Part shown: positions 1 through 64,000 of the stretch, piece by piece
Layout of the letters: each line of letters opens with the position of its first letter
How positions within the stretch are numbered: the first letter of the stretch is position 1
DNA from: a virus
DNA length: 64,000 nucleotides
Strand: one strand, 5' to 3'
Virus record (IMG/VR): IMGVR_UViG_3300046516_001816
Coordinates: 186,001 to 250,000 of that record
Notes under the pieces: generated by a model
Database searches by the model: none
Seen by the model: only the letters and a program-made list of their open reading frames with translations
What the model was told of the DNA's origin: nothing
Position numbers and translations under genes: made by a program

Positions 1-366
1 CAGGGCACGGCGGCGTCTCATGCTGCCCAGCTGGCGGGGGCGTTGTCCAATTCGGAAGGCGGGGCGTACACCTACACGGTGGGCGCGAAAGATACCTACA
101 ACGCCACGATACCGATCCCGGCGAACTACAAGATCCAAGCAGTCCAGGTCGAGGCGTATTTCACGCGCTACGGCAACTCGGGTGCCAATGCATCGGTGGG
201 GATTCTGAGCGGTACGCACGAAGTGGATTCGCCGGCTGTATCGGCGATGAGTGCGACGGTCCCGTCGTATGCGAGCTTGATGCAAAACGTGGATCCGAAT
301 ACCGGCGCCCAGTGGACGATTGCGGGCCTTCAGGCAGCGAAGCTGACGATCAATAAGCTGACCTAA
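1..366 (+). CDS. C-terminal part of a virion/tail-associated protein (partial)
   Basis: The frame is open from base 1, so the gene begins upstream and only its last ~121 residues are seen. The visible part is rich in Ala, Ser, Thr and Tyr with alternating polar/hydrophobic stretches, as in beta-rich phage tail or fibre proteins. An internal TTG near 43 could initiate but has no clear Shine-Dalgarno. It is followed 10 bp later by a repeat protein with a strong RBS, so the two are probably one operon. The structural role is inferred from composition only. Confidence 0.5.
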   Translation, partial: QGTAASHAAQLAGALSNSEGGAYTYTVGAKDTYNATIPIPANYKIQAVQVEAYFTRYGNSGANASVGILSGTHEVDSPAVSAMSATVPSYASLMQNVDPNTGAQWTIAGLQAAKLTINKLT

Positions 367-376
367 GGAGGCGGGT

Positions 377-991
377 ATGACCACAGGTGTATACGCCCAA
401 GGGGTCAATGGCCAGTATCTTGCCCAGCAGATCACCTCCGTGCGCATTGGCGGGGTGAATGGACAAGTGCTGGCGCAGTTTTCCCCGAAGTCGGTAAAGA
501 CGCGTGCGACTAACGGTCAGATGTTGGTGTCAGCCCCCAGTGCCATTAATGTCCAGGCAGTCAATGGTCAGGTACTGGCGTATCGGTCAGGCGTGAAAGC
601 ATCAGGCGCCGGCATACAGGTGATGACCAAAGCCAAAGGTGCGGTGATTTCACAAGGCGTCGGCGTCCAGGTACTGCTGAAGCAGCCGGGGGGTGTGGAA
701 GTCATTCGTGCTAACATGCAGGTGTTGGTGCGTTCACGCTCTGCAATGCAAGCCCAGGCTGTGGGCGGGCAGATGCTGGTGAGTAAGCTGCTGGATGTGC
801 GTACGACCCAAGTCATGATGGAAGTGATTGGGGAAGTGCCGCCATACTTACCGGTCACTGGGGTGAACCTGGAAGTCATCGGGGCAGGGTTCCCGGCGGC
901 TCCCCTGAAGCAAGTGACGCTCGAAGTGATTGGCGCCACGACCCTTCCGTACCAGAGCCCTGGACAGACGGTCACGTGGTGGAGCAGCTAA
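377..991 (+). CDS. Repeat protein, probable virion-associated
   Basis: A 204-aa protein preceded by a strong AAGGAGG Shine-Dalgarno. It consists of short repeats of about 20-25 residues built on the motif V-N-G-Q-x-L-A (residues ~9-70), drifting into M-Q-V-L-V and finally L-E-V-I-G repeats towards the C-terminus (residues ~150-190). There is no signal peptide or membrane segment. Such regular beta-strand-like repeats suggest a fibrous or decorating structural protein, consistent with the tail-like gene upstream. No named family was recognised. Confidence 0.6.
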   Translation: MTTGVYAQGVNGQYLAQQITSVRIGGVNGQVLAQFSPKSVKTRATNGQMLVSAPSAINVQAVNGQVLAYRSGVKASGAGIQVMTKAKGAVISQGVGVQVLLKQPGGVEVIRANMQVLVRSRSAMQAQAVGGQMLVSKLLDVRTTQVMMEVIGEVPPYLPVTGVNLEVIGAGFPAAPLKQVTLEVIGATTLPYQSPGQTVTWWSS

Positions 992-1099
992 GCAAAATTT
1001 ACTGTCCACCGGTATCCTCTGGAGAAGGGATCGGGGAAGTTTGAGCCCTCGAGCATCGCTGGTTGCTTCTCTGTTTCTTTCATGAGAAACGTCATTAGA

Positions 1100-1132
1100 C
1101 CCACGCCCTTTGCCGGGTGTGGGCCTTTTTTC
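1100..1132 (+). terminator. Rho-independent terminator
   Basis: Stem CCCACGCCC / GGGTGTGGG (with G-U pairs) followed by a run of T. It closes the first gene pair. Confidence 0.8.
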
Positions 1133-1160
1133 CCTCAATTGCCTTTTCAGGACTATTTTG

Positions 1161-1550
1161 ATGAGTTATCATCCCGGCGCGATTTTGATGGACCTGCATC
1201 CCGCGATTCGTAAACTGCAAGACCGGGTGCTCATTGAAATGGAAGTTGCGTGTTCAGACGACGGTGCGGCGTATTTTACCGACCAGTTAATCGAAGACGT
1301 AGTGTCCTGTATCGATCAAGAAAATATGGCGATGAGTTGTTTGTATGACTACGCCGATCGCCAGAAGCAATCCCTGCTCGATTGTGGTCGAGACGCAGAA
1401 GCCCAGCGCATGGCCAGCGAGATTGTGGACTTTGGTCGTGACCTGATTAATAACTTCAAGGAGCATCGCGTCTACGAGAACGGACAGCTGAACTACGTCT
1501 TCTCGGGACGCTGTGCGAGTAAGACCTTGATCTTATCGCGGTACTGTTAA
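1161..1550 (+). CDS. Small conserved phage protein (paralogue of 7657-8019)
   Basis: A 129-aa protein of unknown function. The start at 1161 is chosen because CAGGA lies 9 bp upstream; the frame is open further upstream through the terminator. The C-terminus, with Y-E-N-G, then F-S-G-R and K-T-L-I-L-S, matches the C-terminus of the protein at 7657-8019 (N-G-R, F-G-G-R, K-T-L-I-L-A), so the two are paralogues with a shared C-terminal motif. The N-terminal part is predicted helical. Confidence 0.65.
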   Translation: MSYHPGAILMDLHPAIRKLQDRVLIEMEVACSDDGAAYFTDQLIEDVVSCIDQENMAMSCLYDYADRQKQSLLDCGRDAEAQRMASEIVDFGRDLINNFKEHRVYENGQLNYVFSGRCASKTLILSRYC

Positions 1551-1564
1551 ATTAAGAAAAACCA

Positions 1565-2335
1565 ATGCGAAAAAACTACATAGAACGAATGATCGCTGCC
1601 TCGGGACCGAACGGGCAGCATCCGCTGGTATTGTTCTCAGGCGGCATGGATTCCACCATGCTCTTGCAAGAGCTCCTGCAATCGATGCACGTGTACACCT
1701 TTTACGTAGAAGCCAATCAGCACCCGCACAAGGTGACGCGCGAACGGGAAGCGCGAGACAATCTGCGTCGCATGTTTTACGATCGTTACGATTACGGCAT
1801 TCAGGACGACTTTGAATTCGAGCTGAACGAGGTGTTTGTCCAGACCAACAACTATGCGATGGTGCAACCGATCAGCTGGTTGACCGCAGCCCTGATTAAG
1901 TTTGATCCGTCGCGGCACTCGGGCGTGGCGATTGGCTATTTGCTGGGCGATCAAGCCCCAGCGTTTCGTCGGGAGATGGAAGACTTCTGGCGTTCAGGCT
2001 GGGCGTTGTTGCGCGGCATGCAAGAACCCGCTCCGCCCTTGTGGTTCCCGTTGTTGGACCACGGCTACACCAAGTACGAAGTGCTCAAGCGACTGAGTCA
2101 CGACCTGATGAGCAATACGTGGGTATGTGAAAATCCCCACAAGTACGACAACCAGATTGTTGAATGCAAGCACTGCAAGCCGTGTCAGCTGTTGCGGGCG
2201 ACGCTGGATGACTGGCGAGATCATCACACCGAAGAACATCCGTATCGAACGCTCCTGTCTGTGCATGCTGGTCAACTGAAGTTTGACTTCGTTGAAGAAG
2301 ACGACAACGACTGTGACCTTAAAGCCGCAGCGTAA
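1565..2335 (+). CDS. queC: QueC-like PP-loop enzyme (7-cyano-7-deazaguanine synthase family)
   Basis: A 256-aa protein with the PP-loop ATPase motif S-G-G-M-D-S at residues ~21-26, which binds ATP pyrophosphate in adenylating enzymes. Near the C-terminus (residues ~190-210) is a Cys pattern C-E-N-P...C-K-H-C-K-P-C, matching the QueC zinc site (C...CxxCxxC). QueC converts carboxy-deazaguanine to preQ0, the precursor of queuosine or of 7-deazaguanine DNA bases that shield some phage DNAs from restriction. No other pathway genes (queD, queE, folE, dpdA) lie in this window. It could be a diverged PP-loop enzyme with another substrate. Confidence 0.7.
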   Translation: MRKNYIERMIAASGPNGQHPLVLFSGGMDSTMLLQELLQSMHVYTFYVEANQHPHKVTREREARDNLRRMFYDRYDYGIQDDFEFELNEVFVQTNNYAMVQPISWLTAALIKFDPSRHSGVAIGYLLGDQAPAFRREMEDFWRSGWALLRGMQEPAPPLWFPLLDHGYTKYEVLKRLSHDLMSNTWVCENPHKYDNQIVECKHCKPCQLLRATLDDWRDHHTEEHPYRTLLSVHAGQLKFDFVEEDDNDCDLKAAA

Positions 2336-2374
2336 GAAAAACAATAGATAAGTGGGATTGAAAATAAAAATAGA

Positions 2375-2395
2375 CTTATATAACGTCTATGAGCG
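2375..2395 (+). promoter_or_regulatory. Candidate early promoter (TATATAAC)
   Basis: TATATAAC followed by GTCTATGAG, matching the pattern TATATNAY-N5-TGAG seen repeatedly in this window. It lies about 70 bp upstream of the autotransporter start. The pattern resembles the TATATTAC early promoters of phiKZ-type phages; assignment is by similarity only. Confidence 0.5.
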
Positions 2396-2450
2396 TAACC
2401 CTAAGAAATGCTCACTAATCCCATTACTCTTTATAAAGTCTGAAAACAAA

Positions 2451-4646
2451 ATGAACAACAAACTCCTTTCTGCTTTGCTCATCGGTTTCTTTGCTTCGTC
2501 GTCCGCGATGGCCAGCTGCGGCAACGGTAGTAGCGGCAATGGCTGCTCGGGCAGCTCGCCGGAGACGATCAGTTCGGTGAATATCAACGGCACTACCGTC
2601 ACAACGAAGCTTTCGGACGGCAGTTCGGTTTCGGGTTCGGTCACGGGTCTGGCGACGTCCGCGCAACTCAGCACCACCAACAACAACGTCGCGGTGAACA
2701 CCGCATCTATCAACGGCATGCAGACGCAGCTCAACAGCGCCACGTCGGGCTTGAGCAACGTCTCCCAAGGTCTGGTCGCTGAAGGCAATCGCGCTGTCGC
2801 AGCTGAGGCGGGTCTTCAGTCGCAACTGAACGGAGCCATTTCGCAAGCAGGTGCCGCCATCGGTGGCCTGCAAGCTGCGCAAACGCAAACGCAGACCCAG
2901 GTCAACGCGAACACCGCAGCGATCTCGGCTAACGCTGATCAAATCGTCGCCGTGGGCAATGCCGTGACTTCGGAAAGCACGCGCGCCAGCGCCGCTGAAG
3001 GAACGCTCGCGGGTGGTGTGGCAGCCAACTCGGTAGCCGTCGTCGCTGAAACGAGCCGCGCAACCACTGCTGAAGGTGGCCTGCAATCGCAAATCACCGC
3101 GACGAATTCGCAGGTTGCCTCCAACACGTCGGCGATCGGGACCAACGCGCAAGCTATCTCCGCGGAGACGCAACGCGCGACCGCTGCTGAAACGACCATC
3201 AAGGCCCAAGCCACGGGCGCCATGGCTACGGCCAGCAGCGCGCTGGACAACTCCAACACGGCCATGAACACGGCCAATGCTGCGAGCACCACGGCCGGTC
3301 AAGCGAAGTCGATCGCTAATGGTGCGGACGCCAAGGCCAACACAGCCGTCGGTATCGCCACGGGCGCAGCGATCACGGCAACTGGTGCCGCTATCGTCGC
3401 GGGTCACGCAGAAGGTGTTGCAGAAGGTGCAGCTGCGCAAGCTAAGACGGCAACGTCGACGGCGAACACGGCATTGAGCCAGTCGGGTCAGGCACTGAAT
3501 GCTGCATCGAACGCAGGCACGGCAGCGGCGGCTGCACAAGTCACGGCCAATCAAGGCGTGGCGAATGCAGCGCATGCTCAGGGCACGGCCAATGCAGCAC
3601 TGGCTGCCGCGAAGGATGCGGATGCGGACGCGGATCACGCGCAAGCGACGGCTAACCATGCTGACAAGGCAGCCGCGGCTGCTCAGTCGACGGGCAATGC
3701 CGCCCTGTCGCTGGCAGGTACGGCGCAAGCCACGGGTACGGCTGCACTGACGCTCGCTGGTCAAGGTGTGGCGGCTGCCGGCAAAGCACAAGCCACGGCT
3801 AACGTAGCGTTGGGTGTAGGTATTGCAGCAGGGGCAGCTGCCGCGCATGCGCAAGGTACCGCGAATGCAGCTCTGACGGCCACGGGTGCAGAAACCAGCC
3901 GGGCGACAGCCGCAGAGCAACACCTGCAATCGCAGACGACGGCCAATGCATCGGCTATCTCGAGCGAAACGTCGCGCGCTTCGGCTGCTGAAGCGAACCT
4001 GCAAAAGCAGACCACGTCGAACACGAAGGCTATCAAGTCGGAAAGCCAACGTGCTCAAGCTGCGGAAGCCACGAACGCTCATGCCATCTCGGCAGAAACG
4101 TCACGTGCAACTGCGGCTGAAACGAATCTGCAAAAGCAAACCGATGCCAACGGGAAGGCTATCACCACCGAGTCCGCTCGGGCCCAGGGCGCCGAAGCCG
4201 GTATCCAGTCGCAAGTGACGACGCAAGGCAGCAGCATCACCGATCTGCAACAGAAGCAAGCGAATGACACGGTCGCTCAGGCAAAAGCCATGGTCGACAC
4301 GTCGGCGCAAGATCGTGCGTATGCGCAATCGCTGCAACACGATGCCATTCAGCAGTCCCAGCAGTATACGGACATGAAGTTCAATCAAGCTGAAGCGGAT
4401 ATCTCGAAGCTGCGTAGCGATATGTACGGTGGTGTCGCGTCGGCCCTGGCAGTTGCAGGTCTGCCGCAAGCTACGCCGGGTCACACGCTGGTGGGTGGTG
4501 CTGCATCGACCTACCATGGCCAACAAGCCCTGGCGTTCGGTGCGTCGTTCGCCACTGCCAATGAGCACTGGATTGTCAAGGCCGCAGTGACCACGAATAC
4601 CCGTGGTGACTTCGGTGCAGTGATCGGTGCGGGTCGTCAGTTCTAA
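2451..4646 (+). CDS. YadA-type trimeric autotransporter adhesin
   Basis: A 731-aa protein starting at 2451; an upstream in-frame extension lacks a signal-like N-terminus. It has a Sec signal peptide (residues 1-21, cleavage near SAMA-S), a Cys/Gly/Ser-rich mature start, then long Ala-rich heptad-like repeats built on 'ETSRAxAAExxLQxQ' units (residues ~130-620). The last ~75 residues form a YadA-anchor: a coiled-coil start, G-G-V-A-S-A-L-A-V-A-G-L-P-Q, four predicted strands and a terminal Phe, as recognised by BamA. In bacteria such proteins trimerise in the outer membrane and display a fibre. A complete adhesin in a phage suggests lysogenic-conversion-like cargo, superinfection exclusion or biofilm manipulation. 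A pure tail fibre is less likely given the signal peptide and anchor. Confidence 0.85.
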   Translation: MNNKLLSALLIGFFASSSAMASCGNGSSGNGCSGSSPETISSVNINGTTVTTKLSDGSSVSGSVTGLATSAQLSTTNNNVAVNTASINGMQTQLNSATSGLSNVSQGLVAEGNRAVAAEAGLQSQLNGAISQAGAAIGGLQAAQTQTQTQVNANTAAISANADQIVAVGNAVTSESTRASAAEGTLAGGVAANSVAVVAETSRATTAEGGLQSQITATNSQVASNTSAIGTNAQAISAETQRATAAETTIKAQATGAMATASSALDNSNTAMNTANAASTTAGQAKSIANGADAKANTAVGIATGAAITATGAAIVAGHAEGVAEGAAAQAKTATSTANTALSQSGQALNAASNAGTAAAAAQVTANQGVANAAHAQGTANAALAAAKDADADADHAQATANHADKAAAAAQSTGNAALSLAGTAQATGTAALTLAGQGVAAAGKAQATANVALGVGIAAGAAAAHAQGTANAALTATGAETSRATAAEQHLQSQTTANASAISSETSRASAAEANLQKQTTSNTKAIKSESQRAQAAEATNAHAISAETSRATAAETNLQKQTDANGKAITTESARAQGAEAGIQSQVTTQGSSITDLQQKQANDTVAQAKAMVDTSAQDRAYAQSLQHDAIQQSQQYTDMKFNQAEADISKLRSDMYGGVASALAVAGLPQATPGHTLVGGAASTYHGQQALAFGASFATANEHWIVKAAVTTNTRGDFGAVIGAGRQF

Positions 4647-4658
4647 GCGGTAACGCAA

Positions 4659-4690
4659 AAAGGAGGGCACTTCGGTGTCCTTCTTTTTTT
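4659..4690 (+). terminator. Rho-independent terminator with TTCG loop
   Basis: AAGGAGGGCAC-TTCG-GTGTCCTTCTT followed by T7 and then TATGCCGT. It ends the autotransporter transcript. Confidence 0.85.
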
Positions 4691-4722
4691 GTATGCCGTG
4701 ACGATTGCAGATTAAAATGGCC

Positions 4723-4742
4723 ACATATTACCACCTTGGACA
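4723..4742 (+). promoter_or_regulatory. Candidate early promoter (ATATTACC)
   Basis: CATATTACCACCTTGG lies 50-70 bp upstream of the DUF4234-like gene, directly after a terminator. It matches the recurrent TATATTAC...TTG pattern. Confidence 0.55.
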
Positions 4743-4791
4743 ATGCCATCAAGGTAAGTCCTAACTCTTATCCTAAACCAAGGTGAACGCT

Positions 4792-5223
4792 ATGAACAAC
4801 GCATCGGACCTCAAGAAAGAAATGAACATGACCACGGGTATGCTGGTCTTGCTGAACATTATCACGCTCGGCATCTATCCCGTGATCTGGATGTACAAGC
4901 ACGCGAAGGTCGCGAACGCCATCGTGGGCGACCAGCTCTACAGCGACCTGTTCGTCACGGTGCAGGCCGTGCTCGTGGTGCTGAACGTGCTGTGTTTGTT
5001 CACGGGCTACGGCTCGATCTTCGGCTTGATCGCTGGCATCGTCTGGGTGATCTGGGCTTTCAAAGCCAAGAACATTCTCACGACCTACGCGGCCAAGCAA
5101 CTGGGCATCGATTTACGCATGAACAGCGTGTGGACCTTTTTCTTCACGGTGTTCTACGTCCAGTACTGCATCAACGATTTGCCGAATGCCGCTGCGCGAC
5201 AAACGGCTCTGCGCGCTGTCTAA
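4792..5223 (+). CDS. DUF4234-like membrane protein
   Basis: A 143-aa protein. The start at 4792 follows AAACCAAGG by 9 bp; a GTG at 4783 is less likely because it overlaps the RBS. Residues ~15-35 (L-L-N-I-I-T-L-G-I-Y-P-V-I-W-M-Y-K) match the signature start of DUF4234 membrane proteins. Three further hydrophobic segments follow (~53-70, ~73-90, ~112-125). The expected location is the inner membrane. Function is unknown; a role in the host membrane early in infection is suggested by the promoter-like motif just upstream. Confidence 0.7.
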   Translation: MNNASDLKKEMNMTTGMLVLLNIITLGIYPVIWMYKHAKVANAIVGDQLYSDLFVTVQAVLVVLNVLCLFTGYGSIFGLIAGIVWVIWAFKAKNILTTYAAKQLGIDLRMNSVWTFFFTVFYVQYCINDLPNAAARQTALRAV

Positions 5224-5239
5224 CGACATCCGCCCGAGA

Positions 5240-5270
5240 GGGAGCGCTCACAAGGCGTTCCTTTTCTTTC
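5240..5270 (+). terminator. Probable terminator
   Basis: GGAGCGC...GCGTTCC hairpin followed by CTTTTCTTTC. It lies between the DUF4234-like gene and the next gene. Confidence 0.6.
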
Positions 5271-5301
5271 TGTGTTTAACTCAGTTTATGGGAGGCAAGT
5301 C

Positions 5302-5757
5302 ATGGCTGATGAAGTCTGTAAAAATAACCGCGGACGTTTCGGATGTCACAACGTGGTCACAGATGGCGGTGTCAATGACTCCGGGTATTGCGAGAACTGC
5401 TACACCCCGGAGACCGCTGAGAAGAATGCAGAGTACGAGCGTTATCTCGTCGAAGGCCACAGTCACACGGAAGCCGCGCTGCTCTCAGGGCTCGAGGAAG
5501 TCCAGCACGTGCAAGTGCTCGGCGGTGAGATCGCCCCGGACAATGTCATCGCAGAAACCGGCACGGAATTCGAAGTGCCCGCGCGTCGATATGGTAGCAC
5601 GCCGATCACCACGCCGGAGCAGGACGCCGCCGAGCTGCGTGATCACAGTGACGACGACGATGACGAAGGCGACGATGAAGAAGCACTCGAAGACGCAGGC
5701 ACCTGCCGGCTGCTCGACGAGATTGAAGAAGAGAACGATAGACCGGAGATTGCCTAA
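5302..5757 (+). CDS. Cys-rich, acidic-tailed protein (possible zinc binding)
   Basis: A 151-aa protein with start at 5302 after GGGAGG. The N-terminus has four cysteines spaced C-x8-C...C-x2-C (residues ~5-32), consistent with a treble-clef or ribbon metal site. The C-terminal third is highly acidic, with runs of Asp and Glu (residues ~118-140). Acidic tails of this kind occur in DNA mimics and chaperone-like phage proteins, but nothing specific was recognised. Confidence 0.6.
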   Translation: MADEVCKNNRGRFGCHNVVTDGGVNDSGYCENCYTPETAEKNAEYERYLVEGHSHTEAALLSGLEEVQHVQVLGGEIAPDNVIAETGTEFEVPARRYGSTPITTPEQDAAELRDHSDDDDDEGDDEEALEDAGTCRLLDEIEEENDRPEIA

Positions 5758-5823
5758 GCTTTCTCTGGCCGTAAACAAACATAATGAGGGACGCAGCTAA
5801 GAACTGACGTCTTATATTGGAAT

Positions 5824-6081
5824 ATGCGTATTCACTCTGCCCATACCAGCCGTTACGTTATGGATGTGTCCGTTGTGGCCGCATCTGGTATTCGGGAGTT
5901 TTACCATGTGTCGGGCTTCGAATTTGAAAGCGAAGCGCTCGACAAACGCGAAGTCATGAAAGAAGGTCAAACGCAGTTTCTCAACAACCTGAAGGCGTGC
6001 GTCTCACGCAATCCGTTCGTGGCCCAGCGTCTGGGTCGACTGCGTTACAAACTGCGCACTTCGCGCATCCGAGCAGCTTAA
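5824..6081 (+). CDS. Small basic protein of unknown function
   Basis: An 85-aa protein with a basic, Arg-rich C-terminus. Its ATG lies only ~12 bp after a TATATTGG sequence (5813-5820) and has no evident Shine-Dalgarno, so a leaderless or near-leaderless mRNA is possible. An internal ATG at 5860 is an alternative start. It is followed immediately by a strong terminator. Confidence 0.55.
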   Translation: MRIHSAHTSRYVMDVSVVAASGIREFYHVSGFEFESEALDKREVMKEGQTQFLNNLKACVSRNPFVAQRLGRLRYKLRTSRIRAA

Positions 6082-6084
6082 CCC

Positions 6085-6118
6085 CGGGACGGCCTTCGGG
6101 CTGTCCCTTTATGCCGTC
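6085..6118 (+). terminator. Terminator with TTCG loop and TTTATGCCGTC tail
   Basis: GGGACGGCC-TTCG-GGCTGTCCC hairpin followed by TTTATGCCGTC. This is the archetype of the composite terminator motif that recurs in the window. Confidence 0.85.
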
Positions 6119-6145
6119 TTAATAACACTAAACCACGGAGTCATT

Positions 6146-6628
6146 ATGTCGATCAAGAAAGCAGTCGTTTTGGGGGTCGTCGCGTCCGCTGTATTGATGG
6201 GCGTGATGGGTCATGCGTTTGCCCAGGCCAGCAACTACGCCTACAGTCCTCAGACCTTAAATGAGGATGAAACGATGGTGGAGGATCAGCCCAGTTACGA
6301 ATGGTCCCCGCCGCGTCCTCAGCAGCAACCGTATATCCAGCAGTATCGCCCGGTGCAGCCGCCGGTCTATCAACCCCCGGCGCAGTATCGCCCGGACCCC
6401 TATGCATATGCACCGCCCCCTGTCGTCGTGGTCGCCCCGGCGCCTGTGTACGTACCGCCGCCTCCCGGGGCAGTGGTGTACGCACCCGGCGTGCCGCCGG
6501 CGTTGGCCACGGGCTACTGGCCGCGAGGCTATAATCCATATCGGGCGCCCCGCCCCTATGGCGGTCGAACCTATGGTGGCTATGCGCAGCCGTCGGTAGG
6601 GATCACCATTCAAGGGAACTGGCGTTAA
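6146..6628 (+). CDS. Exported Pro/Tyr-rich protein
   Basis: A 160-aa protein with a clear Sec signal peptide (KK, a hydrophobic core, A-F-A|Q-A cleavage near residue 27). The mature part is dominated by Pro, Tyr, Gln and Val (e.g. Y-A-P-P-P-V-V-V-V-A-P-A-P) and ends in a Gly/Tyr/Arg-rich segment. It is low complexity and likely periplasmic or surface located. An envelope role would fit alongside the autotransporter nearby; no family was recognised. Confidence 0.7.
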   Translation: MSIKKAVVLGVVASAVLMGVMGHAFAQASNYAYSPQTLNEDETMVEDQPSYEWSPPRPQQQPYIQQYRPVQPPVYQPPAQYRPDPYAYAPPPVVVVAPAPVYVPPPPGAVVYAPGVPPALATGYWPRGYNPYRAPRPYGGRTYGGYAQPSVGITIQGNWR

Positions 6629-6638
6629 GTGTACGGCC

Positions 6639-6697
6639 CAGCTGTTCCAAGGAACAGCGGTGTGTTTGGAGGGCATCTTCGGGTGCCCTCTTTTTTT
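6639..6697 (+). terminator. Double hairpin terminator
   Basis: A first hairpin CTGTTCC-AA-GGAACAG (6639-6658) is followed by GGAGGGCATC-TTCG-GGTGCCCTC and T7 (6668-6697). It ends the exported protein gene. Confidence 0.85.
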
Positions 6698-6722
6698 GCT
6701 TCTTCCTCTTTTTACCTTATCG

Positions 6723-7295
6723 ATGAATGATCTGGTAAGGCACAACGACAAGACTATGAACATTACCCAAGACGGACAATATCCCGATTCGCAGTACGCC
6801 TTGCTGGCGCCGCTGCTCCAAGCGATCTATGCGGACATTCAACAGCGGGGGTTTCGCTGGCCGAAGTTTGAGCCACAGATAACGCAGTTGCCCCCGGATA
6901 ATCCGGCCGATGCCTACGCGCTCGGGATCTACGATCGCATGGCTTTTATGTGGCTGCGCCATGTTTCACCCAATGGCCTGGTCGAGATGAACTTCGGTTC
7001 CGGGGGTCGGCAGTTTGGTCCCACGCGACTGAATCAAGCGATGCCGATTCCCGAAGCGTATACCGCGCTGATGAGCTTGCTGACGGTCACGTGGCTCACG
7101 CGTGTGTTAAATCAGGTGGATCTCGCCCCCTGGAATGTCGCTCAGATTAAGGCGTTCTATCCGGAGGTGGTGAACAATCCGCTGCACAGTAACGTTTTAC
7201 GTACGTTCAGCCATCTTGTGCTGGAGCTCAATGAAGACCTTTTCTCGAGCACCACGAATACGGTTGGGGTCGCATACGAACCTGACGGGGAATGA
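6723..7295 (+). CDS. Hypothetical phage protein
   Basis: A 190-aa protein. The start is uncertain: ATG at 6723 or 6756, neither with a good Shine-Dalgarno; the frame extends upstream into the terminator. No signal peptide is present. It overlaps or abuts the next gene (stop at 7295, next possible starts at 7292 and 7316), indicating translational coupling. No motif was recognised. Confidence 0.55.
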   Translation: MNDLVRHNDKTMNITQDGQYPDSQYALLAPLLQAIYADIQQRGFRWPKFEPQITQLPPDNPADAYALGIYDRMAFMWLRHVSPNGLVEMNFGSGGRQFGPTRLNQAMPIPEAYTALMSLLTVTWLTRVLNQVDLAPWNVAQIKAFYPEVVNNPLHSNVLRTFSHLVLELNEDLFSSTTNTVGVAYEPDGE

Positions 7296-7315
7296 CCAAC
7301 ACAGGAATGGCTGTC

Positions 7316-7660
7316 ATGTACAACATCTGCTTTGTTCGCGACGACGAGATCGTCGGCTACCTGGGCTATAACGGCCCGGACGAGGAAGTCCTTCAGGCTG
7401 ACAAGAAAGCGGCGCTTGCGCTGCATGACTTGAAAACAGCCAGTAAGCGAGCACGTTCGTTTTTGGCGCAGGCCCTGCCCGGTGCGCTGCGCAATATCGA
7501 AGACCGTGAGCAGATCATGCTGGACCTCTGCACCAAAAGCGTCACCCTGAGCGAAGACCGCACGCACCTCATCGTGGAAGTGGCGAAGAAGATTCTGATT
7601 CGCGTGGTGAGTGGCGCCACCGGCAATGCGGTGGAGACTTACGAATACGAACCTCAATGA
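7316..7660 (+). CDS. Hypothetical phage protein
   Basis: A 114-aa protein. ATG 7316 is preferred because AGGA lies 9 bp upstream; in-frame ATGs at 7292 and 7307 are alternatives. It is mostly helical in the middle (A-D-K-K-A-A-L-A-L-H-D-L-K-T-A) with a strand-rich end. Its stop overlaps the next start (ATGA). Confidence 0.6.
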   Translation: MYNICFVRDDEIVGYLGYNGPDEEVLQADKKAALALHDLKTASKRARSFLAQALPGALRNIEDREQIMLDLCTKSVTLSEDRTHLIVEVAKKILIRVVSGATGNAVETYEYEPQ

Positions 7661-8019
7661 TCCCTGAATACCTTGTCATGGACGCGGTCGACGAAGTGTC
7701 GATTCTCGATACGTGGCTGGGACACTGGAACTACCCCGAGCATCACGTGGATCGGATCCTCGGAGCGATTTATCAGCGTTTGAAGAATCGCTCCGAGGCC
7801 ATGTGTTTGCTGGACGAGTACCTGGAGTACCTGAGCCAGCGTCAGTATGCGCCGCACGAAATGGACATGATTGGTCCGTCAGTGACCAATCTGTTTAAAG
7901 CCAGCTATCATCAGTTGCTGGACATCCGGGTGTATCACCCTAACGGAAGAATGTACTACGACTTTGGAGGTCGCCAACACCGCAACAAGACGCTGATCCT
8001 AGCGTACTCGGCTGAATAA
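7657..8019 (+). CDS. Small conserved phage protein (paralogue of 1161-1550)
   Basis: A 120-aa protein starting in an ATGA overlap with the previous gene. The C-terminal motif N-G-R-x5-F-G-G-R...K-T-L-I-L-A is shared with the protein at 1161-1550. Function unknown. It is the last gene before a candidate promoter at 8035. Confidence 0.65.
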   Translation: MIPEYLVMDAVDEVSILDTWLGHWNYPEHHVDRILGAIYQRLKNRSEAMCLLDEYLEYLSQRQYAPHEMDMIGPSVTNLFKASYHQLLDIRVYHPNGRMYYDFGGRQHRNKTLILAYSAE

Positions 8020-8032
8020 AGAACACATCAGG

Positions 8033-8051
8033 CATATATCATCTCTAAGTA
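8033..8051 (+). promoter_or_regulatory. Candidate early promoter (TATATCAT)
   Basis: CATATATCATCTCTAAG lies ~30 bp upstream of the gene at 8069 and matches the window-wide TATATNAY pattern. It is close to identical over its first ten bases to the motif at 33488. Confidence 0.5.
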
Positions 8052-8068
8052 CCCCTTAGGAGTGAATG

Positions 8069-8539
8069 ATGAAGATTGAAGACTTTTTGAACATGCCGAA
8101 CCGGGCCGTGATAGCGACGTTCTATATCGTGCTCGCTGAAGATTTGGTGGTCAATGGCAAGGAAGACTTGTGGAAACCTTTCGTGAAGGAAGGCGACCAG
8201 GCGACCCTGGGGCTGGTCGACGACATCGTCTTGGCGATGATTCACCAGAACACCGCGGCGAAGAAAGCGCGCTATTTGAAGTGTGAGCGCGCGAACCTGT
8301 ACTCGGTTGACGTGGTGGTGCTCAATCCCCTGTGTGTCACCACCCACGACACCGCACCCTACGACACCTTTCTCGACGAGTTCAAGCGCAACGAAGCGCC
8401 GCTGGGAATGGTCAATCCGGTGCACGACGCGGTAGTGTATATCCCGTCTCAGCCCTCCGACATGCGGCGCGAGCTCACGCTGCTCGATCCGGCGAATCAG
8501 GTGCTCTCGTGTCGCTTTGTCGAGACGCTGGAAACATAA
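8069..8539 (+). CDS. Hypothetical protein, tandem paralogue of the next gene
   Basis: A 156-aa protein. The start at 8069 is preferred over 8066 because AGGAG is 6 bp upstream of 8069. It shares blocks V-I-A-T-F-Y, Y-S-V-D-V-V-V-L-N-P-L and D-A-V-V-Y-I-P followed by R-R-E-L-T-L-L-x-P with the gene at 8565, indicating tandem duplication. No known domain was recognised. Confidence 0.65.
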   Translation: MKIEDFLNMPNRAVIATFYIVLAEDLVVNGKEDLWKPFVKEGDQATLGLVDDIVLAMIHQNTAAKKARYLKCERANLYSVDVVVLNPLCVTTHDTAPYDTFLDEFKRNEAPLGMVNPVHDAVVYIPSQPSDMRRELTLLDPANQVLSCRFVETLET

Positions 8540-8564
8540 CACATCTAAACCAAGGAGTAGCGTC

Positions 8565-9596
8565 ATGCGTTTTGAAGAAATGCGTTACGGACTCATTAAG
8601 CCCGTTATTGCCACGTTCTACCACTGGCACAGTCCGGATACCCGCGGGGCCGCGGGTCGTCTCACCAAGGACATGATCGACAACGATCAACCTTTCTATG
8701 TTTCCGATGACATTCATACTTGGGCCTCCCCGTGGCTCGAGGGCTGCAAGCTCTATGCAGTGGACTGTCTGATCGCGAAACCCTTCCCCTTGTTTGAACA
8801 GTTCATCCCCCGTGAACTGATGAACGGCATCGAAGCGGACATTCTGTTTAAACGCGAGCTCTTCGACTCGGTGATCTATACCCCGCACCCCTTTGGTCGG
8901 GGACATCGCGAGATGGCGCTCTTGCGTCCGAAGCAGCAGATCCTCTCGATTGTGCCGATCACCTACAATGTTGACGAGATCAAGCGTCACCAGAAAACCG
9001 CGGGTTGGAACTGGACCACGTTGATGGGCTGGCATAATGGCGAAGTCGTCCCGCCCTGGGAAGAACAGCCGGAGATGCCATATGACGCTGAGCTGAGTAT
9101 GCTGCGCAAGCAGAACAACGAGTTCCATCAGTTCATGAACAAACTGATGACGACCTTGTTGCAAGCCGAAGCCGATGATCGGTCCGAGGCGCAAGAAGAC
9201 GATACTGAACCGTGTCTGTCGCCTGCCACGCAAGCACTCGCTCAACGCGACATCGAGAACCGGATTCGCACCCAGCCTCCCCATGTGCCTGAGTCCAAGC
9301 TGGCACAACAACCCGAGCCCGAGAATCCCCTTACCGCGCTCGAGAAGGCGGCCATGCATGAGCGGATCCAACTGATCAAGACGTTCCCGCCTGAATTCGC
9401 CGCCCAGCAAAAGGCGGCCGCCCACGCAGAAGGGTTCGAGCTCGATCCGGATCAGATCGTCATCGGTGGCTGGGTCTATGACTGGCGTAACAGCATCGAG
9501 GAAATTATCGATGCCTTGCAAAATGACACGCCGGCGCGCAACGCATTAAAGGAGTACACGTTTCACGTAGGTAGTGTGAACGTGGGACTATTCTAA
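8565..9596 (+). CDS. Hypothetical protein, enlarged paralogue of previous gene
   Basis: A 343-aa protein starting after CCAAGGAGTAG. Residues ~1-150 are paralogous to the preceding gene (V-I-A-T-F-Y, Y-A-V-D-C-L-I-A-K-P, D-S-V-I-Y-T-P). A predicted coiled coil follows (around residues 170-200), then a Gln/Pro/Glu-rich linker and a short globular end with a G-G-W-V-Y-D-W-R motif. The extra C-terminal module is a clear gain relative to the shorter copy. Function unknown. Confidence 0.65.
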   Translation: MRFEEMRYGLIKPVIATFYHWHSPDTRGAAGRLTKDMIDNDQPFYVSDDIHTWASPWLEGCKLYAVDCLIAKPFPLFEQFIPRELMNGIEADILFKRELFDSVIYTPHPFGRGHREMALLRPKQQILSIVPITYNVDEIKRHQKTAGWNWTTLMGWHNGEVVPPWEEQPEMPYDAELSMLRKQNNEFHQFMNKLMTTLLQAEADDRSEAQEDDTEPCLSPATQALAQRDIENRIRTQPPHVPESKLAQQPEPENPLTALEKAAMHERIQLIKTFPPEFAAQQKAAAHAEGFELDPDQIVIGGWVYDWRNSIEEIIDALQNDTPARNALKEYTFHVGSVNVGLF

Positions 9597-9617
9597 CACC
9601 AAGGAAAAAAAGACAGC

Positions 9618-10559
9618 ATGACTTGCATCGTGTGGCACAAAGGTAAGCTGTATGCGGATTCGTATACCGTGAAAGAAAACGAGACCTTCCAGTCGCTCAC
9701 CAAGATTACGCAGTACGTCACGCCCGTGAAGGTGGTCTGCACGCTGCCGGGGTTTGACATCAATGACCGGGTGTTTGCCTGGACGGGCTCGGGTGGCAAT
9801 GCCGCCATGAAGAAGTTTGCCGATTGGCTGGAAATCGAAGGCGCGAACCCGGACGCTCAAGGTCGGTTTGGCGCTATCTTTGATTTCTATACGTTGGTGG
9901 CCGATCAGCAGTTGGTCAACGGCATGGGCAATCTGTTCGAGATCTTCTTTGTGGGCGAACAGTACAACCATAGCTTTCGGTTGGACTACACGAAGGGCTT
10001 TTCGTATCAGCGGCTGGATAAGAACGAGTCGGTCTTCTACGGCTCGGGTCACCAGCTGTGCCTGAACTTCATGAAGGAATGGCAGGATCCGGTGCGTGCC
10101 ATGCTGGAAACCTTCTTTATCGATCCGGCCTCGGGCGGCATGATCGAGATCTGGGGATGGCGCGAACCGAGACCCGAAGATGTCCTGCCGCACTTTCATC
10201 GCGAAGGCATCGTGATGGATATTCCGAAGGAGCATCTGCGGTACTTCTTGGACCATCTGTGCAAGAATAAGCGGAAGCCGATTCCGCCGCACTATATCCG
10301 TAAGGGTGAGGCGGACGTGATGCTCGCACGCGCGGCGAAGCTTAACCTGGAATTGGAAGAGACGATCGCCAAGCAAGCCAGGTTGATTGCACGTCTTCAG
10401 AAACAGTTGGGGATCGTGCCAGCGAAGAAGGTAGTCAAAAAACCGGCTGCCAAGAAAGTCGAAGTCCACGCACTACCTGCGCCGAAGTCCGCAGGCCAAC
10501 CGATAGTTGGGACCAAGCGTGCGTCGCTTAAGCCCAATCACCGTCAACCATCCATCTAA
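9618..10559 (+). CDS. Proteasome/HslV-like Ntn-hydrolase candidate with C-terminal coiled coil
   Basis: A 313-aa protein. The N-terminus M-T-C-I-V-W-H-K-G-K-L-Y-A-D-S resembles phage proteasome-beta/HslV-like proteins (M-T-T-I-A-Y-x-x-G-x-x-A-A-D-S), with Thr2 as the would-be N-terminal nucleophile. A later S-V-F-Y-G-S-G-H segment matches the conserved G-S-G of that fold. Residues ~235-265 form a coiled coil and the tail (~270-313) is Lys/Pro-rich and basic. The N-terminal catalytic assignment is by motif only. It could be an inactive structural relative. Confidence 0.55.
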   Translation: MTCIVWHKGKLYADSYTVKENETFQSLTKITQYVTPVKVVCTLPGFDINDRVFAWTGSGGNAAMKKFADWLEIEGANPDAQGRFGAIFDFYTLVADQQLVNGMGNLFEIFFVGEQYNHSFRLDYTKGFSYQRLDKNESVFYGSGHQLCLNFMKEWQDPVRAMLETFFIDPASGGMIEIWGWREPRPEDVLPHFHREGIVMDIPKEHLRYFLDHLCKNKRKPIPPHYIRKGEADVMLARAAKLNLELEETIAKQARLIARLQKQLGIVPAKKVVKKPAAKKVEVHALPAPKSAGQPIVGTKRASLKPNHRQPSI

Positions 10560-10584
10560 CCAGTAGAACGAGGTCGTTTCAAAG

Positions 10585-10962
10585 ATGAACAAAGTAATCG
10601 CTTACCTGCAACGCGCATTCGAAGGCCGTGACCTGGAGAAGGACGCCGACGCCCTCGAGATGAAGGTCGAAGAACTGAAGGCACTGATTGAACACGGCGG
10701 CATGATTACCGCAGCGTTCGCCAAGAAGCTGGAAGGCGCTATCAATTCGATCCGCGCAGGCGAGCTGCTCGACACGCAACTCGAACAAGCCAAGGATGAA
10801 TCTCGCAGCATCGCACTGACGCCTGCTGAGAAGAAAGCTGCCAAGCAGGCAGCGTCCGCGTCGAACACGACGTCCAGCCCGCGTACGCCGTCGCAGGGCT
10901 CGGCCCGTCCCTATGGTGCCGCTGGCGCCCAGGGCAATTACCGTACCGCGTATCGTTTCTAA
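10585..10962 (+). CDS. Helical protein with disordered Ser/Pro/Gly tail
   Basis: A 125-aa protein: residues 1-65 are amphipathic helices rich in Glu and Lys (K-V-E-E-L-K-A-L-I-E), then an Ala/Lys helix, then a low-complexity Ser/Thr/Pro/Gly C-terminus. RBS-like GAGG lies upstream. Function not recognised. A CGGGGAGC...CTCCCCG hairpin without a T-run lies just after it (10976-10995). Confidence 0.6.
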   Translation: MNKVIAYLQRAFEGRDLEKDADALEMKVEELKALIEHGGMITAAFAKKLEGAINSIRAGELLDTQLEQAKDESRSIALTPAEKKAAKQAASASNTTSSPRTPSQGSARPYGAAGAQGNYRTAYRF

Positions 10963-11031
10963 GCAAGTGCAGCATCGGGGAGCGTTGACTCCCCGTACAA
11001 CTTCTAATCAACCAAACGAAAGGAACCAATG

Positions 11032-11322
11032 ATGGCTAAGAAAGAAGTGACTCCCGGCGCGCTTTGCAAGATCATCGGTTCTGTCGATGGTCCGAATGGG
11101 AAGTCAGTGGGCAGGCAGTGTCGTGCCGTGGAACGTCATCAGCAAGAGCACGTGCTGCACGGCCCGATCTGGCTCTGTGAGTCGGTGGATGGTGCAGACT
11201 TTGTGACGCAGTATGGAGCGCTCGGGTCCCGCGCGCACTTTGCCGAGGACTGGTTGTTAGTGCTGGACGAAGATCCCAACGCGTTGCCGCGCATCACCGA
11301 AAAGGAGCTAGAACATGGCTGA
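11032..11322 (+). CDS. Small SH3/KOW-like barrel protein (hypothetical)
   Basis: A 96-aa protein. ATG 11032 is favoured over 11029 by spacing from AGGA. The P-G-A-L-C-K-I-I-G start and the alternating strand pattern suggest a small beta barrel (KOW or SH3-like), a weak inference. Its end overlaps the next gene by 8 bp. Confidence 0.55.
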   Translation: MAKKEVTPGALCKIIGSVDGPNGKSVGRQCRAVERHQQEHVLHGPIWLCESVDGADFVTQYGALGSRAHFAEDWLLVLDEDPNALPRITEKELEHG

Positions 11323-11683
11323 TCAGAACCAGATCTACCGAATTCGTTTTAAAGTAGGTGAGAAGACCTACTTCTTCGTGAATGCCATGAGTCCCACTCG
11401 TGCATTGACTGACGACCCGCATCAGGCCCAGCGGTTTATGTCTGAGACGAGTGTCGCGATGATCTCGCAACAGATCCTCGATGGTCGCAGCCGATCGACG
11501 GGTCCGACTCAGTACTTCACGGTCCTGAAGACGCGTCTTCTCTCACTGAATCCGGCAGTGCGTGCCTCGATGCACGTCGACTACGCACGTATCCTGTCGG
11601 ACGGATTGGCGGGGGTCTGGTCGGAAATGCCAAAAGGTGGCGTCTTTTTAAACATCCCAAATCAGCAAATCAAACATGCCTGA
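11315..11683 (+). CDS. Hypothetical phage protein
   Basis: A 122-aa protein translated from an ATG inside the end of the previous gene, with AAGGAG upstream. It begins with a strand-rich segment (I-Y-R-I-R-F-K-V-G-E-K-T-Y-F-F-V). It overlaps the following small gene by 8 bp. No family recognised. Confidence 0.6.
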   Translation: MADQNQIYRIRFKVGEKTYFFVNAMSPTRALTDDPHQAQRFMSETSVAMISQQILDGRSRSTGPTQYFTVLKTRLLSLNPAVRASMHVDYARILSDGLAGVWSEMPKGGVFLNIPNQQIKHA

Positions 11684-11852
11684 CGAGAAAGAACAAAACA
11701 AAGACGCCCCCCTGACTCAGGAAGGCGTCAAAACGGGCCTCAGGGAGGCCATTGAGCTTGTCCAGCAGTTGGGTAAGGCCAGCAACGGTCAGCCGCTTAC
11801 GCCGGGTTTTATCGCGTTTAAGCTGACCCAGCATCTGAGGAGCAAAGAGTGA
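11676..11852 (+). CDS. Small 58-aa hypothetical protein
   Basis: A short reading frame between 11315-11683 and the membrane protein at 11852, overlapping both neighbours (8 bp at the start, 1 bp at the stop). It is charged at the N-terminus and helical thereafter (L-R-E-A-I-E-L-V-Q-Q-L). The seamless overlaps support that it is translated. Function unknown. Confidence 0.55.
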   Translation: MPDEKEQNKDAPLTQEGVKTGLREAIELVQQLGKASNGQPLTPGFIAFKLTQHLRSKE

Positions 11853-12103
11853 TGGAACTCGCAAATCACTTGCTGGCTTCCCGCGAATTCTTTATGGGCG
11901 CGCTGGTGATGGGCATCCTGATGTTCGTGCTGATGGTCTACGCGGGCTATCTGCGGGCGCAGAATCTGTACCTCTCGTATCGCGCCGGCACCCCGGTGAA
12001 GCTCGGCGATGAGTTCTATTACCTGGTCCCTGAGGGCCAGTACAACCGGCTGATGACGCTGAAAAACCAACACGTCCAAGAACTAAGGAAACGAAGAATA
12101 TGA
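11852..12103 (+). CDS. Small single-span membrane protein
   Basis: An 83-aa protein starting at ATG 11852 (GTG 11849 is in frame), with GAGGAG upstream. One strong transmembrane helix (residues ~14-35, rich in Met, Leu, Val) is followed by a basic cytoplasmic-type tail. Its stop overlaps the dCTP deaminase start (ATGA). Confidence 0.65.
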
Positions 12104-12876
12104 GCATCCTGTCTGACAACCAGATTCGCAGCCGTTGCCTGATTCCGACGCACGTGTTTGTAAATACCCAGAATGCGACGCGTACGTACTATCACGTCGC
12201 TGATAGCGCCATCTACGTGATGAATACGGGCCGGGTCGCGACGACTGACAACGCTTACGCGCACTGGAAGAGCTTGCTGCGCCCCCTCACGGAGGCGGAG
12301 ATCGCCGGTTATTGCGCGATGTATCCGCGCATGATCGCGCCGTTTGAAACGGAGCTGGTTCGTCAACGTAGTATCCCACTCAGTGAGGTGCACGGCTACA
12401 TCGAAAAGGTCATCTCCTACGGCACGTCGTCTTACGGCTACGACGTACGCTGCGCCGACGAGTTTAAGATCTTCACCAACATCAATTCGACGGTGATCGA
12501 TCCGAAGAACTTCGACGACAAGTCGTTCGTGGACTTTAAGGGCGATGTCTGTATCATCCCCCCGAATTCGTTTGCGCTCGCGCGCACCGTGGAGAAGTTC
12601 CATATCCCGCGCGACGTGCTGACGGTCTGCTTGGGCAAATCGACCTACGCGCGCTGCGGTATCATCGTGAACGTGACACCGTTCGAGCCGGAATGGGAAG
12701 GCTACGTGACGCTGGAGTTCAGCAACACGACGCCATTGCCCGCGAAGATCTACGCCCATGAAGGCGTGGCGCAAGTGCTGTTCCTGAAGGCCGACGATAC
12801 GTGCGAGACGTCGTACGCAGACCGCGGTGGCAAGTATCAGGGCCAGGCTGCTGAAGTCGTCTGTCCGAAAGTCTAA
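12100..12876 (+). CDS. dcd: dCTP deaminase with an N-terminal insertion
   Basis: Converts dCTP to dUTP for thymidylate synthesis. From residue ~98 to the end it reads as a full Dcd: [32 protein letters not shown] (R and nearby Glu/Ser of the active site) and D-R-G-G-K-Y-Q-G-Q. The family is normally ~190 aa; this protein is 258 aa. The first 13 residues match the Dcd start (M-S-I-x-S-D-x-x-I-R), so ~65 extra residues (about 14-78) sit between the two parts as an insertion. The core is strikingly similar to Burkholderiales enzymes, suggesting acquisition from a host. Role: phage nucleotide metabolism together with DHFR at 31401. Confidence 0.93.
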
Positions 12877-12885
12877 GGAGGCTGT

Positions 12886-13401
12886 ATGGCAAAAACCAAG
12901 TATATCGGTGTTGACGTTGACAAGATCCAGTCTTTTATTGATTACTTGCGTTTACGTTACTCCCAGCTGAATGGAGTTATCTGCTGGGAGAAGCCTAAAG
13001 ATCTTGTTCATCTCGGTAGCTGCGAGGTGTGCGAAGTCATGCATGCGTTCTACCAACTTGGTAGCGAGCGATTTGAAAAAATTCACTGGTCGGATAATTT
13101 CAACGAGTCCGCTTACCGCAAGCTACTTGGTGAAGTCATTCAGGTCATCTTGCGCTTTCATGATCCGGAACTCAAGCGCGCTGCAAAAGCCAACGCACTG
13201 TATTGGAGCAAAGATATTGCCGAGGTAGTGTGGCGGTGTGATGCTTATGCACAGGCGGGTGGCGACGTGGGTGTCGATCATCTGTTGGCCGGCGCTTGGC
13301 TTAACGATGGTGCCAAGCGGATGAAAGGGACCTACGATTGGATTGTGCGCGAGCCTTTGCCGATTCCGCGTCCCGAGGCAATTGTTATTCCCAAAGTGTA
13401 A
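12886..13401 (+). CDS. Hypothetical phage protein
   Basis: A 171-aa protein with strong AGGAGG RBS 10 bp after dcd, so probably cotranscribed. The N-terminal half is helical with two cysteines (C-E-V-C). No catalytic motif recognised. Confidence 0.6.
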   Translation: MAKTKYIGVDVDKIQSFIDYLRLRYSQLNGVICWEKPKDLVHLGSCEVCEVMHAFYQLGSERFEKIHWSDNFNESAYRKLLGEVIQVILRFHDPELKRAAKANALYWSKDIAEVVWRCDAYAQAGGDVGVDHLLAGAWLNDGAKRMKGTYDWIVREPLPIPRPEAIVIPKV

Positions 13402-13407
13402 GTCACA

Positions 13408-13452
13408 GTAGATCCATGGTCCGCGCCGTGGGTCTACCTTTTATGCCGCCTC
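13408..13452 (+). terminator. Terminator followed by TTTTATGCCGCC
   Basis: AGATCCATGG-N6-CCGTGGGTCT hairpin, then ACCTTTTATGCCGCC. It closes the dcd operon. Confidence 0.75.
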
Positions 13453-13527
13453 AAAAATACTATGGAGACCAGACCAGCTCCAGGGCAACGTTGAAAGCCT
13501 TTTAGTAATAATAGCAATGAGGCTCGT

Positions 13528-14088
13528 ATGTGGCTACAACGCGGGGAAGTCCCACAGAAGTTCCGATCCATCCAACATATCGCAGGAGTGTTACTGAGCG
13601 TCGCAGGCGTCGCTGGCCTGAAGTATCGGGACAATGAGCTGGACCTATCTGAGTGTATCGGATTTACCCAGCATGAAACCATGATTGTTAACCTGGACTC
13701 CGGCTCCCAGAAAGTAACGGGGACCGTGATCGGTTTGATTACACCGCGCTCGGCAACCGTGCGTCTGGTGGAGATCGCCAAGGGTAACCTCTCGAAAGAA
13801 GTCATGCGCCTCCAAGCGCACCACTACCTCGTAGTGCCTGACTTTGATTTAGGTGAGAGCACTAAACCTCTCACCACGCTGTTTTACAAGAAGATGTGGG
13901 GTGTCGAACTCCATCAGCAAGCGGCTTTGCACTCTAGTGCGTGGGGCCAGTTTATCACGCACGCGGTGCAACTCCTCTTCCGGATGGATCATCCCACTGA
14001 CCTATCAGTCCAGGAAGAGGCAGAGATGTTGTTGCTTAACGTGATGCTCAAATGCATGGCGTCAAGCGGTCTGCCCAAAGCAGCTTAA
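13528..14088 (+). CDS. Hypothetical phage protein
   Basis: A 186-aa protein; ATG 13528 is preceded by ATGAGG. A short hydrophobic patch lies near residues 18-31 (I-A-G-V-L-L-S-V-A-G-V-A-G-L) without a signal-peptide layout. No domain recognised. Confidence 0.55.
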   Translation: MWLQRGEVPQKFRSIQHIAGVLLSVAGVAGLKYRDNELDLSECIGFTQHETMIVNLDSGSQKVTGTVIGLITPRSATVRLVEIAKGNLSKEVMRLQAHHYLVVPDFDLGESTKPLTTLFYKKMWGVELHQQAALHSSAWGQFITHAVQLLFRMDHPTDLSVQEEAEMLLLNVMLKCMASSGLPKAA

Positions 14089-14113
14089 TTCTTGAAGCGT
14101 ATCGAGGTGTACC

Positions 14114-14515
14114 GTGGACAACGTGGAAAACATTACCCTTCCGAGCGATGCATCGGGCGACGAGATTCTGGAAGCCCTGATCGAACAGATGGAAAGTCAA
14201 TCGCTGGCTGAGCGCTTTGACGAGTTTGTCACCACCGCCGTGATGACGGAAGACGAGCTGGATGAACTGCCTGAGGTCCCCACGGAGGCCGACTTACCGG
14301 GCTTTTACGTGATAGCACGGGTAACGACTGTGGATATTGGCGCGCAGTTGGACGTGAAAGGGATTGTGATCTCGATCTGGCCAGCGGAAGAACGCGAGTA
14401 CACGGACGACCTTCCTGCGGATCTGGATAAAGATCGCCACTGCCGCTTTTTGACGGTGAGCGATGAAGGGTTGATCGACGAAATGTACCTGTTACCGAAG
14501 TACACGCTGCACTGA
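14114..14515 (+). CDS. Acidic hypothetical protein
   Basis: A 133-aa protein with a GTG start at 14114 after GAGGTG. The N-terminal 60 residues are strongly acidic (D-E-L-D-E-L-P-E-V-P) and probably helical/disordered. The C-terminal half is strand-rich. Function unknown. Confidence 0.55.
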   Translation: MDNVENITLPSDASGDEILEALIEQMESQSLAERFDEFVTTAVMTEDELDELPEVPTEADLPGFYVIARVTTVDIGAQLDVKGIVISIWPAEEREYTDDLPADLDKDRHCRFLTVSDEGLIDEMYLLPKYTLH

Positions 14516-14527
14516 TGAAAACTTACT

Positions 14528-14566
14528 GGCTAGGGGTATGCCTATGGGCGTGTCCCTAGCTCTTAT
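14528..14566 (+). terminator. Terminator
   Basis: GGCTAGGG...CCCTAGCTC inverted repeat followed by TTATGCC, a truncated form of the recurrent tail motif. Confidence 0.65.
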
Positions 14567-14602
14567 GCCTTAAGATACCTAAACCAAGGAAACAAAAGCA
14601 TT

Positions 14603-15001
14603 ATGATGAATGTGAACCAACCCGATGACCCGATGCCCGAAACTGGGACGGCGCTGGACTTCGGCGCGCAACTCGGGGAGTTGATTAACAATCCGGCGAT
14701 CGCCCACGAGCTCGCCGAGAAGCTGGGCGCGGCAGTCCAGAAGGCTGTAAAGGATCTGGACGCGCTGTATCCGGAGCCGCACGTGCAGCACACCTACATG
14801 CTGCAACCGGGCACCTTTACCCTGCGCGGGGAAACGGTCCATGGCTTTAAGCTCACGATGAGTATCGTGGCTCAGGAAGACAGCGTCGAGCGCGGCACGC
14901 ATTACTATCTCGCGCTGAACAGCACCTTCGATCACGTGAAGAGCCTGGCACGTGAAGACGAGATTCAGGAGTGGAAGCTCGACCTTCCGAATCAAGCGTA
15001 A
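14603..15001 (+). CDS. Hypothetical phage protein
   Basis: A 132-aa protein; tandem ATGs at 14603/14606 follow AAACCAAGGAAAC at slightly long spacing. N-terminal helix pair (A-H-E-L-A-E-K-L-G-A-A-V-Q-K-A-V) then a strand-rich domain. No family recognised. Confidence 0.6.
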   Translation: MMNVNQPDDPMPETGTALDFGAQLGELINNPAIAHELAEKLGAAVQKAVKDLDALYPEPHVQHTYMLQPGTFTLRGETVHGFKLTMSIVAQEDSVERGTHYYLALNSTFDHVKSLAREDEIQEWKLDLPNQA

Positions 15002-15041
15002 GGCAAACCAAACTAACCACTAAACCAAAGGAAAATAATCC

Positions 15042-15476
15042 ATGAAGAAACCGACCGACATCATGCTGCTGCGCAGCGACAGCACGGGCATCGCTGGCAC
15101 CATCGCCAACGCCCAACACCACGCGCAGCACATCCTGCCGTTCATCGATGCGATGAAAGACGCGGTGAAATACCTCGGCTTCAAGCGCTGGAAGCAAGGC
15201 AACAACGTACACCAATTCATCACGCACGAGAACCGTACGCTCGTGCTGCGTCCGATCTGTAACGACGGGCAGTCGCCGTTTTACTGCGGGGTGCGCCTCG
15301 CGCTCAAACTTGGTCGCACCTCGACCGACGAACACCGTCTGATGGAAATCACCGATCCCGCAGAAGTGCCCCGCATGCTGGAAATGATGCGCGCTTTTGC
15401 TGAACCGCGGAAGGGTCGCCTCAACTCCGGCCATGAAAAGACGATGGCCGACGCCGCATTGAAAAAGGCTGCATAA
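15042..15476 (+). CDS. Hypothetical phage protein
   Basis: A 144-aa protein following an AAACCAAAGGA leader. It is basic with a His-rich segment (A-Q-H-H-A-Q-H) near residue 26. The block L-M-E-I-T-D-P resembles V-E-I-I-D-P in the next gene, a weak hint of distant paralogy. Function unknown. Confidence 0.6.
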   Translation: MKKPTDIMLLRSDSTGIAGTIANAQHHAQHILPFIDAMKDAVKYLGFKRWKQGNNVHQFITHENRTLVLRPICNDGQSPFYCGVRLALKLGRTSTDEHRLMEITDPAEVPRMLEMMRAFAEPRKGRLNSGHEKTMADAALKKAA

Positions 15477-15488
15477 ACGCAGCCCTCG

Positions 15489-15514
15489 GGCGGGGTGGCC
15501 ACTCCGCCTTTTAC
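15489..15514 (+). terminator. Probable terminator
   Basis: GGCGGGGTGGCCACTCCGCC hairpin followed by TTTTA. Confidence 0.65.
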
Positions 15515-15541
15515 AACACTAAACCAGGAATAAACCGGACC

Positions 15542-15922
15542 ATGAACCAAGTCGTACACAGCCGGATCTACGGCACCGATCTGAAAGAGATCGTCCCGAA
15601 CAAAGAGCTTTTCAAGAGCGTGGGTATCTGGATGACGAAGATGCTCAAGCAACTCAACCGGAACGTGGCGTCGCTGCCGGGGGTGAACCCGGCTGACAGC
15701 AATATCAGCACGCACTGTCTGCCGATCGTGATGACCCACGAGGAGCAAATCCATCGCGGCTGGTGTCTGGATATCTCGGCGCAGGTGAATAACGGCCTGC
15801 GGGTGCAAGCGCTCTGTTTCCTGCGCGCTGGCGACGACGGCTACACGGCGGTCGAAATCATTGACCCGAACCTCGTGTCGGAGTGGAATTACGTCAACCA
15901 AACCGTCCCGGAACTGGCATGA
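15542..15922 (+). CDS. Hypothetical phage protein
   Basis: A 126-aa protein with an AAACCAGGA leader. It overlaps the next gene (ATGA). The C-terminal block T-A-V-E-I-I-D-P resembles a segment of the preceding gene. No function recognised. Confidence 0.6.
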   Translation: MNQVVHSRIYGTDLKEIVPNKELFKSVGIWMTKMLKQLNRNVASLPGVNPADSNISTHCLPIVMTHEEQIHRGWCLDISAQVNNGLRVQALCFLRAGDDGYTAVEIIDPNLVSEWNYVNQTVPELA

Positions 15923-16566
15923 ACCACGTCATCTGCCCCAACGAGAAATGCCGCTCCACTGTCTATATTGGCAGCGAGCTCTGGGACCAGATGACGCAAC
16001 CGGGCAGCCTGGCCGTGATCGGGTGTCCGTATTGCAGCTGGCGAATACCCGGCGCCCATTTACAGAACATCAAACACCGTCTGAATCATGGGTGGTGGAG
16101 TATCGGCAACGCGGGTCACGTCATTCTGCACAATGACGCAGGCGATGCCTATCCGGAGAAAGTGGTCCCCGATGATCCGTCGACGATCCTGGGACCCTTG
16201 CCCTTTCTGATGGTGCGGGCCAATCGCGTGGGTCCGAACAACGAGTTGCCACCGGCCGAATGGGTGCATATCCCCGTCGGTCAGTACGGCGACTGTCGCG
16301 ATGAAGTCCTGGGTGGCGTGGCGTACAAAGCCTGGTACAAGAAACGCATGCCGCTCGTGAAGCATGGTGAAAAGATTCAGCTGGAGTTAAGTCAGGACGA
16401 GATTGATGCGATTGTGTATGCCGCCAAAAAGATGTACGGCGACGAAGCCTACGCCTGTGTCTCGGAAATGGTGATGTACGACGGCTATGGTCAATTCGTG
16501 CACCGGGGTAATATCGACCCCCTCGCCCTCGGTGCCTTTAACGGTGTGACGATTGACGTCGCATAA
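15919..16566 (+). CDS. Zinc-ribbon-containing hypothetical protein
   Basis: A 215-aa protein. The start at 15919 is chosen because it forms an ATGA overlap and puts the Cys motif at the N-terminus; an upstream in-frame start is inside the previous gene. Residues ~6-39 carry C-P-N-E-K-C...C-P-Y-C, a zinc-ribbon-like pair of Cys motifs. The rest has no recognised domain. RNA or DNA binding is possible. Confidence 0.65.
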   Translation: MNHVICPNEKCRSTVYIGSELWDQMTQPGSLAVIGCPYCSWRIPGAHLQNIKHRLNHGWWSIGNAGHVILHNDAGDAYPEKVVPDDPSTILGPLPFLMVRANRVGPNNELPPAEWVHIPVGQYGDCRDEVLGGVAYKAWYKKRMPLVKHGEKIQLELSQDEIDAIVYAAKKMYGDEAYACVSEMVMYDGYGQFVHRGNIDPLALGAFNGVTIDVA

Positions 16567-16578
16567 GGAGCGTGAAGG

Positions 16579-16920
16579 ATGTTTGTACCCCCCAAGGACG
16601 GGAATATCACCCAGTGGATCTTGGATAACCTTGCAGAGCCTTCCCCGACTCTGATTGGCCAGGTCAAGCTGATGTGGGATTCCCTGGATGAAACCCGCAA
16701 GGACATGGGCTTAGGTCCCACCGATGTGGATTTCGCTCTGGGTATGGCGGAGATTCATTTCAAAAACGGCGAGCAGAAGATCGCTTACCGATTGCGCTTT
16801 ATGTTCCCCCAACAGGAAGAAGTGGCATTCTTCCTGATGCTTAATCCGAATAACAAGATCGTCCAGATTATCTTCCAGGGCGACCACATGACTGAGAGCC
16901 AGGCAGCTACCTTTCAGTAA
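16579..16920 (+). CDS. Hypothetical phage protein
   Basis: A 113-aa protein preceded by AAGGAG. It has a helical start and a beta-hairpin-rich centre (I-A-Y-R-L-R-F-M-F). Function unknown. Confidence 0.55.
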   Translation: MFVPPKDGNITQWILDNLAEPSPTLIGQVKLMWDSLDETRKDMGLGPTDVDFALGMAEIHFKNGEQKIAYRLRFMFPQQEEVAFFLMLNPNNKIVQIIFQGDHMTESQAATFQ

Positions 16921-16943
16921 CAACTCTAAACCAAGGAAGCACC

Positions 16944-17183
16944 ATGAAAGATATCGTAGAAGCACTGAAAGCGCTCACCGCTTCGATTGCAGCGGTCGAC
17001 AAAGAAACGCAAAAAACCAAACGGGCGATTTCCCCGGCTGAGGCGAAGGTCATTACCCAGATGCGTAAGGAGCTGCGCAGCCTGCGTAAGGACTTTATCA
17101 AAGTCTGTACCTTGCCGGCGACCCAGGTCGCGAAAATCTTCGGCATCTCCGAGTCTCGGGTCTATCAGATCCGCGGCGAGTAA
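16944..17183 (+). CDS. Small C-terminal HTH protein
   Basis: A 79-aa protein after AAACCAAGGAAG. The N-terminal 50 residues form a basic coiled-coil-like helix. Residues ~57-79 (A-T-Q-V-A-K-I-F-G-I-S-E-S-R-V-Y-Q-I-R) fit a helix-turn-helix recognition motif. It lies directly upstream of the TIGR-like array and could be a regulator of it, but this is positional inference only. Confidence 0.6.
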   Translation: MKDIVEALKALTASIAAVDKETQKTKRAISPAEAKVITQMRKELRSLRKDFIKVCTLPATQVAKIFGISESRVYQIRGE

Positions 17184-17191
17184 CACTGACT

Positions 17192-17228
17192 GACGGCATA
17201 AACGGGGAGAGCTTCGGCTCTCCCTTTT
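17192..17228. terminator. Bidirectional terminator with reversed ATGCCGTC motif
   Basis: GGGGAGAGC-TTCG-GCTCTCCC with TTTT on the plus side; on the minus strand the same stem is followed by TTTATGCCGTCA. The orientation of that tail implies it can also stop transcription coming leftward from the array region. Confidence 0.75.
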
Positions 17229-17251
17229 GTGCTACTCATTCTTTTTTTGCC

Positions 17252-17272
17252 CGTATATTACTACTTTGAAGC
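17252..17272 (+). promoter_or_regulatory. Candidate early promoter (TATATTAC) for the array
   Basis: GTATATTACTACTTTGAAG, the best match in the window to the phiKZ-type early promoter TATATTAC, sits ~45 bp before the first repeat box and directly after a terminator. It would drive a long precursor RNA across the array and possibly into the Tas gene. Confidence 0.65.
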
Positions 17273-17299
17273 TGAGGCTTTGAATCATTTTTCATAACT

Positions 17300-19380
17300 C
17301 ACCCATCAGGAGCAAATGTATCACGAGATCCAGGCTTCCAATATATAAGAGTGTGGCAAATGAAAGCAGTCGCACACCGAACGGAAACGCACCCTGTTGT
17401 TTAGTCACCCAAACCAAACCAGTGTATCAAAGCGATTCATGCACCCAGCTCGCGCAGTGTATCAATGAACTTCAGGCATCCGGGTACGGAAGTGCGTCGA
17501 ATCCATCACGCTCCCATCGTGGATGAGCGCGTCGACAGGGAAAATCCACCCAATGCAAGCTGAGCGCATCAACGATGTAAACTCACCCGATTCAACGTAG
17601 TGAGATAGAGAGACCAACGCCCCCACGAATCGTTAGCGTGTCATAGACGTTGAGTCGCCCAATATGTAGCAGCGTACCATGTGATAATAGTCACCCTTAA
17701 AGGACAAGTGCGTCAATAGCAAAGTGTCCGCCAGTTGAAGTCAACGTATCAAGGACAACCGCCAGTCAACCAGCTGTGAAGAGTGAACTTTCAAGAAGAG
17801 GCGCCCAGAAGGGGTCAGTGTGACAGGGCAGATAAGTCACCCATCGTTTCGAACTGAGTCAAGAACATGTGAGCCTACCGGGTTAACATGCGTACCATGG
17901 GGCGAGCGTCACCCATTTAAGTTCAGTGTGTCATACGGCAAATGTAACCCAAATAGATTTCGTAGTGAAGCAATGGATAGAAGGCACCCAATGTCTACGA
18001 TTGTATCAAAAGACTAGCTCCACCCAAGGTCTTCTAGTGTATCAATCTGGTATTGCCGACCATAAGTGGGCCAGTGCGCCAAAAGACGAAAGTAGTCCAG
18101 CAGGAAGTAAGTGTAACACGAGAGATATGACGTCCATACTCAACAACTGTGTCACGCGTGTCAGTCGTCCAGACAGGTAAAGTGCATCACAGAAACTACT
18201 TCCTCCAGTACGAAGAAGTGGATCAGTCCGTGCGCAGTCACCCATAGAGCATGAGTGTTTCAGAAGGGTTCAATGCAACCGATGTAGTTGAGTGCATCAA
18301 GCCGCATAGCGACACCCAAAGATGATGAGTGTATCAAAAGACCTAATTTTTACCCATAGACTAGGTGTGTATCATTCCGAAGCAGTCACCCAGTGAACAG
18401 TAATGTATCAAGGTAGGACGATGTCGCCCAGCGATTCGAGTGTAGCACGGTAGATGTGTCATCCAGAACAGGTATTTGTATCAAATAGCATAGTCATCCA
18501 GAGTGGACCAGTGGATCAGAACCATTGATTCAACCGAACGACCCAGTGCAGCAAAGGAGTCTAGTCGCACAGTAGTCGCATTGCAGCAACATTGCACAGT
18601 CCCCCATATCGTCCGATTGTATCAAAACTTGTAATGCCTCCAGTAATACTTAGTGTAGCAATCTGCTCCAGTCACCCATTGTGATAGATTGTAGCAAATG
18701 AGGATAGCCACCCTATGTGAGCAATTATATCAGCAATCATAAACCCTCCATAGTTAGCTAGTGGATCAAGGTGTCTATGTCACCCAGATCGACCCAGTGT
18801 AGCAAAGAACGGGAGTCCACCGCAAAACCGATTTGAACCAAAGTTATTACGCGCCCAAAACATGGAAGTGGGTCATGGAGAAACATTTCACCCAGCCCCG
18901 TTGACCGTATCAGTCTGCAAACTTCACCCATTGTAACACAGTGTATCATTGTAGGGTAGTCACCCGGAATCCTAACTGAACCAGAGACAGGAAGCCGCCC
19001 GATTAATAACAGTGTATCAACCTGAACATGTCGCCCAGATTGTCTTAGTGTATCAAAGTACGCACTGCATCCATTGAAATTCAGTGTATCGCAGTTGTAG
19101 AGTCGACCATATCTGGAAAGTGTAGCAAGATGGATTAGCCTTCCAATCCAGGAATGGAATCAAGTGCAACAAGCCACCCGTCGTAAGCTAGTGTATCAAT
19201 CACGCAAATCCACCCAACCAGTATTAGTGTATCAGTGCATTGAATTCCCCCATTGGAGAGAAGTGTATTAAGGTCCGAAAGTCCAGCAAATCGTAATAGT
19301 GCATCAGGGTTTTACAGTCACCCATCGTGCTCATGTGTATCAATCATCATCAGGCACCCAGAGTAGTTCAGTGTCAACAA
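17300..19380 (+). repeat. TIGR-like array, ~58 units of ~36 bp
   Basis: Two conserved boxes alternate throughout. Box A is AGTCACCCA (variants TCGCCCA, TCATCCA, TCCAGCA); box B is AGTGTATCAA (variants AGTGTAGCAA, AGTGCATCAA). Each box is followed by ~8-9 variable bases, so one unit holds two spacers. I placed 58 A-boxes from 17300 to 19355, mean pitch 36.05 bp, most intervals 35-36 with occasional 34 or 38. No open reading frame spans the block. This matches TIGR arrays (tandem interspaced guide RNA), which are processed into 36-nt guides with spacers A and B. It is not CRISPR: repeats are ~9 bp and spacers ~9 bp. Box sequences decay in places (e.g. unit near 17371). Confidence 0.85.
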
Positions 19381-19407
19381 ACTAAACCAAACCAAGGAAA
19401 CTGTATC

Positions 19408-20652
19408 ATGACGACGCAACTCACTCCCGCATATAACCCCAACCTGGCTGTGATCCGCACGATGGTGCGCTCGGCCTACGATATGCAGGATCTGCGCATT
19501 CAGATGGGCAACCGTGTGACGGCTAGCTTCAAGGCCAAGCTCGGATTGCGTCAAGACGGCATGAGCGAGAAAGAGCTCGAGAAGCAAGAGAAGGGCATCC
19601 TCGATCAGCTGCGCGTGTCCTATCGTCGTATCACCGACGGCGTCGTGGCCGAACACGGCGAAGACATCAAAGCCGGCAAGCTCCCCACGGAACGCAAGTT
19701 CCAGGGCGACCAGTTGATTAGCCACTACAGCGAACTGCTGCTGGTGGATAACTACATGGCGACGCTCGCCAACGAACAACATCACTTCAAGGATATGGAA
19801 AAGATCCTGAAGAAGATCCCCATCTACACGGAATTCCTTACCGGTATCCGCGGCGTCGGTCCTGCCATGGCCGGCATCATCATTTCCGAAATCGACATTC
19901 ATAAAGCCGAATACCCGTCAAGCCTGTGGAAGCTCGCAGGGCTGGACGTGGTGTATATCGGGAAGTACACCGACGGCGAAGGCAAAGAGAAGACAATCCG
20001 CGGCTGGGACGTCGACTCGTGGTTCAATGACCCGGCCAACGAAGGCAAACAGTATCTGGCTGAAGGCAAGTACCCGGTGACCTACGAGGCCGTCGGCCGC
20101 TCGCGCAAGGACTTCTGTTTGGTGAAGAAGGAGTACATCAATAAAGAAGGGGAAGCCGCGCAACGTGACTCGATTACGTTCAACCCGTTTCTGAAGACGA
20201 AACTGGTGGGCGTGTTGGGCACGTCGTTTCTGCGGGCCGGCATTGCCAATGTCGATGGCAAGAAGTGCGGCGGGGCATCGCGGTTGGAACTCGCGAAGGA
20301 AGAAGGGTTCAATCCGAAGGACTACCCGGAGATGGAAGAGGACCAGGCCGTGATCGTCTATCTGCGTGCGAAGGGTCATGACGTTGTGGTGGAGCCCAGC
20401 AAGTACGCCGTGATGTATGCGGATTACAAGAACCGCCTGAACAACAACCCGAAGCACCGGGACAAAACCGCGCTGCACAAACACAACATGGCCATGCGCT
20501 TTATGGTCAAGCGTTTCTTGGTGGATCTGTACAACGCATGGCGGCGTCTGGAAGGCCTGGTGGTCGCCCCCGAGTACTCGGAAGGTGTGCTGGGTAAGGT
20601 GCACGGTCAAGCGAAGGAAGCCGGCTGGCAGCATCCGCGCTTCTCGCTGTAA
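19408..20652 (+). CDS. tasA: Tas protein (TasA-like, Nop/IS110 Transposase_20-related, no nuclease)
   Basis: A 414-aa protein starting at 19408 after AAACCAAGGAAAC. Residues ~1-130 are charged, helical and coiled-coil-like. Residues ~140-185 (I-P-I-Y-T-E-F-L-T-G-I-R-G-V-G-P-A-M-A-G-I-I-I-S-E...L-W-K-L-A-G-L, broken here by helix boundaries) match the helix-hairpin-helix core of the IS110 Transposase_20 domain, which is structurally related to the Nop domain of box C/D snoRNPs. A C-terminal helix contains H-K-H-N-M-A-M-R-F. No RuvC DEDD or HNH motif is seen, so it is a nuclease-less TasA rather than TasR/TasH or an active transposase. The array lies immediately upstream on the same strand with no terminator between. 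Expected role: binding array-derived guides and DNA. Confidence 0.75.
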   Translation: MTTQLTPAYNPNLAVIRTMVRSAYDMQDLRIQMGNRVTASFKAKLGLRQDGMSEKELEKQEKGILDQLRVSYRRITDGVVAEHGEDIKAGKLPTERKFQGDQLISHYSELLLVDNYMATLANEQHHFKDMEKILKKIPIYTEFLTGIRGVGPAMAGIIISEIDIHKAEYPSSLWKLAGLDVVYIGKYTDGEGKEKTIRGWDVDSWFNDPANEGKQYLAEGKYPVTYEAVGRSRKDFCLVKKEYINKEGEAAQRDSITFNPFLKTKLVGVLGTSFLRAGIANVDGKKCGGASRLELAKEEGFNPKDYPEMEEDQAVIVYLRAKGHDVVVEPSKYAVMYADYKNRLNNNPKHRDKTALHKHNMAMRFMVKRFLVDLYNAWRRLEGLVVAPEYSEGVLGKVHGQAKEAGWQHPRFSL

Positions 20653-20658
20653 GCGAAT

Positions 20659-20680
20659 GGGGAGCTTCGGCTCCCCTTAA
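20659..20680 (+). terminator. Terminator after the Tas gene
   Basis: GGGGAGC-TTCG-GCTCCCC followed by TTAA; a compact stem ending the array-tas unit. Confidence 0.75.
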
Positions 20681-20703
20681 CAAATCAAAACCAAGGAGCG
20701 GTC

Positions 20704-21051
20704 GTGGAATTCAGACAGATCAAAACGCCACAGCAGTTAAAGCTGTGGATCGACGAGCACGTTCAGGATCCGAGGGTACATGCGACGGCCATGAACGATA
20801 TGCGCATGATCGCCCAGCATCTGATGGACGGCTCGCACGAATCATGCCGGGTGCGCGTAGGCGTCGAACTGCATCAGGATCCGGACGGTAAGTGTTATCA
20901 CCTGATGGGGTTCTACCTGATGCATCCCAGTGGCGACATCCGCAAGCGCGCGGGCGAATTTGTTTTTGAGATGACCGCCGATGGGCAAACCTGCATTGGG
21001 GTCTGGGCCCCCGTGCATCCGATTGACTGGCACCGGATTACGTGGCAATGA
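20704..21051 (+). CDS. Hypothetical phage protein
   Basis: A 115-aa protein with GTG start at 20704 after CCAAGGAG. A helical first half is followed by strands. Its stop overlaps the next ATG (ATGA). No family recognised. Confidence 0.6.
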   Translation: MEFRQIKTPQQLKLWIDEHVQDPRVHATAMNDMRMIAQHLMDGSHESCRVRVGVELHQDPDGKCYHLMGFYLMHPSGDIRKRAGEFVFEMTADGQTCIGVWAPVHPIDWHRITWQ

Positions 21052-21260
21052 GCTACTGGATCCCGCCGGATGAAGACTGGGTTCGGTCAATGGTTGAGAT
21101 CGCGATGATCGGTTATAAGCCACCCGAGATTACCGCCGAGATGATCGGCGCGTATTCAGGCGCGCCGTCGACTGAACCGTGCAATTACAACAACCCCCAT
21201 TGCCTCACCGCAGAACAACTGGGTATAACCAAGGAAACGAATCATGGCACAAGCAATTAA
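21048..21260 (+). CDS. Small hypothetical protein
   Basis: A 70-aa protein beginning at ATG 21048 in an ATGA overlap. Its 3' end overlaps the next gene by 17 bp, and the next gene's RBS lies inside it. No motif recognised. Confidence 0.55.
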   Translation: MSYWIPPDEDWVRSMVEIAMIGYKPPEITAEMIGAYSGAPSTEPCNYNNPHCLTAEQLGITKETNHGTSN

Positions 21261-21555
21261 AGTCGAAGGTGAAGTCGATCCGATGAAGCACCTGGGTCAG
21301 ACGCTCTGGTGCGTGTACGGGTTTCAGCACATTCCGTTTCTGATCAACTTCAAGCTGGCCACCAAAGTGATCAACGGTCAGACGATCGTCGAGCTGCATC
21401 ATCGTCCCAAAAATGCAGCGGACTTCGTGTCGCTTGGTCGCACGCTCGATATCTGGCGCCAGAATAACGCGGCGTCCAGTCACAACCTCGAGCACTGGTT
21501 CATCGACAAAGCGATCGCTGAACAGTTCCTCGCGGACCTGGTGAAGGGTATCTAG
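21244..21555 (+). CDS. Hypothetical phage protein
   Basis: A 103-aa protein preceded by AACCAAGGAAACG. Compact alpha/beta composition with an aromatic-rich centre. It abuts the following ORF (TAG then ATG). Function unknown. Confidence 0.6.
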   Translation: MAQAIKVEGEVDPMKHLGQTLWCVYGFQHIPFLINFKLATKVINGQTIVELHHRPKNAADFVSLGRTLDIWRQNNAASSHNLEHWFIDKAIAEQFLADLVKGI

Positions 21556-21756
21556 ATGAAACAAACTCAGATTGAGGGCAGCATCGGGAAAGCCGTAGTG
21601 GTCAATGGATCCAGGGATATCGGTATCGATCCTGACATCCGGCGCATCGTTGGCAAAGACAGCACGCTCATCAAGCAATGCAAAAGCGGACTGCTGCAAG
21701 TCGACTGCGAGGGGAAGCTTTTCTCGGTTCCGCTAAGCAATGTCGATCTGAAGTGA
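21556..21756 (+). CDS. Small beta-rich hypothetical protein
   Basis: A 66-aa protein starting directly after the previous stop, probably translationally coupled. Short strands separated by Gly/Asp turns suggest a small barrel. It is followed by a terminator shared with the minus-strand protease. Confidence 0.5.
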   Translation: MKQTQIEGSIGKAVVVNGSRDIGIDPDIRRIVGKDSTLIKQCKSGLLQVDCEGKLFSVPLSNVDLK

Positions 21757-21795
21757 CGGCATAAAGGCCAAGGGGTTACGGCCCCTTGGCTGAAA
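21748..21795. terminator. Bidirectional terminator between convergent genes
   Basis: GGCCAAGGGG-N4-CCCCTTGGC hairpin. On the minus strand it is followed by TTTATGCCGTCA, so the tail motif is oriented with the protease gene. Confidence 0.75.
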
Positions 21796-21801
21796 CCCTA
21801 G

Positions 21802-22623
21802 TTACAGGTCAGAAAGAATCACCCAGAAGTCATCGGCGAGTTCCGGATTCAGCATGTACTGATAGGGCAGCCAGAAGCAGCCCGGGTTCGCGGGATCGCC
21901 CCACTGGTCGCCCCACGAATTCCGCACGAGGAAGCATTGCTTCGCATTGTCGTAACCGACGACGAGTACCGCGTGACCGCCCAGACAGTTTTCATACTGC
22001 GTGGGCATCGGCACGAAACCCGTGCGCGCGACTTCATCCGATTCGAAGGCATCGAAAATCTGGATGCCGACGATGATCGGACGATTGAACACCGCGAGCA
22101 CGTGTTGGAAAGCTTCCAGCGTTTGCGGCACCGCCTGGTACTGCAACGCCTTGTGGTTCAGCCCTTCGGCGTAGGATTCGACCGTAGGCTTGACCTTGAA
22201 GTGTTCCGTGTCGTCGCTGTACGGCCACGTGCTCTCCAACGGTGCACCGAACTTTGCGGCGACTTTGACGACGTCACGGATTTCACCGCCTGCGTCTTGA
22301 TCGACGTCACCTTCGAGGTCACGTTCGTTGTAGTAGAGGAACAGGCGCGACAGTGCTTGCGCGACGTTCGTACCCGTCTGAATGTTTTCTTCGTATTCCA
22401 GTGCACCGGCTGTGGCGTTCGCCGTGCACGAACCGAGCTGTCCCTGGTCTTTCACCGGCGAGCAATGCGCCGTGAGGTTCACCGAAGCCGGGATGGCTGC
22501 CGCGCCGAAGGTCAGATGGCCGTGGTACACATGGTCACGACTGTCGGCGGTTTTCTTTTTACGCTTATAAACGCGCGTGACCACCTTCTTTTGGGGTTCG
22601 GCGTGGTGTGGGGTATGCTGCAT
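21802..22623 (-). CDS. Papain-like (C1A) cysteine protease
   Basis: A 273-aa minus-strand protein. The catalytic motifs of papain-family peptidases are all visible: Q-G-Q-L-G-S-C-T-A-N (active Cys, residue ~71), G-G-H-A-V-L-V-V-G-Y (active His, ~218) and R-N-S-W-G-D-Q-W-G (active Asn, ~237). The first ~45 residues are basic with no Sec signal, and there is no long propeptide, so it would act in the cytoplasm or be released at lysis. It is the only minus-strand gene among plus-strand neighbours between 1 and 52 kb and has its own terminator, so it behaves like a moron. Targets are unknown; host protein degradation or polyprotein processing are possibilities. Confidence 0.88.
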   Translation of the reverse strand: MQHTPHHAEPQKKVVTRVYKRKKKTADSRDHVYHGHLTFGAAAIPASVNLTAHCSPVKDQGQLGSCTANATAGALEYEENIQTGTNVAQALSRLFLYYNERDLEGDVDQDAGGEIRDVVKVAAKFGAPLESTWPYSDDTEHFKVKPTVESYAEGLNHKALQYQAVPQTLEAFQHVLAVFNRPIIVGIQIFDAFESDEVARTGFVPMPTQYENCLGGHAVLVVGYDNAKQCFLVRNSWGDQWGDPANPGCFWLPYQYMLNPELADDFWVILSDL

Positions 22624-22689
22624 GAAGACCTCTGAATCAAGTAAGAGGAACGGTAGGGCTCTACCATAGCATTTCTAATTATTCTAATC

Positions 22690-22854
22690 ATGGATCTTGC
22701 TTTTTACGCCTTTTGCAACATGATGGGCTGGCTGTTTTGGTTTGTCGAGAAACTGGTGTTCTGTTATTTCGTCGTCCTGGTGATGACAGTGTTCTGCATT
22801 GTGATAGGCCTGGTCGGACTGGGCATTGTCATTACCCGTTGGATCTTTACTTAA
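22690..22854 (+). CDS. 54-aa small membrane protein
   Basis: A short reading frame made almost entirely of hydrophobic and aromatic residues: two predicted transmembrane stretches (residues ~4-22 and ~26-48) around a central Lys. Ends R-W-I-F-T. There is no obvious strong RBS. Possible small membrane effector or holin-like peptide; role unknown. Confidence 0.5.
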   Translation: MDLAFYAFCNMMGWLFWFVEKLVFCYFVVLVMTVFCIVIGLVGLGIVITRWIFT

Positions 22855-22878
22855 CTAACATAAACCAAGGAAACGAAC

Positions 22879-23493
22879 ATGGCTGCAATGAGTGGTACAT
22901 TCGCATCGTGGCTGTACAACAATCGCCCTTACTCCACGGAAGGCGCACTGGGCTTCGTGGTGGGCAAGTCTTATCTGCGACGCGACGGCAAGCTAGTGAA
23001 GATCGTGGCGATCAATGACCGGGGCGACTGTGTGCAGGGCGATGACGCCGAGTGCACGAATCTCGGCTGGCGCTATAACCGCCCGGGCGACATGGGGCGA
23101 TGCACGGGAGCGATGGTGGACGACCCCATGAACCTGATGCCAGACTTTCCTGTCGGTCATCCGAACGCCGCCTGCGAAGGCTTCCGGATCGAGGTCTGCA
23201 TGATGGGGGCGAACAAAACTCCTGAGCAGCGTGCCCTCTTTCGTGAACTCCTCGATATTCGCTACAAGCTCGACGAGCTCAAAGCGTTTGCCAAGGAACA
23301 CGACGAATGGAAACAGGCGTGGGAGCACGTGTTCAGTCACGACATTGAAAAACGTGTCAAAAACATCTGTCTGGACCTGGGGCTCTGCTTTCACTGGGAC
23401 GATCCGGACTCCACCCACAAGCGCGATGTCGAAGCCTACGACTGGGCGTTTAACTGCTTTATCGAAGACCATCGGCCGTTCTACGCCGCTTAA
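22879..23493 (+). CDS. Hypothetical phage protein
   Basis: A 204-aa protein after AAACCAAGGAAACG. Cys-containing N-terminal half (residues ~50-105, five Cys), then a helical charged segment (~115-165) and a C-terminal block rich in Trp and Asp. A metal site is possible but not a recognised one. Confidence 0.6.
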   Translation: MAAMSGTFASWLYNNRPYSTEGALGFVVGKSYLRRDGKLVKIVAINDRGDCVQGDDAECTNLGWRYNRPGDMGRCTGAMVDDPMNLMPDFPVGHPNAACEGFRIEVCMMGANKTPEQRALFRELLDIRYKLDELKAFAKEHDEWKQAWEHVFSHDIEKRVKNICLDLGLCFHWDDPDSTHKRDVEAYDWAFNCFIEDHRPFYAA

Positions 23494-23518
23494 ATAACTC
23501 ACAACCAAGGAAAACCAA

Positions 23519-24070
23519 ATGAGCATCATTCGCGCTAAACACTGGGATCTGAACGACAGCACGCACGAGGTCATTATGGACATCTGTGAGCGTGCACAGA
23601 TCCATGACCTACCCAGCATCGGTATGTTCGAGACCACCAAAGACATGTTCATGGACGAGCTGCCGATTACGACGATCTGCATGGCGCCGGAGAACTTCCA
23701 TCTGGTCGTGTTGATGTCCAAGGACCAGTCGAACGGCTCGGTGATGATCTATGATCTCAAGCACGAAAAAGGTCAGCCGAAAGCGGAGTTCAGGCGATTT
23801 CTGCATATCAGCTACACGGATGGCAATGCCTCGCTCTCGCGGATCTCGATGATCGTCGCCGGCTTCTGTTTCTATCACCGTAACTGGTTTGTCGCGCCTA
23901 CCCGGGAATTGGCCGACGAGAAAGTCGAGAACTTTGCCCGTGTCTACTGGCCGGGTTTTACGGATGAAATGCTGGACTTCATCCACGGCCTGAATATGGC
24001 ACTGGCCGCCATGGGACCCGATGGTCTCAAGGCCGAGATCACCCACAACAAGCTGATCTTCAGCAAATAA
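23519..24070 (+). CDS. Hypothetical phage protein
   Basis: A 183-aa protein with AACCAAGGAAAACC leader. Mixed alpha/beta, Met-rich. No signal, membrane or catalytic motif recognised. Confidence 0.6.
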   Translation: MSIIRAKHWDLNDSTHEVIMDICERAQIHDLPSIGMFETTKDMFMDELPITTICMAPENFHLVVLMSKDQSNGSVMIYDLKHEKGQPKAEFRRFLHISYTDGNASLSRISMIVAGFCFYHRNWFVAPTRELADEKVENFARVYWPGFTDEMLDFIHGLNMALAAMGPDGLKAEITHNKLIFSK

Positions 24071-24085
24071 ACCAAGGAAACGAAC

Positions 24086-24322
24086 ATGGCAGAAAACCAA
24101 GCACCCGAATTCACCGCCTACGCCATCGGCATGGTAACGGCCAGCGTCTGTACGTCGTTGCCGCCGGAAGAAATCCCGGCCCGCATGAACATGCTGCATC
24201 CCACGGGCATCCGATCGCAGTGGGCATTGGGCGAAGAGTCGCACTTCCAGGGCGGTGAACCCAACCCGTGCGTCTGTCACGATCATCCGGACACCCACAA
24301 GCACTATCTACTCCACTGCTAA
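24086..24322 (+). CDS. Small protein with Cys/His-rich tail
   Basis: A 78-aa protein after AAACCAAGGAAACG. The C-terminus C-V-C-H-D-H-P-D-T-H-K-H-Y-L-L-H-C is dense in Cys and His and likely binds a metal. Function unknown. Confidence 0.6.
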   Translation: MAENQAPEFTAYAIGMVTASVCTSLPPEEIPARMNMLHPTGIRSQWALGEESHFQGGEPNPCVCHDHPDTHKHYLLHC

Positions 24323-24333
24323 AGGAGTCGGCT

Positions 24334-24843
24334 ATGTTCAGCAAAGAGAAACTGGAGGCGGAGTTCGGCAGCGAAACCGCGCTCGGCATTCAATATGTCG
24401 ATTCACAGAACCGCGTCTGGTCGCCTAAAGAACTGGATACGTATTTTGATGAACATGGTCAGGTGCCGCCCTGGTCGATGGAGTCGGAGTTCCCGGACGG
24501 CAGTGACGCGGTGCGCTGTACGCATTACGCGATTCAGGTCATGCGCAAGTATCCGGACCAGACGCTAATCCTCGGCTTCAAAAACGAGGACAACCCGAAC
24601 TGCGAGTTTGCGCAGAAGCAACTCCATCCGGGCGGGCATGACTTTGCCGTGATTGAAGATCGCTGGCTGGTTGATCCCTGGGTGAAACTGGTACGCGCGG
24701 CGTACCAGCAAGTCGTCTACGATCTGCTGGATCCGGTGGACTTTACGCTGGTGCGCGAGCGCTACGGTCGCCGGGATGACTGGAAGCTCATGCAGTACAG
24801 CGCCGAAGACTTTAAAACTAAACCAAGGAAACCAAGATGCTGA
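24334..24843 (+). CDS. Hypothetical protein, possible papain/transglutaminase-like fold
   Basis: A 169-aa protein from ATG 24334 after AAAGGAG. A Cys in R-C-T-H-Y-A-I-Q-V at ~65, a His in G-G-H-D-F-A-V at ~106 and an Asp in L-V-D-P-W at ~117 are spaced like the Cys-His-Asp triad of transglutaminase/papain-like folds. This is a tentative reading. The RBS of the next gene lies in its 3' end and the two overlap by 7 bp. Confidence 0.55.
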   Translation: MFSKEKLEAEFGSETALGIQYVDSQNRVWSPKELDTYFDEHGQVPPWSMESEFPDGSDAVRCTHYAIQVMRKYPDQTLILGFKNEDNPNCEFAQKQLHPGGHDFAVIEDRWLVDPWVKLVRAAYQQVVYDLLDPVDFTLVRERYGRRDDWKLMQYSAEDFKTKPRKPRC

Positions 24844-25196
24844 GCAAGCAAGTGAAGTGGCGTCGCCGCGTGAATCGGGAGTTGCGCAAGCAGCCAGCCT
24901 GGAAGACCTGCATGCAGGCGCTCAAGCGGCAGGAGCTCACGCGCTTGAGGTGGCATCATAACTCCACCTACGGAGCGCTTGTCACGCCGGGTAAGTGGGC
25001 GGAGGCCCAGCCGATCACCACGCGCTACTACAGCGAGGCGTTGAAGCTGAAAGACCAGATGAAAGCCATGTCGCGCTTGGAGTTTTACAAAGAGCTTGAA
25101 ACCCAGCACCGCCATTTGCATCCTGGCACAATGCGTCCGTGGGCGCGCATAGTCATCGAGACCAAGCTGGAACTGCGCGACGAAATGAAACGCTAA
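24837..25196 (+). CDS. Basic protein with MLSxQVK N-terminal motif
   Basis: A 119-aa, strongly basic protein after AAACCAAGGAAACC. The first 18 residues (M-L-S-K-Q-V-K-W-R-R-R-V-N-R) resemble those of proteins at 37742 and 38259. The remainder is helical and Arg/Lys-rich, suggesting nucleic-acid binding. No named family. Confidence 0.6.
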   Translation: MLSKQVKWRRRVNRELRKQPAWKTCMQALKRQELTRLRWHHNSTYGALVTPGKWAEAQPITTRYYSEALKLKDQMKAMSRLEFYKELETQHRHLHPGTMRPWARIVIETKLELRDEMKR

Positions 25197-25202
25197 CGAC
25201 GG

Positions 25203-25234
25203 GGCGGGCTTCGGCCTGCCCTTTATGCCGTCAC
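25203..25234 (+). terminator. Terminator with TTTATGCCGTC tail
   Basis: GGGCGGGC-TTCG-GCCTGCCC then TTTATGCCGTC. Confidence 0.85.
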
Positions 25235-25258
25235 TTTAATAATTAGGAAACCAGAACG

Positions 25259-25696
25259 ATGGGACCACGAACCACCCTGCTCTACCTCGCCCTGTCCCTC
25301 ACTGTAGTTACCGCACCGTGCCGTGCGGATTGCTTTGACACCGCTGCCAAAGCGCAGCACGTCAGCCCCCGTTGGCTTCGTGGTATCGCCCGGGTCGAGA
25401 GTCAGAACAATCCTCACGCAATCCACCGTAATAAGAATGGCACGGTGGACTACGGCATGATGCAAATCAACTCCGTGCACCTGCGGGAGTTGAAGCGCCA
25501 AGGCATTAAAAAACGCGACCTGATGAACGCCTGCAAGAACATCTCGGTGGCCGCTGGTATGCTGCATCAGAAGGTTAGCAAGTATGGTCCAACCTGGAAA
25601 GCCGTGGGTGCGTATCACTCTGAAACGCCACGAGAGCGTAACCAGTATGCCCGTAAGGTCCAGCAAGAAATCCTTCATCTGGCATCAGCAGATTAA
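25259..25696 (+). CDS. Secreted lytic transglycosylase (SLT family)
   Basis: A 145-aa protein with a Sec signal peptide (residues 1-23, C-R-A|D). It carries the SLT/IagB-like layout: W-L-R-G-I-A-R-V-E-S-Q-N-N-P-H-A with catalytic Glu (~47), then Y-G-M-M-Q-I-N-S (~66-73), a Cys-K-N-I segment and W-K-A-V-G-A-Y-H. Such enzymes cleave the glycan backbone of peptidoglycan in the periplasm. It may act as a lysis enzyme or a local wall remodeller. Length is typical for IagB/VirB1-like members. Confidence 0.9.
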   Translation: MGPRTTLLYLALSLTVVTAPCRADCFDTAAKAQHVSPRWLRGIARVESQNNPHAIHRNKNGTVDYGMMQINSVHLRELKRQGIKKRDLMNACKNISVAAGMLHQKVSKYGPTWKAVGAYHSETPRERNQYARKVQQEILHLASAD

Positions 25697-25704
25697 TGGT
25701 ATAG

Positions 25705-25760
25705 CGAGGAGAGCGACCGGTCGCTCTCCTCGTCGTACTCATGGTACTTCTTTTTTTTCC
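25705..25760 (+). terminator. Perfect-stem terminator
   Basis: CGAGGAGAGCGAC / GTCGCTCTCCTCG perfect inverted repeat with a 2-base loop, then a T-rich run ~15 bp later. Confidence 0.75.
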
Positions 25761-25781
25761 CTTTGCAAAGGTTGAATCCAC

Positions 25782-26138
25782 ATGACCGTTACCGCAGTGA
25801 CGACGCCGAGCGTCGACCAGCAAGTGCAGCTGATGTCCGCTGACGCTCCGCTGGCAGCAATTATCGTGAACATCTGGGAAGATGGCAAGGTCGACATCGT
25901 GGTCAATGACCACTCGGTCCCCGAATCCTTCCAGGTCAAGCGCCTCACGTACGTGCCGTATGGCGTGACGTTCACGCCCCCGACCGATCCGGTCACGGGC
26001 CAAGTCATCGATCGTCGCTACGCGCGCCAGCTTCAAACGGGCGATGGCCTGCCGGCTGCGGCAATCCTCGACACCGAACCCACCATCGGCGGCGACGACG
26101 CCAACGGCGGTCCGGGTACGGAGCCGCTGGAGAGCTGA
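25782..26138 (+). CDS. Hypothetical phage protein
   Basis: A 118-aa protein. Strand-rich first 85 residues, then an acidic Gly/Pro tail. An AAAGG-type RBS lies upstream. No family recognised. Confidence 0.55.
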   Translation: MTVTAVTTPSVDQQVQLMSADAPLAAIIVNIWEDGKVDIVVNDHSVPESFQVKRLTYVPYGVTFTPPTDPVTGQVIDRRYARQLQTGDGLPAAAILDTEPTIGGDDANGGPGTEPLES

Positions 26139-26173
26139 TCTCCTTTTGTGAAGACGAAGACGCCACATTTGAA

Positions 26174-26210
26174 GCCAGGGCTTGCGGGCCCTGGTCTTTT
26201 TTGCCGTCTT
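26174..26210 (+). terminator. Terminator with TTTTTTGCCGTC tail
   Basis: CCAGGGC-TTGC-GGGCCCTGG hairpin followed by TCTTTTTTGCCGTC. Confidence 0.8.
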
Positions 26211-26284
26211 TAGGTACAACGAACTAAAAAAGAGTAGAACTGATGAGAACCTGACCCTTTCCTCTTTTTTTGTTTGGTGCAATC

Positions 26285-26590
26285 ATGGGTATTCGCTTAG
26301 GCACGAAGATTTACCAGAGCCGTCCCGGCATGTTGATGTTTGAATGCCCGGGGTGTGACAACATTCATCCGGTCTATATCGACCGGTCGTATGCGTCCAG
26401 CGGCGTGGTACAACAATGGGCATATAACAACAATCCCAATAAACCAACATTTAGTCCTTCCATTGACATCTTCCGCGATAACCCGGCATTGCGATGCCAC
26501 TCTTTCGTCACCGATGGCAAGATCATGTTCCTGCCGGACTCGCACCATCACCTCAAAGGCTGTACGGTCGAGTTGCCGGATTGGGATTGA
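26285..26590 (+). CDS. DUF6527-like protein
   Basis: A 101-aa protein; ATG 26285 chosen (an upstream in-frame codon lacks support). It matches the DUF6527 pattern seen in many phages: P-G-x-L-M-F-E-C-P-G-C...H, then P-T-F-S-P-S-I, C-H-S-F-V-T-D-G-K-I and a His-containing end. The Cys and His residues suggest a metal site. A second family member is at 31921-32307. Function of the family is unknown. Confidence 0.7.
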   Translation: MGIRLGTKIYQSRPGMLMFECPGCDNIHPVYIDRSYASSGVVQQWAYNNNPNKPTFSPSIDIFRDNPALRCHSFVTDGKIMFLPDSHHHLKGCTVELPDWD

Positions 26591-26599
26591 AAATAAAAA

Positions 26600-26632
26600 A
26601 AGCTCGAGCAGAAGCATCTTCTGAGCTCTAAT
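26600..26632 (+). terminator. Possible terminator hairpin
   Basis: AGCTCGAGCAGAAG...CTTCTGAGCT inverted repeat with a weak 3' T content; separates 26590 and 26668. Confidence 0.4.
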
Positions 26633-26667
26633 CACACACGAACTAGACACTCATAACGAGGACGACC

Positions 26668-26961
26668 ATGAACACACCCCGCCTGTATCAGGTCAGTGAC
26701 CTGGTGAAGCAAACGCAAGAAGTCTCAGAACTCCATCCCGAAGCGGGCTGGATTCCGTGTCGACCGCTGGGCTGGCAAGGCATCGCGCTGCGCCAACGGT
26801 TGAAAGCTGCCTGGGGTGTGTTCACGGGTCGCTATGACGCGGTGACGTGGGTGCCGACGCTGCGTCAAGTCGGCGCGGCGCAGGCGCGCAAGTTAGTACC
26901 GGATCAGGAAGAAGACGCGGCGGCCGCCGCACTCTTGGCGGCTTCGACATCCTTTAACTAA
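26668..26961 (+). CDS. Hypothetical phage protein
   Basis: A 97-aa protein. Basic aromatic middle (G-W-Q-G-I-A-L-R-Q-R-L-K-A-A-W) and an Ala-rich C-terminus. Function unknown. Confidence 0.55.
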   Translation: MNTPRLYQVSDLVKQTQEVSELHPEAGWIPCRPLGWQGIALRQRLKAAWGVFTGRYDAVTWVPTLRQVGAAQARKLVPDQEEDAAAAALLAASTSFN

Positions 26962-26969
26962 GGAGACGT

Positions 26970-27311
26970 ATGGATGCCCCGGAGTTGGATCAGCATACAC
27001 GGGATCAGATCGATGCAGCAGAAGACCTGGCTGGCAATTACGATGATGATGACCGTGACGACATTAAGACGGACGTGATCAACGCGTTCTATCGGGGCAT
27101 CGCTTGGCAACAAGCCCGTGAGAAACAGCGCCTAGTCCGATTGCGAGAGGACTCGGCACCGCTTTTAAATCAACTGAAACAAACCCGAGCTGAACTAGCT
27201 GAGACCAAAGGCCTCGCCCCCGACATCCGCGTGATGATGATGGGCGTCGTGCTACTGCTCACGGTGGCGGAAACTCTTTTACGCTGGTTCACGGACGAAC
27301 CGAAACCATGA
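26970..27311 (+). CDS. Tail-anchored-like membrane protein
   Basis: A 113-aa protein with strong AAGGAG RBS. An acidic N-terminus (D-D-D-D-R-D-D), a central coiled-coil helix and a single C-terminal transmembrane segment (residues ~87-105). It overlaps the next gene (ATGA). Confidence 0.6.
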   Translation: MDAPELDQHTRDQIDAAEDLAGNYDDDDRDDIKTDVINAFYRGIAWQQAREKQRLVRLREDSAPLLNQLKQTRAELAETKGLAPDIRVMMMGVVLLLTVAETLLRWFTDEPKP

Positions 27312-27550
27312 TTGTCAAGAACAATGCGCGCTGGCGGAAGGTTATCGCGATGGGCAAGCGCAGCCCTCGCATTGGCGCTAACGTGGGCACGATGTCGCGT
27401 GTCAATTACGACTGGCGCTGCAAAACCCTTCGTGTCGAATTCTGGCGAGTGAAAGCCACGCCCGGGATGATTGCGAAGTGGGCCAAGAAGGGGAAGCGAC
27501 CACCCCAGGCTGGCAAACGGTTCTGTCACATCAGTCCGGGTAAATACTAA
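27308..27550 (+). CDS. Small basic protein
   Basis: An 80-aa protein with pI clearly basic (many Lys/Arg, W-A-K-K-G-K-R-P-P). ATGA overlap with the membrane protein. Possible nucleic-acid binding; no motif recognised. Confidence 0.55.
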   Translation: MIVKNNARWRKVIAMGKRSPRIGANVGTMSRVNYDWRCKTLRVEFWRVKATPGMIAKWAKKGKRPPQAGKRFCHISPGKY

Positions 27551-27565
27551 TAAGGAAGAATAAAC

Positions 27566-28081
27566 GTGAACTACTACTGCGACTTCGAGTTTAACGGTTT
27601 TCAAGGCCGGCCGATTTCGTTGGGATTGGTACGGGAGGACGGGGAAAGTCTTTACCTGCTGTACCCGAAGCTGTTCAAGTACACCAAGTGGGTCGATGAA
27701 AACGTGCTGCCGCATTTGCACTCGACGCCTGACGACGTTGCGATCTATCTGACCTGCTCGTCCGCGTCCATCGTCTCGACCAAGTACCCGCCGGTGGCGA
27801 CGTTCTTGGAGCAGTTCTTTGCGGGGGATCCGAACCCGCACGTAATTACCGATTGGCCGGATGACATCAAGTACCTGACTGAGGAACTTATCGTTGGCCC
27901 GGGCAAAATGATCAACATCCCCCGCATCTCCTTTGAAGTGATGCGCGTGGATGCATGGCCCAACACCATCCCGGAGGCTGTTCAACATAACGCCTATTGG
28001 GACGCCGTTGCTTTGAAAGAGAAAGTAATGGCGCTCAGGAGAACCAACAATGAGTCAAGTCATGGAGTCGGCCCAAGCTGA
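27566..28081 (+). CDS. DEDDh 3'-5' exoribonuclease-like protein
   Basis: A 171-aa protein with GTG start after AAGGAAG. The N-terminus Y-Y-C-D-F-E-F-N-G gives the D-x-E of DEDD exonucleases, I-S-L-G-L-V the next strand, D-W-P-D-D the third acidic site, and H-N-A-Y-W-D-A-V-A-L near residue 145 the H-x4-D. The layout and the W-V-x-E-N-V-L-P-x-L segment match the small phage/bacterial 3'-5' exoribonuclease family. A role in RNA turnover or processing is expected. Its 3' end overlaps the next gene by 32 bp. Confidence 0.75.
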   Translation: MNYYCDFEFNGFQGRPISLGLVREDGESLYLLYPKLFKYTKWVDENVLPHLHSTPDDVAIYLTCSSASIVSTKYPPVATFLEQFFAGDPNPHVITDWPDDIKYLTEELIVGPGKMINIPRISFEVMRVDAWPNTIPEAVQHNAYWDAVALKEKVMALRRTNNESSHGVGPS

Positions 28082-28388
28082 TTACGTGTGTTTCTTGCAG
28101 AACATCTTTGCAGACGGCACACTCTCGCGCGGTGACACCCCCGAGCAACTGATACAGGCCCTGGAGCAGCACCCGGACTTTAAGAACCGTTTCAAAACGT
28201 TTCTGAGTCTGTCGCGTGAGATGCTCTCGGGGCTCACCCCGATTGAGGTGCTGTCGGGCCAGCGTGCTCGGGGGCTACCGCCGCCCGAGGCGACGTCGCA
28301 TAAACGGATTCTGGATCGCAAGATAGAGGAGCGCGTGATCAAGGTGATTTACGCGGCACGGGATTACTTCGACGGTACAGGCTTCTAG
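28050..28388 (+). CDS. Hypothetical protein, paralogue of next gene
   Basis: A 112-aa helical protein with CAGGAGA RBS located inside the upstream gene. Shares F-K-T-F, L-T-P-I-E-V-L-S-G and a C-terminal A-R-D-Y-F-D block with the next gene, so the two are tandem duplicates. The block resembles antitoxin-like DUF2384/MbcA ends (L-T-P-x-E-V-L), a weak similarity. Confidence 0.55.
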   Translation: MSQVMESAQADYVCFLQNIFADGTLSRGDTPEQLIQALEQHPDFKNRFKTFLSLSREMLSGLTPIEVLSGQRARGLPPPEATSHKRILDRKIEERVIKVIYAARDYFDGTGF

Positions 28389-28399
28389 GAGCGAAGGCG

Positions 28400-28744
28400 A
28401 TGGGTGAAATAACAACATTTTTGACCGAGGCGTATAACGGGGGTTTCTTTGTGGGTGTGAGTAATCGCGCGCCGGAGCTGCTCCTGGAACAACTGAATAC
28501 TGAAGCGGGGGACCGCGACCGTATCAAAACGTTCATGGCTCACGCCTCGAGAAGCGCCTTCTGTCATCTGACGGTGACCGAAGTACTCGCCGGCAAGGTC
28601 AAGGAAAGCAAGCGTGACGCATGGACGCCGGATTTACTGCAAGAGAGAATGCTGGCCGCACCCTTCCCGGATCGTTTGGCGCGTGTGCTTCGTGAAGCGA
28701 AGTACTGGGATCAGCAGTTGACGCCGGCGGCCGCGTTTTCGTAA
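28400..28744 (+). CDS. Hypothetical protein, paralogue of previous gene
   Basis: A 114-aa protein after GGAGCGAAGG. It shares I-K-T-F-M, L-T-V-T-E-V-L-A-G and A-K-Y-W-D with the preceding protein. Function unknown. Confidence 0.55.
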   Translation: MGEITTFLTEAYNGGFFVGVSNRAPELLLEQLNTEAGDRDRIKTFMAHASRSAFCHLTVTEVLAGKVKESKRDAWTPDLLQERMLAAPFPDRLARVLREAKYWDQQLTPAAAFS

Positions 28745-28774
28745 TAACAACGAATTAAACAAAGGAGTACTGTC

Positions 28775-29317
28775 ATGACCGTACTGGATCGCAGACATAT
28801 GTTTTTCGAGAAGAACGCACTGGTTCCAGTGGTGCGTTGGCCTGAGATTGCAAATCACTTTGTGGATCCCAACGTGGTGAACTGCTACTCAGTCATGCTG
28901 GGTGAACAGGTGGTCATGACAGCTCCGTTGCAGGTCGGGGTCACGGTGAATCTGCTTGAAGCGTCGCAACCGACGCACTTGCTCGACGAACCGATTACGG
29001 ATTATATCGGAGAGGATTTCAAGCTCGCCCGATTGTATTTCCGGCTCATTAGCCGGCTCAACAATATCGATCGCATCGCCATGATTGAAGTGCTGGATGA
29101 CGTAACACACAGCCGGAGTCGCGACGGCGTGCTGGTGGAGTTCGGTTATGTCTACATGAAGCAGCTGGAGTACCTTTTTGCGGACATCCATATATCGGGT
29201 TGGCTCAATCTCCGAACAGGTGAATGCAAGGTTTCCGGCAGCCACGGCACGAACACGATGGAAGACGGTATTGAGTTAGTCGGCTACACGCTCGCGGCCA
29301 ATAGAGTATCTCAGTAA
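28775..29317 (+). CDS. Hypothetical phage protein
   Basis: A 180-aa protein after AAAGGAG. Mixed alpha/beta, no Cys motif, no membrane segment. It is the last gene before the gene-free tRNA region. Confidence 0.6.
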   Translation: MTVLDRRHMFFEKNALVPVVRWPEIANHFVDPNVVNCYSVMLGEQVVMTAPLQVGVTVNLLEASQPTHLLDEPITDYIGEDFKLARLYFRLISRLNNIDRIAMIEVLDDVTHSRSRDGVLVEFGYVYMKQLEYLFADIHISGWLNLRTGECKVSGSHGTNTMEDGIELVGYTLAANRVSQ

Positions 29318-29329
29318 AAAAATACTGGA

Positions 29330-29727
29330 TAATCAATACCTTATGTGAAAGAAGCAGAAATCGTGGACGAGGGAGCTCAGACCCAAACCTTGGCCACGGG
29401 CATCAGCGAGTAGGCGCACGTACGGCGCCCCTGTGGAGGCTTGACAAGCTTAAGCCGCTGAACGCAAAGAGATGCTACGACGCTGGTACTTGTCGGCGAG
29501 TGCGCCAGACCTGGTGGCGTCACGACTCCCCATCTCCACCGAAGGACGCTTTGGTGACACGAGTCAATCTAGTGATTTTGTAGGCGGACTTAATCAACCC
29601 GCGTCCTTGGCATGCTGCGCTTAAGTGCGCGGCCGAAAGGCCTTAAACGATAACGGACCGAAAGGACTGGAAGCGTCGGACAACTGCAAGATCACTAGGC
29701 AAATTTGGTTGCGACTTTCACACCCTT
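29330..29727 (+). ncRNA. Candidate structured non-coding RNA upstream of tRNAs
   Basis: No convincing ORF is present over ~400 bp. Several stable stems can be seen: GGCGC-N7-GCGCC (29413-29429), GGCC-GAAA-GGCC with a GNRA loop (~29631-29643) and GGACC-GAAA-GGACT nearby. GNRA loops and position beside tRNAs are typical of large phage RNAs such as GOLLD or ROOL, but no family signature was recognised. It could also be eroded tRNA-cluster DNA. Confidence 0.35.
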
Positions 29728-29811
29728 GGAAGGGTGCCCGAGTGGTTAAAGGGGGCGGACTGTAAATCCGTTGCTTCGGCTTCGTAGGTTCAAATCCTAC
29801 CTCTTCCACCA
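29728..29811 (+). tRNA. tRNA-Tyr (GTA)
   Basis: Acceptor GGAAGGG pairs with CTCTTCC; anticodon loop CTGTAAA gives GTA; a long variable arm (TTGCTTCGGCTTC) marks a class II tRNA; T-arm GTAGG-TTCAAAT-CCTAC; encoded CCA at 29809-29811. Confidence 0.93.
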
Positions 29812-29827
29812 TTTTCGTAGTAGCTGT

Positions 29828-29854
29828 TCCCTAGTAGCTCAGTTGGTAAAACTC
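29828..29854 (+). pseudogene. 5' half of a broken tRNA-Asn
   Basis: TCCCTAG acceptor strand, TA, then a D-arm-like TAGCTCAGTTGGTA that stops at the HNH start codon. The acceptor strand is complementary to CTGGGGA in the 3' fragment at 30325, indicating that the two fragments were once one tRNA. Confidence 0.7.
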
Positions 29855-30208
29855 ATGACCGAAAAGATCTGCAAGATTCACGGCGCCACCAACTTCTTCC
29901 CGCGCGCTGACGGCGGTAGTCGCTGTGGTCAGTGTTCGGCAGATGCGGTTAAGAATCGTCGTCGAAAGATAAAGCTACTCGCCATCGAGTATAAAGGCGG
30001 CGCATGTGAGAACTGTGGTAATTCGTTTCATCCCGCAGTGTTTGAGTTTCACCACAAGGACCCTAGTCAAAAAGACTTTGCTGTTGGGGCCGGAGGTAAT
30101 GCTAGAGCATGGGAGCTTGTGAAAACAGAGCTGGATAAGTGTTCCATGCTTTGCGCGAATTGTCACCGTATCGAGCATTCAAAGTTGTTTGATGTAGATC
30201 CACGATAG
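29855..30208 (+). CDS. HNH homing endonuclease
   Basis: A 117-aa protein from ATG 29855. It has paired C-x2-C sites (C-G-Q-C; C-E-N-C) and the HNH core: F-E-F-H-H-K-D-P (H-H), then C-A-N-C-H-R-I-E-H. This fits small HNH endonucleases of free-standing homing type, which nick or cut DNA at their insertion site. The gene lies between two halves of a tRNA-Asn, and its stop codon TAG falls inside the first bases of an intact tRNA-Asn. No RBS is visible upstream of the ATG. Confidence 0.85.
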   Translation: MTEKICKIHGATNFFPRADGGSRCGQCSADAVKNRRRKIKLLAIEYKGGACENCGNSFHPAVFEFHHKDPSQKDFAVGAGGNARAWELVKTELDKCSMLCANCHRIEHSKLFDVDPR

Positions 30209-30275
30209 CTCAGTTGGTAGTAGCGTCGGACTGTTAATCCGAAGGTCCCTGGTTCGAGCCCAGGTCGTGGAGCCA
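30199..30275 (+). tRNA. tRNA-Asn (GTT)
   Basis: Acceptor TCCACGA pairs with TCGTGGA; anticodon loop CTGTTAA gives GTT; T-arm CCTGG-TTCGAGC-CCAGG; encoded CCA. Its first 10 bp overlap the 3' end of the HNH gene. Confidence 0.92.
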
Positions 30276-30285
30276 AACATGTAGT

Positions 30286-30335
30286 ACCCTAGGTTAATCC
30301 GTTGGTCGCTGGTTCAAGTCCAGCCTGGGGAGCCA
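30286..30335 (+). pseudogene. 3' half of a broken tRNA-Asn
   Basis: ACCCTAG is joined directly to GTTAATCCG (anticodon GTT onward), then T-arm GCTGG-TTCAAGT-CCAGC, acceptor CTGGGGA and GCCA. The D-arm and 5' anticodon stem are missing. Either it is the displaced 3' half of the fragment at 29828 or an internally deleted second copy. Confidence 0.7.
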
Positions 30336-30350
30336 TTGATTTTGTAGTAC

Positions 30351-30426
30351 GCCCGTTTAGCTCAGCTGGTAGAGCAGCTCATTCGTAATGAGAAGGTCGG
30401 CGATTCGAATTCGTCATCGGGCACCA
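30351..30426 (+). tRNA. tRNA-Thr (CGT)
   Basis: D-arm TAGCTCAGCTGGTAGAGC, anticodon loop TTCGTAA (CGT), T-loop TTCGAAT, 3' ACCA encoded. Acceptor GCCCG pairs with CGGGC; one mismatch lies lower in the acceptor stem. Confidence 0.88.
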
Positions 30427-30479
30427 GTTGATTCAGGAGTGATGCACTCAGTCCTGAATTTACTTTATAAGGCAGCATC

Positions 30480-30701
30480 ATGTTCGTATTAACCGCTAAG
30501 GTGTGGCGTAACGGCTCACTGTGTCGTGAGTATTACCAGCCGGAAGAAACCGGCTTTGTGCCCGGTGTCGTTTTTGGTCTGGATGGTGCGAAGCGCGCCA
30601 AGCAATACCAGACGGAAGAGGAAGCTATCGCTGATATCCCGGTGTTCAGACGGGCTGTTGGGTATCATGATCAACAGGGTGTCGACGTCGTTGCGGTGTA
30701 A
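30480..30701 (+). CDS. Small hypothetical protein within the tRNA cluster
   Basis: A 73-aa protein, ATG 30480 with TAAGGC upstream. Strand-rich N-terminus, C-terminal G-V-D-V-V-A-V. It sits only 5 bp before tRNA-Gln. Function unknown. Confidence 0.55.
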   Translation: MFVLTAKVWRNGSLCREYYQPEETGFVPGVVFGLDGAKRAKQYQTEEEAIADIPVFRRAVGYHDQQGVDVVAV

Positions 30702-30706
30702 GGTTT

Positions 30707-30780
30707 AGGGGAGTCGCCAAGTTGGTTAAGGCATCGGATTTTGATTCCGACATGCGTAGGTTCGAATCCTACTTCCCCTG
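30707..30780 (+). tRNA. tRNA-Gln (TTG)
   Basis: Acceptor AGGGGAG pairs with TTCCCCT; D-arm GCCAAGTTGGTTAAGGC; anticodon loop TTTTGAT gives TTG; T-arm GTAGG-TTCGAAT-CCTAC. CCA is not encoded. Confidence 0.88.
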
Positions 30781-30787
30781 TAAGGAA

Positions 30788-30875
30788 AGTGCCGGTTCGA
30801 CTCCGGATCAATCGTAGAGGGCTGGGTAGCGACGGGGGACGGTTCGATTCCGGGAAAGATCGCTGGGCGATAAGA
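30788..30875 (+). pseudogene. Two tRNA T-arm remnants
   Basis: CCGG-TTCGACT-CCGG (~30792) and ACGG-TTCGATT-CCGG (~30840) are T-arm hairpins without full cloverleaves, indicating eroded tRNA genes. Confidence 0.45.
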
Positions 30876-30884
30876 CGGGTAAAG

Positions 30885-30916
30885 AGCCCAGGCTTCGGCC
30901 TGGGCTTTATGCCGTT
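30885..30916 (+). terminator. Terminator with TTTATGCCGTT tail
   Basis: AGCCCAGGC-TTCG-GCCTGGGCT followed by TTATGCCGTT; it closes the tRNA cluster. Confidence 0.85.
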
Positions 30917-30940
30917 ATGGTGTGTTACAGGAGAACGAAC

Positions 30941-31330
30941 ATGGGTATCTTTAACTGGGCGCTGGAGCAAGACGATGTTCGGCCCTTGGCGATCATTATC
31001 ACGGCCAACCCGAATTACATTCTGAAACCCAAGCTCAAAGTGTGGTCGGATGCGCTGTATGCGGATGTGAAAGCACGGCTCGAAGCCCGTGGGTATCGGG
31101 TGGATTTCAATACCGGGTATCAATACAACTTACCTGATCCGAACGCAGCGGTCTGGGTGGGGCACTCGGGCGGGATTAATCGCTTGCAGTACGCACCGGA
31201 GCATGTCAAGACGCTGGCGTTGCAGACGCAGGATCGCAGCAAGACACTCTGGAGTCCGGAGCTTCATATCGACGACATCTCGCACTATCTGCTCTCGGAA
31301 CAGGACATGAAAGCACTATCTGCACTGTAG
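30941..31330 (+). CDS. Hypothetical protein with GHSGG motif
   Basis: A 129-aa protein from ATG 30941 after CAGGAG. It has an alpha/beta pattern with V-W-V-G-H-S-G-G-I-N-R-L near residue 72, resembling the nucleophile elbow of alpha/beta hydrolases, although the protein is too short for the full fold. Function uncertain. Confidence 0.55.
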   Translation: MGIFNWALEQDDVRPLAIIITANPNYILKPKLKVWSDALYADVKARLEARGYRVDFNTGYQYNLPDPNAAVWVGHSGGINRLQYAPEHVKTLALQTQDRSKTLWSPELHIDDISHYLLSEQDMKALSAL

Positions 31331-31400
31331 TAGATTTTCACTGGACGGGGACATCTAGTGACCAAGTAGGTAGTTAAAACCAACCAATAGACCAACCATC

Positions 31401-31937
31401 ATGCAGATCACCGTCGTTGCGGCACATGCTCGGAATTACGTCATCGGAGACAAAGGCCAGATTCCGTGGATGGGACAATTCCCAGAAGATATGAAACACT
31501 TCCGGCAACTGACGGAAGGTCCTGGCAAGGCGGTATTGATGGGTCGCAAGACCTACGAGTCACTGCCTGGGCCGCTGCGCAATCGCGTGAACATCGTGAT
31601 GACGCGTCAGAAGACGTATCCGCTCGATCCGTATATCGTGCGGGTCGACAACCACGCGCAGGCCATTCGCTGGGCGGAACGCAACAAGATTCAGAAACTC
31701 TTTGTAATTGGCGGTGCCGAGATTTACAAAGAGGCGTTGACGTACGCTGATGACATCTGGGTGACGACCATCGATGCGGATTATCCCGGGGATGCGAAGT
31801 TCCCGTTGATCAATCAGGATGAGTTCCACGTGAGCATGACCCAGTCAATGCAAGGCGAGAAGCTCGGCACGACGTTCCAGTTTCAGTACTGGCTCAGAAA
31901 CCATGGCGTAAGGAGTCGGGATGCCCAAGCTGCATGA
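31401..31937 (+). CDS. folA: Dihydrofolate reductase
   Basis: A 178-aa protein of typical DHFR length. Motifs visible: V-I-G-x-x-G-Q-I-P-W (residues ~14-23), acidic P-E-D-M-K-H-F (~28-34) carrying the catalytic acid, M-G-R-K-T-Y-E-S-L (~48-56) and V-I-G-G-A-E-I-Y (~101-108). It reduces dihydrofolate to tetrahydrofolate with NADPH and supports thymidylate synthesis. With dCTP deaminase at 12100 it forms part of a nucleotide pathway. Its last 17 bp overlap the next gene. Confidence 0.95.
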   Translation: MQITVVAAHARNYVIGDKGQIPWMGQFPEDMKHFRQLTEGPGKAVLMGRKTYESLPGPLRNRVNIVMTRQKTYPLDPYIVRVDNHAQAIRWAERNKIQKLFVIGGAEIYKEALTYADDIWVTTIDADYPGDAKFPLINQDEFHVSMTQSMQGEKLGTTFQFQYWLRNHGVRSRDAQAA

Positions 31938-32307
31938 GTGTACGCCCGGGCAGTATTGCTTTTGGTGTCCGGGCTGTGAGTGCGCGCACCACATCTACAC
32001 CGAAGGCAAAGTCAGTTGGACGTTAACCGGTGGGTTGGATTCACCCACCGTGCGGCCCTCGCTCTTGCACAACAAGGGCGAGAAAGGCGCGCAGTGTCAC
32101 TACCACGTGACTGAGGGTAAGCTGGAGTATTTCTTCGATACCTTCCATCAGTATCGCAGTCAGACGGTGGAGATTCCGGAGTGGGACGAACGTATCCACA
32201 ACCGGTATTCGATTCGTCCCCAGCACGAGAAGGCACAACAATCTGTCCTGCGCAATCGCTCACCGAAAGGGAACATGGTATGTAGTTTCAACTTTGAAAA
32301 GGACTGA
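31921..32307 (+). CDS. DUF6527-like protein (second copy)
   Basis: A 128-aa protein. P-G-Q-Y-C-F-W-C-P-G-C...H-H, S-P-T-V-R-P-S-L and C-H-Y-H-V-T-E-G-K-L match the protein at 26285. The C-terminal ~40 residues are an extra tail absent from the first copy. RBS AAGGAG is inside the DHFR gene. Confidence 0.7.
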   Translation: MPKLHECTPGQYCFWCPGCECAHHIYTEGKVSWTLTGGLDSPTVRPSLLHNKGEKGAQCHYHVTEGKLEYFFDTFHQYRSQTVEIPEWDERIHNRYSIRPQHEKAQQSVLRNRSPKGNMVCSFNFEKD

Positions 32308-32309
32308 CC

Positions 32310-32741
32310 ATGTCTCTGTTTCTGATTGCAGCCGTTGCGCTGATTGCCCTCCAGTTTACCAGTGGTATCGGTCAGTGGATCAGCGAAAACCAACAAGCCA
32401 CGCAAACCTTGGCCAAGCTCCAGTGGCTCGCCTCCAAGATCGGTCTGGCCCCGGCGATCATCACGACGCGCGTGCTCGTGATTGCAGCGTTCGTGCTGCT
32501 GTACTTCTTCGTCTCACATGCCGTCACGATTGCGCTCTTCGCGGGCGCTGGCTGGTATCTGTACAAGACCGGCAAGTACATTGTGATCTGGCATCAAGTC
32601 ACCGCGGGTGTACAAACCGTGGTGGATAACACGGCCAAAGACGTCGTGCAAAACGTCGTGAAGGACGTGAGCAATACGGTGCAAGCCGATGCATCGGCCG
32701 CCGCAGCGGCCAAGGGCGTCGACGTCTCGAAGCTGGCCTAA
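32310..32741 (+). CDS. Membrane protein with Ala-rich tail
   Basis: A 143-aa protein beginning just after the previous stop. N-terminal hydrophobic segment (residues 2-18), then two transmembrane helices (~50-70 and ~72-88), and a helical Val/Asp/Ala tail. Inner-membrane location expected. Function unknown. Confidence 0.6.
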   Translation: MSLFLIAAVALIALQFTSGIGQWISENQQATQTLAKLQWLASKIGLAPAIITTRVLVIAAFVLLYFFVSHAVTIALFAGAGWYLYKTGKYIVIWHQVTAGVQTVVDNTAKDVVQNVVKDVSNTVQADASAAAAAKGVDVSKLA

Positions 32742-32756
32742 GCGGCATAGGTTCCC

Positions 32757-32790
32757 GGGGAGTGGCGCTTCGGCGCTGCTCCCCATTTAT
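32757..32790 (+). terminator. Terminator with TTCG loop
   Basis: GGGGAGTGGCGC-TTCG-GCGCTGCTCCCC followed by ATTTATTC; preceded by an AGCGGCATAG sequence similar to the reversed tail motif. Confidence 0.8.
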
Positions 32791-32804
32791 TCTGTTAGGT
32801 GACC

Positions 32805-33368
32805 ATGAAACGAATTTACCAAGCCCATTCGCCCTTTGACATCACCCATGACGTGATGATGAGCAAAGCCTTTTTGTCGTTCCCGCTGAACCCGAAAGTG
32901 ATCTGGGACGTGGGCGTCGGCCCGGGCAAGTTCCTGATCGAATCGAAGTTTCGCTACAAGGACGTGACGCTCATTGGCATCGAGAACAATGCGCGCTATC
33001 CGGAACTGATGCGCGCGAACATGGAACGTCACGGCCTGCAACCGGACGACATCCAGATTGTCGAACGCGATGCCTGCTACGACGAGTTCGAAGATCTGCC
33101 GCGCCCGGATGCGATTTACATGAGCTGCGCCGGTCAAGCCGAAGTCGACATCCTGCCCAAGTTCTGGGAGTATCTCGCCCCGGGTGGCATGATCGTCTGT
33201 GCGATGAGTCCGCGCCCGGAGTGGACCTGTCGCATTGACAATGCGGTGAAACAGTTCGGCGGGGTGGTCTCGGACCTGACGTGTTTCTACGACAAGAACC
33301 AGATCTGGCAGCCTGCGTATATCAAGGCGGAGCTGGTGCACTGGCACGGCACGAAGCCTGCGGAATAA
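32805..33368 (+). CDS. SAM-dependent methyltransferase, CbiT-like
   Basis: A 187-aa protein from ATG 32805 after AGGTGA. It has the class I SAM-binding motif W-D-V-G-V-G-P-G-K-F (residues ~33-42), an acidic strand end I-G-I-E-N (~57-61), N-M-E-R-H-G-L and V-E-R-D-A, an arrangement like CbiT/CobL precorrin methyltransferases. In a phage the substrate is more likely DNA, RNA or protein than a corrin. Compact length suggests a single Rossmann-fold domain. Confidence 0.75.
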   Translation: MKRIYQAHSPFDITHDVMMSKAFLSFPLNPKVIWDVGVGPGKFLIESKFRYKDVTLIGIENNARYPELMRANMERHGLQPDDIQIVERDACYDEFEDLPRPDAIYMSCAGQAEVDILPKFWEYLAPGGMIVCAMSPRPEWTCRIDNAVKQFGGVVSDLTCFYDKNQIWQPAYIKAELVHWHGTKPAE

Positions 33369-33403
33369 TCTTTTACTGGGCTGTGTCATCCCATGAGCGA
33401 CGA

Positions 33404-33460
33404 GGTCAGCGTTGTCCTGGCAGGGGCAGCGCTGGCTGAGGTTTCTCCTTTTATGCCGTC
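33404..33460 (+). terminator. Terminator with TTTTATGCCGTC tail
   Basis: GGTCAGCG...CGCTGGCTG imperfect stem followed by TTTCTCCTTTTATGCCGTC. Confidence 0.65.
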
Positions 33461-33485
33461 AACTCGGGATTCAAAGTCGATTTAA

Positions 33486-33506
33486 CCATATATCATCCCC
33501 CTGAGT
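33486..33506 (+). promoter_or_regulatory. Candidate early promoter (TATATCAT)
   Basis: CCATATATCATCCCCCTGAG matches the pattern TATATNAY-N5-TGAG. It lies ~80 bp upstream of the HTH gene at 33577 and directly downstream of a terminator. Confidence 0.6.
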
Positions 33507-33576
33507 TACTAGGTAAAAGTAACTGGCTCGGTCTATCTGTTGAGTCCGATTAACCTATCTATAACACATCAAACCA

Positions 33577-34017
33577 ATGAACATGTCTCCGGCCATGGAA
33601 TACTTCGCTCAGGTCTCGCAAAAGGCCTATGACGCGAAACCGCCCTTTCGAGGCCTTGTATCGATGCACAAGCACGGCGACTACATTCTGATCAAGAGTG
33701 AGATCGCCGGGGAGATCGAGCGTCGCTGGTTCCACCAGTTGAACCCGATCTTCTATTACTACCTGCCTAAAGAGGTGCGCTTGCCGTTGGTACAAGAAAT
33801 GTACTGTGCGGGCAACAGCCTTTCCGAAATCGCCGAACTGATCGGACTGTCCAAGTCTACGATCTCGGCCGACATCACTGAACTCAAGAAGCGGTTCCAA
33901 ACCGACGGGATGATTCCGATCAAACCGCGCGATGTCACGCCTGCGGGCATCGTGCTCAAGAGTACCATCCAACAAAAACCCCAGAGTTTCACCCAGCAGT
34001 ACATTGATTCTTATTAA
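33577..34017 (+). CDS. HTH DNA-binding protein
   Basis: A 146-aa protein. Residues ~70-108 (Q-E-M-Y-C-A-G-N-S-L-S-E-I-A-E-L-I-G-L-S, then K-S-T-I-S-A-D-I) form a sigma-4/LuxR-type helix-turn-helix. A related protein lies at 34684. The N-terminal region is mixed alpha/beta and could be a dimerisation or ligand part. It is the first gene after a candidate early promoter, so an early transcription regulator is plausible. Confidence 0.7.
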   Translation: MNMSPAMEYFAQVSQKAYDAKPPFRGLVSMHKHGDYILIKSEIAGEIERRWFHQLNPIFYYYLPKEVRLPLVQEMYCAGNSLSEIAELIGLSKSTISADITELKKRFQTDGMIPIKPRDVTPAGIVLKSTIQQKPQSFTQQYIDSY

Positions 34018-34034
34018 ACAAGGAGCGTAGTACG

Positions 34035-34316
34035 ATGGAACAACTGAAGAAAGTGTTGCAACCGGGCGCAGTGTTTGTCACCACCGCCGAAGTCACGGTG
34101 CTCGAACCCAGTGAACCCGGTCAGATCGACGTGGCACTCAACTGGGGCAGCGCAGTGGATCTGAACGGCAGTCGACGGGACCCGGCGGGCAACTCCAAGG
34201 TTGGCGAATTCTCCAACGGCATGGACGAGCCGGTGGACGTGTATGCCGACTGGAACAAGGGCGAGCTGTATTACTACGACGACGTGCCGCAGGTCGTCGA
34301 GATTGACAAAACGTAA
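34035..34316 (+). CDS. Small beta-rich hypothetical protein
   Basis: A 93-aa protein after AAGGAG. It is strand-rich and acidic with an Asn/Gly/Ser loop in the centre. Function unknown. Confidence 0.55.
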   Translation: MEQLKKVLQPGAVFVTTAEVTVLEPSEPGQIDVALNWGSAVDLNGSRRDPAGNSKVGEFSNGMDEPVDVYADWNKGELYYYDDVPQVVEIDKT

Positions 34317-34339
34317 CCCCCACTGAAGGAGAGGCAGTC

Positions 34340-34618
34340 ATGGATAAGAATAAAGTGCGAGAGATCATGAACCAGCTCTTCGCTGGCGAGGACATCGACG
34401 CAGCAGTCGAGAAGATTTACCCGCTGATGAACAAAAAGCGGTTGCAAGGTATCCTCGATGGCACGCAGGACTTCAGCAAGGCTGACGTGATGCTGATCAC
34501 CTCGGCGTTCGTCCAGGGCACGCCGCCCGGCCCGATGGTCATCGATCCGAAAGTGCAGGCCGTCATTGACGACTTGCGCAAGGAAATTGGGGACGTCAAA
34601 AACATCCTCAAGCATTAA
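34340..34618 (+). CDS. Small helical hypothetical protein
   Basis: A 92-aa protein after AAGGAGAGG. Predicted all-helical (I-M-N-Q-L-F, A-V-E-K-I-Y) with a Pro-rich hinge near residue 61. Function unknown. Confidence 0.55.
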   Translation: MDKNKVREIMNQLFAGEDIDAAVEKIYPLMNKKRLQGILDGTQDFSKADVMLITSAFVQGTPPGPMVIDPKVQAVIDDLRKEIGDVKNILKH

Positions 34619-34639
34619 GCAGGTGCAGTACCGTAGTGC

Positions 34640-34660
34640 CGTAGCTCAATATATCTAAAA
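34640..34660 (+). promoter_or_regulatory. Weak promoter-like motif
   Basis: CAATATATCTAAAACC before the HTH gene at 34684 contains TATATCT but lacks the TGAG part. Listed as a weak candidate. Confidence 0.3.
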
Positions 34661-34683
34661 CCAATTGGAACAAAGGAAACGTA

Positions 34684-35142
34684 ATGGAAACAGTAGCAAA
34701 GAAAGACTTTGACGCCGTCGAGGACGCCATTCTCTCTGCGTATCAAATGAATAAAAACAGCCGTCGGCGCGTGCAGGTGAAGATCGACATGTTCAAGAAC
34801 ATCACGCTCTTGGAGATCTACATCGGCAACGTGAAGGGCAAGGACTATAAGTATCGCCAGCGTCTGTTCCGCGATGGCGTGGAGACGTTCAGCTACTGGC
34901 TGGATCAAGAACAGCGCTGCCCGCTGATTGCGAAGATGTTGTTCGAGGGCTACTCGCAAGCACGCACCGCGGAGATGTTGGGTTTCCACGTGGGCACCAT
35001 CCACAAGGACGTGCGCTATATGCGTGAGAAAACCACGCTGCTCGACGGCTACGTGTCCCGTGTCCCCAAGGACATCGTCGTGAGCAAGATCCGTCGTGTG
35101 CGCGGCGGCATTCCTGAAGTCACCGTTCAACGTCTGCACTAA
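34684..35142 (+). CDS. HTH DNA-binding protein (paralogue of 33577)
   Basis: A 152-aa protein after AAAGGAAACG. The HTH at residues ~83-112 (A-K-M-L-F-E-G-Y-S-Q-A-R-T-A-E-M-L-G-F, then V-G-T-I-H-K-D-V) aligns with that of 33577-34017. The rest is basic. It is probably a regulator of phage transcription. Confidence 0.65.
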   Translation: METVAKKDFDAVEDAILSAYQMNKNSRRRVQVKIDMFKNITLLEIYIGNVKGKDYKYRQRLFRDGVETFSYWLDQEQRCPLIAKMLFEGYSQARTAEMLGFHVGTIHKDVRYMREKTTLLDGYVSRVPKDIVVSKIRRVRGGIPEVTVQRLH

Positions 35143-35151
35143 GGAACAGAC

Positions 35152-35361
35152 ATGTCGTTTCAACTGATCGCTGTCTTTGCCGTTGTGGCTGCGCTTGCCC
35201 TCGCCCTGGGCATCTCGCTTCGCTGGAACACTCGCCAGAAGAAGCGCGCGCAGTTGATTGCGTCTCGCGACAGCGCGCTGTCGATGTTGTATTCGAAGTC
35301 CCCGCTCTCCGAGGCGGAGTACTTTCGTCGTCGAGTGGAACTCGCTCGTCAAGTGCATTAA
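35152..35361 (+). CDS. Small N-terminally anchored membrane protein
   Basis: A 69-aa protein with one transmembrane helix (residues ~4-22, Ala/Val/Leu-rich) and a basic tail. AAGGA RBS. Function unknown. Confidence 0.6.
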   Translation: MSFQLIAVFAVVAALALALGISLRWNTRQKKRAQLIASRDSALSMLYSKSPLSEAEYFRRRVELARQVH

Positions 35362-35424
35362 GGTTTTTCAGTCGTACATTCCCCGAAGTCGTACACACTA
35401 AACTCATTAAGAAGGAAACTGAAC

Positions 35425-36405
35425 ATGCATAAGAACGTCCAAATCGTCTCGATCGCTGACATCCAGGGCAAGCTGCCGCGTCTGCCGTTCGTCAATATCC
35501 TCGGCACGATCGCACCGGCCGACACCCTCGATCGCCTGCCCACCCATATGGTCGAGCTGGCCAACACCAAGTCGGCGTCACGCGCGGTCGTGTTCCTGCG
35601 TTTCGAAAAGAACACGCTGCGCAGCGGTGAGCACGACCTCGGCACCTCGGTGATGTTCGTCAAGGGCTGGCTGGAAAAGATGGTCAAGGAACTGAACGCC
35701 ACGCAAAACGGCGACAACCAGTTCACGATCGCCTACCAGGCAGCCTACGCGGGCTGGACGCCGCCGCAGTCGCGCTATCCGCACACGCCGGATACGTATC
35801 CGCACAACACGATGCCGGGTCAGCGTCCGTTGGCGTGGCCGGATACCCGCTATGGTGCGCCCGGTGGTTTCCGTCCGGCTGGATACGTGGGTATGGGTGG
35901 TCGTCCGGGTTATGCTCCGGATCAGGCCTTCCGTGCTGCGCCGGACTTTTCGGAACAAACGCTCTACGCGCTGGCCGAGGGCTTTGTGCAGCAGTTGACC
36001 GATCCGTACCCGATGGATCCGAAGCAAACCCACTTCGCGGTCAGCATGTACCCGACCAAGGACGGTGTACCGAATATCTCCGGCAGCGGACGCCTGGGTT
36101 ATGGTGTGTCGTTCGAGTTCTCGGAAGTGGTCGACCTGGAAGCGCACGACCGGTCGGTGGAGGCGTACAAGGAAAACGAGCACAACACGTACGACACGTA
36201 CCTTGCTGTCTTCCAGCATCTCGGCAAGGGGTATACGGTGAGCTTCACGCACCAGATGCTCGGCGCGCGTCTGCCGGAATTCATTACCGACGACGCATTG
36301 CAAACCGCGTTCAATACGCTGTGGTGTGACTTCTGGACCAAGCTCACGGGTGCAGAGGTCCGCGGTCCGAAGACGCTCACCTTCATCAAGCAGAATCAGA
36401 AGTAA
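35425..36405 (+). CDS. Hypothetical protein with Pro/Gly/Tyr-rich linker
   Basis: A 326-aa protein after AGAAGGAAAC. Two globular parts (residues ~1-110 and ~175-326) are joined by a disordered linker rich in Pro, Gly, Tyr and Arg (~112-172). Codon use is strongly biased, as for highly expressed genes. A structural or RNA-granule-like protein is conceivable; no family recognised. Confidence 0.65.
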   Translation: MHKNVQIVSIADIQGKLPRLPFVNILGTIAPADTLDRLPTHMVELANTKSASRAVVFLRFEKNTLRSGEHDLGTSVMFVKGWLEKMVKELNATQNGDNQFTIAYQAAYAGWTPPQSRYPHTPDTYPHNTMPGQRPLAWPDTRYGAPGGFRPAGYVGMGGRPGYAPDQAFRAAPDFSEQTLYALAEGFVQQLTDPYPMDPKQTHFAVSMYPTKDGVPNISGSGRLGYGVSFEFSEVVDLEAHDRSVEAYKENEHNTYDTYLAVFQHLGKGYTVSFTHQMLGARLPEFITDDALQTAFNTLWCDFWTKLTGAEVRGPKTLTFIKQNQK

Positions 36406-36422
36406 GTAACACTCGTTGTAAG

Positions 36423-36455
36423 AGAGCGGCCTGACCAGCCGCTTTCTTTTTTTCT
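36423..36455 (+). terminator. Rho-independent terminator
   Basis: AGCGGC-N7-GCCGCT then TTCTTTTTTTCTT. Confidence 0.8.
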
Positions 36456-36478
36456 TACATCAATTCGAAGGCCGAGAT

Positions 36479-36895
36479 ATGTTAGCCGCCCCTCAAACTG
36501 CAAGCATTGTTCCCGGTAGATTTAATCGGGAGATTGAAGCACTCAATGATGACGCGCTGGACCATATCGAGACGCTCTGGTACTCGGGCACGCCCCGTAT
36601 CATCTTCTCGGGCTGGATCAAGCTCGCCTTGGATAGCCTCGCAGGCATTAAGGCATCCCATTGGGTCAAGCAGTTCCAACTCTACAAAGCGCAAGACATC
36701 GCGCTGAAGTCGGGTGAGAAGGTTAGCGCTCTGCGCTTCGTGATGCTGGCGGTTCCTCCGGAATGCACCGGTGACCCCGTCGACTTTACACGCGAGCAAG
36801 AACGCGAGTTTCACATGCGAATCCGTACCTATCAGTGCTTCCTCAGGGTAGACGACCTGGGCCGCATTGTGGAGATCGTTCAGTCGCCCCATTAA
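36479..36895 (+). CDS. Hypothetical phage protein
   Basis: A 138-aa protein; ATG 36479 preceded by GAAGG. Mixed alpha/beta. No recognised motif. Confidence 0.55.
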   Translation: MLAAPQTASIVPGRFNREIEALNDDALDHIETLWYSGTPRIIFSGWIKLALDSLAGIKASHWVKQFQLYKAQDIALKSGEKVSALRFVMLAVPPECTGDPVDFTREQEREFHMRIRTYQCFLRVDDLGRIVEIVQSPH

Positions 36896-36925
36896 ACGAA
36901 GCTAGAACAAGAGGAGAATAAACCA

Positions 36926-37444
36926 ATGCAGTCCACCGCCACTAAGCTGCGCATCAAGTTTAACAAAGTACGGCGGGACACCCGCTGGAAGAAACCCAAT
37001 GCCCGTTTCATTTTGATCAGTCGTGATTTGCGTGAACCGACGGCGGTCCCGTGGCAACCGCTGATCGAGACATGCTACCAGGATTACGCTGACTTTATGA
37101 AGCGGGGTTGGCACAAAGGACACGTCTACGTCTTCCCCATACGTGGACGTCAACCCGGTGTGGTGTATGACCAGCTGATGGATCGGCTGGCACCGGAGCA
37201 ATCGCCGGAAGAAGACCTCGACACTGATCTGTTAGGACTCGACGCACTTCATCCCTTCGCCTCCACAGGGGGTGAGCTTCGCAGTCGCAAGCAGATGTTG
37301 AGCACACAGGTGAAGGCACCGGTCGAAATCCTCAATGCCGATGGCACGAAAGGCGTCATCGTTCGCCAGGTTACCCCGAGCCTGGATGAAGAGATGGCAC
37401 GTCTGAACGCCAGTCTTTCTATCAAAGGGCCGACCCGTGAGTGA
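36926..37444 (+). CDS. Basic N-terminus hypothetical protein
   Basis: A 172-aa protein after AGAGGAG. The N-terminus T-K-L-R-I-K-F-N-K-V-R-R resembles the basic motif of the MLSxQVK proteins, and an internal K-Q-M-L-S-T-Q-V-K-A-P-V (~129-140) echoes the same motif. Function unknown. It overlaps the next GTG start. Confidence 0.55.
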   Translation: MQSTATKLRIKFNKVRRDTRWKKPNARFILISRDLREPTAVPWQPLIETCYQDYADFMKRGWHKGHVYVFPIRGRQPGVVYDQLMDRLAPEQSPEEDLDTDLLGLDALHPFASTGGELRSRKQMLSTQVKAPVEILNADGTKGVIVRQVTPSLDEEMARLNASLSIKGPTRE

Positions 37445-37739
37445 CATCGCGAAGTTGTTTGTCTGGAATGGCGAGCCGGATCTGAAGCTCAAGAATCTGG
37501 ACGTCGATATGGATAAGCTCTACGAGCGTCTTAAGGCAGAGATGGCCAAGCGCCATGCGATCGGTCAGTCGATGTTTTTCAGCAAGACGCTCCCCGATCT
37601 GTCTGAAATCTTCATCGGCGTGGACCCCGGTGATCAGGTCAACCGTCCCACGATCATGAAGGTGTTGAAAGCCAAGCCCCAGGGTGGCGAACGTCTCCAG
37701 TTCGTTGTCCTGGATTCGTATTGTGGTTTCAAGGAATAA
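37437..37739 (+). CDS. Hypothetical phage protein
   Basis: A 100-aa protein with GTG start overlapping the previous stop (GTGAGTGA). Coupled translation is likely, as no separate RBS is evident. Function unknown. Confidence 0.55.
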   Translation: MSDIAKLFVWNGEPDLKLKNLDVDMDKLYERLKAEMAKRHAIGQSMFFSKTLPDLSEIFIGVDPGDQVNRPTIMKVLKAKPQGGERLQFVVLDSYCGFKE

Positions 37740-37741
37740 TA

Positions 37742-38296
37742 ATGCTCAGCAAACAAACCAAGGAACGCATCCACAAGAACAAGCAACGTCGACGGATGTT
37801 TCGTAACAAGTCAGCACGGGATCTCTTTCTGTCGCTCTACAGCGATCCGCATATCGCTCGACCGAATCGCAACGGCCTGAATTTCATGGCGCATCTACGC
37901 GAGCACATCAAGGGCGGCATGATGTCGGGTGATCTGTTTGTGATGCCTGCATTGGTCCGTCCCAGTCAATGTAAGTCGGACCTCGTGGGGTCTGAGGGCC
38001 GTCGCGCCCTGATGACTGGTGGTAAGTCTCTCATCGCCACGAAAGACCCCTATTCGGTCGTACTCGACAACGACACGTTGCTCAAGGGTGGCGACCTCCG
38101 GCAGATTTTCACCCGCATGCACGCGCAGCAACAGGTGCGGATGTTGGATGAGGCGCATATGGCGCCGCGCATGATTGTCCATCCGGATGGCCGCAAAGAA
38201 ATCATCGGCTGGAGTTACGTCGATGGTCCGTATGACAGGAATAACAAGGAAAACAAAGATGCTCAGCAGTCAAGTGAAAGCACGAATCGCCCGTAA
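37742..38296 (+). CDS. Basic protein with MLSxQxK motif
   Basis: A 184-aa protein; ATG 37742 is two bases after the previous stop. N-terminus M-L-S-K-Q-T-K-E-R-I-H-K-N-K-Q-R-R-R is shared with 38259 and 24837. The rest is alpha/beta with Met-rich stretches and a polar tail. Nucleic-acid association inferred from the basic N-terminus. Confidence 0.6.
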   Translation: MLSKQTKERIHKNKQRRRMFRNKSARDLFLSLYSDPHIARPNRNGLNFMAHLREHIKGGMMSGDLFVMPALVRPSQCKSDLVGSEGRRALMTGGKSLIATKDPYSVVLDNDTLLKGGDLRQIFTRMHAQQQVRMLDEAHMAPRMIVHPDGRKEIIGWSYVDGPYDRNNKENKDAQQSSESTNRP

Positions 38297-38660
38297 TAAG
38301 AACCGGCGGCGTTATCGCCTGAAGCTTAAGCAGGATGGTCAGGACTGGATGGACTTTAGCCAAACGTTGCGTTCACGGTTGCCTGCTGGTCTAGCCCGCA
38401 TCAAAAGACAGGCGGACGGCGCCATGGAGATTGACTTCCCGCTCAGTACGTCAGACGACAGCACCAACCCCAACAACTGTCTGACCTGTGACCATCACCA
38501 AAACCCCGACGGCGGGCACTGCTATATGTTCCGTGACGCCCCCACGGAAGTCTGCATGCAGCACACGGGTCGCCAGATGCCGGGCTTCTTGAAGGAGTTC
38601 TACGCTGACATGATGCCTCGGCTTCCGGATGACCAGTGGAAGGTGTTGTTCAAGGGTTAA
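38259..38660 (+). CDS. Basic, Cys/His-containing protein with MLSxQVK motif
   Basis: A 133-aa protein starting at ATG 38259 (AAGGAAAAC upstream) inside the previous gene's 3' end. N-terminus M-L-S-S-Q-V-K-A-R-I-A-R-N-K-N-R-R-R. A Cys/His cluster C-L-T-C-D-H-H...H-C...C-x-x-H (~72-100) suggests a metal-binding site. Function unknown. Confidence 0.6.
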   Translation: MLSSQVKARIARNKNRRRYRLKLKQDGQDWMDFSQTLRSRLPAGLARIKRQADGAMEIDFPLSTSDDSTNPNNCLTCDHHQNPDGGHCYMFRDAPTEVCMQHTGRQMPGFLKEFYADMMPRLPDDQWKVLFKG

Positions 38661-38696
38661 GCTGTTCTTTCAATTAAACTAAACCAAGGAAACAGA

Positions 38697-40109
38697 GTGA
38701 AAAACGAACTCACGATCAGCAAATTGATGATGATGGAAATGCCGGGTTACCGTGAGCAGTACCGACGTATCTATACGGGCTCGGGTGATCACGTCGGGAT
38801 TCACCAGTTCGCTGAAACGATCAATACCCTGGATGACGTCGAAGTCACCGGGGCGATCGCCGCGCAGCACGTCCACAAAGTGTTGCGCTTTGCGGACCAA
38901 CCCGAACCGAGTGCGCCGATTCCCTTTGGCTGGGACGCGCCACGGTATTCGTTCTTGCTGGTGGTGGAAACGAAAACGCCGATGGGCAGCAAAGAGATCA
39001 CGCATCTGGCTGGTTACACCGACCGCGTGGCGCCGATTGGCGAGCTGGAGTTTCATATCAACAGCACAGCGACCTGGCGAGAAATGCCTAATCGCGACGG
39101 CAGCGGCTACACGCTCATGTCGCAAGATCACCTGCACATGGATCCGAACGGTCAAGCGCTCTCGGGCGGGAATTACTCGGAGTTGATGCGCCCGAAGGAT
39201 ATCTTCTCGCGGCTGTCGCTGGGTGACGGACTGGCCATGGAAGAGGTGATCGATTTGCGCACCCGTGTCTCGGCGTATGCGACGCGTTCGGACCGCTACA
39301 ATGTCGTGCCGTCGGCGTGGCTTTCCAAGCTGGTGGAAGCATATCTGTCGGCGCTGCAAGATGAACTGGCCGCCAATGAAAGCACGGGGCTCTGGCACGT
39401 GTGTCAGGTTCACGCTGAAGAAACCCCGATCCGTTACAATCCGGTCCTCAGTGCCTTGGCGCAATTGGCAGCCAAACAAAACGGCACGTTCACCTTCGAC
39501 GATCTGAAACTCCTCGATAGCGAAGTCGCTGAGAAGACGACCGTTGCCAACCAGGGTAGTGATGACGCCAATGCAAAACTGATCTACTCGAACAATTATG
39601 AGGACTGGGACGTCGCAGTCGGGGAAGGCGAAGTCAGTCACGCTACGATTGCTTATGCGGCTGGCATGGCGTTACCACCCGTGATGAATGAGGCGGGGTT
39701 GTCCAGTGCGCATTTCGTGGTGCTGTATTCGCCGGACAGTCCGGCGAGCGTCGAAGTGCGCATCATCACAGTGAGCCCGATCTTTGCAACAAGCGATCTG
39801 AAAGCCGCGATTGATTTGTTTGTGTACGAGTTTGAAACGCTGGTCTTGCCGCAACTCGCGCCGCGCGATTACGAAGGCATCGAAACGTTGTTCCTCGAGA
39901 TCGACGCGGATCTCTACGGCACCACTGCGGTACGGGTGGCGCTGGATAAGCCCGAGAACACCAAGACGTTTTTGTTGCCCTCGTTTGCGGATTCGCTGCT
40001 GAGCCCGCTGCTGACCATCGAAGCCTGCAACACCACCAAGGACTTTATGGATCTCACGATCCTCGCCCGGGAGCTGGAAGCCGGACTGTCTCGGTTGACG
40101 GTGAAGTAG
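38697..40109 (+). CDS. Large hypothetical phage protein
   Basis: A 470-aa protein with GTG start after AAACCAAGGAAAC. No signal peptide or membrane segment. Alternating alpha/beta with several acidic blocks; it carries F-T-F-D-D-L-K-L-L and a helical C-terminus. Size and expression-type codons suggest a virion or infection-structure protein, but no motif supports a name. Confidence 0.6.
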   Translation: MKNELTISKLMMMEMPGYREQYRRIYTGSGDHVGIHQFAETINTLDDVEVTGAIAAQHVHKVLRFADQPEPSAPIPFGWDAPRYSFLLVVETKTPMGSKEITHLAGYTDRVAPIGELEFHINSTATWREMPNRDGSGYTLMSQDHLHMDPNGQALSGGNYSELMRPKDIFSRLSLGDGLAMEEVIDLRTRVSAYATRSDRYNVVPSAWLSKLVEAYLSALQDELAANESTGLWHVCQVHAEETPIRYNPVLSALAQLAAKQNGTFTFDDLKLLDSEVAEKTTVANQGSDDANAKLIYSNNYEDWDVAVGEGEVSHATIAYAAGMALPPVMNEAGLSSAHFVVLYSPDSPASVEVRIITVSPIFATSDLKAAIDLFVYEFETLVLPQLAPRDYEGIETLFLEIDADLYGTTAVRVALDKPENTKTFLLPSFADSLLSPLLTIEACNTTKDFMDLTILARELEAGLSRLTVK

Positions 40110-40115
40110 TGCGAC

Positions 40116-40193
40116 CCCCGCTTGGTCTTTGACCCCCAAGCGGGTTAAGGGACTCCATGATAAGTCAATACTTTCATGGATCCCCTTTTTTTA
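40116..40193 (+). terminator. Tandem terminator hairpins
   Basis: CCCGCTTGG-N10-CCAAGCGGG (40117-40144) then GGGACTCCATGA...TCATGGATCCCC with T7 (40149-40192). Confidence 0.8.
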
Positions 40194-40218
40194 TGACGCA
40201 CACTCACAAGGAGCTAGC

Positions 40219-40620
40219 ATGAATACCGGGATGTTGCAGTTTGTTCCTACGGCCGATACGTTAATTCCCACCACCGAGAGCGCGGTGTTAGCCGCGATCA
40301 GTACGTACGCCGGCGCTGAGATTGCGGGCAGCAGCGAGCATATCGACGAAGCGTTTCAGATGCTCAAATCGATGGCGATCACGCAGCTCAATCTAGTGGA
40401 TGGCAGTTTCGCGTACTACTACTATTTTGATGATAACAACAATGCCTTTCTGGTGTTAGCGGGACCCGCCGGCATGCAGACCCTGGATCATCATCCGCCT
40501 CAGCACGTACGCTTGCAATTGATTCTCGACCCGACGGGCACGATCCTGGGAAGTGGTGAGTGCTATATCACCAACATGCCGTTCTCTCCAGCTTCTCCCT
40601 TCTCGCCTGTTTTTTCCTAA
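40219..40620 (+). CDS. Hypothetical phage protein
   Basis: A 133-aa protein from ATG 40219 after AAGGAG. It has an aromatic strand F-A-Y-Y-Y-Y-F-D-D and a Ser/Pro C-terminus. Function unknown. Confidence 0.6.
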   Translation: MNTGMLQFVPTADTLIPTTESAVLAAISTYAGAEIAGSSEHIDEAFQMLKSMAITQLNLVDGSFAYYYYFDDNNNAFLVLAGPAGMQTLDHHPPQHVRLQLILDPTGTILGSGECYITNMPFSPASPFSPVFS

Positions 40621-40644
40621 CTGATCCGACAACGAGTTAAAAAC

Positions 40645-40998
40645 ATGTCAACCAAACGCGCAGGCTGGCTCATCGGGGCAGCAGCCGTCGCAACCATTCT
40701 TATAACGAACCATTACGAAGCAGGAGCCACCAGCCAGGTGGTGTTTCACTCTGCGTTGACGCAAGGGCCCCGAGATACGCTGGATCAGATTGTGCAGGAC
40801 GCAGCCAACGATGGCGGTCAGATCGTACGCTGTGACGCCATGCAACACTGTATCGATCTGGAGAGCAAAGAAGACATGGGGGATGCGCAATCCGGTTATT
40901 ACGTGGTCTTCCCGTCGGAGCCGAAATATAAAGGCAAGCTGCAACAGTATCAGCAACGCATTCAAAACTGGATGAAGAACCGGACAGAAAACGAATGA
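40645..40998 (+). CDS. Exported or membrane-anchored small protein
   Basis: A 117-aa protein with an N-terminal hydrophobic segment (residues ~7-21) after K-R, either an uncleaved anchor or signal (A-G-A-T). The rest is hydrophilic with two Cys (~60, 66) that could form a disulfide in the periplasm. Function unknown. Confidence 0.6.
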   Translation: MSTKRAGWLIGAAAVATILITNHYEAGATSQVVFHSALTQGPRDTLDQIVQDAANDGGQIVRCDAMQHCIDLESKEDMGDAQSGYYVVFPSEPKYKGKLQQYQQRIQNWMKNRTENE

Positions 40999-41003
40999 CA
41001 TAC

Positions 41004-41046
41004 AGGCTAGGCTGGGGGCAACCCTGGCCTAGCCTTTTATGCCCCC
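41004..41046 (+). terminator. Terminator with TTTTATGCC tail
   Basis: AGGCTAGG...CCTAGCCT stem then TTTTATGCCCCC, a variant of the recurrent tail. Confidence 0.75.
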
Positions 41047-41107
41047 TTTTTTCTTTCTATAAATACAAGTATTTAACCCTAAAACAACGATTCTAGAAAA
41101 AGTCAAA

Positions 41108-41128
41108 CATATATACTACCCGTGAGCT
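41108..41128 (+). promoter_or_regulatory. Candidate early promoter (TATATACTAC)
   Basis: CATATATACTACCCGTGAG, ~70 bp upstream of the membrane-protein cassette, matches TATATNAY...TGAG. AT-rich DNA lies upstream. Confidence 0.6.
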
Positions 41129-41185
41129 TAGTCCAATGAAGACAGCTCAAACCCTTTATAACGCAATAAACCAAGGAGTAGTAAA

Positions 41186-41641
41186 ATGAACGCACTTCAA
41201 ATGATCGGTCGCCGTGGCTTTGACGCAGCAACAAACGGTGCAGCGCTGGCTGCTGAAGGCATCATCGAAGGTACGGTGACGCTGGTCGATACCGCCGGCA
41301 ACGTGATTGCCGAAGGCGTGCCGGCTACCTTCACCGAGACGCTCGGTGACAAGGTGAAGAAGGTCGCCACCAACAAGTACGTCATCGGCAGCGTGGCCGC
41401 TGTCGCTGTGGCGGCTGCTGCGTACGGTACGTACCGTTTCCTGAATCGTGACAAGAAGAAGGTCACGAAGAAGGACAAGGGTCACGACTTCATGAAGTCC
41501 GCGGAGCACGTGGTCGAGATGACGGAAGATCAGGCTGCGGAAGCGGTCGAGCTTGCTCGTGCCAACCTGCAAGCCGCAGAAGCTGTCCTCACCAAGAGCA
41601 AGGCCAAGAAGGCAGGCAAGAAGGACACCGCAGCTGCGTAA
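41186..41641 (+). CDS. Cassette membrane protein 1
   Basis: A 151-aa protein after AAACCAAGGAG. One transmembrane helix (residues ~67-86, Ala/Val-rich) is flanked by a Gly/Ala N-terminus and a long Lys-rich, helical C-terminal part. First of five small anchored proteins in a row. Function unknown. Confidence 0.65.
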   Translation: MNALQMIGRRGFDAATNGAALAAEGIIEGTVTLVDTAGNVIAEGVPATFTETLGDKVKKVATNKYVIGSVAAVAVAAAAYGTYRFLNRDKKKVTKKDKGHDFMKSAEHVVEMTEDQAAEAVELARANLQAAEAVLTKSKAKKAGKKDTAAA

Positions 41642-41658
41642 GCTAGCGGAGTAGGAAC

Positions 41659-41687
41659 GGGGGGAGCGCTGAGCTCCCCTTCTTTCA
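41659..41687 (+). terminator. Probable attenuating terminator
   Basis: GGGGAGC-GCTG-AGCTCCCC then TTCTTTC between the first two cassette genes. Confidence 0.65.
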
Positions 41688-41706
41688 ATCAGTTGGAGAA
41701 AAGAAC

Positions 41707-41904
41707 ATGAACGGTCTGAAGGCTTTTGGCATTGGCGTAGGCGCAACAGCAGGGATCATCATCGGCGTCTATGCAGGCGTCAAGGGCATCGAGATGATCG
41801 GTTACATGGCAGCAAAGCGCGAAGGCGCAATGCAAAAGCGCATGGATAAAGAGTTTGATCGTCGGGTCGACGAAGCAGTCAAGCAGAAGTTGTTCCAGGC
41901 TTAA
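41707..41904 (+). CDS. Cassette membrane protein 2
   Basis: A 65-aa protein. N-terminal Gly/Ile/Ala transmembrane helix (residues ~5-27) and a charged, basic helical tail. RBS TTGGAG. Confidence 0.6.
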   Translation: MNGLKAFGIGVGATAGIIIGVYAGVKGIEMIGYMAAKREGAMQKRMDKEFDRRVDEAVKQKLFQA

Positions 41905-41956
41905 CCTCAACACCAATAACACATCTAAACCAACTGTTAGGGAAAAGGAAATCATC

Positions 41957-42388
41957 ATGTCGAACGCACTCAAAGTAGCCGCAGCAGTCGCAGGTATCGC
42001 AGCCGTCGGTGCAGCCACGTACTACGGTCTGCGCAAGTACGAAGATCACAAGTTCAACAAGTGGGTCGATGAGAGCCACGGTAAGGCCAAGGCCAAGGTC
42101 GGCGGTGTGGAGGAGTTCAAGACCACGACCGAGAAGACGAAGGAAGATGGCAAGGTGTTCGTGAAGACGGTGTCGGTGCGCGAGACGGCGGATGCCACCA
42201 CGACGATCGCGACGCATGCCACGCAGAATCGCAAGCTCGGTATGAACATGGCCAGCACGCTGACGGTCACGGTGCCGAAGGTGGAAGTGAAAGCAAAGCC
42301 GGTCGTGAAGCACGTGACCCGCAAGCCCGCCGCGAAGACCCCGGCTGTGAAGACCGCAGCCAAGCGCACCCTGAAGAAGGCTGCGTAA
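41957..42388 (+). CDS. Cassette membrane protein 3 with histone H1-like tail
   Basis: A 143-aa protein; ATG 41957 after AAAGGAA. N-terminal Ala/Val/Gly transmembrane helix (residues ~4-24), a central polar region, and a C-terminal ~35 residues dominated by Lys, Ala, Pro and Thr (K-P-A-A-K-T-P-A-V-K), like histone H1 tails. It could tether DNA to a membrane, a role inferred from composition. Confidence 0.65.
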   Translation: MSNALKVAAAVAGIAAVGAATYYGLRKYEDHKFNKWVDESHGKAKAKVGGVEEFKTTTEKTKEDGKVFVKTVSVRETADATTTIATHATQNRKLGMNMASTLTVTVPKVEVKAKPVVKHVTRKPAAKTPAVKTAAKRTLKKAA

Positions 42389-42396
42389 CGTAAGCC

Positions 42397-42425
42397 GGCC
42401 ACCTTCGGGTGGCCTTGTAGTTTTC
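42397..42425 (+). terminator. Hairpin terminator
   Basis: GGCCACC-TTCG-GGTGGCC then TTGTAGTTTTC. Confidence 0.65.
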
Positions 42426-42463
42426 TCCGCAATAAATCCAAACCAATCTTCAGGAGTAGCAAA

Positions 42464-42724
42464 ATGAAAGAAGCAATCAAGACCTTCGCTTGTGTCGGTG
42501 CTTACGCAGCTGGTGTGGTAGTGGGCATGACGGTGGCAGGCCAGACCATCATCGCTATCGAAAAGCGCAGCGCGCGCAAGAAGCTGGAAAAGGCTGTGAA
42601 GGAAGGTCAGGCTGCTGCTGCGGATCTCGACACGCTCGAGAAGCGCGCCGCGATGGCCACGACCTTCGGTGGCAACGCACTCGCCATGATGGGTGCCGCC
42701 GTCGCCACGACGCACCGCAAGTAA
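42464..42724 (+). CDS. Cassette membrane protein 4
   Basis: An 86-aa protein with N-terminal Gly/Ala/Val hydrophobic helix (residues ~8-30), a charged coiled-coil-like middle and a second weak hydrophobic patch (~68-80). CAGGAG RBS. Confidence 0.6.
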   Translation: MKEAIKTFACVGAYAAGVVVGMTVAGQTIIAIEKRSARKKLEKAVKEGQAAAADLDTLEKRAAMATTFGGNALAMMGAAVATTHRK

Positions 42725-42807
42725 AGCGCAGTTCTCCCCCAACAACCCAGCATCCAAGCAGGCGTTCACGAAGAGCGCCTAGTTAAACACATTCAAGGAG
42801 TAGGAAC

Positions 42808-43008
42808 ATGTCGGCATTGAAAGACGTTGCAAAGTGCGCAGCCATTGGTGTAGCCGTGGGCGCAGGTGTGATCGGTGGTTTCTACGTGGGTGGCAAGCTC
42901 TGCAATGCAAGCTTCAAGGCAGCAGACTGGACCAAGTCGAAGTTCTCGAAGAACAAGGCTGCCCAGGCCGACGCCGCACCCGCTGAGACGCAAGCCGCAG
43001 CGAGCTAA
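42808..43008 (+). CDS. Cassette membrane protein 5
   Basis: A 66-aa protein with a Gly/Ala/Val transmembrane helix (residues ~10-30) and a polar Ala/Lys tail. AAGGAG RBS. Last member of the cassette. Confidence 0.6.
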   Translation: MSALKDVAKCAAIGVAVGAGVIGGFYVGGKLCNASFKAADWTKSKFSKNKAAQADAAPAETQAAAS

Positions 43009-43027
43009 TCCCCCCTCTCGTAGCGTG

Positions 43028-43055
43028 CCGGGGTTCGCCCCGGCCGCTATGCCGT
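43028..43055 (+). terminator. GC-rich hairpin with CTATGCCGTT tail
   Basis: GCCGGGG-TTCG-CCCCGGC then CGCTATGCCGTT; no T-run, but the tail motif is retained. Confidence 0.65.
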
Positions 43056-43071
43056 TAAACTGGAGAGCGTA

Positions 43072-43332
43072 ATGAATATCGTCTTATGGTGGTATGTGAA
43101 TGATCCGCTGGGGACGATTCTCACTGCACTTTCGTTCCTGGCAGTTCTGGCAATGGTTCTGATCCCTCTGGCTATCGACCGCGTCTACGGTCATCAGACA
43201 GACGAAGAACTGGTCCAACAAATCCTGGCTGAGATTCAAGCCAAACTTAATAACAAATCCCAAACCAACGTCACTGATGAAAACGTTCACGAACAACGAA
43301 GTCGCAACAACGATGCGCAGGTTGTACGATAG
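43072..43332 (+). CDS. Small membrane protein
   Basis: An 86-aa protein with a transmembrane helix (residues ~13-36) followed by a charged helix and polar tail. Its last 56 bp overlap the next gene in a different frame, and GGAG lies upstream of the ATG. Confidence 0.6.
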   Translation: MNIVLWWYVNDPLGTILTALSFLAVLAMVLIPLAIDRVYGHQTDEELVQQILAEIQAKLNNKSQTNVTDENVHEQRSRNNDAQVVR

Positions 43333-43579
43333 CAAGGCTGTCTTTTCGCATGTGCTGAAACAGCTGACCCCGGTGGTGCAGGACCCCACGCTGGATGACG
43401 AACTTATCACCAGCATGGAGCGTGACGCGATCGAGTTTCTGGACAAGGTCCTCCACTCGGTCGCCGGCAGTACCGTCTGGTGTAAGGCGATTGAGATTGC
43501 CTACACCCCCAACACCCTGGTGGGCTACAAGCGTGTCGCGGAATACTACCGCCGCGCTGAAGCCATCCAGGCGCTGTAA
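43277..43579 (+). CDS. Hypothetical phage protein
   Basis: A 100-aa helical protein. ATG 43277 overlaps the membrane gene; a downstream Met (at ~43313) is an alternative start that would reduce the overlap. Function unknown. Confidence 0.55.
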   Translation: MKTFTNNEVATTMRRLYDSKAVFSHVLKQLTPVVQDPTLDDELITSMERDAIEFLDKVLHSVAGSTVWCKAIEIAYTPNTLVGYKRVAEYYRRAEAIQAL

Positions 43580-43596
43580 GCAGTAAGTCATAATAC

Positions 43597-43617
43597 CCGG
43601 GCCTCTTCGGAGGTCCA
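43597..43617 (+). terminator. Hairpin without T-run
   Basis: GGGCCTC-TTCG-GAGGTCC stem between genes; possible weak terminator or processing site. Confidence 0.4.
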
Positions 43618-43645
43618 CACATAAACCAAGACTAGGAGCATCACC

Positions 43646-44257
43646 ATGAACGCAATCGTTAAGCAAGCTGCTGTGAAGAACGTGAAGAAGGCATCGGACG
43701 GCGTGCTGCGTATGGCCGCCAGCGCACTGAAGTTCCGTGAAGACGAATTCCGTATCGGCCAGACCACCACCGCGCAACTCGGTAACCCGGGTGACACGGA
43801 CTGGACTGATGAAACGCACGCCAACGTGCCGGTCGTGATTATCGACAAGCAACGCTGCACCGTGACGTTCAAGATGTATTACCTGATCACCAAGGTGGGC
43901 GATCGGGAATACGTCGGCCGTGCGAGCGACTCACGCGGCAGCGACAGCGTCGAGGGTGACGTGTACTGCACGAACGCCCGGCGCTTTGGTAGCAAGGCGC
44001 AGAAATGGACGGGTATCACGACTTTCCTGGGCGCGGCGGACTCGCTGCATTTCACGTTGCCGATCTACGACGCGGAGATGAACGCGCAGAAGATCACGAG
44101 CGCCCAGCTCGATGCCGCACTCCAGTGTCTGCGTGCTTACTTCGATCCGCTGATCGCGGAAGCAGAAGCCGAAGGCAACATGGAAGCGCGCCAACTGTGG
44201 GCACACGACTTCGCAGAGAAAGAGTTGATCGTGCGCCTGATGTGGCAAAACTCGTAA
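43646..44257 (+). CDS. Hypothetical phage protein
   Basis: A 203-aa protein after CTAGGAG. A basic N-terminal helix, a strand-rich core and a helical C-terminus. Codon use suggests good expression. No family recognised. Confidence 0.6.
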   Translation: MNAIVKQAAVKNVKKASDGVLRMAASALKFREDEFRIGQTTTAQLGNPGDTDWTDETHANVPVVIIDKQRCTVTFKMYYLITKVGDREYVGRASDSRGSDSVEGDVYCTNARRFGSKAQKWTGITTFLGAADSLHFTLPIYDAEMNAQKITSAQLDAALQCLRAYFDPLIAEAEAEGNMEARQLWAHDFAEKELIVRLMWQNS

Positions 44258-44261
44258 TTGC

Positions 44262-44292
44262 AGGGGTGTCATCCGGCACCCCCGTTCTTTTA
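44262..44292 (+). terminator. Terminator
   Basis: GGGGTG-N8-CACCCC followed by GTTCTTTT. Confidence 0.7.
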
Positions 44293-44303
44293 AGGAGAAC
44301 AAC

Positions 44304-44459
44304 ATGGACAAGTTCATGTGGTGGGTGCGGGAAGACGGCTCGGCCGAGTTGGTCGAGGTGTTGAAGCAGGTGCGTACGGGCGCTTTGGCGATACGCGATC
44401 GCAACGTGTATCACCTGGTGCTGGCGGATGAGCTCCAGAAGGAACATCCGTATTGGTAA
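44304..44459 (+). CDS. 51-aa hypothetical protein
   Basis: A short reading frame from ATG 44304 with a strong AAGGAG RBS, flanked by terminators on both sides, which supports its reality. Sequence is Trp-rich at both ends (F-M-W-W-V; H-P-Y-W). Function unknown. Confidence 0.6.
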   Translation: MDKFMWWVREDGSAELVEVLKQVRTGALAIRDRNVYHLVLADELQKEHPYW

Positions 44460-44465
44460 TCTCAT

Positions 44466-44489
44466 GGGGGAACTTCGGTTCCCCTCTTA
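44466..44489 (+). terminator. Terminator with TTCG loop
   Basis: GGGGGAAC-TTCG-GTTCCCC followed by TCTTATT. Confidence 0.75.
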
Positions 44490-44515
44490 TTACACTAAAC
44501 CATTCGAGGCAGTTC

Positions 44516-44938
44516 ATGGATTACATTTTCGGTATTTCGTACGCGCAGTCAGTTTACCTGATGGGCGTGTCGTTGTGCATTCTGTTTCAGCTTGTGGTCG
44601 GCAGCTGGCTGCATTTCGGCAAGAGCGACATGGCAGTGGTTGCGCGCATGACGCGTGAGGAGAAGCTCGCCACGCTCTACCTGCGTGTGGGTTTGGTGGG
44701 CTACGTCTGCTGGATGCTGGTCGCCACCGCGTTCTTCACGTATTTCTTTCTCACGCTGGGTTGGTACGTCGCCCTCGTCGTGGGATTGATCGGTGGTGCA
44801 GTGCTCATGCCGTTCCAGTTCTACAAGCTGGTGAAGATCAGCAAGAATCAAGACGCACTCAATCGTGCGAAACTTTTCATGGATTACGATCTGCAATGGC
44901 CGAGCATGCGCTCGCTGAGCGTAAAGCGCGGTCGTTAA
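44516..44938 (+). CDS. Polytopic membrane protein
   Basis: A 140-aa protein from ATG 44516 (CGAGGC upstream); an earlier in-frame codon lies in the terminator. Three transmembrane helices (residues ~10-30, ~57-80, ~83-103) and a cytoplasmic basic tail. Function unknown. Confidence 0.6.
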   Translation: MDYIFGISYAQSVYLMGVSLCILFQLVVGSWLHFGKSDMAVVARMTREEKLATLYLRVGLVGYVCWMLVATAFFTYFFLTLGWYVALVVGLIGGAVLMPFQFYKLVKISKNQDALNRAKLFMDYDLQWPSMRSLSVKRGR

Positions 44939-44955
44939 ACGTTTAGGAGGTTGTC

Positions 44956-45165
44956 ATGGTCCGCCGCATCGATGCTATTCCCGCGTTTCAATCGTTTCAG
45001 CAATACCTGAATCAGGCGCCTGCACAACCTCTTGTGAAAGGTGTGGTAAAGGCGCAGTTGAACGAGCTTCCGAGCTCGACGCATGTCGTGATTTCCGCTG
45101 AAGGTCGCCGTCGTTTGGCCGCCGCTCAGTTGGAAGCACGGGTGCCTTACGACATCGAACTGTAA
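44956..45165 (+). CDS. Small hypothetical protein
   Basis: A 69-aa protein with strong AGGAGG RBS. Amphipathic, with a Gln-rich start. Function unknown. Confidence 0.55.
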   Translation: MVRRIDAIPAFQSFQQYLNQAPAQPLVKGVVKAQLNELPSSTHVVISAEGRRRLAAAQLEARVPYDIEL

Positions 45166-45187
45166 GAGTTTCCTCTGCTGTATCTTT

Positions 45188-45214
45188 GAGGGGCCTTCGG
45201 GTCCCTCTTTTTTT
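45188..45214 (+). terminator. Rho-independent terminator
   Basis: GAGGGGCC-TTCG-GGTCCCTC with T7. Confidence 0.85.
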
Positions 45215-45249
45215 GTTTAATCCTGTGTCTTTTACAGGAGATCCTTGCT

Positions 45250-45612
45250 ATGTTTCAAAAGCTCCAGGCTTTATGGGCGCGTGTGCAACCACTCATCACC
45301 TTTGCGCAGACGCGTCGTCTGACAGCCAAGACCTTTAGCGATATGTTCACCAACTGGAACGGCGACGTCGATCCAGCACGCTTGGTGGGCTATGGTTTCG
45401 TGATGCTCGGTGGCATTCAGTTTCTGTCGCTCTCGCTCTACGACACCCTGAAAAATCACACGTTCAATTACATGGGGTTCTCCACTGGCCTCGTGGCGAT
45501 CTCCGGTGCCATCACAGCTGCGGCCGCTGGGGTGCGCTGGAAGCAACTGGCTGAAGCGCCGATGCCTCCGGCAGGTGACCCCGTGTTCAACCCGCCGAAC
45601 GCGAATGGTTGA
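45250..45612 (+). CDS. Holin-like membrane protein candidate
   Basis: A 120-aa protein after CAGGAG. A basic amphipathic N-terminus, two transmembrane helices (residues ~46-66 and ~76-95) and a short Pro-rich tail. Size and topology fit a class II holin, but many small phage membrane proteins look the same and no lysis gene is adjacent. It lies directly upstream of the large ncRNA block. Confidence 0.5.
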   Translation: MFQKLQALWARVQPLITFAQTRRLTAKTFSDMFTNWNGDVDPARLVGYGFVMLGGIQFLSLSLYDTLKNHTFNYMGFSTGLVAISGAITAAAAGVRWKQLAEAPMPPAGDPVFNPPNANG

Positions 45613-45619
45613 TAGTATT

Positions 45620-46213
45620 TACCGCCGCCCAGTAGAAAGTTACTCGGGCGTTATGGTATGCGGAGAGAAATCTCTGGATCATGGAATGCGTTAGATAGGG
45701 TTAGACACTGTCTGATGAGCGGTGCAAGTCCGCAGCGGTTTTGGGGGGATGCGCAATGCTAACTCTTGAGGCCGCCCAGGTGCAACGCCTGCGAAACCTC
45801 GTGGCACAGACTCCCTGGGTCTGGTGGTGGTAGGGATGGCTTTAGCTCAGATACTGTCGGGATGACAGAAAAATGGCGGGCAGCGGAAGGAGAGAACGGG
45901 CCTTCTTTGATCCTTATCGGTTTAGCCGCGTTGTAACAGTCTGCTCACGAGTTACCGTGCTCGACTGCCAGGTTTACCAGACCTGGAACGGTACGCCCAG
46001 TATAGCTGGGAAGTTGTAGCCTAGTTGATGCTTCGGCTCCTAGGACGCAGCCTGCAAGAGATGATGGTGTTCGGTGCGTGGGTCATTCACGCAAGCGTCA
46101 GAGACTGGCTGTCTCTGGAACCAGGATAAACTTATCGAAACGGTCGTCTCCCCGGATGAGATAAGCGGAACTGCTTCACACCCGTCTCTTGTGGGATGCG
46201 GATCCCTTTTTTT
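45620..46213 (+). ncRNA. Large ornate structured RNA candidate (~590 nt)
   Basis: No credible ORF, but at least ten local stems: CGCCC...GGGCG (45626-45650), AGAGA-AA-TCTCT (45664), GCGG-N7-CCGC (45719), CAGG-N7-CCTG (45778), CAGAC-N7-GTCTG (45808), CTGTC-N5-GACAG (45854), CCAGGT-N7-ACCTGG (45968), CCCAG-N5-CTGGG (45996), CCTAG...CTAGG (46020), CGTG-N6-CACG (46077) and GAGAC-N5-GTCTC (46102). It ends in GGGATGCGGATCCC plus T7 (46193-46213), a terminator. Size and context fit phage large RNAs such as ROOL (~0.6 kb) or GOLLD, but I could not confirm either family. Confidence 0.65.
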
Positions 46214-46234
46214 ATTTTGTCAACTTGCCATGAC

Positions 46235-46828
46235 ATGCAAACGTATACAAACGAAGCGTTGCTAGCCCGTATTCAAGTGATCGACGGATTCTTTAGTGAG
46301 GCCGCGCTACGAGACCTGGAGTTCTTCTGGCGAGCGCCGATCTGGAAGTACGACTGGAAGACCAGTGGCACCGAGTATAACTTCTGGGGTACCCGACTGA
46401 TGGGACTGGGGCAAGCCGAAACCCTCACCAACTGCGAGCACCAGTTTCAGGACAGTGCGATGAATGCGTTTCTGGGACGTGTCTGGTATGCGATTCGGGA
46501 CCACTATCTGCCCGATCATGAACTCATTCGTTGTGCAGGAGCAGCGTACAACCAGGGGGCGGATGGCTTTATCCACACGGACAATGCAGCGGAAGGTTAC
46601 ACGAGCATTCTGGTGTACACGCATCCGTACTGGGAAGCGCATTGGGGTGGCGAGATTGGCTATTACACTCTGGATCAGAGTGAGCTACTCACCATGATTG
46701 CCCCCAAGCCTGGACGCTTACTCATTGCCCCGGGGTTTATTCCGCATCGTCCGTTTGCCCCCGGTCGTAATGTCGATAGTTTGCGCGCCGCACTGAATTT
46801 TAGATCAAGACCAAAGGTAAACAAATGA
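46235..46828 (+). CDS. 2OG-Fe(II) oxygenase family protein 1
   Basis: A 197-aa protein from ATG 46235. It carries the double-stranded beta-helix iron site: H-T-D (in G-F-I-H-T-D-N) near residue 112, a G-G-E-I strand pair, and a distal His in I-P-H-R-P-F before an Arg that would bind 2-oxoglutarate. It shows clear paralogy with the next two genes (W-K-Y-D-W-K-T-S near the start; W-G-G-E; P-G-F-I-P-H). Substrate unknown; hydroxylation of nucleic acid, protein or a small molecule is possible. Confidence 0.8.
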   Translation: MQTYTNEALLARIQVIDGFFSEAALRDLEFFWRAPIWKYDWKTSGTEYNFWGTRLMGLGQAETLTNCEHQFQDSAMNAFLGRVWYAIRDHYLPDHELIRCAGAAYNQGADGFIHTDNAAEGYTSILVYTHPYWEAHWGGEIGYYTLDQSELLTMIAPKPGRLLIAPGFIPHRPFAPGRNVDSLRAALNFRSRPKVNK

Positions 46829-47448
46829 AACAATTGGGGAATCTGGAAGACGAGATCTGGGTGCTCGATGATCTGATTCCTAAGGATGTCCAGGCACGCT
46901 TATCCGCTACGGTCCAAAGTCCCGTCTGGGGGTATGATTGGCGCACGTCTTTGTCGGATCGCTATCCGGTCTGGGGTCGCAGTGTGGCTTCCCCGATGCG
47001 CGGGGACTTGAATGTCCAGGAGCAGTTACTCCAAGACACCCAGCAGCTCGACTCCGCTGAGATCTGGAAACTGTTCACGAAGAGCTTTCTGCGCGGACAC
47101 AGTCTGCTGCGCGCCTTTGTGATTGGCTTTCACCATGGCTGCGAAGGCTACGCCCACGGGGACAACGTCGATCCGGAAACGGGCACCGAGATGGGTAACG
47201 GGCTGAACCTCACCAACTATCGCTCTACCATTGTGTTTGCCTTCAATGAGTGGGACGCCGCGTGGGGCGGGGAAATGGTGCTCTATAACCGGGAGATGAC
47301 GGACATTGTCATGGCCGTTGAGCCCAAACCCTTTCGAGTGCTGAGCTTTCCGGGGTTCCTGCCGCATAAACCGAATGGTCCGACCCGTGTCTCGGATCAG
47401 TTCCTGCCGCTTTTGTCGTATCGCTCCAAACAAATCCTTCGCAAGTGA
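46825..47448 (+). CDS. 2OG-Fe(II) oxygenase family protein 2
   Basis: A 207-aa protein in ATGA overlap with the previous gene. Iron-site candidates: H-G-D-N near residue 111 and F-L-P-H-K-P-N-G-P near 183, with A-A-W-G-G-E-M between. Shares V-W-G-Y-D-W-R-T-S with its neighbour. The trio shares one operon. Confidence 0.8.
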   Translation: MKQLGNLEDEIWVLDDLIPKDVQARLSATVQSPVWGYDWRTSLSDRYPVWGRSVASPMRGDLNVQEQLLQDTQQLDSAEIWKLFTKSFLRGHSLLRAFVIGFHHGCEGYAHGDNVDPETGTEMGNGLNLTNYRSTIVFAFNEWDAAWGGEMVLYNREMTDIVMAVEPKPFRVLSFPGFLPHKPNGPTRVSDQFLPLLSYRSKQILRK

Positions 47449-47455
47449 GACCACT

Positions 47456-48076
47456 GTGAGTATTATTCAAACGTCCCGTAAAGAGTTGGCCGACCGCGTA
47501 CAAGTCCACGATGGACTGATTCCTGTCGGCCTGCAAGAACACCTCACCGCCCTGGTGACCAAGCCCATTTGGGCGCATGGCTGGAAGTCCAATGCCGAGA
47601 ACGACAAGTATTCGTTCTGGCACGCCCACTTCGCCGGCGGCGATCTGCACAACCGTGTCAGCTGCGAAACCGAGCTTGACGAGAAGGGACCGGTGGCGGT
47701 GGCTCGCCTCTGGGATCTGCTGAGGAAGACGATTCTGCAAGGTCATGAGCCGTTGCGTGCGTACGGCAACGCCCACACGTTTGGCTGTGAGGGCTACATC
47801 CATGTCGACAATCGAGACAGCGACAACTATTTCTCGACCATCATCTATACCAACAAGAACTGGAAAGCCTGGTGGGGTGGTGAAACGCTCTTCTACGGAC
47901 TGGACCAGAAGGACATTATCAAGGCCTGTGCCGCGCTGCCGTTTCGGATCGTGACCTTCCCGGGACATATCCCGCACAAGGCCAACGCGCCGGCGCGCGA
48001 CGTGCCCGACCTGCGCACATGCATCGTGTTCAAGTCGCACCTGAAACAGGCCCCGGCACAACCGACGGAGGTGTAA
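47456..48076 (+). CDS. 2OG-Fe(II) oxygenase family protein 3
   Basis: A 206-aa protein with GTG start 7 bp after the previous stop. Iron-site candidates: G-Y-I-H-V-D-N near residue 115 and G-H-I-P-H-K-A-N-A near 180; A-W-W-G-G-E-T between. Third tandem paralogue. C-terminal tail is Gln/Ala/Pro-rich. Confidence 0.8.
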   Translation: MSIIQTSRKELADRVQVHDGLIPVGLQEHLTALVTKPIWAHGWKSNAENDKYSFWHAHFAGGDLHNRVSCETELDEKGPVAVARLWDLLRKTILQGHEPLRAYGNAHTFGCEGYIHVDNRDSDNYFSTIIYTNKNWKAWWGGETLFYGLDQKDIIKACAALPFRIVTFPGHIPHKANAPARDVPDLRTCIVFKSHLKQAPAQPTEV

Positions 48077-48077
48077 C

Positions 48078-48593
48078 GTGCTTGTGGACCGTGAAAAAAT
48101 CATGGCCTTTTTAGAGGCTCACCATGCCTCTACGGCCGGTCACAGTGGTAGGACCTTCCTGCGCCATTTGGAGGGCACTGAGCGCATTCTAAGGGACTGG
48201 GGATGCCCTCAACACTTGCAGCTGGCTGGATTGTTCCATTCGATCTATGGGACGAACATTTTCACGGTTCAAAGCGCGTCGTTTGGTGAGCGCGAAGTGA
48301 TCTCGTCCTTGATTGGACCGATCGGCGAATGGTTGGCGTATCTGTTTTGTGTGACGGCGCGACCCGATGCCTTCTTCATTGCCAAGACCTCCAAGAGCAT
48401 GCGGCATCGCTACACGCAGATGCCCATTGCGGTGCGTGACGATGATTTGCGTGATCTGTTTCTGCTCGAAGCGGCGAACCATATCGAACAGAACATGAAC
48501 CCTCCGCTCGTGAAACGCATCCACGACCTCTACCAAGACGATCCTACTGTTACCGACGCCGCCAAGTACGGGATGTGGGAATTCTTTAGCTAA
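48078..48593 (+). CDS. DUF6817/HD-like protein
   Basis: A 171-aa protein with GTG start after GGAGGTG. The layout H-S-G-R-T-F-L-R-H-L, then L-A-G-L-F-H-S-I-Y-G-T, matches the DUF6817 family, an HD-domain-like group often found beside 2OG oxygenases and nucleotide or sugar genes. The conserved His residues suggest a metal-dependent phosphohydrolase or oxygenase. Directly coupled to the oxygenase trio. Confidence 0.7.
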   Translation: MLVDREKIMAFLEAHHASTAGHSGRTFLRHLEGTERILRDWGCPQHLQLAGLFHSIYGTNIFTVQSASFGEREVISSLIGPIGEWLAYLFCVTARPDAFFIAKTSKSMRHRYTQMPIAVRDDDLRDLFLLEAANHIEQNMNPPLVKRIHDLYQDDPTVTDAAKYGMWEFFS

Positions 48594-48598
48594 GAACA

Positions 48599-49099
48599 AT
48601 GAAAACCATTCTCTACCATGGTTCTGGGTTTGACCAGGACGAACTGATGCCAGGCTTTTTACGCTCCGGCAAGCTGGTGCAGTGGGATCAAACGGAGTCG
48701 AACGAATGGCTCTACACGACGACCGACAAGCAAGAAGCGATCAGTCAGGCGTTCGCGTCGATGATCGAGAAAACCTACGAGAGCATGGGGTATGCCACCC
48801 ACGGCAATCGGATCGAGATTCAGTTCCCGAAGGAAGTGGCGCCCAGTGTGGAGGAGTTGAAAAAGCTCCAGCTGTTCCTGTACACGATCCGTCTGGAGGA
48901 CGAGGACGGGTGGGTCAAGAACAACAACGAACACAACCAGATCAAGACCGAGTGGAAAACGCAGTCGATTATCGATCGCAACATCATCCACAAGGAACAG
49001 ATCGATCTGGCTGGGTGGCTCGCAAACAAGCAATTGGATTTACGAGTGGGCGGTAAGGCGAATAATCCGAACGCCGCACCCGGTTGGTTACTCTGGTAA
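48599..49099 (+). CDS. Possible ADP-ribosyltransferase-fold protein
   Basis: A 166-aa protein. The N-terminus I-L-Y-H-G-S-G followed by L-M-P-G and W-L-Y-T-T-T-D-K-Q-E-A-I resembles the Y-H-G-S...Y-a-T-d-x-x-x-A pattern of ART-like domains found in phage and toxin proteins. The match is to motif order only and no catalytic Glu could be assigned. It ends the oxygenase operon. Confidence 0.5.
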   Translation: MKTILYHGSGFDQDELMPGFLRSGKLVQWDQTESNEWLYTTTDKQEAISQAFASMIEKTYESMGYATHGNRIEIQFPKEVAPSVEELKKLQLFLYTIRLEDEDGWVKNNNEHNQIKTEWKTQSIIDRNIIHKEQIDLAGWLANKQLDLRVGGKANNPNAAPGWLLW

Positions 49100-49101
49100 T
49101 A

Positions 49102-49134
49102 GAGGTCAGGCTTCGGCCTGGCTTTTATGCCGAC
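49102..49134 (+). terminator. Terminator with TTTTATGCCGAC tail
   Basis: AGGTCAGGC-TTCG-GCCTGGCTT then TTATGCCGAC. Confidence 0.8.
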
Positions 49135-49150
49135 TGAAAGAAATCTCAGA

Positions 49151-49170
49151 AATATATAATGTCCTTGGTA
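49151..49170 (+). promoter_or_regulatory. Candidate early promoter (TATATAAT)
   Basis: AATATATAATGTCCTTGG resembles the motif at 4723 (TTG after ~5 bp) and lies ~110 bp upstream of the gene at 49277; a second AT-rich AAATATACC follows at ~49184. Confidence 0.5.
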
Positions 49171-49276
49171 TCCCTGGATAAAAATATACCCCAGGACCAT
49201 CTATGAGAAGAGGGGGTTTCCCCTACCTATGCCGTCTCTTCATTCAATCAAGCAACGAAACCAAGGAGTCGTACAA

Positions 49277-51121
49277 ATGAAGCAAGAACAATTTGTGGTT
49301 GCAAAGCAGGAATTCGAAATGGGTCTGGTCGGTCAGTTCTGCTGGGCTGAGTTCCGCGACAATATGAAGGCGGTCGCTGTCGACGAAGACCAGATGGAAA
49401 AGTGGTTCGACTGGCTCGCGAACCTGATGGCCAATGACATGACGGGCGCGGATGACGACGGTTTCCGGCCGCAGGAATTCGAGTACAAGCTCGACGTCGA
49501 AATCATGTATCGCGATGAAGCGAAAGAAAATTCGGACGAAGTCGATGTCTCGAAAGCGGGACTGGTGCTGCGTCTGGTGCCGATGAGCGAGCGCGTGCAG
49601 GCAGTGATCCAAGAAGGCATGAGCATGACCGCGTTTCGTTGGCCGGTGATCAACAATGAGGGCGTGTTGATGATCGAAGCGTTCAGCTACGACATGCTCA
49701 GGTATGCGCGGCCGGTCGTCTCGAAACTGGTGCAGGGAGTGCAGGCGCCGGCGACCATGGCCGAAGACACGCTGGTGCAAGAGCGCGATCCGGATTGGGG
49801 TGAAGAGCCGGCAAGCCAGAAGAAACTGACGACGCGTCCGGTGTTTGGCTGGCTGAAGGAAGCCCTCACCAAGGGCGTGGTCTCGTACGAGGATTTGAAG
49901 GAGCTCCTCAAGCAGCCGCTGTTCTTCAGTCTGGCTCACAAGGAAGACACGTATGTTTCGTTCTTCCGCAAGCTGGACAAGTATCTCGAAGGTGAATTCC
50001 CGGTGCTGAACAAGGAGCGCCCGCTCTTTGGTCTGCGTTTTTCCAACACTCAGGAGACCATGTATGGTCTGCTCACCATCACGTACCACTCGCAGCGTCA
50101 CGACGCCGACGTCAAACGCAATACGCTGAACGTACTCTGCCCGCTATCCTGGGGCAATGACGCCGATTGGCCGGTGATCATCGATCCGGAAGTGTCGTTC
50201 CAGCCGATGCACTACACAGGCACGTTGGCCGAACACGCGGCCACCGAAGTGCGCTTCAGTCTGCAACGCGCAGCGAGCCGCATCAACCTGGAAGCACCGG
50301 TAGTGGATCAGCTGCAAAGCTTCCTGAACGACGGTACGTTGGCGCAGATTATCGATCGCCGTCTGGTGGAAGCCAATATCCACCATGAAGTGAAAAGCGT
50401 CTTCGTGCAGCCGAAGGGAAGTTTTACCTACGTGCAAACCGAAGAGCCGCTGCAATTCCATGCTCAGGCGTTCTTCTTCCCCGCTCATGAGCCCTCGTGG
50501 GAGCCGAACGAAGCGATCGCACTCCTGGATCTGGTGATGGACTACACGGAGCCGTTTTTCGTGTGGCGCCATGACGCGGGGCAGGTGGAATTGTTGGAGC
50601 GCAAGCCGAGCAGCGACAAACATGCGGGTGTGTCGCAGACGCTGAAGTTCTCGGTGGGCGACGGAGCGAAGTTCCAGACCATGGCGGATCCTGCCCAGCA
50701 GGCTGAGAGCACGATGGATCTGAACGCACTGCGCGCCCAAGCGGCCAAGCATGCGATGGAAAGCAGTGCCAATGCTCGCCCCATCGTCGGTCAGGCCGCG
50801 ATGCCGATGGAAGCCGTGCATCAGGGTTTTGACATCGCCCTGGAAATGACCTTCCTGGATTCGCGTGTGCCCTATCCGGTGCTCAATGCCTTTATGGGTT
50901 TGTTCCCGGATCTGTTTGTAAAGTATGCGCGACTGCTGGAAGAGCTTAGCTATCGTGGCGTGCAGATCAATCAGGAACCGGTGATGCTGGAACTGAGGGG
51001 GCAAGTCAGTGACATCCTGGGCGATCAGAAGACGGAGGTGGTGTTGCGGCTGGTCTGCGTCGATGTGTCCGATGATAGTATCGGCTCGTCGGTGGATGTG
51101 AAGTACTGTTTCAAGCGTTAA
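49277..51121 (+). CDS. Large hypothetical protein (possible virion or infection protein)
   Basis: A 614-aa protein from ATG 49277 after AAACCAAGGAG. Soluble, acidic, alpha/beta throughout, no signal peptide. It has a repeated architecture feel: strand-rich stretches ending in similar L-R-L-V segments occur near residues ~95 and ~595. No catalytic motif recognised. Preceded by a candidate early promoter and followed by a strong terminator, so a single-gene unit. Confidence 0.6.
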   Translation: MKQEQFVVAKQEFEMGLVGQFCWAEFRDNMKAVAVDEDQMEKWFDWLANLMANDMTGADDDGFRPQEFEYKLDVEIMYRDEAKENSDEVDVSKAGLVLRLVPMSERVQAVIQEGMSMTAFRWPVINNEGVLMIEAFSYDMLRYARPVVSKLVQGVQAPATMAEDTLVQERDPDWGEEPASQKKLTTRPVFGWLKEALTKGVVSYEDLKELLKQPLFFSLAHKEDTYVSFFRKLDKYLEGEFPVLNKERPLFGLRFSNTQETMYGLLTITYHSQRHDADVKRNTLNVLCPLSWGNDADWPVIIDPEVSFQPMHYTGTLAEHAATEVRFSLQRAASRINLEAPVVDQLQSFLNDGTLAQIIDRRLVEANIHHEVKSVFVQPKGSFTYVQTEEPLQFHAQAFFFPAHEPSWEPNEAIALLDLVMDYTEPFFVWRHDAGQVELLERKPSSDKHAGVSQTLKFSVGDGAKFQTMADPAQQAESTMDLNALRAQAAKHAMESSANARPIVGQAAMPMEAVHQGFDIALEMTFLDSRVPYPVLNAFMGLFPDLFVKYARLLEELSYRGVQINQEPVMLELRGQVSDILGDQKTEVVLRLVCVDVSDDSIGSSVDVKYCFKR

Positions 51122-51130
51122 CGCGCGCTG

Positions 51131-51163
51131 GGCCCCGGGCTTCGGCTCGGGGCTGTATGCCGT
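51131..51163 (+). terminator. Terminator with TATGCCGTT tail
   Basis: GGCCCCGGGC-TTCG-GCTCGGGGCT then GTATGCCGTT. Confidence 0.8.
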
Positions 51164-51202
51164 TGGGTAGTTTTGTCCACCCCCGAGATCGTATGAAAAG
51201 GG

Positions 51203-51224
51203 GGTAAATATTATCTTACAACAA
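51203..51224 (+). promoter_or_regulatory. Weak promoter-like AT-rich motif
   Basis: TAAATATTATCTTACAAC upstream of the gene at 51241 is AT-rich and follows a terminator, but it deviates from the TATATTAC consensus. Confidence 0.3.
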
Positions 51225-51240
51225 ACCAAAGGAAACGAAC

Positions 51241-51816
51241 ATGTCCCACTCTCTCGAAAGTCAACACCTGGTGGAAGTCGATAAGCTTCTGAAGCTGTCG
51301 ATGAGCGGAAGCTGGTTCTTTAAGAATCAGATGCAGGACTATGCAGACGAAAGCGAAATCGCTGAAATCGCCAAGCGCCTGGATACGCTCTACGACCAGG
51401 GCGTGAAACACAACGCGGGTCGCAGCTTTAACCCGAAGTACCAGTTCCATCGGGTCGCCGATATGGACACGCAGACCCCCAAGGTCTACTTGCAATTGCT
51501 GCTGCCGGGCAACCATTTCAACGCTGCCAAGTTGGTCGGCGAGATTTGCCTGCATCTGAGTCTCGAAGACCACGGATGCATCCGACTCTCGCTGCCGCTG
51601 GAAACGGCTGCGCAGAAGTTGGCACGGGAGCATCACTGGAAGGTGTCAGAGGCTGAGTTGGAGGCACTCACCACGCTCATCGAAGCAGCAAAAGCGCTCC
51701 AGGACCTGGGCAGTAAGAATCTGCCCGTGACGCTGGATGTCGGTCGCGACGGTGTGAAGATCAGCACCGGCTATTATAATCCGGTTGACCAAGTGCGGGC
51801 TGCACTCGCTCGCTAG
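51241..51816 (+). CDS. Hypothetical phage protein
   Basis: A 191-aa protein after CCAAAGGAAACG. Helical N-terminus and a strand-rich middle, with K-L-A-R-E-H-H-W-K after the centre. Function unknown. Confidence 0.6.
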   Translation: MSHSLESQHLVEVDKLLKLSMSGSWFFKNQMQDYADESEIAEIAKRLDTLYDQGVKHNAGRSFNPKYQFHRVADMDTQTPKVYLQLLLPGNHFNAAKLVGEICLHLSLEDHGCIRLSLPLETAAQKLAREHHWKVSEAELEALTTLIEAAKALQDLGSKNLPVTLDVGRDGVKISTGYYNPVDQVRAALAR

Positions 51817-51841
51817 GTTGACCACTTTCAACCATTCGGCC

Positions 51842-52231
51842 ATGATTACCAGAAAGGCGCAGTACTTCATGACCCTGGAGCAGTTCGAGCAATCGATCAT
51901 CCAGGGTCTGGTGAAAAACAACACGGACTACCAGACGATCGTTACTGCTTTGAATAGCCTGATCGCCCAAGTCCAAGCCGCCCTTCCGGCCGTCACGTTG
52001 CACTTTGCTGCCATCGCGTATAACGATGGGACGGGTCAACTGGTGATGCAGTTGGAAGTCGGACATGCACTGTCCTCCCGCGTGATGCACTGGGATGCCG
52101 CGATCCTGATGAATGCCTATCTGGAGTCCGGTACGATTTACGCGAGCTTACCACTCACGACGAAGTTGTATACGCCGAATGCCTCGCCCATCAGCAGTGA
52201 CGTGACGGGCTTGGCTCCGCAGTCCAATTAA
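51842..52231 (+). CDS. Hypothetical phage protein
   Basis: A 129-aa protein. ATG 51842 or ATG 51869; neither has an ideal RBS (AAAGG is 11 bp before the second). Helix then strands. Function unknown. Confidence 0.55.
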   Translation: MITRKAQYFMTLEQFEQSIIQGLVKNNTDYQTIVTALNSLIAQVQAALPAVTLHFAAIAYNDGTGQLVMQLEVGHALSSRVMHWDAAILMNAYLESGTIYASLPLTTKLYTPNASPISSDVTGLAPQSN

Positions 52232-52237
52232 GCTTTA

Positions 52238-52272
52238 CCCAGGGGCTGCGGCTCCTGGGCTTTATGCCGTCT
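52238..52272 (+). terminator. Terminator with TTTATGCCGTC tail
   Basis: CCCAGGGGC-TGCG-GCTCCTGGG followed by CTTTATGCCGTC. Confidence 0.85.
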
Positions 52273-52299
52273 AATTAATCTAAACCAAGGAGTAGAATC

Positions 52300-52536
52300 A
52301 TGGAAGACTATTTCGTGTTGTGCATTGGCGCCGGCTTTGTGTTGGGCTTGTTGGCCATCTGGTTGAAAGCATTCTGGTGGGATCCCCGCCAGCGTAACAA
52401 GAAGATTCAGCAGCGCTTGTGTGAAGCCGTCCGGAATATCCCGGGCAAGATGCATCCCGATTGCTACCACCACGGCTGCCGTGGTCAGGGGCATTGCTTT
52501 CGCTGTGTGACGATGGCGAAACTGGATGCGCAGTAA
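52300..52536 (+). CDS. Membrane-anchored Cys/His protein
   Basis: A 78-aa protein after AAACCAAGGAG. One transmembrane helix (residues ~6-26) followed by a basic region and a Cys/His cluster (C-Y-H-H-G-C...H-C-F-R-C) likely to bind zinc. Last plus-strand gene before the convergent junction. Confidence 0.6.
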   Translation: MEDYFVLCIGAGFVLGLLAIWLKAFWWDPRQRNKKIQQRLCEAVRNIPGKMHPDCYHHGCRGQGHCFRCVTMAKLDAQ

Positions 52537-52611
52537 CGATCTCAGTGCGGGAGACCAGAGCCCCAGAGAGGGCCGTAGTAACCTTAGTGCCTGAGAGGCA
52601 GTAAGCAAGTG

Positions 52612-52670
52612 CAAGACGGCATAAAGCCCTCCCCGCAAGGGGAGGGCCTATGCTTAGCCTTCTTTTTTTG
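52612..52670 (-). terminator. Terminator of the minus-strand helical-protein gene
   Basis: Read on the minus strand: after the stop, an A/T-rich stretch, then GCCCTCCCC-TTGC-GGGGAGGGC followed by TTTATGCCGTC. The tail motif is oriented with this gene. Confidence 0.8.
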
Positions 52671-52683
52671 GTTTCAAACCCAA

Positions 52684-55221
52684 TTACTTCTTGAAGGCAC
52701 GTGCAAAACGGGAACCAAAGGACTGCGGATCGATGCTTTCCGTTGCCGGCGCTTCTTCTGCATCCACTTGCTCCTGGTACTCCGCCAGCGCTTGCTGCAT
52801 TTGCGCCACCAGGTTCTTCACCGCTTCCTTGGCCACGCCGTGCTTCTCAGGACTGTCCGCATCCTTCAGCAACTTCTGCTGTTGGTCGTGCGCGTCATTG
52901 AGTCGCTTCATGCGCTTGGCGTGCTTGGTGTGGATGTCCTCACCTTCGCTTTCACCTTCCGCTTCGCCTTCCGCCTTTTCCGCAGCGGGCGTCACGTCAT
53001 CCGAAGCATTGGTGGCCGGCGCTGCGTCGGCCGGGGGCGCTTCGTCGTGGTTTTCCATCGACACCACTTTTTCCTTGCCCGTGAAGTTGTAGAGCGTCCG
53101 AGCCGCTTCGTCACTGTGCGACGAATGACGATGGGTGATCTTCAGGCTGTCGCCCGATTCTTCCGCCGTCGCGTACTCGTTCTTCTCTTCATCTTCCTTG
53201 ACCAGGTATTGCAGCTTCGGGCCGTTCATGCGCACATCCACGATCCGACCGACACCAGCGACGTGCTGGCCCTTATGGAACTTGGCCTCGTCGAGGTTTT
53301 CCAGTGCCGGATGCGAGAGGTTGAACTTCTGACGAATGTTGAACTCTTCGTGCGCCTGTTCTTGCTTGAGCGCCTTGAACTTCGCTTCGTCATGCGCTGC
53401 GGCTTTCAGCTTGGCTTCGTACTTCACGTGCAGGGCGTCGAGCGCTTCGTCCATCTTGCGGATGTTTTCTTGCGCGTCTTCGTCCCGACCTTCGGTAGCG
53501 ACTTCATGCTTGTCTGCCATCGTGAGCGGCCAGAGGTCATGGCCACGCAGTTCTCGGCTCAGACGGCTCAGATGCGCCTTGACGACTTCCAGGCGGGCGC
53601 CCGTTGCGTGGGCTTCTTCAGCCTTCAGCTTGTCGTACTGGTGCTTCGTCTGCTCGTACTTGGCCTTCATCGCCGGCGACGGCTCTTCGTAATCTTCCGT
53701 GGAGACTTGCTTGCGATCAGCGTTGTACATCGCACGCAGGGCCAGGTAGTTACAGTACTTCGCGGCACGCAACGAACGCGCCGCTTCACCATGCACCGGC
53801 TTCTGGATCGCACGACGCAGCGCATTGGCAAACGCCATGATCTGCTCAAACACGTGGCAGGCTTCCTGGAATTCGTTCCAGCCCTTGTTCGCGCCATCCC
53901 GGTCGGTCTTCTCGAGCTTGATCAGCTCTTCAACCACGTCGTCCGAGCTGTTGTTCGCGCGTTCGATTGCTGCATCGAGCTCGTCCATCACGCGCACGAT
54001 TTCACGCTCGTAACCCACGCAGGCGCGCACGTTGTCGAGGTAAGCTTCGGCGATGTCAAGCACCGTCTCGATTTCCTTGACCTTGAACGTAAACGCCATT
54101 TCCTTGGTGGACGTGAGCGCTGCCGTCGGCAAGGCTGTCGACAGCTTGTGCACGCCGTACATCATCGTGCCGATGCCGGGTGCGGCCACGTTCAGGGCGG
54201 TGGCGCCCGCTGCTGAAGACACTGCGCCAGAAGCCCGCAGGAACTTCATGTTGTTCGAGCCTTTGTAGCCGACGTGCTTGGCACCGGCCATCTCGGCCAT
54301 ACGCGGCATTGCCTTGTAGGTCGTGGCCGGCGGCAGCTTGCGCGTGCGCGGTGCTTGGGCGTGCAGCTGCGCTGCCCCCAGGAGTTCCTGGCTGTGGTAC
54401 TTCGAATCGAAGAGTTCGACCGGGGTCTTGAGCTTTTCGACTTGGCTAGCCATCTTGATGATGTCGCCCGAGCGCTTGAAGTTCGCGCTGCGCAGGATCG
54501 ACGCCAGCGACTTCATTTCCTGCATCACGGCCTTCGGGTACTGCGTGAGGATGTACTTCGAGACCTTCACGTCTTCCTTCAGGGCCTCGAGCAGCTTGCC
54601 GGAACCGAGCAGCTTGCCCACCGTCGGGTCTTGCGTGCCCTTGGCGAAGAAGTAGAGCAGGCCGTTGGCGCCCACCGAGACGTCCGCACCGAGATCCACT
54701 TCCTTCTTGACGTCGACCCAGTGACGGGAATTCTCGAGCGTCTTCTTCTCGTACTTCGCGGTGATCTCCGACGTGGTGCGCAGGAACTCGCCGATCAGGT
54801 CCTTGTGGTGCTTGAAGCCCAACACGAACTCTTGCACGACGTTGTTCAGGAAGTTCTTGAAGCTTTCCAGCGCAATCGTGGACTGCGCTTCGATCGAGAT
54901 CGTTTCGACGTCTTCGAGGGCCGGCATCGTGAGTTCACGACCCATGCGGCGCGCTTGTTGCTGGACCGCGTGACGGATCAGACCGAGGGCGACGGCATTG
55001 CATTCGCCGCAGTTGATCATCGAGGCGAGCTGGTCCGAGTGGTCTCGGATCGCTTCGAGCGCTTGCGACTGCACTTCGCTGTCTTCGAACTGGGCATCGC
55101 AGGCTTCTGCATACGAACCGAGCGCCGAATCCCCGCCTTCAGGCAGGTCGTCGTCCAGATTCTCCAACGTCAGACCCTTGCTGCCGTGGGCCGCCTTGTG
55201 GGCGAGGAGTGTGAAGTCCAT
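52684..55221 (-). CDS. Large helical protein, candidate virion-internal protein
   Basis: An 845-aa protein, almost entirely helical, with long coiled-coil-prone segments, acidic linker regions (D-D-D-L-P-E-G near residue 25) and a Glu/Ala/Pro/Asp-rich stretch near residues 700-760. A short Cys pair C-G-E-C (~73-76) lies in the N-terminal part. Highly biased, abundant-protein codons. Phage internal head or core proteins look like this, but no family signature was recognised. It lies next to two helicase genes on the same strand. Confidence 0.6.
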   Translation of the reverse strand: MDFTLLAHKAAHGSKGLTLENLDDDLPEGGDSALGSYAEACDAQFEDSEVQSQALEAIRDHSDQLASMINCGECNAVALGLIRHAVQQQARRMGRELTMPALEDVETISIEAQSTIALESFKNFLNNVVQEFVLGFKHHKDLIGEFLRTTSEITAKYEKKTLENSRHWVDVKKEVDLGADVSVGANGLLYFFAKGTQDPTVGKLLGSGKLLEALKEDVKVSKYILTQYPKAVMQEMKSLASILRSANFKRSGDIIKMASQVEKLKTPVELFDSKYHSQELLGAAQLHAQAPRTRKLPPATTYKAMPRMAEMAGAKHVGYKGSNNMKFLRASGAVSSAAGATALNVAAPGIGTMMYGVHKLSTALPTAALTSTKEMAFTFKVKEIETVLDIAEAYLDNVRACVGYEREIVRVMDELDAAIERANNSSDDVVEELIKLEKTDRDGANKGWNEFQEACHVFEQIMAFANALRRAIQKPVHGEAARSLRAAKYCNYLALRAMYNADRKQVSTEDYEEPSPAMKAKYEQTKHQYDKLKAEEAHATGARLEVVKAHLSRLSRELRGHDLWPLTMADKHEVATEGRDEDAQENIRKMDEALDALHVKYEAKLKAAAHDEAKFKALKQEQAHEEFNIRQKFNLSHPALENLDEAKFHKGQHVAGVGRIVDVRMNGPKLQYLVKEDEEKNEYATAEESGDSLKITHRHSSHSDEAARTLYNFTGKEKVVSMENHDEAPPADAAPATNASDDVTPAAEKAEGEAEGESEGEDIHTKHAKRMKRLNDAHDQQQKLLKDADSPEKHGVAKEAVKNLVAQMQQALAEYQEQVDAEEAPATESIDPQSFGSRFARAFKK

Positions 55222-55273
55222 TATAAGCTCTTGTCGGAATTGTTAATAGGGTGACAACTGCATGTCAAAAGAT

Positions 55274-57367
55274 TTACCACAATGCCCAAAACGGATCCAG
55301 CTCTTCGGTAAAGAAACCTTCCTCGGTAATGCCTTCCATGGCCATGCATTGATCGAACTCATCCATGACCACGCTGGTGATCGTTTCATAGTGCGCATGC
55401 TGAGCACCGGTGGGCATCTCGTCATACGCTTCGACCGCGATCAGGTTGGCGTTTTCAAAGCCCAGGATCTCATCGACCTGCTGGCGCGACCAGTTCATGA
55501 TGTCGATCGTGCGACTAGAGATATTGGGTTCCTCGCCGGTATCCAAGACCACATCCCAAATCGTCACGTTTTCATCTTGCCCGAGTCGTTTCACCCGCGC
55601 CACCGCCTGATCGTATTCAAACGAGCGAAACGGCGAGTTCATCATGATCTCTTCGTTCGCCATGATCAAGGGCACCGCCGAGGAGAGCGACTGGTAAGTG
55701 GCAATCATCGGGTTGGCGTCTTCTGAGTTCTTATACTCAGTGACCATCGAGGCCAACTCATTGTTGGTTTCCCCGTACACGCGCAACGGATGGTAGCCCT
55801 TCGCCTTCAGGTAATCGCCCGCGGCATCTACCGCCCCCACGTAACTGGTAAAGATCAGCGTCTTTTTCAGCGCCTCATCGATGATCTTCTCCAGCCCCAT
55901 ATGCGGGACCATGTCCATGATGCACTGCCCGCGCTTCTTACCGAGCACCTGTCCGAGCGCTTCGCCCTGCACCTTGAGCTTATAGTACTTGACCACGGAC
56001 TTGGAGGCCTTCAGGTCTTCCCTCAGCTTCTTGGGCAACGCCGGCTGAATCACGCTGCGCTCGTACTTGTTGCACCAGACCGCGGCTTCCTTGTGCAGCT
56101 TCGGATCGTAGCCCCGGCGAATCGACTTCATGAACTTTTCGTATTGCTTGAACTGGTCTTTCTGTTCGGAAGTGATAAGGGTGCGGTAGAAGGCGTCGAT
56201 GGCGGCTTCATACATCCGTTCGTACACGCGCATATTGGTTCGGTAGTGCTGGACGCGCTCGTCGATGAATTTGCGCATCTCCCCACGAATCGAAGCAAGC
56301 GTGTAATCTTTGCCATTGGGAATCTCCACTTTGAGCGACACGTGCTTGACATCAATCTTGACGACCTGGTTGCTGTCGACCTTGTACGTGACCTTGCCCA
56401 GCCGATGCGCCAGCACGTCGTTGGCCCGTGCACTGTTCTTGCCATAGATCGCCTGGAAGCGACGCTGAGCATCCTCATCGAACATGGAGTCAATGGTGCG
56501 GAACAACGGCGCCATTTCGCCGCCAATGGCCTTCACGGGGGTGCCCGACTCCCACAGCACGTACTGACAGCGTGTGCGGTTGCAGAGCTCAATAAAGAGC
56601 TGCGTGCGCAAGGCTTCCATTTCATTCATACCGTGCGACTCGTCCAACAGAATCACGGGCTTGTTCCAGTGCTGCGTCTTGGCAAACTCCAGGAACTTAG
56701 GCAGGTAGTCGTAATGGACGATATAGAACTTCTTGCCGCGCACGGGCGGCGTGCCCATCTGCGAATGCCAATACGCCTGGGGACGTTTAAACAACTCGAC
56801 CACCGTGTCTTCCCAGACTTTCTTCACGGCCCGGGGTGGACACACCACAATCGTGACATCCGCATGCAAGCAGACGGTGAGCGCACAGCCCATAAAGGTC
56901 TTGCCCGTGCCGGGACCCGCGCCCAGCAACGCTCCTTTCAGTCGGAAGCGCGGCACCATCTCGTTGAACCATTTGAGGAACCCCATCTGGTGGTCCATCG
57001 CCGACCATTTCAACTGGTTGAGCTGGCCGAAGTCCAGGATGTCAGGATGCTTGATCAGCGTCTCTTTCATCCAGGTGTGTTCGTACATCCCCTCGACGAC
57101 TTTTCGCAGCGCGCGGATATTGTGGCCGCGCTGCTTGTTATTGATAATGCGCGTGAACGCATAGACAATGTCCGGGGCAAAAAAGCGATTGAAGATAATC
57201 TCGTTGGGCGTGACCCGCGTGAACATATGTTCCGCGATCTTGGTCGTCCCCCAGATTTGCGCAATCGTGTTGGCAACCGAGTTGCCGGGTAAGCCTGTCA
57301 CTTTAATCTGATCGCCACTTTCTTGGACTTGGATCAGACCGAGTACACGCCGTAAGGACGCGAACAT
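55274..57367 (-). CDS. SF2 helicase (SNF2/UvsW-like)
   Basis: A 697-aa protein with the SF2 helicase motifs in order: Walker A G-A-G-P-G-T-G-K-T (motif I, residues ~145-153), I-L-L-D-E-S-H-G (motif II, DESH, ~236-243), an L-I-F-T-S-Y-V-G segment (~525) and Q-A-V-A-R-V-K-R-L-G-Q (motif VI, ~602). The N-terminal ~100 residues are a phage-type accessory part. It is likely an ATP-dependent DNA translocase in replication, recombination or early takeover. Starts at the minus-strand ATG at 57367; upstream lies a long hairpin. Confidence 0.85.
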   Translation of the reverse strand: MFASLRRVLGLIQVQESGDQIKVTGLPGNSVANTIAQIWGTTKIAEHMFTRVTPNEIIFNRFFAPDIVYAFTRIINNKQRGHNIRALRKVVEGMYEHTWMKETLIKHPDILDFGQLNQLKWSAMDHQMGFLKWFNEMVPRFRLKGALLGAGPGTGKTFMGCALTVCLHADVTIVVCPPRAVKKVWEDTVVELFKRPQAYWHSQMGTPPVRGKKFYIVHYDYLPKFLEFAKTQHWNKPVILLDESHGMNEMEALRTQLFIELCNRTRCQYVLWESGTPVKAIGGEMAPLFRTIDSMFDEDAQRRFQAIYGKNSARANDVLAHRLGKVTYKVDSNQVVKIDVKHVSLKVEIPNGKDYTLASIRGEMRKFIDERVQHYRTNMRVYERMYEAAIDAFYRTLITSEQKDQFKQYEKFMKSIRRGYDPKLHKEAAVWCNKYERSVIQPALPKKLREDLKASKSVVKYYKLKVQGEALGQVLGKKRGQCIMDMVPHMGLEKIIDEALKKTLIFTSYVGAVDAAGDYLKAKGYHPLRVYGETNNELASMVTEYKNSEDANPMIATYQSLSSAVPLIMANEEIMMNSPFRSFEYDQAVARVKRLGQDENVTIWDVVLDTGEEPNISSRTIDIMNWSRQQVDEILGFENANLIAVEAYDEMPTGAQHAHYETITSVVMDEFDQCMAMEGITEEGFFTEELDPFWALW

Positions 57368-57412
57368 ATGAGTTGTCCTTCTTTTATTTTAGACCAGCCA
57401 GCCGACATAAAC

Positions 57413-57466
57413 CAGGAGCCAGCCCAGGTAACCCCAAGTAGGAAAGGGTTACCTGGAGCTGACTCC
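57413..57466 (-). terminator. Long hairpin terminator between helicase genes
   Basis: CCAGGTAACCC-N11-GGGTTACCTGG inner stem, extended by GGAGCCAG / CTGACTCC. It would end the DnaB-like gene transcript on the minus strand. Confidence 0.6.
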
Positions 57467-57511
57467 CAACTAGAACTACTGTTTCACATTATTTACAAGC
57501 GAGTATGTTGC

Positions 57512-59092
57512 TTAGGCTGCCATGGGTGCCCAGAAGGGTGTTTCGTTTGCACTGCCGATCGCCCCACCCCCCACCTTGCGTCGCGTCGTATCCGCACGGC
57601 CCACGTCAAACGTGATGCCCCACTTGGAGAACGGCAGAACGCAGTACAGATCCTTCGGGTTGGTTTGACCGATAATACGATGCTTGCCACGTTGAACCGT
57701 GAGGAACGATTCGCCGTTGACCTTTTCGATGTGAATGAAAATCTCCAGGTCCACTTCCTGGTCAATCTGTTTACAGCCGCGATAGTAACCCTTACCCGGC
57801 AACTCCTGCACGAAGTCCGCTTTACCGTCTCGGATCATCTGTTTGGCGTCGGTGGACAGCTGATGCGGCGTGACGATCGCGATGTTCTTCGCTGACATAA
57901 AGTTGCGAATGCGGCGGAACATGTCCTGCACGTCAGTGCCGGTCGGACCCTGGATACAGCCCGTGGTCGGAATCATCGACAGGTAGTCGAGCATGCACAT
58001 GTGGATTTCGAAGCCTTCCGCTTCAAACTCCAGAATCTTGTTCTGAATGCTGCGGTAGCTCCACTCCGACGGATTGACGCGCAGCATCTCCACGTGCCAT
58101 CCGTTTTCCATCATGCGCTTACTGACGTACGACGCGATCGGCTTGACGAACTCGAGCTTCTCCTCCTCCGACATCGCCTTGATTTCTTCCGGCGTCTTCG
58201 ACGATGTGATCTCGTTGCCGCGGCCGTCATAGTCCATCAGCACTTCGTACATGTACTGGAAGTTCAGTTCCAGGTCATCTTCGAAGGAGATGCGCAAGAG
58301 CATCGGTTTGGCGTCGGGTCGTTTCGGGTTCGGCTCGGGCGTATTGAACAGCGCGACGCCCACAAACGTGCCGAGGCTGAAACCGGTCTTGAAGTTGTGT
58401 TGCAGCGCGCCGATGACCGTCTCTTGTCCTCGCCGATAGCCGCCGCGCAACATCCGGTTAACACCTTGCCAGCCCGTTTGCAGAATGCCGCCGCCTTCCT
58501 CGTTCTTCTGGATGTTGGAGTAGATCCCCACCATCTCATCCATATTACCGAGGTTCACGCGCTTGGTGATGGCCGGATCGTTGGTTTCGCGGTCTTGCTG
58601 GTAGGGCTCCAGCATCGAGACCGTTTCGGCAATGAACTGCTTCCAGTTATTAATCTGGCCGCGCTGGAACCGGACTTTGTTCGTTGCTTCAAACAGAATC
58701 TTCTGCGCTTCTTCCTCACGAATGTGCTCGTGCAAGAACCGTTGCAGATTGACGGTGACCTTCTTCGTTTTGGCGTCGGTGAGTTCCTTATCGATACCAT
58801 CCACAAATGTCTGGTACAGCGTCTCGTCTTCGGAGCAGTCGACTTTGAGCTGTTGCAGCAAATCGGTGGATTCGTGTTCGTAGTCCAACGGCATCTCGCA
58901 CATCTTCAATGCCGTCTTTTTCAGCGCGACAATCACATCCCGCTCGTGGTCCAGACCAATGTTGACTTGGGGGTCCTTGATGGTATTCAGGATGCCACGA
59001 ACCAGCCCCGAGGAGTTCTCACTCGAACTCGGCAGCTGTGACTCGCGGTAGAGCAAGGTGATCGCCTTCACCAGGAGTAGCTTATGGTTCAT
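57512..59092 (-). CDS. DnaB-like replicative helicase
   Basis: A 526-aa protein with a RecA-fold helicase core. G-Y-R-R-G-Q-E-T-V-I-G-A-L-Q-H-N is followed by F-K-T-G-F-S, a Walker A-like stretch with Lys-Thr but without the classic G-K-S/T (residues ~220-245). C-M-L-D-Y-L gives Walker B (~360), I-V-T-P-H-Q-L-S the DnaB H3/sensor motif, and Q-R-G-K-H-R an arginine-finger-like end. The N-terminal half is a helical domain. Likely the phage replicative or replication-restart helicase. It lies upstream of the SF2 helicase on the same strand. Confidence 0.75.
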   Translation of the reverse strand: MNHKLLLVKAITLLYRESQLPSSSENSSGLVRGILNTIKDPQVNIGLDHERDVIVALKKTALKMCEMPLDYEHESTDLLQQLKVDCSEDETLYQTFVDGIDKELTDAKTKKVTVNLQRFLHEHIREEEAQKILFEATNKVRFQRGQINNWKQFIAETVSMLEPYQQDRETNDPAITKRVNLGNMDEMVGIYSNIQKNEEGGGILQTGWQGVNRMLRGGYRRGQETVIGALQHNFKTGFSLGTFVGVALFNTPEPNPKRPDAKPMLLRISFEDDLELNFQYMYEVLMDYDGRGNEITSSKTPEEIKAMSEEEKLEFVKPIASYVSKRMMENGWHVEMLRVNPSEWSYRSIQNKILEFEAEGFEIHMCMLDYLSMIPTTGCIQGPTGTDVQDMFRRIRNFMSAKNIAIVTPHQLSTDAKQMIRDGKADFVQELPGKGYYRGCKQIDQEVDLEIFIHIEKVNGESFLTVQRGKHRIIGQTNPKDLYCVLPFSKWGITFDVGRADTTRRKVGGGAIGSANETPFWAPMAA

Positions 59093-59191
59093 GTTGTTTG
59101 CTTATAAATAATGTGATAACTTCATTTCCGGGGACATAGTGTTGTCCTCGTGTGTTTTTTCTTACTGCACATCCTCTACGGAGCCAGACAC

Positions 59192-59773
59192 GTGAACTCT
59201 GCTCGCCCCATGAAGAAGGTGGTTCTCATCCCATACTGGGTGCAAGAAGCACTTTCGCGTAACAACTGCGCCTTGGCAGATGCGTTGAACTTCGATCAAG
59301 TCATCAAGTGTGTTAACGTTAATGATTTGATTGGCTTCCTCGCGTTGCAGGAATACATGCTGGAGCTTGGCGGCTATGAAGTGTCGGGCAGCGCCCTGAT
59401 GCTGTCGTGGTCGGCAAGTGCCAAAGACGAGGGGTCGGACTCTTTGCTCACGCAAACTATTATTCCGTTCACCTCGCAAGCGGAGTATATCGAGGACGTG
59501 CACAGTCGGTTGTTCACCCGGGACAGCCAATGTGACCGCCTTGCGCACCATGTAGAACCCTTTAATATGTATGACATTACGCATGACGTTGCTGGCGTAG
59601 TGGTACATCCGGGTTTCTTCACGGAAGAAGTCGGTTCGAATGGGTACCGCGCGGCGCTCATTTGTGCAATTCTGAAAGTATTGTATGCGTACAACGCATA
59701 CCACGAGGTGGCGAGCACGCCTCTGTTTAAGCGTTATCTTGGATTGCTAGCTGAGAAGCAGCTGTCAATTTGA
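59192..59773 (+). CDS. Hypothetical phage protein
   Basis: A 193-aa protein. GTG 59192 is preferred (GGAG 8 bp upstream); ATG 59210 is an alternative. Soluble, alpha/beta. It is divergent from the DnaB-like gene and precedes the capsid gene. Function unknown. Confidence 0.6.
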   Translation: MNSARPMKKVVLIPYWVQEALSRNNCALADALNFDQVIKCVNVNDLIGFLALQEYMLELGGYEVSGSALMLSWSASAKDEGSDSLLTQTIIPFTSQAEYIEDVHSRLFTRDSQCDRLAHHVEPFNMYDITHDVAGVVVHPGFFTEEVGSNGYRAALICAILKVLYAYNAYHEVASTPLFKRYLGLLAEKQLSI

Positions 59774-59826
59774 GGTTAACAAAGCCCCAGTAGTCTCTTT
59801 TTAACTGCAAAAGGTTGGGATCACTC

Positions 59827-62037
59827 ATGACCGCACTGTTCCAAAACAAGAGCCGCATCGGCTCGCAACCGGCGACTCAGCTGGACAAGCTGGTGGGCTC
59901 GCTGCGTGAAGAAATGAACGGCCACGGTGCCGCATTCGCAGACCGCCACATCTCGAAGGCAGCCCTGTCGCTCGAATCGATCGACGCATCGCTTGCCCGC
60001 GAACTCGAAGGCTCGCTCTCGCAGCTGAACTCCGCCCTCGAAGGCATCGTCAACGAGCACGGCCTGTCGGGTGACCTGACGGCGTCGCAACGTGACGCAG
60101 CTCTGGCTGCCATGGCCATGACCGGCGACATGGGCTCGTTCCTGCACGGCCAGATCAAGCACGACATGGTCAGCACGGAATCGATGAAGTTCATCACCGT
60201 CGGTGGCGAAGACCACATGTACGAGCGTGTCAAGCCGGCACTCGAAGCGTACGACGAGAAGGAAAACAAGAACGCGGTGGTGTACTCCGTCGCGTACAAC
60301 TTGCAAGCTGCACGCCAGGACGAATTCGGCGAAGCCTTCTACCCGACCGTCGTCGTGACGCCGGACCAAGTGGGCTACACGGTTTCGATCCGCCTGATCG
60401 AAGTGTACAACGAGCCGAAGCGCGCAATCAGCGGCGCTCCCTCGCAGAACTTCGGCCGCAAGAACATCGTGCAAGCCGTGATCGATCCGTCGATCCTGCG
60501 CAACGACCAAACGAAGATCGTTCCGGTCTATCGCACGGAAAGCGCACCGTACTTCGTGACGAACGCGGCCGTCGAGCCGTACAACGTCATGATGACGGAC
60601 AACACGTCGGTCCTGACCGCACCGCTGGCAGTGGGCCAGAAGTTCTCGCTGCTCGGCCTGTCGCAAACGGAAGCGCTGCTCGAAACGGGTATCCTCGACG
60701 TCACCGACGCCATCGACAGCTCGATCTACCTGTCGGCTGTGTACGTCCAGTTCACGACCGGTGGCGCAACGCCGACCGTGGAAACGGTGAAGTTCAACAC
60801 GCGTCAACTGCCGCTCGCGTCGTTCAACTACGCACAGCAGAACGTCTACCGTCAGATGAACCTCCAGTTCAAGACGGAAACGCTGCTCATCGGCGCGAAC
60901 ACGGTTCAAGCTGACGGCGCTGCATCGACGATCCTCGCACCGATCGTGTCGGGCGACTACGAAGCGCGTTTCGGCTTCTCGATGTTCGGTTCGGTGAACC
61001 TCGAACTCGGCGACACCGAAATCAACGCATCGAACGTCGGCGTGAACACGATCAAGAATTCGAGCGATCAGTCGCTGGATCTGACGACGGGCACGGGCGC
61101 GACGCTGGCTGCGCTGTTCGCAGGCGCGAAGGTCGTGGGTTACGACCTGGAAGCTCATCGTACCAACAGCAACCGTCGTCAACGCGGCCAGCTGCTGAAC
61201 ACGAACTTCTACAACCAGATCTACACGGTGCCGCTGCTGGCTCCGATCTCGATTCCGCGTCCGATGGCTGTGGGCGATTCGAACGACTCGAGCGATCTGG
61301 CTTCGCTGATCACGGCAACGCGTATCCGTACGTCGAACGCCGCAGTCGACGCCATCTTCACGATGCAAGACCTGCTCGCGGAAACGACGTCGGCGCTGAA
61401 CACCGGTGCTGCTCCGAATGCTGCTGCCGACACCCCGGAAATCCTGGGCGTGACGCGCTTCATCATTCAGCCGGCGTACATGACGAAGAACCTGGCAATC
61501 GACACGCAGACGGACAGCCTCTCGGCTCACCAACGCGCGGCCGACATCCAAGCTTCGCTCATCAACTGCCTGCGCGACATGGCGTACACGCTGTACGTGC
61601 AATCGGGCTACAAGGCAGCTGCGGACGCACTCGCAGGTGGCGTGGGTCCGGTGCCGACGGTCATCATCGGTACGGATCCGTACATCGCGCGTTACCTGAT
61701 GGTGACGGGCGACCTGCGTACGCTGGGTGGTCAGTTCGACGTGAAGATCGTGTCGACGCTGAACGAACGCATGACGGGCAAGATCGTGATGAGCTTCGGC
61801 GACTTCTCGAACGAGCGCGCTGGCGTGCCCAACCCGCTGCACTTCGGTAACATGGCATGGAAGCCGGAAGTCACGGTCGTCCTGCCGATGATCCGCAACG
61901 GCGCACAATCGAAGGAACTCACGGTCCAGCCGTCGTTCCTGCACGTCACGAACCTGCCGGTTCTCGGCGTGGTCAACGTCTCCGGTATCAGCAACATTGC
62001 GTACAGCAAGGTGCCGGTCAACTTCCATACCGTTTAA
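59827..62037 (+). CDS. Major capsid protein (phiKZ gp120-like)
   Basis: A 736-aa protein, close in length to phiKZ-type major capsid proteins (~750 aa). It has a helical N-terminal ~110 residues (candidate propeptide/scaffold region) followed by a long beta-rich body. Codon use is the most biased in the window (C-ending and CTG/CGC-type codons), as expected for the most abundant protein, and a very long terminator follows. Assignment rests on length, composition, expression signature and the neighbouring RNAP-like gene, not on an alignment. Confidence 0.7.
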   Translation: MTALFQNKSRIGSQPATQLDKLVGSLREEMNGHGAAFADRHISKAALSLESIDASLARELEGSLSQLNSALEGIVNEHGLSGDLTASQRDAALAAMAMTGDMGSFLHGQIKHDMVSTESMKFITVGGEDHMYERVKPALEAYDEKENKNAVVYSVAYNLQAARQDEFGEAFYPTVVVTPDQVGYTVSIRLIEVYNEPKRAISGAPSQNFGRKNIVQAVIDPSILRNDQTKIVPVYRTESAPYFVTNAAVEPYNVMMTDNTSVLTAPLAVGQKFSLLGLSQTEALLETGILDVTDAIDSSIYLSAVYVQFTTGGATPTVETVKFNTRQLPLASFNYAQQNVYRQMNLQFKTETLLIGANTVQADGAASTILAPIVSGDYEARFGFSMFGSVNLELGDTEINASNVGVNTIKNSSDQSLDLTTGTGATLAALFAGAKVVGYDLEAHRTNSNRRQRGQLLNTNFYNQIYTVPLLAPISIPRPMAVGDSNDSSDLASLITATRIRTSNAAVDAIFTMQDLLAETTSALNTGAAPNAAADTPEILGVTRFIIQPAYMTKNLAIDTQTDSLSAHQRAADIQASLINCLRDMAYTLYVQSGYKAAADALAGGVGPVPTVIIGTDPYIARYLMVTGDLRTLGGQFDVKIVSTLNERMTGKIVMSFGDFSNERAGVPNPLHFGNMAWKPEVTVVLPMIRNGAQSKELTVQPSFLHVTNLPVLGVVNVSGISNIAYSKVPVNFHTV

Positions 62038-62133
62038 CGACGGAGTGGAAAAGTGAAAGGGTGAGTGATTCGCAGTGGCTCGCTACACGGGAGTCGCTGC
62101 CCTTTCACAGTAGAATCAGACGTACGCTGGGGC

Positions 62134-62181
62134 TTGGCCTCTGTCTGCCCTTCGGGGTGGGCAGAGGCCTCTATGCCGTCA
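62134..62181 (+). terminator. Strong terminator after the capsid gene
   Basis: GGCCTCTGTCTGCCC-TTCG-GGGTGGGCAGAGGCC then TCTATGCCGTC. An outer imperfect stem GTGAAAGGG...CCTTTCAC (62053-62109) precedes it. Confidence 0.85.
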
Positions 62182-62193
62182 ATTTATTTTTGG

Positions 62194-62216
62194 TTATATA
62201 TTACCTACCTGAGCAG
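62194..62216 (+). promoter_or_regulatory. Candidate early promoter (TATATTAC)
   Basis: TTATATATTACCTACCTGAG, a full TATATTAC followed at 5 bp by TGAG, ~45 bp upstream of the gene at 62248. Confidence 0.65.
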
Positions 62217-62247
62217 GATTAGAAGGGGAACATTGGGAGCTCAGGAA

Positions 62248-63429
62248 ATGAGTCTTGACTATTTTATTCCAGATGCGTTTTTCGGGAATACAGAGCTCAG
62301 TCAGATCAATGCCAGTGCGCACGCCGTCTTTTTAAAGGAGGACGTGTTTACGAAAACCACCCGGTATTTTAATTATACTGGACAAGTGGTGACCGTAATT
62401 GAGCGCTCGGGCATCCAGCATGAGTTTGGGTCAATACCCAGCTACAGCCGGGCTGACTTTATGATCGTCACGGATTGGAAGATTCATAAGTCCTTGCACT
62501 TGGGACTGGTGAATTTCCTCAAGGTAGAAAAGGAGAATGAAACCGCTGTGATTCGTAAGCTTCGGGAAGTGGTGCTTAAATACCAGCCTACCATCCACGA
62601 AGAGTTCATCTTCCTCAGAACGGAAGAGAAGATATTATTAGGAGACTTGGAGAAGCATCGCAAGGAGATTTATGTCCATGATCACGACGTCGTGGTATCG
62701 TTGTATCGGGGCATAGAAGCCGGACCTCATCCGTATAGTCCTCTGGGTCGTGCGTTGGATATGACCACCGCCATGGAGCGCGATGCTGATAGCAAAGCGT
62801 TTTGTGAGACCATTCGGATTGTCGACAACCTGGGGACGTATGGAGATCGATTCATCAACCGGAATAAAAGTGTTTATCGAATCGAAGCCGTGCGGGACGC
62901 AACGCGTGAGGATGGCGTGTGGGTGATACGGAACAAACCGTTTGAAAACACCCGGTTGCCGTCGAAGGTGGGTTGGCGACGCTACACATTTGAGGAAGCT
63001 GACGGAATCCTCGAATTGTACAAAACTTACGCAGAAGCGGAACATTGTGGTGATGCCGAGTATAAACGCAAGCAAGAACTGCTCGAACTTGAGACGAGGC
63101 TCACTCGGGAGAAGACAGAGCTTGCGGAACAGAAGCTGCGTCATCAAAGTCAACAGCAAGAATGGGACATGGATAAAGCACGTCAGTTGTCGCAGTTCGA
63201 GCGGCAACAGGCGGCTTATGCCGAAGAGGCATTCCGTGCTCGGCAGGAGCTGGATCGACAGAAACATTTCTACGAGCGGCAGATGCTCGATCTGCGCAGC
63301 AGTGCGGAGCGTAGGAAGGATGTGTCGGACTGGCTGAAACACCTCCCCGCGATTATGGGTGCTGTCGGTGTAGCCTGGCTAAGCTACAAGACGGCCCAGT
63401 TTGCGGCCAATCGTGCGAGTGCCCCCTAA
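62248..63429 (+). CDS. Coiled-coil protein with C-terminal membrane segment
   Basis: A 393-aa protein from ATG 62248 (GGAG 8 bp upstream). Residues ~1-255 are alpha/beta; ~260-350 form a long coiled coil rich in Gln, Glu, Arg; ~355-385 contain a hydrophobic, probably membrane-spanning segment. Its codon use is less biased than the capsid gene's, pointing to separate expression from its own promoter. Function unknown. Confidence 0.65.
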   Translation: MSLDYFIPDAFFGNTELSQINASAHAVFLKEDVFTKTTRYFNYTGQVVTVIERSGIQHEFGSIPSYSRADFMIVTDWKIHKSLHLGLVNFLKVEKENETAVIRKLREVVLKYQPTIHEEFIFLRTEEKILLGDLEKHRKEIYVHDHDVVVSLYRGIEAGPHPYSPLGRALDMTTAMERDADSKAFCETIRIVDNLGTYGDRFINRNKSVYRIEAVRDATREDGVWVIRNKPFENTRLPSKVGWRRYTFEEADGILELYKTYAEAEHCGDAEYKRKQELLELETRLTREKTELAEQKLRHQSQQQEWDMDKARQLSQFERQQAAYAEEAFRARQELDRQKHFYERQMLDLRSSAERRKDVSDWLKHLPAIMGAVGVAWLSYKTAQFAANRASAP

Positions 63430-63466
63430 AGAAACGATAAACCTACTTTTACAAGGAAGAACTGGT

Positions 63467-64000
63467 ATGGATGATGGACTGATCTATCGGATCGAAGAGT
63501 ATATGCCGAAGCTGAATCCGGCGATAGCGAACGGCTTCGCATCTTACCAGATGACCGAACACAACGTCGTCAAGTATATCGACAGCGTGTTTCGTTCGGC
63601 AGCCAAAGGGTTCCCCGAAGGTTTGACCTACGAAGGCTGCCGGCGCTGTACGCCCCTGGAAGACTTCAACGAGTCGTCCAAGAAAAAGGGCAATAACAAA
63701 CGTACCTTCGATGTCGCGGTCTCGTACACGTACATGATGAAATATCTGTTCAAGTACAAGGGCGAAGACATCACGCGCTTTATCAATCTGCCGTTTGTCG
63801 GCGATGCGGGCTCGATCGTGATGAGCGGCTCGCGCTTCAATATCTCACCCGTGCTCTCCGATCGGGTGATCTCCGTGGGCACCGAAACCGTCTTCGTGCG
63901 TCTGCTGCGCGATGTGCTCACCTTCCAGCGGGTTCCCCAGAACATCAACGTCAATGGCCTGCGTGAACAGGTCAACGTCGCGTGGGCGATGATTTACCAC
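63467..64000 (+). CDS. RNA polymerase beta-subunit-like fragment (partial)
   Basis: The first 178 residues of a longer protein cut by the window end; start after CAAGGAAG. Segments I-N-L-P-F-V-G-D-A-G, I-V-M-S-G-S-R-F-N-I-S-P-V-L-S and R-V-I-S-V-G resemble the beta-subunit region of cellular RNA polymerases that precedes the fork, as seen in phiKZ-type multisubunit RNA polymerases. In phiKZ a non-virion RNAP beta gene (gp123) lies close to the capsid gene (gp120), which matches this order. Recognition is from memory of the family pattern, so moderate. Confidence 0.5.
   Translation, partial: MDDGLIYRIEEYMPKLNPAIANGFASYQMTEHNVVKYIDSVFRSAAKGFPEGLTYEGCRRCTPLEDFNESSKKKGNNKRTFDVAVSYTYMMKYLFKYKGEDITRFINLPFVGDAGSIVMSGSRFNISPVLSDRVISVGTETVFVRLLRDVLTFQRVPQNINVNGLREQVNVAWAMIYH

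What the first reader, a model, noticed from the sequence alone, without database searches (positions are those of the whole stretch)
17252..20652. TIGR-Tas-like RNA-guided system in a jumbo phage
A ~2.1-kb array of about 58 units with mean pitch 36.05 bp (58 box-A positions counted by eye between 17300 and 19355) carries two short conserved boxes per unit, each followed by ~8-9 variable bases. Directly downstream, on the same strand, is a protein with an IS110 Transposase_20/Nop-like domain and no nuclease. TIGR-Tas systems (reported 2025) combine exactly these: arrays processed into 36-nt guides with two spacers, and a Nop-domain Tas protein. A TATATTAC-type promoter precedes the array. What the ~116 spacers target is unknown and could reveal competing phages, host genes or self-regulation.
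Basis: partly seen in the sequence, partly recalled or inferred. Interest (0 to 1): 0.96.

Follow-up and report, generated by a model that had tools for sequence, protein, structure and literature searches.

The report
RNA-guided TIGR-TasA system, giant phage
A giant bacterial virus that builds its own 'nucleus' carries an unusually long 58-unit bank of paired guide sequences next to a guide-RNA-binding protein, a TIGR-Tas system without scissors, and comparison with sister viruses shows its guides are kept nearly unchanged by selection although their targets remain unknown.

Summary
At 17279-19374 there are 58 units of 36 nt: edge repeat AGTGTATCA, 9-nt spacer A, loop repeat AGTCACCCA, 9-nt spacer B, then a truncated edge (score 1014; best of 40 shuffles 68). 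Next to it, 19408-20652 encodes a 414-aa Tas protein. It matches NCBI's TIGR_Tas model (E=1.8e-26, just under cut-off; a 78%-identical sister passes), TasR and TasH by sequence, and TasH/TasR as the ten best solved structures by fold. No nuclease domain was found, so it is TasA-type. The published Salicola-phage TasH array, read with the same method, has the repeats of several relatives. Nearly all relatives with flanking sequence carry such an array.

Additions: the phage is phiKZ-like and nucleus-forming (ChmA, PhuZ, multisubunit RNA polymerases). The array is about four times the usual length, with degenerate repeats. Among sister phages, shared spacers differ at 4-6% of sites, boxes at 9-12%, four-fold-degenerate tas sites at 26-38%; other units are replaced whole, more often near tas. 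No target was found in own genome, sister phages, rRNA or public genomes. Most likely a guide-programmed DNA binder (roadblock) aimed at host or rival DNA; that step is inferred. Known kind, notable member.

The parts
17204..17225 (+). intrinsic-terminator-like hairpin that probably closes the upstream transcription unit
   Evidence: 9-pair stem followed by T-rich tail; not tested
17253..17260 (+). TATATTAC, candidate phiKZ-type promoter core
   Evidence: sequence; equals the phiKZ promoter core in PMC7058600; same string 10:1 strand-biased in sister phage G002 but not upstream of its array; function unproven
17279..17287 (+). first edge repeat, TTTGAATCA; only its 3' half fits the consensus (5'-truncated edge, as TIGR arrays begin)
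17279..19369 (+). TIGR array: 58 units of edge AGTGTATCA - spacer A (about 9) - loop AGTCACCCA - spacer B (about 9)
   Evidence: 116 alternating boxes, score 1014 against at most 68 in shuffles
18652..18687 (+). unit 39 (index 38): AGTGTAGCA-ATCTGCTCC-AGTCACCCA-TTGTGATAG; both spacers identical in three sister phages whose tas gene is 24-25% diverged
   Evidence: supports the unit order edge-A-loop-B
19370..19374 (+). terminal 3'-truncated edge repeat, AGTGT
   Evidence: sequence; same arrangement in sister L018
19408..20652 (+). tasA: 414-aa Nop-domain Tas protein, no nuclease domain found, long helices (coiled-coil region) about residues 11-134, Transposase_20-like core 138-181; extra segments 187-229 and 279-329
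20659..20676 (+). hairpin GGGGAGC-TTCG-GCTCCCC just after tasA
   Evidence: by inspection of the sequence; not listed as a terminator by the scan

Best explanation
A TIGR-Tas system of the TasA (nuclease-less) type in a phiKZ-like, nucleus-forming jumbo phage. The array and tasA lie on one strand, probably in one transcript. The array RNA would be cut inside the edge repeats into about 58 tigRNAs of 36 nt, and a TasA dimer would hold one of them. Spacer A pairs with one DNA strand and spacer B with the adjacent stretch of the other, so the complex opens and bends about 18 bp of target DNA. Lacking a nuclease, it most likely acts by sitting on the target and blocking transcription or replication. 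The targets are most likely outside the phage: host genes or rival mobile elements. Shown here: array architecture, membership of the Tas family, absence of a detected nuclease, conservation of spacers beyond the neutral expectation, replacement of whole units, and no detectable target in own or sister genomes. Inferred from the studied relatives: transcription, processing, dimerisation, dual-strand targeting. Inferred without direct test: roadblock action and external targets.
For: Array. Protein family; fold. Positive control: the array of Salicola phage CGphi29, whose TasH and tigRNAs were studied in PMC12045711, shows with the same method a 36-nt unit with edge AGCGAGYCA and loop AGACAACCA, the consensus of relatives such as L024 and L292. 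Association: about 80 related loci have the array beside tas; apart from L031 and L035 the loci without one are cut off at or near tas. Function: among sisters G002-G004, shared units have spacer divergence of 4-6%, box divergence 9-12% and 26-38% at four-fold-degenerate tas sites; 9-13 units per pair have no spacer change where under 0.2 are expected neutrally. External targets: no exact paired match in own genomes (26 arrays) or across genomes. Unit 39 is conserved to deeper divergence.
Against: No RNA data. The window protein is just under the NCBIfam cut-off (93.4 of 100 bits) and under the Pfam cut-off. The array is far longer than the usual 5-15 units, and its repeats are degenerate with variable spacer lengths. 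No terminator follows the array. No target was found, and exact searches with the best-conserved unit give only chance-like hits. A weak excess of near matches in own genomes in the expected geometry (26 seen against 16.8 expected at up to 2 mismatches; other geometries at expectation) leaves self-targeting open.
Confidence: 0.75

Rival explanations
1. Same TIGR-TasA system, but the guides mainly regulate the phage's own genome (timing of its genes, or packaging or replication).
For: Weak excess of paired near matches in own genomes only in the predicted geometry: 3 against 0.68 expected at up to 1 mismatch, 26 against 16.8 at up to 2. Leads: sister unit index 12 at G002:50140 (17/18), unit 44 at G002:111634 and the homologous site in G003, window unit index 4 at G000:181654 (16/17). 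A nuclease-less effector could safely bind its own genome.
Against: No exact self match for any unit; permutation tests are not significant for the window phage (p 0.09-0.25) and depend on one sister array; no preferred offset within 45 bp.
Confidence: 0.15
2. The repeats are DNA sites of a DNA-binding protein (iteron- or centromere-like, perhaps for partition or packaging), and the IS110-like gene is unrelated or the binder.
For: Short degenerate repeats at regular pitch; Faure et al. note TasA operons with ParB-like genes.
Against: In binding-site arrays the boxes should be the conserved part; in sisters the spacers change less than the boxes. The array is tied to a Tas-family gene in nearly all intact loci, and no ParB-like neighbour was recognised beside tas in this window.
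Confidence: 0.04
3. An IS110 transposase with a bridge RNA next to an unrelated repeat region.
For: Weak Transposase_20 match (E 0.04); PHROG 4285 is labelled transposase.
Against: TIGR_Tas 93 bits against IS110 20 bits; IS621 ranks only 11th by fold, behind ten Tas chains; no N-terminal nuclease or transposase domain found.
Confidence: 0.01
4. A decaying, no longer functional TIGR locus.
For: Degenerate edge and loop repeats and irregular spacer lengths.
Against: Intact 414-aa gene; sisters' tas proteins differ by 2-4% although 26-38% of four-fold sites differ, so the gene is under selection; spacers are conserved too.
Confidence: 0.05

Closest known systems
TIGR-TasH of Salicola phage CGphi29 (SpTIGR; PMC12045711; PDB 9vzx, 9w02-9w04, 21kl)
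   Same: 36-nt unit; repeat consensus shared with relatives of the window system; sequence and fold similarity of the Nop part
   Different: TasH carries an HNH nuclease, none detected here; SpTIGR spacers are 8 nt; window repeats are AGTGTATCA/AGTCACCCA and the array has 58 units
TIGR-TasA such as Flavonifractor plautii FpTIGR (PMC12045711)
   Same: Nop-domain effector without nuclease, dual-repeat array, 9-nt spacers, 36-nt unit
   Different: window array about four times the usual 5-15 units, degenerate repeats, two extra protein segments, nucleus-forming jumbo phage; FpTasA sequence was not at hand for direct comparison
TIGR-TasR (PDB 9mty)
   Same: Nop fold, best profile match by sequence (2.5e-22), dual-guide array logic
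   Different: TasR has a RuvC nuclease; its repeats run UG...CCA
IS110/IS621 bridge-RNA recombinases
   Same: shared RNA-binding fold (8wt6, E 0.2)
   Different: no transposase domain, array of guides instead of one bridge RNA
CRISPR arrays
   Same: bank of variable guides between repeats
   Different: two short repeats per unit, no adaptation genes recognised, guides conserved for long periods

Membership tests
TIGR-Tas (TasA type) | array of two alternating 8-12 nt repeats separated by about 9-nt spacers, unit about 36 nt | tested here: met
[quoted passage not shown]
   TTTGAATCA at 17279 and AGTGT at 19370; same pattern in L018
TIGR-Tas (TasA type) | array adjacent to the tas gene, also in relatives | tested here: met
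TIGR-Tas (TasA type) | Nop-domain Tas protein by profile | tested here: met
   NF052498 E=1.8e-26, 93.4 bits, slightly under curated cut-off 100; sister L019 100.8 and L024 129.9 pass; TasR 2.5e-22 and TasH 7.8e-15 by profile
TIGR-Tas (TasA type) | Tas fold | tested here: met
   model pLDDT 80.5; ten best PDB matches are TasH/TasR, E 1e-6 to 1e-4; TM by query only 0.32-0.41, probably because of extra segments and domain placement
TIGR-Tas (TasA type) | no HNH or RuvC nuclease domain (TasA, not TasH/TasR) | tested here: met
   no nuclease match in Pfam, PHROGs, NCBIfam; N-terminal part is predicted long helices
TIGR-Tas (TasA type) | box C (CCA) / box D (UG) motifs at repeat ends | tested here: inconclusive
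   both repeats end in (C/T)CA; edge has TG at positions 3-4, loop has TC
TIGR-Tas (TasA type) | array processed into 36-nt tigRNAs bound by Tas | not testable with these tools
   needs RNA sequencing
TIGR-Tas (TasA type) | two spacers pair with opposite strands of adjacent target DNA | tested here: inconclusive
   no target found; weak excess of near matches in own genomes only in this geometry
IS110 transposase | IS110 equivalog profile above cut-off | tested here: not met
   19.8 bits, cut-off 140
nucleus-forming phiKZ-like phages | ChmA shell protein, PhuZ tubulin and multisubunit RNA polymerases encoded | tested here: met
   tblastn of phiKZ proteins to G000: ChmA 8e-26, PhuZ 2e-26, RNAP subunits 3e-59 to 1e-104; also in sisters

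The most novel reading that the evidence does not exclude
Nucleus-forming jumbo phages keep a long-lived, nuclease-free RNA-guided arsenal: dozens of paired guides against external targets (host genes or rival phages) are held constant by selection and renewed by replacing whole units, mostly at the tas-proximal end, without any adaptation genes. TasA then silences those targets by binding and bending DNA.
Probability: 0.35. Interest if true: 0.88.

Novelty: new member of a known kind. Interest (0 to 1): 0.62.

Why it matters
What TIGR guides target and how their arrays arise and change are named as open questions in the discovery paper. This system gives a handle: a 58-unit array plus colinear arrays in three sister phages about 90% identical, in which guides appear to be under selection and unit replacement can be followed. 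It places TIGR-TasA in nucleus-forming jumbo phages, a group known for shielding its DNA from DNA-cutting immunity; neither the TIGR paper's main text nor a 2026 review of jumbo phages mentions it there. It also suggests that phage proteins annotated as IS116/IS110/IS902 'transposases' may in part be Tas proteins.

Tried and rejected
Self-targets: all 58 pairs, both geometries, gaps 0-2 bp, against own genome and against sister genomes with shuffled pairings: no exact match; weak excess only. Other offsets up to 45 bp: no peak. Cross-targeting among 24 contigs: at chance; later search of all 4 Mb at hand: the extra hits come from loci fetched with those same patterns. E. coli rRNA as target: no enrichment. 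The best-conserved unit as an exact pattern: 3 viral contigs and 18 scattered taxa in 257 Gb, where about 22 are expected by chance by my arithmetic (2 x 257e9 x 3 / 4^18). Idea that differences between related guides are synonymous changes in coding targets (striking for L041 units 30/39/44, read as FLQLIT): p 0.0075 on pairs up to 4 differences but 0.20 up to 3, and no cross-junction phase in the larger set; kept as a lead only. Search for an L041 target gave families of unrelated phages and, by inspection, no exact match to one of the three guides. First structure model with two sequences was poor and was not used. Repeat decay along the array: no significant trend in the window array.

Full report
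Observation. The region was read directly and fitted with a model of two alternating 9-nt boxes separated by variable gaps. The fit converges on AGTGTATCA (edge) and AGTCACCCA (loop), 58 of each, 17279-19360, with 9-nt spacers in 88 of 115 intervals. The score is 1014 against at most 68 in 40 dinucleotide-preserving shuffles, and nothing else in the window resembles it. The first edge fits only in its 3' half and the array ends in AGTGT, a 3'-truncated edge, as described for TIGR arrays (PMC12045711).

Protein. The ORF 19408-20652 (414 aa) has only a sub-threshold Pfam match to Transposase_20. It matches NCBIfam TIGR_Tas_endo at 1.8e-26 with 93.4 bits (cut-off 100); the sister protein L019 scores 100.8 and the relative L024 129.9, while the IS110 model gives 19.8 of 140. 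A profile of 30 relatives retrieves only TasR (9mty, 2.5e-22) and TasH (21kl and others, 7.8e-15) from the PDB by sequence. An AlphaFold2 model (pLDDT 80.5) has TasH and TasR as its ten best fold matches, then IS621. No nuclease domain was found in Pfam, PHROGs or NCBIfam, so the effector is TasA-type. Compared with relatives of under 300 aa it has two extra segments, 187-229 and 279-329, present in all sisters and in L002.

Relatives and positive control. Viral-contig scans give 36 and then 80 loci, with 159 relatives counted in the last scan. Apart from L031 and L035, loci without an array are cut off at or near the tas gene; arrays lie upstream or downstream of tas with 36-nt pitch. The same reading of Salicola phage CGphi29, whose TasH system was characterised experimentally, shows units of edge AGCGAGYCA and loop AGACAACCA, the same consensus as L024 and L292. 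No relative was found in the scan of GTDB contigs or, for the window protein, in annotated phages.

The phage. The record is 284,983 bp. It encodes homologues of phiKZ ChmA (8e-26), PhuZ (2e-26), DNA polymerase and several RNA polymerase subunits, as do the sisters G001-G004 and the tas-bearing contig G006. The nearest annotated DNA polymerase is from Burkholderia phage FLC9, 54% identical. It therefore belongs to the nucleus-forming phiKZ-like group. A papain-like peptidase gene (21802-22623, minus strand; named by reading) lies near tas in all four sisters, so the locus looks inherited, not a recent insertion. TATATTAC at 17253 equals the phiKZ promoter core and is strand-biased in sisters but not upstream of their arrays.

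Evolution of the guides. Sisters G002-G004 are 89-92% identical over 90-94% of their length. Their arrays are colinear with insertions and deletions of whole units. In shared units spacers differ at 4-6% of sites, boxes at 9-12%, and four-fold-degenerate sites of tas at 26-38%. Units were aligned by spacer similarity, which biases spacer divergence down. But the number of spacer changes per unit peaks at zero and falls off, rather than rising to the cut-off, and 9-13 units per pair have no change where under 0.2 would be expected without selection. Units not shared lie closer to tas (pooled p 1.4e-5; the three comparisons are not independent, and other clades give mixed patterns). The window array, whose tas is 24-25% diverged from these sisters, still shares unit 39 exactly and two others in part, in the same order. 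I infer that guides are functional, have stable targets, and are renewed by unit replacement. This greater constraint on spacers than on boxes was seen in this clade; in some others the boxes are invariant.

Targets. Paired spacers, in the geometry implied by the published 8-nt 3' overhangs (B followed by the reverse complement of A, derived by me), have no exact match in own genome or sisters. Near matches in own genomes are slightly in excess in this geometry only: 26 against 16.8 expected with up to two mismatches, 3 against 0.68 with up to one; two other geometries are at expectation. I treat this as a lead. Cross-genome, rRNA and database searches are at chance.

Mechanism. By analogy with TasA, TasR and TasH (PMC12045711) the array should yield 36-nt tigRNAs, and a TasA dimer should open about 18 bp with each spacer on one strand. 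Without a nuclease, blocking and bending of DNA is the simplest action. External targets are favoured because the phage's own genome lacks good matches. Processing, binding and roadblock are inferred, not shown.

Verdict. Membership in TIGR-Tas, TasA type, is secure (about 0.97 in my judgement). It is a new member of a known kind, notable for array length, degenerate repeats, extra protein segments, a nucleus-forming phage as its carrier, and sister arrays that make guide evolution measurable.

Noticed in passing
G000-G004 and G006 (window is G000:186001-250000): Homologues of phiKZ ChmA, PhuZ and multisubunit RNA polymerases: these tas-bearing phages are of the nucleus-forming type.
   Followed up: yes
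L041, array units indexed 25, 30, 39, 44; L040 units 11/13 and 14/20/22: Families of near-identical guides within one array whose differences often fall three bases apart, as if one guide were kept in several versions against variants of a coding target. Statistically only suggestive.
   Followed up: partly
window 21802-22623 (-): Papain-like cysteine peptidase gene (by reading) that lies near tas in all four sister jumbo phages, 50-64% identical.
   Followed up: partly
window 16944-17183 (+): 79-aa helix-turn-helix protein just before the array; weak sigma-70 region 4 and HTH matches; not found in the sisters.
   Followed up: partly
window 19400-19408: An edge-like box, ACTGTATCA (12.0 bits), overlaps the A of the tasA start codon; sisters show at most a partial version. 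Could be chance or autoregulation.
   Followed up: no
PHROG 4285; BFVD A0A6J5RE94: The protein family is labelled transposase or IS116/IS110/IS902 in phage databases; at least these members look like Tas proteins.
   Followed up: partly
G002, 10 sites on + strand: TATATTAC is strongly strand-biased (10:1), often with a shared upstream context (TTCAAA ... CTATATTAC), a likely phage promoter.
   Followed up: partly
L036, array 15570-16379; L031, L035: In L036 the array lies about 7 kb from tas; L031 and L035 have no recognisable array although flanks are present.
   Followed up: no
window 29728-30781: Four tRNA genes (Tyr, Asn, Thr, Gln).
   Followed up: no
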